Assembly (NCBI GenBank): GCA_016219455.1
Contig: JACRMZ010000062.1
Span: 1 to 9,522 of the forward strand
Reading direction: 5' to 3'
DNA from: Candidatus Aenigmatarchaeota archaeon
GTDB lineage: Archaea > Aenigmatarchaeota > Aenigmatarchaeia > PWEA01 > JACRMZ01
Length of the DNA stretch: 9,522 nt
Shown piece after piece: positions 1-9,522 of the stretch. Each line of letters begins with the position of its first letter. Within the stretch, counting starts at the first letter, position 1. The notes beneath the pieces were generated by a model. It was not told where the DNA came from, did not search any database, and saw only the letters and a program-made list of their open reading frames with translations. A program made the translations under genes and the position numbers.

Positions 1-40
1 CGCCCTTCTTCAATGCCACCGCAAAGCCTACATACTCCAT
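1..40 (-). CDS. 5' end of an unidentified gene (partial)
   Basis: An ATG at 40 on the minus strand opens a frame that stays open to the window edge and encodes only MEYVGFAVALKKG. This is too short to assign a family. The gene lies 34 bases downstream of the CBS gene on the same strand. It has no Shine-Dalgarno site, but an AT-rich TATA-like stretch (TTTTATTT on the minus strand, 64-71) is centred about 27 bases upstream of the ATG, as expected for a leaderless archaeal transcript. The short reading frame makes this a tentative call. Confidence 0.45.
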   Translation of the reverse strand, partial: MEYVGFAVALKKG

Positions 41-74
41 AGTAGATGAAATAAGAGAAAAGAAATAAAAGCTC

Positions 75-518
75 TCAGTATGCCGGGTGCATCTTGCCTT
101 TCGTGTATCCGAGTATGTTTATTATGTTCCTTGCAACCGCTTCTTCAAGCTTCTCCCCGCTCTTGAGGATGTCAGTGTCAGTTATTATCCCGACGAGCTT
201 CCCGTCTATCATGACAGGGAGCTTTTTTACGTCTTCCTTTGCCATGATCCTTGCCGCTTCCTCAAGCCCTTTCTCAGGGGTTATGGGAACGACTTTCTTG
301 GACATGAGCTCCTTCACTGCAAGGCTGTTTGCCTCTTTCATCACCGACTTTATGTTGCCAATGATGTCCCTTGCTGTAAGGATCCCCACTATCTCGAAGT
401 TGTCCATGACCAAAAGGGAGCCTATCTTCAGCTCGCTCATCTTCAGGACCGCTTCTTCGACGGTGGCGTCCGCTTCTATCGTCTTAACGTCCCTTATCAT
501 CACATCTTCAACTTTCAT
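75..518 (-). CDS. Tandem CBS-domain protein
   Basis: This 147-residue protein is almost entirely two CBS domains, residues about 1-58 and 68-122. Each ends in the typical hydrophobic strand plus acidic helix start (GILTARDI at 45-52, GIITDTDIL at 110-118). CBS pairs bind adenosine nucleotides (AMP, ATP, SAM) and usually act as energy or ligand sensors on a partner protein. No catalytic or DNA-binding domain is fused here, so the target cannot be named. A 25-residue tail (123-147) follows the second domain. There is no signal peptide or membrane segment, so it is cytoplasmic. The ATG at 518 is supported by a Shine-Dalgarno AGGTG (524-528) five bases upstream. The gene is divergent from YchF across 159 AT-rich bases and ends in TGA. 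The fold call is firm; the function is only general. Confidence 0.93.
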   Translation of the reverse strand: MKVEDVMIRDVKTIEADATVEEAVLKMSELKIGSLLVMDNFEIVGILTARDIIGNIKSVMKEANSLAVKELMSKKVVPITPEKGLEEAARIMAKEDVKKLPVMIDGKLVGIITDTDILKSGEKLEEAVARNIINILGYTKGKMHPAY

Positions 519-550
519 AAAAACACCTAATCATTATTTCTCGTTGCAGT

Positions 551-558
551 TTAATAAA
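551..558 (-). promoter_or_regulatory. Candidate TATA box for the CBS gene
   Basis: The minus strand reads TTTATTAA here, about 36 bases upstream of the ATG at 518. This would place transcription start near 527-530, just at the AGGTG ribosome site. The match to the archaeal TATA consensus is fair. The surrounding 519-677 region is AT-rich, so other TATA-like matches can arise by chance. Confidence 0.35.
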
Positions 559-677
559 GTTATCTAAACGCATTACGTTTTTAACTTTTTGTTCTACTAA
601 CATATGCAAATTTAACCCTTAGACTATTATTACAAAAATCGTAACTAGACTTATTTCTTTCATTGCAATTCATCCTA

Positions 678-1817
678 ATGTTCATAGGGATATGCGGCAA
701 GACCAATGTCGGCAAGAGCACGTTTTTCTCTTCGGCGACTTTGGTTGACGCTGAGATAAGCAACAGAGTGTTCACGACAATAAAACCGAATGTGGGAGCG
801 GCTTACGCCAGGGCAAAATGCGCGTGCAAAGAGCTTGGAGTCGTGTGCAACCCAAAGGATTCTAAGTGCGTTGACGGGACGCGGTTGATACCTGTAAGAT
901 TGATGGACATTGCCGGTTTGGTGCCTGGAGCGCATGAAGGCCGCGGGCTTGGAAACCAATTCCTCAGCGAGATAATGCAGGCCGACGCGTTAATCCATGT
1001 CATTGACATCAGCGGCTCCACTGACAGGGAGGGGAACTTTGTGTCGTCAGGCGGCGACCCGTTTGGCGATGCGAAATTCCTTGAGGAGGAAATAGACCTC
1101 TGGCTATTTGGAATTATAAAGAGGGGATTGGAGAAGGGAAAGATTCGCGAGAGCGCCGCCAAAGTCCTTACAGGCCTTGGGATGAAAGAGAAGGACATTG
1201 AAGACGCGCTGAACAAGGCGTCGCTTTCTTCGGATGATGGCATAAAATCATTTGCAAGGCACGTTCGCGAAGTCTCAAAGCCAATGCTAATAGCAGGGAA
1301 CAAGGCCGACCTTAAAAGCGCCGAGGCAAACATCGCAGCGTTTGATAAATCAGGCAAGCATATCGTTCCGTGTTGCGCCGAGGCTGAGTTGGCATTGCGG
1401 AAGGCTGAGCAGAAAGGCATGATAAAATACACTCCAGGAGACAGGGATTTCGTGGTTATTGGAAGCATCGATCAAAAGTAGCGCTCAGCGTTGGAGTTCG
1501 TGAAAAAGAGCATCATTGGGAAGTACGGCTCAACTGGTGTCCAGAAAGCGATAGACGGGGCAGTTTTCGATTTGCTCCAATCCATAGTTGTTTTTCCTGT
1601 TGAGAATGAAACCAAGTATTCTGACTCCAAAGGCAACATCCTTCCAAACGCATTCCTCCTGAAGAAAGGCGCGACTGCGCGCGACCTTGCCTACAAAGTC
1701 CACACAGACATAGGCGAAGGGTTCATCGGCGCAATAGACTGCCGTACACAAAGAAGGATAGGCGCCGATGCCGAGCTGAAAAGCGGCGATGTTATAAAGA
1801 TATTGTCAAGGAAATGA
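678..1817 (+). pseudogene. ychF: YchF/Ola1-type ATPase (Obg-related) interrupted by an in-frame TAG
   Basis: The frame encodes a ribosome-associated, Obg-related P-loop NTPase. The G1 loop is GKTNVGKST (residues 7-15), G3 is DIAG (77-80), and NKAD (208-211) occupies the G4 position. A Cys cluster CACKELGVVC at 48-57, typical of archaeal members, is present. After residue 267 there is a TAG (1479-1481). The same frame then continues for 111 codons with the family's KYGSTGVQKA segment and a C-terminal TGS domain (about 290-379) ending at a TGA. Read through, the protein is 379 residues, close to the usual archaeal length. The TAG sits at ...DQK-stop-RSALEF, where homologues as I remember them often have Gln, so a single CAG to TAG change explains it. 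The 3' part has no internal ATG or GTG-with-ribosome-site of its own, so it is unlikely to be a separate gene. I chose ATG 678 because the family begins with an MxIG strand there; the only upstream option is a TTG at 663. There is no ribosome site, and a weak AT-rich element at 648-657 would fit a leaderless start. Alternatives are a sequencing error or amber readthrough. Confidence 0.9.
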
Positions 1818-1826
1818 GATAAAAAA

Positions 1827-2159
1827 TCAACAACTCCCATTTGAGATCTTCTGCATAAAACCCCGTATTTCATTTCCATAAAAAGAAATGAGATGCCCTT
1901 CTTTGGAAATTTTTAGTGAATATTCGACTTCGCCTTTGAGTTTATTTTCTTCCTCTGAGACACTTATTTCATATTCTTCGCAATTTAGAGAAATTTTGGA
2001 AAGGTATGCATTGCGACCGCTTTTCTGTTTCAGCGTCCGGGAGAGTTTCCTGCTTCCAAGAAGATCAAACGCTTCTTGAAGAGAGGATGGAATTGGAATA
2101 TCTTCTACCATGCTATCAAAGTGCTCCTTAGCTATTCTGAGCAGGTTCTTGTTAATCAT
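1827..2159 (-). CDS. Small tagged island protein without leucine-rich repeats
   Basis: This 110-residue protein is not recognised as a known family. It opens with MINKNLLRIAKEHFD, the degenerate fourth copy of the N-terminal module shared by the four tandem genes. A charged linker follows, then a strand-rich part ending in SLKIS, LISFYG and MQKIS (about residues 80-107). That end resembles two things: the hairpin just before the repeats in the neighbouring LRR proteins (VKGGRVVSYNIS), and the C-terminal half of the 4118-4462 product (SVIS, IASWYG, YRLIS). I infer it is an LRR-less relative of the neighbours. ATG 2159 overlaps the upstream stop as ATGA, which implies translational coupling; a GTG at 2168 is possible but breaks the shared module. 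The gene is the last in the operon and ends 9 bases from the convergent YchF stop, with only A/T-rich sequence between. It appears AT-richer than the mevalonate genes. Confidence 0.8.
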   Translation of the reverse strand: MINKNLLRIAKEHFDSMVEDIPIPSSLQEAFDLLGSRKLSRTLKQKSGRNAYLSKISLNCEEYEISVSEEENKLKGEVEYSLKISKEGHLISFYGNEIRGFMQKISNGSC

Positions 2160-2659
2160 AAAGTCCACACGACTCTATTTCCGAACGCGTTATTTATCCG
2201 CTCTTCTTCGGATGAATCAAGTTTTTCCTTATCCAAATAAAATGAACGAATATTCCGGAGGTTTTCTACAGAGGAAGGTATGGACTTGATGTCATTTCCG
2301 TGCAAATAAAGATATCTTAAATCATGAAGATTTCCAATTGATTTGGGTATGGAGGACAGGTCATTCCCTGCCAGAGAAAGATATCTGAGGTTTGAAAGGT
2401 CACCTATTACATCTGGGATTTTTTCCAGCCCTTTGCCGGATATATTGTAAGACACCACTCTGCCGCCCTTTACTTTAATTTTGTGCCGTTCGTATTCATT
2501 TTCCGGCGTGCTTCCGTAGAGGGAGGAAATTTCCACAAGCGCTTCGTACTCCAACGCGCTTATTTCATAATCGCCAAGTGTAAACGTACTTTGCTTTTCC
2601 TTGGCTTTTATTCCATGATCAGCATGCTCTTTAGCAAGATTGGCGAGGTTCTTGTTCAT
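2156..2659 (-). CDS. Short leucine-rich repeat protein of the tagged island
   Basis: This 167-residue cytoplasmic protein starts with the shared module (MNKNLANLAKEHAD). A predicted helix follows at about 31-50 (YEISALEYEALVEISSLYG), then a hairpin VKGGRVVSYNIS at 63-74, and about three leucine-rich repeats of 23 residues (88-147). The repeat pattern is LxxLxLxGNDLxSIPxSIGNL, the plain type found in many prokaryotic and eukaryotic LRR proteins. It ends in a cap (SSEEERINNAFG, 149-160) like that of the larger neighbour. Every block before and after the repeats aligns with the 2874-4070 product, so the two are paralogues that differ mainly in repeat number. LRR folds bind proteins; the partner is unknown. 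There is no signal peptide. The start overlaps the upstream stop as ATGA and the stop overlaps the next start in the same way, so the gene lies inside a coupled operon. Confidence 0.9.
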   Translation of the reverse strand: MNKNLANLAKEHADHGIKAKEKQSTFTLGDYEISALEYEALVEISSLYGSTPENEYERHKIKVKGGRVVSYNISGKGLEKIPDVIGDLSNLRYLSLAGNDLSSIPKSIGNLHDLRYLYLHGNDIKSIPSSVENLRNIRSFYLDKEKLDSSEEERINNAFGNRVVWTL

Positions 2660-2868
2660 TTGACCCCTCTTTTCTTCCCAATGCGGGAGAAGTATGCGTT
2701 TTCGAGGTTCTCAAGGTCAAGACCAAGCTTCCTTCTTATGGCTTCAAGCTTTGCAGATGCCGTGTAATTATCAGGTTCTTGCTCCTTGGAAGGTCTGTAT
2801 TTGATTTCCCTGCAAGTGACTTCGTGGTCGCTGTGCTCCTTCGCGAGTTTGACGAGATTTTTGTTCAT
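2656..2868 (-). CDS. Very short tagged protein (70 residues)
   Basis: The product begins MNKNLVKLAKEHSD, identical in its first 14 residues to the large LRR protein upstream. It then has a charged segment and a helix at about 39-57 (YTASAKLEAIRRKLGLD). That helix sits where the LRR paralogues have YEISALEYEALVEISSLY, so this may be a reduced version that keeps only the tag and the pre-repeat helix. The final residues (SRIGKKRGVK) are basic. No known domain is seen. I place the start at 2868 by homology. An in-frame ATG at 2874, two codons earlier, overlaps the upstream stop as TGATG and could be the actual start by coupling. The stop overlaps the next gene's ATG. It could be a truncated remnant, but the open frame and coupled spacing favour a translated gene. 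Confidence 0.75.
   Translation of the reverse strand: MNKNLVKLAKEHSDHEVTCREIKYRPSKEQEPDNYTASAKLEAIRRKLGLDLENLENAYFSRIGKKRGVK
2833..2868 (-). repeat. Direct repeat copy 2: 5' end of the 70-residue gene
   Basis: These 36 bases are the first 12 codons of the gene. They match 4035-4070 at 34 of 36 positions, and both differences are synonymous third-base changes. More diverged copies form the starts of the genes at 2659 and 2159. Confidence 0.9.
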
Positions 2869-2873
2869 AAGCA

Positions 2874-4070
2874 TCAGTACATGTCGGGGCCGCTGAAATC
2901 AATCCACGCATCCTCCCCAAGGGCCTCTTTTAGCCTCATTCTCTCATCCGCGCCCTCGTTATTAGAGTAAAGAGACACGTACTTCGCTGCAAGCCCTTGG
3001 AAGGGCTCGGAGAAGTTGCGTATGATATTATTGTTGAAATAAAGATGCTCTATTGAAAGGCCGCAAAGCGGTGGCAGTTTATCTATCTTATTTTCAGATG
3101 CATCAAGTCTTTGCAGACCTTTAAGATTCGTTATGCTGCGCGGAAGGGTCTTTAGTTCGTTCTGCGAGACATCGAGGTTTTCTAGTGACCTTAGATTTCC
3201 TATCTCCTCCGGCACTTCAGACAGCTTGTTTTGGCAGAGTGAAAGCCGTTTGAGGGATGATATTCCCCGTATTCCATCGATGTTTTTCATACCGCAGTTT
3301 CTCATTGACAATTCCTCCAAAAAACTTGTTTCACCTAGAGGTTCTGGAAGATGGTCAAAGTTGTTTCCTGATATATCGATGGTCTTCAGGGACCCCATGT
3401 CTTTTAGTGACTTGGGAAGCGATGAAATCCCAGAATAGCCCACGTCAAGATACTCCAGTTTTTGGAGTTTTTCTATGCCATCAAGTGTCCCGGGTTTCGT
3501 GAGGTTTGCAACCAGCTTTTTCAGCGTCTTTGCCTTGTAAACGCCATCGAAGGATTTTATGGGGTTCATCGAAATGTCCAATGAATCTAGTTGGGTGCTT
3601 CCTATTCCGGCTACGTTTTCAATCTTATTTCCCCTTGCGTTGATTGACTTTAGATTCACCAACGAAGAAAGCGGCTCTATGGATGATATCTCGTTGAAGC
3701 TGATGTCAATTGACTCCAGGAACTCTAGGTCCTTTATTACATCTGGTATGTTGTCCAGCTTCCTACTTTTTCCATAATCCGGCCGCACATTATAATGAAT
3801 TACATGCGCGCCCCTGACGGCAACGTAAAATATGTAATCTTCATCAACGCCTGGTATAAACAAATCCTTCGACGTCCTGGGCTCTGCATCATCTATCCTA
3901 AGCGATTCTATCTTGACTAACGCATTGTATTCATTGCGGGGTATCAGGTATTCCCTTTTCCCGGCGGGTTCCCATACCATTATTGCGACATATCCGTCCT
4001 CTTCCTGACCCTTTTCCACAACGGAAGTATCCGAGTGCTCTTTCGCGAGTTTGACGAGGTTTTTGTTCAT
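2874..4070 (-). CDS. Leucine-rich repeat protein, large member of the tagged island
   Basis: This 398-residue protein has, in order, the shared N-terminal module MNKNLVKLAKEHSD, a variable acidic stretch, and a pre-repeat helix (about 41-60, containing EYNALVKIESL). A strand pair follows at about 78-95 (YIFYVAVRG, HVIHYNV), then roughly 11 leucine-rich repeats from about 105 to 370. The repeat pattern is LxxLxxLDISxNxLxxLP, with one degenerate unit near 183-204. The C-terminal cap (DERMRLKEALGEDAWIDF) resembles the end of the 167-residue paralogue. There is no signal peptide, transmembrane segment or catalytic domain, so a cytoplasmic protein-binding scaffold is the best inference. I chose ATG 4070 because it aligns with the module in three other genes; GTG codons at 4100 and 4097 would add ten or nine unconserved residues. 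It follows the 4118-4462 gene after 47 bases and shares TGATG with the next gene. Confidence 0.93.
   Translation of the reverse strand: MNKNLVKLAKEHSDTSVVEKGQEEDGYVAIMVWEPAGKREYLIPRNEYNALVKIESLRIDDAEPRTSKDLFIPGVDEDYIFYVAVRGAHVIHYNVRPDYGKSRKLDNIPDVIKDLEFLESIDISFNEISSIEPLSSLVNLKSINARGNKIENVAGIGSTQLDSLDISMNPIKSFDGVYKAKTLKKLVANLTKPGTLDGIEKLQKLEYLDVGYSGISSLPKSLKDMGSLKTIDISGNNFDHLPEPLGETSFLEELSMRNCGMKNIDGIRGISSLKRLSLCQNKLSEVPEEIGNLRSLENLDVSQNELKTLPRSITNLKGLQRLDASENKIDKLPPLCGLSIEHLYFNNNIIRNFSEPFQGLAAKYVSLYSNNEGADERMRLKEALGEDAWIDFSGPDMY
4035..4070 (-). repeat. Direct repeat copy 1: 5' end of the large LRR gene
   Basis: This is the first 12 codons of the gene and the near-identical partner of 2833-2868. 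Similarity between the two genes falls off quickly after codon 14. The pattern suggests a recent duplication or gene conversion confined to the start of the coding sequence. Confidence 0.9.
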
Positions 4071-4117
4071 AATATTCCATGCGTTGCAAGTTTCCACCAC
4101 CGCTTGTAAAAGTCCAT

Positions 4118-4462
4118 TCAGAGGCCCCTGAGCTTCCGCGCTTTGGCCGCCTTTGATGGTTTTCCTGTTGCCGGGCGCTTACTAATCAACCGGTAAAGCG
4201 CACGGGGCCATTGCCCGTACCAGCTTGCTATTTCGTCTTTTCCCGAGATAACGGAAAGCGTGTACACCTCGTCGTCCTTCTCATCGATAAAATATGTCTC
4301 TCTTTTGAGAGACGCCTTGTAGGCGTTGTTGCCGTAGGGGAAAATGCAGGAGTATGAGTCGCTGTCCATGCATGAAGAACGTTTCCCGCTTCGGTAATCC
4401 CATTCGATGTCCCGTGACTCAAGCGTCCTCAGGATTTTATGGAATAGTTTCTTGTCCCTCAT
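4118..4462 (-). CDS. Small unknown island protein, strand-rich with basic tail
   Basis: This 114-residue protein is not recognised. After an N-terminal helix (KKLFHKILRTLESR) it reads EWDYRS, then a run of likely strands: CIFPYG, YKASLKRETYFIDE, YTLSVISG, EIASWYG. The tail is basic and Lys/Arg-rich (KPSKAAKARKLRGL). Several landmarks recur in the same order in the product of the gene just upstream (4466-4942): EWxY, then A-x-x-K-R, then FID, then Y-x-L-S. The last 30 residues of the folded part also resemble the 1827-2159 product. I infer a small local family of antiparallel-sheet proteins. It lacks the NKNL module. ATG 4462 is 3 bases past the upstream stop, with GGAAGGAT just before it as a ribosome site overlapping the upstream gene. 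Confidence 0.8.
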   Translation of the reverse strand: MRDKKLFHKILRTLESRDIEWDYRSGKRSSCMDSDSYSCIFPYGNNAYKASLKRETYFIDEKDDEVYTLSVISGKDEIASWYGQWPRALYRLISKRPATGKPSKAAKARKLRGL

Positions 4463-4465
4463 TTT

Positions 4466-4942
4466 TTATCCTTCCTTCAGTGCCCATTTTATCTTGTTCT
4501 GCCAATCCTCTTCAATCGCCTTCTTTTTCGCCTCTTCGGCGTTTTTTCGCTCGGCTTCGTCAGCTTTCCTCAGCCCATCCACGTAATTGAAAAGCCCCTT
4601 TGCCTCCGGACATTCAACATCAAATAGAACTGGACTTCTTTTTGGGGAGCTGGAAAATCCCTTTGGAAGGGTTCCAGAACCCGCAGAATCGCCAATTCCA
4701 TCCAGTGATAGCCAGTACTCGTTCTTGTCAATGAACCGCCGTTTTTCCTCCTTCCGCTTCACTGTTGCGATGAAGTCCTTTTTTTCTTTCCCAAAGTCAA
4801 GGGAGAGTGTGGTTTGGTAAGAGAAATATGACTTCTCATCGCTGTAATACCGTTCTTTCACTTTGTACGACCATTCTCCAAAAGGCTTTTTGCGGAGCTT
4901 CTCATAAAGCAAGCCAATCATCTCCTTGTCCACATATTCCAT
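4466..4942 (-). CDS. Unknown island protein with charged C-terminal helix
   Basis: This 158-residue protein is not recognised. Residues 1-20 form a likely helix. The middle (GEWSYKV, SYFSYQTTLSLDF, FIATVKR, RRFIDKNEYWLSL) looks like an antiparallel sheet, and its landmarks match the 4118-4462 product. A Gly/Ser/Pro-rich loop follows (about 85-105). The last 45 residues are a strongly charged, probably helical or coiled-coil stretch rich in Glu, Lys and Ala (ADEAERKNAEEAKKKAIEED). No signal peptide or membrane segment is seen. The ATG at 4942 follows the upstream stop by 4 bases, with AGGTGA overlapping that stop as a good ribosome site. Within the window this is the only gene of the island that ends in TAA. 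Confidence 0.82.
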   Translation of the reverse strand: MEYVDKEMIGLLYEKLRKKPFGEWSYKVKERYYSDEKSYFSYQTTLSLDFGKEKKDFIATVKRKEEKRRFIDKNEYWLSLDGIGDSAGSGTLPKGFSSSPKRSPVLFDVECPEAKGLFNYVDGLRKADEAERKNAEEAKKKAIEEDWQNKIKWALKEG

Positions 4943-4946
4943 AGAG

Positions 4947-5468
4947 TCACCTGTTTTCCTCCTGAAGGATTTCCAGCGCCTTTGAGAGGTATTCCTTGAC
5001 TTTCTCTTTTGTGGAAGCTGCCGTTATTGATAATTTCCCCTTCCCCCTGAAGATGGGCTTTGCGTGGGATATGGAGAACATCTGATTTACATCCTTAGCA
5101 ACTTCATTGTTGTACATTTTGAACTTTGATTCTATTTTTCCCCCATGGATAAAGTACTGCTTATAGTCAAGGGACTCCCTTCCGAACGCTGCTATTTTCA
5201 TGATTGCTTCGGTGGTTTTTCCGATGTCCATCTCCTTCATCCCCAGCTCTTTGAAATGGCGGTTTATCCCCTTGTCTGCTTTCTTGGCGTATTCTACTGG
5301 CGTGTCGTTCATACCTAAAATGACGACAAAATAATCCCCCCCGCCCATGTACATCATATCAAGCTTTCCGCTAGACCCGACTTTTCTTGGAATTATTTTG
5401 AAGTTTTCGCCAACCTTGCCTTCAAACTTCTCCCAAAGCTCTTCAAAGTCGGCCATATAATCTTCCAT
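4947..5468 (-). CDS. Unknown protein, first gene of the island operon
   Basis: This 173-residue protein is not recognised. It starts with an acidic helix (MADFEELWEKFEGK). A sheet-like half follows (NFKIIPRKVGSSGK, MMYMGGGDYFVVILGM), then a helical middle (about 58-95), a second strand set around 104-118 (YFIHGGKIESKFKMY), and a C-terminal helix (EKVKEYLSKALEILQEE). The segment FKIIPRKVGSSG with the later GGGDYFVVIL resembles FEINYKTFGSSG and YGDEQIGSL in the small 6824-7078 protein of the divergent operon. That similarity is weak and may be chance. There is no signal peptide. It leads the seven-gene minus-strand operon, with a strong ribosome site and a TATA element upstream. Confidence 0.85.
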   Translation of the reverse strand: MEDYMADFEELWEKFEGKVGENFKIIPRKVGSSGKLDMMYMGGGDYFVVILGMNDTPVEYAKKADKGINRHFKELGMKEMDIGKTTEAIMKIAAFGRESLDYKQYFIHGGKIESKFKMYNNEVAKDVNQMFSISHAKPIFRGKGKLSITAASTKEKVKEYLSKALEILQEENR

Positions 5469-5472
5469 ATCT

Positions 5473-5480
5473 TCACCTCT
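5473..5480 (-). promoter_or_regulatory. Shine-Dalgarno site of the island operon's first gene
   Basis: The minus strand reads AGAGGTGA here, four bases before ATG 5468. This fits the archaeal anti-Shine-Dalgarno and supports that start over the later in-frame ATG at codon 5. Confidence 0.7.
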
Positions 5481-5502
5481 TTCATCACTAAATTGTAATT
5501 AA

Positions 5503-5514
5503 ACTATAAATATG
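5503..5514 (-). promoter_or_regulatory. TATA box for the minus-strand island operon
   Basis: The minus strand reads CATATTTATAGT. It is centred about 40 bases upstream of ATG 5468, which would give a leader of roughly 13 bases carrying the AGAGGTGA site. The same ten plus-strand bases (CTATAAATAT, 5504-5513) recur at 5561-5570 as the promoter of the divergent thiolase operon, so the two operons may share control through this 123-base gap. Confidence 0.5.
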
Positions 5515-5560
5515 TTCCGCTTGACAAACAGTTAACAAAGTTACCGACGGTAGCTTGAAC

Positions 5561-5570
5561 CTATAAATAT
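5561..5570 (+). promoter_or_regulatory. TATA box for the thiolase/HMG-CoA synthase operon
   Basis: CTATAAATAT is a good archaeal TATA match, centred about 26 bases upstream of ATG 5592. No ribosome site lies between them. Transcription should start at or next to the A of the start codon, giving a leaderless mRNA. Confidence 0.7.
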
Positions 5571-5591
5571 TAACCAAGACAATCGTTTTCG

Positions 5592-6827
5592 ATGAACTCG
5601 AAAGTTGCGATAATCTCAGGTGCAACAACCAAGTTCTCCGAGAGATGGGAAGACTCGTGGATGGACCTTATCAGGGAGTGTGGCCTTGAGGCACTCAAGA
5701 AGGCTGGCATAGAGAGGAAGCAGATAAGCAAGATTTACTGTGGCAACATGGGGTTGGAAGGCCTCGCAGGGCAGAGCCAGCTGGTTTCAAAGCTTTACGA
5801 AGAGTTGTTCGACAATGGTTCCCATACACCCATGACGCGCGTCGAATCAGGCGAAGCCTCCGGAGCAAAGGCAATCGAGGAGGCATGTGGGCACATCTTC
5901 GCTGGGTTGCATCACGGGCAGGAACGAGTCGTCGTAGTCGGTGGTGTCGAAAAGATGAAGGACGTCAAGTCCGCGCTCGCCACGAAAGTCCTGGACTCGA
6001 CTGCAGACAGGGAGCGCGAGATGATATTAGGCAAAGGATTGTACTCACTCTACGGCGAAATAGCCGGGCGTTATCTCAGGGCAAATGGCGTTTCAGCCGA
6101 CTTCATGCATCTTGTCGCGGTGAAAAACCACAAGAACGCTGAAGCCAATGAGAAGGCACACTTCCCGTTTGCGGTAAACCTGCAGCAGGTCCGCGAGAGC
6201 CAGATAATGTCTACACCGCTGAGGATGCTGGATTGCCACGCCATGTCTGACGGCGCGTCCGCTCTCGTGCTTGTTCCGGAATCGCTTGCGAAGAAGATTG
6301 GCAAAGAGTATGTCGTCATAGATTCCATGCATTCTGCAACAGACACAATGTCGCTTTACAGCAGGCATGATTTCACAGCGTTCAACGCCGTCTCAACCGC
6401 CGCGAAATGGGCCTTCGGAGAAGCTAATGTCTCGCCTAAAGACATAGACGTAGCGGAGCTGCATGATTCGTTCACGATAACAGAGCTTTTGGCTTACGAG
6501 GACTTGGGCTTTGCCCCGAGGGGAAAGGGTTCCGAGCTGATAAAAAACAACATGATGAACGGAAAGGATGCCCTCGAGCCGAGCCAGTTGAAAACGCCTG
6601 TTGTCCTTGCAGACGGAAACAGCGAGTTCGTTTTCAATCCAACAGGAGGCCTGAAGGCACGCGGCCACGCTATTGGTGCCACAGGCGTGGCTCAAGCCGT
6701 TGAAATATACGAGCAGCTTCTGGGCAAATCCGGGAAAAGGCAGGCTCAGAAGGCCGAAGTCGGGCTGACGCATAGCGTTGGCGGTATCGGCGGGACGGCT
6801 GTTGTTGGAATATACAGGGCGGGATGA
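5592..6827 (+). CDS. SCP2-type thiolase homologue lacking the catalytic cysteine
   Basis: The 411-residue product aligns along its whole length with archaeal acetyl-CoA C-acetyltransferases. Those condense two acetyl-CoA to acetoacetyl-CoA at the entry to the mevalonate pathway and form a complex with HMG-CoA synthase. Family landmarks are VEKM (119-122), LLDC-type MLDCHAMSDGASAL (212-225), ELHD (289-292), GGLKARGHAIGATG (352-365) and LTHSVGG (392-398). The active site is altered. Where the family has V-E-A-A-C-A-S-G, this protein has V-E-S-G-E-A-S-G, putting Glu88 (GAA, 5853-5855) in the nucleophile position. The HDCF motif is HDSF (291-294), and GHP is GHA (His359 kept). The nearest Cys, C98, is ten residues downstream and should not reach the site. 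Start: leaderless ATG under a good TATA box. It overlaps the next gene as ATGA. Function may be decarboxylating or purely structural within the complex; that part is inference. Confidence 0.93.
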   Translation: MNSKVAIISGATTKFSERWEDSWMDLIRECGLEALKKAGIERKQISKIYCGNMGLEGLAGQSQLVSKLYEELFDNGSHTPMTRVESGEASGAKAIEEACGHIFAGLHHGQERVVVVGGVEKMKDVKSALATKVLDSTADREREMILGKGLYSLYGEIAGRYLRANGVSADFMHLVAVKNHKNAEANEKAHFPFAVNLQQVRESQIMSTPLRMLDCHAMSDGASALVLVPESLAKKIGKEYVVIDSMHSATDTMSLYSRHDFTAFNAVSTAAKWAFGEANVSPKDIDVAELHDSFTITELLAYEDLGFAPRGKGSELIKNNMMNGKDALEPSQLKTPVVLADGNSEFVFNPTGGLKARGHAIGATGVAQAVEIYEQLLGKSGKRQAQKAEVGLTHSVGGIGGTAVVGIYRAG

Positions 6828-7078
6828 TTATGAAAAATACTGTGAAAAAAATTCGGGGAATAATAGAGAGCGAGTTCGGGGATGGCTTTGAAATCAATTA
6901 CAAAACGTTTGGTAGTTCCGGTGGCAAAGAGGAGCACGCTTACATAAGCTACGGGGACGAGCAGATCGGTTCGCTTCAGTATTTCCCCAAATGCCACGTT
7001 TCCTGCGGTCCGGAATATTTAGAGAACTTCATGCGGCTCAGGGAGCACGTTGCAAAGGCACTTGAGGAGGATCTTTGA
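6824..7078 (+). CDS. Small unknown protein inside the mevalonate operon
   Basis: This 84-residue protein (82 if ATG 6830 is used) is not recognised. It begins with a helix (KNTVKKIRGIIESEFG), followed by strands (FEINYKTFGSSGG, HAYISYGDEQIGSLQYF). A Cys pair sits in KCHVSCGPEY, and a C-terminal helix (FMRLREHVAKALEED) ends the protein. Its start overlaps the thiolase stop (ATGA), and its stop overlaps the DUF35-HMG-CoA synthase start (TGATG), so all three genes should be translated together. It sits between two enzymes that are normally adjacent, so it may be a partner or a regulator. It also resembles, weakly, part of the first island gene across the divergent promoter. It is too short and lacks the motifs for a thiolase or DUF35 fragment. 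Confidence 0.8.
   Translation: MIMKNTVKKIRGIIESEFGDGFEINYKTFGSSGGKEEHAYISYGDEQIGSLQYFPKCHVSCGPEYLENFMRLREHVAKALEEDL
7064..7070 (+). promoter_or_regulatory. Shine-Dalgarno site for DUF35-HMG-CoA synthase
   Basis: GAGGAGG lies 7 bases before ATG 7078, inside the end of the small upstream gene. It supports ATG 7078 over the TTG at 7075. Confidence 0.65.
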
Positions 7079-8540
7079 TGGAGCCTACGTCTTCGCGTTA
7101 TTGGCGAAGCAGCAAAGACTTACATCTTATTGGAAGGCAGTGCAGCTGTGGCCACCGGTACTACAAGTCAACGAACTTCTGCACATCATGCGGAAGGATG
7201 GGAAACGTTACTGAGTACGCTCTTCCAAGAACAGGAAAAGTTTTCTCTTCTACTGTTACATACTCGGCAACCGAGGACCTTCAGCTTTCACTCAAAGTCC
7301 CCTACACTTTGGCTACTGTGGAGCTTGGCGGGGTAAAAGTCCCGGGCATAGTCGATGGAGGCGCGGAAATAAACGATGATGTCGGCTGCAAAGTCGGTTT
7401 GCTTGGCAGGACATCCGAAGGATTGGCAATCTACAGGCTCGTTTGGGAAAAGCTCCTCAGGTACGCCATGCCAAAAACTGCAGCGAAAGACTCCAACAGG
7501 CAATCCAAAGACCCAAAGAACGTCGGGATTGAAGGCTATGGTGTTTACGCTCCACGTTTTCGGATTTCCACAAAAGAAATAGCGCGCGTCTGGGGAGCGC
7601 AGGACGAGGGAGGGCAGAAAAGCCTGCCGGGAAAGTGGGATGACTCCGGTTCTTATGCTATGAATTCGGCACTCGACGCGCTTCATCATGCAGGCGTGCC
7701 GGGAAAAGAAATCGGCGATGTGATGGTCGGCTCAGAAAGCCATCCATACGCAGTAAACCCGACATCAACAATTGTTGGCGAGCTAATCGGCTCTGACGAG
7801 GCCGCATCGGACTTGGAGTTCGCGTGCAAGGCCGGGACGCATGCGATGCGAGTTCTCGCTGCAGAAGTGATGGCAAACACAATAAAATACGGTTTGGCAA
7901 TAGGCACAGATTCGGCGCAGGGAGCTCCATCTGATGCGTTGGAATATACGGCAGGCGACGGCGCTGCCGCATTTGTTCTTGGCAACAACAAGCCGATTGC
8001 AATCCTTGAAGGAAGGCCGCGCTCGTTCTGCACAGACACGCCGGACTTCTGGAGGAATGAAGGGGAGAAGTATCCGAGGCATGGCGAACGTTTCACAGGG
8101 GAGCCTGCTTATTTCAGGCAAAGAGGCTCATGACTGAACTTGGGCTTGAGGCAAAAGATTTTGATTATGCTGTTTTCCACCAGCCAAATTCCAAATTCCC
8201 AAGGCGTGCCGGAAAGATACTGGGGTTCAAGCCAGAGCAGGTTGAGCGCGGCATCGTCACTGATTCCATAGGGAACTCGTATTCGGCGTGTTCGATGATT
8301 GGGCTGTGCAGGGTTCTCGATGTCGCAGGCCCTGGCGAGAGGATACTTTTGACATCGTATGGTTCCGGCGCAGGAAGCGATGCGTTCTCATTCATAACAA
8401 CAAAGCACATAATAGAGAAGCGCGAGAGGATACGCAGGAGCGTGGACAGCTGGCTTGGCATCGAGGACAAGAACCTCGTTGAATTCGTCGATTACGCCAT
8501 TTATGCGAAACAGAAGGGCGTAATAAGGATGCACGAATAA
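7078..8540 (+). pseudogene. mvaS: DUF35 (zinc ribbon/OB-fold) fused to HMG-CoA synthase, frameshifted
   Basis: HMG-CoA synthase joins acetyl-CoA to acetoacetyl-CoA to give HMG-CoA. Residues 1-130 are a DUF35 domain: a zinc ribbon (C22, C24, C35, C38) then an OB-fold. A linker (131-147) leads to the synthase, beginning NVGIEGYGVYAPRFR. Catalytic Glu220 (GSESHP) and Cys250 (LEFACKAGT) are present. The first frame reads on through GEPAYFR and hits TGA at 8131-8133. The rest continues in another frame from about 8118 and holds the catalytic His (FHQPN, codon 8178-8180) and the GSGAGSDAF end, closing with TAA. From memory, archaeal homologues have about five residues (like HVINA) between YFR and AK-x-LM. 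Their loss plus one base, 16 bases in all, explains the shift. GGCA at the junction (8117-8120) fits deletion between short repeats. DUF35 is normally a separate protein bridging thiolase and synthase. The 3' fragment has an ATG at 8130 but no ribosome site of note. A sequencing or assembly error is the main alternative. Confidence 0.92.
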
Positions 8541-8567
8541 TATGCGCAGCTAAGTAAGAAGGGAGGT

Positions 8568-8596
8568 ATCGGAACCGCAGGTTCTGATTTGTGTTT
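8568..8596 (+). terminator. Hairpin plus T-rich tail after the HMG-CoA synthase gene
   Basis: Bases 8568-8576 and 8580-8588 form a 9-bp stem (ATCGGAACC with GGTTCTGAT, one G-T pair) around a GCA loop. TTGTGTTT follows directly. This is a plausible intrinsic-type terminator 28 bases after the TAA at 8540. Its T-rich tail overlaps the TATA box of the next gene, so the element separates two transcription units compactly. Confidence 0.5.
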
Positions 8597-8601
8597 AAAA
8601 G
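8594..8601 (+). promoter_or_regulatory. TATA box for the KaiC-like ATPase gene
   Basis: TTTAAAAG is centred about 26 bases before ATG 8623, with no ribosome site between. The gene is therefore predicted to be its own leaderless transcription unit. Confidence 0.6.
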
Positions 8602-8622
8602 CTCCGAAAACAATTTTTATCC

Positions 8623-9339
8623 ATGGTTGAGAGAATTCCTTCAGGCATTGATGGTTTGGACAAGATTCTTTGCGGCGGATTTGTGAAAGGGAGCAATGTC
8701 CTTGTTGCAGGGAAGTCAGGAACGCTGAAAACTTCTTTCTGCTTGTCATACCTTTATGAAGGGGCAAAGCGCGGCGAGCCTGGAGTTTTCGTTTCAACAG
8801 AGGAAACGGAAGACGACCTCATAGAAGATGCCAGGGCGATGTTCGGCTGGGATCTCAGGGATTTGGTGAACAAAAGATTGATAAAATTCGTTTCGATGGT
8901 GCCGCCATATTCTGCCAAAGAAACCAATGATGTGGAGAAGCTAATCAAAGCATATGTTAATGACGTAATAACTTCCATTGCCAGCGTTTCGCAGGAGATT
9001 GGGGCAAAGCGCATAGTGATTGATTCCGTCTCGATGATAGAGATGTTCATACAGAACAGGTACATGTCCAGAATCGCGCTGATGTCAATCCTCAGGAATA
9101 TGAAATCCCTTGGGGCAACGACGATGGTCACGGAAGGCGTCCCGGAAAAGCAGATGCTCACCGGGGACGAGGCCTTGGTGGAGTTCGTTGTGGATGCCGT
9201 TTTAAAGCTCGATTTCGTCCCGTCGGCAAGGGATACAAGAACGCTCACTGTGTCAAAAATGAGAAGAACCAACCATTCAACGCTTATACACCCCTTCTCG
9301 CTGTCCCCCGGCGGCCTGAGGCTTCTCGAAATAAAGTAA
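8623..9339 (+). CDS. KaiC-like RecA-superfamily ATPase with variant P-loop
   Basis: This 238-residue protein is a single KaiC domain. The opening IPSGIDGLDKILCGGF (5-20) is the family's usual start. The P-loop is GKSGTLKT (30-37), where the common form is GxxGxGKT: the Gly before Lys is Leu35, while Lys36 and Thr37 are kept. The acidic pair in STEETEDD (E60, E61) and Walker B RIVIDS (D134) are in place. KMRRTNHS (212-219) matches the KaiC KMRxxxH segment that contacts nucleotide across the subunit interface. Archaeal single-domain KaiC proteins are thought to act as ATP-dependent switches in signalling, motility or transcription control; no specific role is visible here. The length is normal and no second domain, HTH or membrane segment is fused. 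It has its own TATA box and stands alone between the mevalonate operon and a promoter for the next gene. Confidence 0.93.
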   Translation: MVERIPSGIDGLDKILCGGFVKGSNVLVAGKSGTLKTSFCLSYLYEGAKRGEPGVFVSTEETEDDLIEDARAMFGWDLRDLVNKRLIKFVSMVPPYSAKETNDVEKLIKAYVNDVITSIASVSQEIGAKRIVIDSVSMIEMFIQNRYMSRIALMSILRNMKSLGATTMVTEGVPEKQMLTGDEALVEFVVDAVLKLDFVPSARDTRTLTVSKMRRTNHSTLIHPFSLSPGGLRLLEIK

Positions 9340-9380
9340 AAGACCCTCGGATAGCCGATTACATGGCGTTTCAAGCAAGA

Positions 9381-9388
9381 TTTAAATA
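9381..9388 (+). promoter_or_regulatory. TATA box for the gene at the right edge
   Basis: TTTAAATA is a good archaeal TATA match with purines just upstream (GCAAGA). Transcription should start near 9410, leaving a leader of roughly 95 bases before ATG 9507. That is long compared with the leaderless genes elsewhere in this window. Confidence 0.6.
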
Positions 9389-9419
9389 TTACGCCCCCTC
9401 ATAGATACTAACGTACCGT

Positions 9420-9447
9420 AAGCTCTTCTGCAAGAAGACGCTTTTTT
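9420..9447 (+). promoter_or_regulatory. Leader hairpin with T-tract (possible attenuator)
   Basis: AAGC-TCTTCT pairs with AGAAGA-GCTT around a GCA loop (9420-9443, one bulged C at 9439). Six T residues (9442-9447) start at its foot. The shape is that of an intrinsic terminator but it lies inside the predicted leader, upstream of a well-equipped start codon. Transcription attenuation is possible; equally, it could be a plain RNA stability element. Confidence 0.45.
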
Positions 9448-9483
9448 ATGGTATCTGAAAACCCTTGCGGGAAATCCGTTTAG
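9448..9483 (+). other. Possible 11-codon upstream open frame
   Basis: Immediately after the T-tract an ATG opens MVSENPCGKSV and closes with TAG, 23 bases before the main ATG. There is no ribosome site in front of it, so it may be chance. If translated, it would sweep through the second hairpin. Confidence 0.2.
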
Positions 9484-9485
9484 GG
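9462..9485 (+). promoter_or_regulatory. Second leader hairpin next to the ribosome site
   Basis: CCCT (9462-9465) pairs with AGGG (9482-9485), and CGG (9468-9470) with CCG (9476-9478), around a GAAAT loop with a small internal loop. It ends nine bases before the GGAGGTG site and could influence access to it. Confidence 0.35.
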
Positions 9486-9493
9486 CAAAAAAA

Positions 9494-9500
9494 GGAGGTG
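9494..9500 (+). promoter_or_regulatory. Strong Shine-Dalgarno site
   Basis: GGAGGTG, six bases before ATG 9507, is the best ribosome site in the window. It fixes the start of the right-edge gene and suggests a highly translated product. Confidence 0.8.
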
Positions 9501-9506
9501 TAGGAT

Positions 9507-9522
9507 ATGGCACAAAAGCCGC
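9507..9522 (+). CDS. 5' end of an unidentified gene (partial)
   Basis: ATG GCA CAA AAG CCG starts a protein MAQKP that runs off the window. Family cannot be judged. The strong ribosome site, own promoter and structured leader suggest an abundant or regulated protein. Confidence 0.65.

Follow-up and report, generated by a model that had tools for sequence, protein, structure and literature searches.

A thiolase encoded beside HMG-CoA synthase is the natural candidate source of acetoacetyl-CoA for archaeal lipid synthesis, and the locus described here raises the question of what role such a protein can have when glutamate occupies the position of its nucleophilic cysteine. The window, by which we mean the whole stretch of 9,522 nucleotides that was analysed, is the entire contig C10 of a Candidatus Aenigmatarchaeota genome of 866 kb that is 65% complete; the features under discussion are collected in Table 1.

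Table 1. Features of the thiolase locus, in window coordinates
Feature	Position	Strand	Basis or remark
Thiolase homologue, nucleophile Cys replaced by Glu88	5592..6827	+	ATG start, 411 aa, open frame
Nucleophile-position codon 88, GAA (Glu)	5853..5855	+	Aligned with the Cys of 6ESQ; Glu likewise in P0001
His291-Asp292-Ser293, HDS versus HDC in most Cys relatives	6462..6470	+	Codons and alignment
His359-Ala360, GHA versus GHP in most relatives	6666..6671	+	Codons and alignment; 6ESQ also has GHA
84-aa ORF, no assigned function	6824..7078	+	No Pfam match at E 0.1
DUF35-like part (Zn-ribbon-like and OB fold) fused to N-terminal part of HMG-CoA synthase	7078..8133	+	Pfam
C-terminal part of HMG-CoA synthase, in another frame, with the His of FHQPN	8118..8540	+	ORF listed from 8130

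An earlier note on this DNA had placed a Glu at the nucleophile position, three base changes away from Cys, and both statements are borne out. Codons 84 to 91 of the thiolase homologue (GTC GAA TCA GGC GAA GCC TCC GGA) encode VESGEASG, and when the protein is aligned with 6ESQ, the Methanothermococcus enzyme of known structure, as the note had proposed, the Cys of VEAACASG falls on Glu88, with no Cys at that position in the window protein; three substitutions separate GAA from either Cys codon. The note had further listed the replacement of the HDCF Cys by Ser293 (TCG) and of the GHP Pro by Ala360 (GCT). These changes are present, Ser being found at the HDCF position in 17 of the 218 Cys-bearing rows and Ala360 in 1 of them, but Ala360 was rejected as a mark of inactivation, since 6ESQ carries GHA while retaining its Cys. 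As judged from sequence, the diagnostic change in the window protein is Glu88. E85, H291 and D292 are present in 120 of the 120 listed matches and H359 in 107 of them, and the window protein has both active-site His within 411 codons free of stops, in agreement with the open frame and conserved His359 that the note had described. P0001, the nearest among the matches listed and a cluster of five member sequences, is identical to the window protein at 388 of 411 positions (94%) and reads VESGEASG, HDSF and GHA as well; 20 of the 23 differing sites have BLOSUM62 scores of at least 0.

The surroundings of the gene point to an operon. Overlaps of at most 4 bases link the thiolase gene, the 84-aa ORF and the DUF35-HMG-CoA synthase gene, the small ORF sharing 4 bases with the end of the thiolase gene and overlapping the start of the fused gene, for which a TTG at 7075 is a possible alternative start. 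The OB-fold and Zn-ribbon matches of the DUF35-like part score under the curated Pfam cut-offs, and the codon of the HMG-CoA synthase catalytic Cys lies at 7825-7827. The thiolase gene thus adjoins HMG-CoA synthase and DUF35, as expected of a member of their complex, despite a frame break in the synthase near 8117. Sequence comparison suggests that this break is local to this genome or a fault of the assembly, because the 94% identical homologue P0121 is one unbroken protein of 492 aa. In three genomes of the same order (G004, G007 and G009; order-mates hereafter), the fused DUF35-HMG-CoA synthase directly follows the thiolase and the 84-aa ORF is missing between them; this ORF gave a marginal match only, to the ORF at 4947-5468. 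Candidatus Aenigmatarchaeota is the source of several named proteins of the fused DUF35-HMG-CoA synthase type and of the order-mate thiolase type.

The AlphaFold model of the window thiolase (mean pLDDT 93.4, pTM 0.94) confidently predicts a thiolase fold, nearest to that of 6esq/6et9, whose thiolase chain is the best match by sequence, Foldseek and VIA-align alike. These structures contain the acetoacetyl-CoA thiolase of Methanothermococcus thermolithotrophicus, which has a Cys nucleophile and HDCF where the window protein has Glu88 and Ser; another difference is the fusion of DUF35 with HMG-CoA synthase that the window encodes. According to PMC12329534, a common CoA site lies at the interface between thiolase and HMG-CoA synthase of the complex, with DUF35 keeping the two together. 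Of the features of a catalytic archaeal acetoacetyl-CoA thiolase, the window protein accordingly has the fold, His291 and His359, and it has neither the Cys of the C-x-S nucleophile motif nor that of HDCF. We infer that the covalent acyl-enzyme step has been lost and that, therefore, the protein would carry out neither condensation nor thiolysis by the thiolase mechanism.

Thiolase-like proteins that have dispensed with the nucleophile are not without parallel. Ketosynthases of the KSQ type, in which Cys is changed to Gln, are decarboxylating, and TbSLP, Ltp2 and Sal are also without a nucleophile; the window protein differs from the KSQ type in having Glu at this position. The thiolase fold is common to the window protein and the SCP2-thiolase-group proteins MsTLP1, ST0096 (4yzo), TbSLP (5ab4-5ab7), Ltp2 and Sal, and among these the lack of the nucleophile is already known for MsTLP1, which has Gly at the site according to PMC3406046, and is indicated for 4yzo by the Ser that aligns there. 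Ltp2 and Sal function together with DUF35 and carry the motif YDHF/YDCY (PMC12329534), whereas the window protein has HDSF at 291-294 and hence lacks the catalytic Tyr of that type.

Replacement of the Cys extends well beyond this locus. In protein searches in which about 8000 candidates were scored, the nucleophile site among the best 120 matches listed was Cys in 82, Asp in 23, Gly in 10, Ser in 4 and Glu in 1, the last being P0001, so that the same Glu site, which the earlier note had suggested looking for in related genomes, is indeed found. Four proteins with Ser at the position (P0010, P0011, P0022 and P0069) have a GHPHG or GNPHG motif. Eighty named loci were collected by means of an alignment that combined Asp types with P0001 and the window protein, which biases the sample towards these types. 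Cys stands at the site in 59 of the loci, Asp in 12 and Gly in 9; 78 carry archaeal titles and two (L082 and L098) bacterial ones. HMG-CoA synthase was detected at 77 of the 80, including all 21 Cys-less loci, and DUF35 at 19 of these 21; the catalytic Glu and Cys of the synthase could be read in 19 and its His in 20 of the 21, the remainder being cut by contig ends. Nine of the 12 Asp loci are from Archaeoglobi. Like the window protein, the Asp-type thiolases (Archaeoglobi and a few other loci) have an acidic residue for Cys, mostly HDS and GHA, retained His, and an HMG-CoA synthase and DUF35 adjoining; unlike it, they have Asp rather than Glu, stand apart in the trees, and have an unfused HMG-CoA synthase upstream.

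Close to the window protein, Cys prevails. In its own phylum, a thiolase match was obtained in 87 of 156 genomes, its own genome counted; the other genomes contribute 80 distinct sequences of 300 aa or longer, every one of them with Cys. A further search, for which four order-mates joined the window protein and P0001 as queries, yielded 88 new proteins, of which 87 have Cys and one Asp; the 15 nearest the order-mates (P0241-P0255, with Candidatus Aenigmatarchaeota named for three) all have Cys. These 15 and the four order-mate thiolases themselves (L004, L005, L007 and L008) combine Cys, HDCF and GHP without exception (15/15 and 4/4) and are 40-43% identical to the window protein; the four order-mates share with it insertions near 108-111 and 322-343.

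Trees were built on alignments from which the motif columns had been removed. In a 278-row FastTree, freed beforehand of rows shorter than 300 aa and near-contained duplicates, 10 residue changes were counted, 9 of them into or out of Cys and 7 forced by well-supported branches; a careful tree of 59 rows gave 7 changes (6 into or out of Cys, 4 forced), and in a tree of 79 rows from the named loci there were 5, all into or out of Cys and 2 forced. The total varies with the tree and some of the counted changes may be regains of Cys, but the nucleophile appears to have been lost more than once in archaea. The window protein and P0001 group with P0002 and with Cys-bearing f5 and f10 relatives from their own order and class (100/100 in the 59-row tree), and an AU test rejects a clade of the two with the Archaeoglobi-type Asp proteins P0005 and P0007 (p 0.0004). 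Kinship with the Asp clade, at which HDS and GHA had hinted, is thereby rejected by the motif-free tree, the AU test and the order-mate insertions. The stem of the window pair is long (1.36 changes per site in the 59-row tree), long branches may have been drawn together in the 278-row tree, and the exact sister is unsure, the window protein and order-mates having a support of 60/0 as a single clade. A path of single-base steps from Cys to Glu, from TGC by way of GGC and GAC to GAA, is plausible, because both intermediates, Gly and Asp, are seen in present-day sequences.

The loss of Cys was accompanied by other changes that differ with the residue taking its place. We defined as near-invariant the 69 columns that are each at least 95% conserved across the 218 Cys rows. 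The window protein keeps 60 of them (87%), its nine changes (G9S, H63Q, A87G, C88E, T149G, A155G, S216H, P360A and N395S) being identical in P0001; four order-mates keep 91%, and the means are 92.5% for Asp, 92% for Gly and 99% for Cys rows. Since the rows are related, the residue counts that follow are not independent. S216 is missing from both Glu rows, 31 of the 35 Asp rows and 16 of the 19 Gly rows; P360A is found in both Glu rows and 30 of the 35 Asp rows but in none of the 19 Gly rows; and His359 is kept in every Asp and Glu row but in only 3 of 19 Gly rows; His291 and Asp292 are likewise kept in all 35 Asp and both Glu rows. The alignments suggest that loss of Cys is of two kinds, one acidic with the His retained and one with Gly in which the His has mostly gone.

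Selection could be gauged in the Asp, Gly and Cys pairs covered by the dN/dS analysis, the Glu-type P0001 being represented by its protein sequence only. For Cys-less thiolases with measurable dS, dN/dS was 0.037 in one Asp pair and 0.067-0.101 in three Gly pairs, compared with 0.034-0.079 in six Cys pairs. In four of five Asp pairs dS was saturated, and dN (0.07-0.13) was slightly under that of their HMG-CoA synthases; the Gly pair L064-L076 was set aside, as its stop-to-stop frames are far longer than genes (dN/dS 0.51 for the thiolase and 0.44 for the synthase). The measured Asp and Gly thiolase genes are under purifying selection. In the window, identity to six reference loci is 0.38-0.44 for the thiolase and 0.49-0.55 for the HMG-CoA synthase, a gap that is smaller in most other pairs; against P0001 and P0121, 388 of 411 thiolase and 333 of 346 HMG-CoA synthase residues are identical. 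Our reading is that the window lineage underwent a burst of change on the stem and was constrained afterwards. The shared Glu88 of P0001, the operon overlap, the 60 columns kept and the purifying selection on Asp and Gly genes where measurable together lend support to two claims of the earlier note, namely that this is not fresh decay and that the protein has been kept, possibly as a structural partner of HMG-CoA synthase.

Classical thiolases, defined here as Thiolase_N matches at an E value of 1e-50 or better, are encoded elsewhere by 8 of the 12 Asp and 8 of the 9 Gly genomes, or 16 of the 21 that are Cys-less, but by 5 of the 59 with Cys (Fisher p 1e-8). With genomes limited to those of 1.6 Mb or more, the association has a p value of 0.003, and it was not significant in an independent-pairs test, which had 2 pairs on supported branches and 5 on all branches. 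An N(K/M)VC nucleophile loop was recognized at 15 of 17 classical-thiolase loci checked, or 15 of the 16 from Cys-less genomes, the two without a match being L232 (Cys-less genome) and L224 (Cys genome); the check took in one of the five Cys-genome loci, the other four being unread. Among the named Archaeoglobi of the sample, 7 of 9 Asp genomes and neither of two Cys genomes have a classical thiolase, and these two have several other thiolase-family genes. In G160, an Asp genome with no classical thiolase, a different thiolase is present that carries Cys, HDCF and GHP, and in 4 of the 21 Cys-less genomes no further thiolase was found in the assembly at E 1e-6.

In the window genome itself, no Cys thiolase was found at 65% completeness, an absence that means little because HMG-CoA reductase was also missed. 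Two other thiolase-like genes are present (L210 on C75 and L211 on C80), but as a source of acetoacetyl-CoA they are unsupported: the C75 protein has DDTF and GNA motifs and a Ser aligned at the nucleophile site (a weak alignment at 27% identity), and the C80 protein, with YDPF and GNP, is cut by the contig end before that site. By resemblance, these loci hold PRK06066-like and PRK06065-like thiolase-like genes and DUF35-like genes, together with an IPP-isomerase-like gene that scores under the family cut-off; the matches listed for the other 155 genomes of the phylum were all weaker, thiolase-like ones, and the two contigs may be mis-binned. The window genome also encodes an mmdA-like carboxyltransferase (L267, 3471-5006, on C89; a score of 795 bits against a curated cut-off of 999). 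An acyl-CoA carboxyltransferase was undetected in 10 of the 21 named Cys-less genomes, which are drafts, including the Asp types G158, G159, G161, G164 and G166. Decarboxylation, which the earlier note had put forward as a testable idea, is for this reason not supported as a common role, although it is possible in the window genome with its mmdA-like gene.

Our favoured explanation, held with moderate confidence, is that the window protein is a putative non-catalytic subunit that forms a CoA site in the complex of thiolase, DUF35 and HMG-CoA synthase, acetoacetyl-CoA being supplied from another source. Thiolase chemistry would become dispensable once acetoacetyl-CoA came from elsewhere, and the Cys-less thiolase, still forming part of the CoA site beside HMG-CoA synthase, would be kept for this shared site; that the subunit should outlast its chemistry is suggested because the CoA site is common to both enzymes (PMC12329534). 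In favour are the operon, the match to 6esq/6et9, the position of Cys-less loci beside a synthase whose catalytic residues are present wherever they could be read, the low dN/dS of Asp and Gly genes, the mostly conservative differences from P0001, the 60 near-invariant columns kept and the classical-thiolase association. Against it, no row of the acidic forms lacks His291, Asp292 or His359, a conservation that would seem to exceed the need of a purely structural role; the incomplete window genome yielded no Cys thiolase; the association comes down to few independent events, and the four Cys-less genomes mentioned above have no other thiolase.

That the acidic forms retain both His so strictly is what argues most strongly for an active site with a residual or new function, and it leads to an explanation that we regard as possible, although unlikely: that the Asp and Glu forms are enzymes with a new non-covalent chemistry, in which the carboxylate, together with His291 and His359, acts on a CoA ester by enolisation or decarboxylation (decarboxylation of malonyl- or methylmalonyl-CoA would be an example, as would a retro-aldol step), and the product is passed to HMG-CoA synthase. 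None of the 35 Asp and 2 Glu rows lacks either His, whereas 16 of 19 Gly rows have lost His359; P360A and loss of S216 accompany the acidic residue in lineages that the trees keep apart; the retro-aldolases Sal and Ltp2 and the very slow malonyl-CoA decarboxylation by TbSLP provide precedents (PMC12329534); and the mmdA-like carboxyltransferase is at hand in the window genome. On the other side, malonyl-CoA is unlikely to be the common substrate because of the 10 Cys-less genomes without a detected carboxyltransferase, Sal gave no malonyl-CoA decarboxylation (PMC12329534), GHA also occurs in the Cys protein 6ESQ, and the change at S216 is not tied to an acidic residue because the Gly rows have mostly lost it too. 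In a wider form, which we offer tentatively and consider rather unlikely, the thiolase of the archaeal HMG-CoA synthase complex would have been converted repeatedly to a carboxylate-and-histidine protein, with either a new non-covalent activity or the role of a CoA-ester gate feeding HMG-CoA synthase where isoprenoid synthesis begins; this would cover the Glu of the window lineage, the Asp of Archaeoglobi and of a small number of further lineages, and the convergent changes at 216, 293 and 360.

Simple decay is improbable to our minds. It would have another route to acetoacetyl-CoA arise, after which the thiolase loses its function and drifts along with its operon, and several observations that weigh against the subunit reading fit it: the long stem, the greater divergence of the thiolase than of its own HMG-CoA synthase, the smallest share of near-invariant columns kept by any group compared, and the frame break in the window synthase. 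Opposed to these are the 411 open codons, the conservative nature of 20 of the 23 differences from P0001, the 60 columns kept, the unbroken fusion in P0121 and the low dN/dS of the Asp and Gly analogues. That the protein is an ordinary acetoacetyl-CoA thiolase with a different nucleophile residue would fit the fold and both active-site His, but Cys is missing at both 88 and 293, Asn395 has become Ser, and Cys is the key nucleophile in all characterised members of the superfamily as stated in PMC3406046 (2012), which makes this very improbable. A sequencing or assembly error at codon 88 might be suspected in a draft contig whose adjoining HMG-CoA synthase has a frame break; it would require three wrong bases, and it is ruled out for practical purposes because P0001, a distinct protein and 94% identical, has the same Glu88, together with the same Ser and Ala, where a Cys in close relatives would have implied such an error.

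No report of Cys loss in thiolases adjoining archaeal HMG-CoA synthase was found in the open-licence literature, as represented by titles and the starts of abstracts, and mentions of AACT and thiolase were not found in the available part of PMC11052028. At 21 of the 80 named loci, in a sample biased towards Asp types, the thiolase is without the residue for the acetoacetyl-CoA reaction. If the protein is a structural subunit, those archaea would have a wrong assignment for the first enzyme of the isoprenoid pathway, and the complex would provide a naturally occurring example of an enzyme retained as a scaffold; if it has a new activity, this would be an unrecognised entry step into isoprenoid synthesis.

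Elsewhere in the window, a YGR210/YchF-like GTPase gene (663-1817) contains a single in-frame TAG at 1479-1481, for which read-through, Pyl and assembly error are all candidates; the order-mate thiolase L006 likewise contains one in-frame TAG. Three adjacent minus-strand ORFs (1827-4100) have in common, as seen by eye, an N-terminal motif resembling NKNL..(L/I)AKEH, and leucine-rich repeats are recognized by Pfam in 2874-4100 and by eye in 2156-2659, both on the minus strand.
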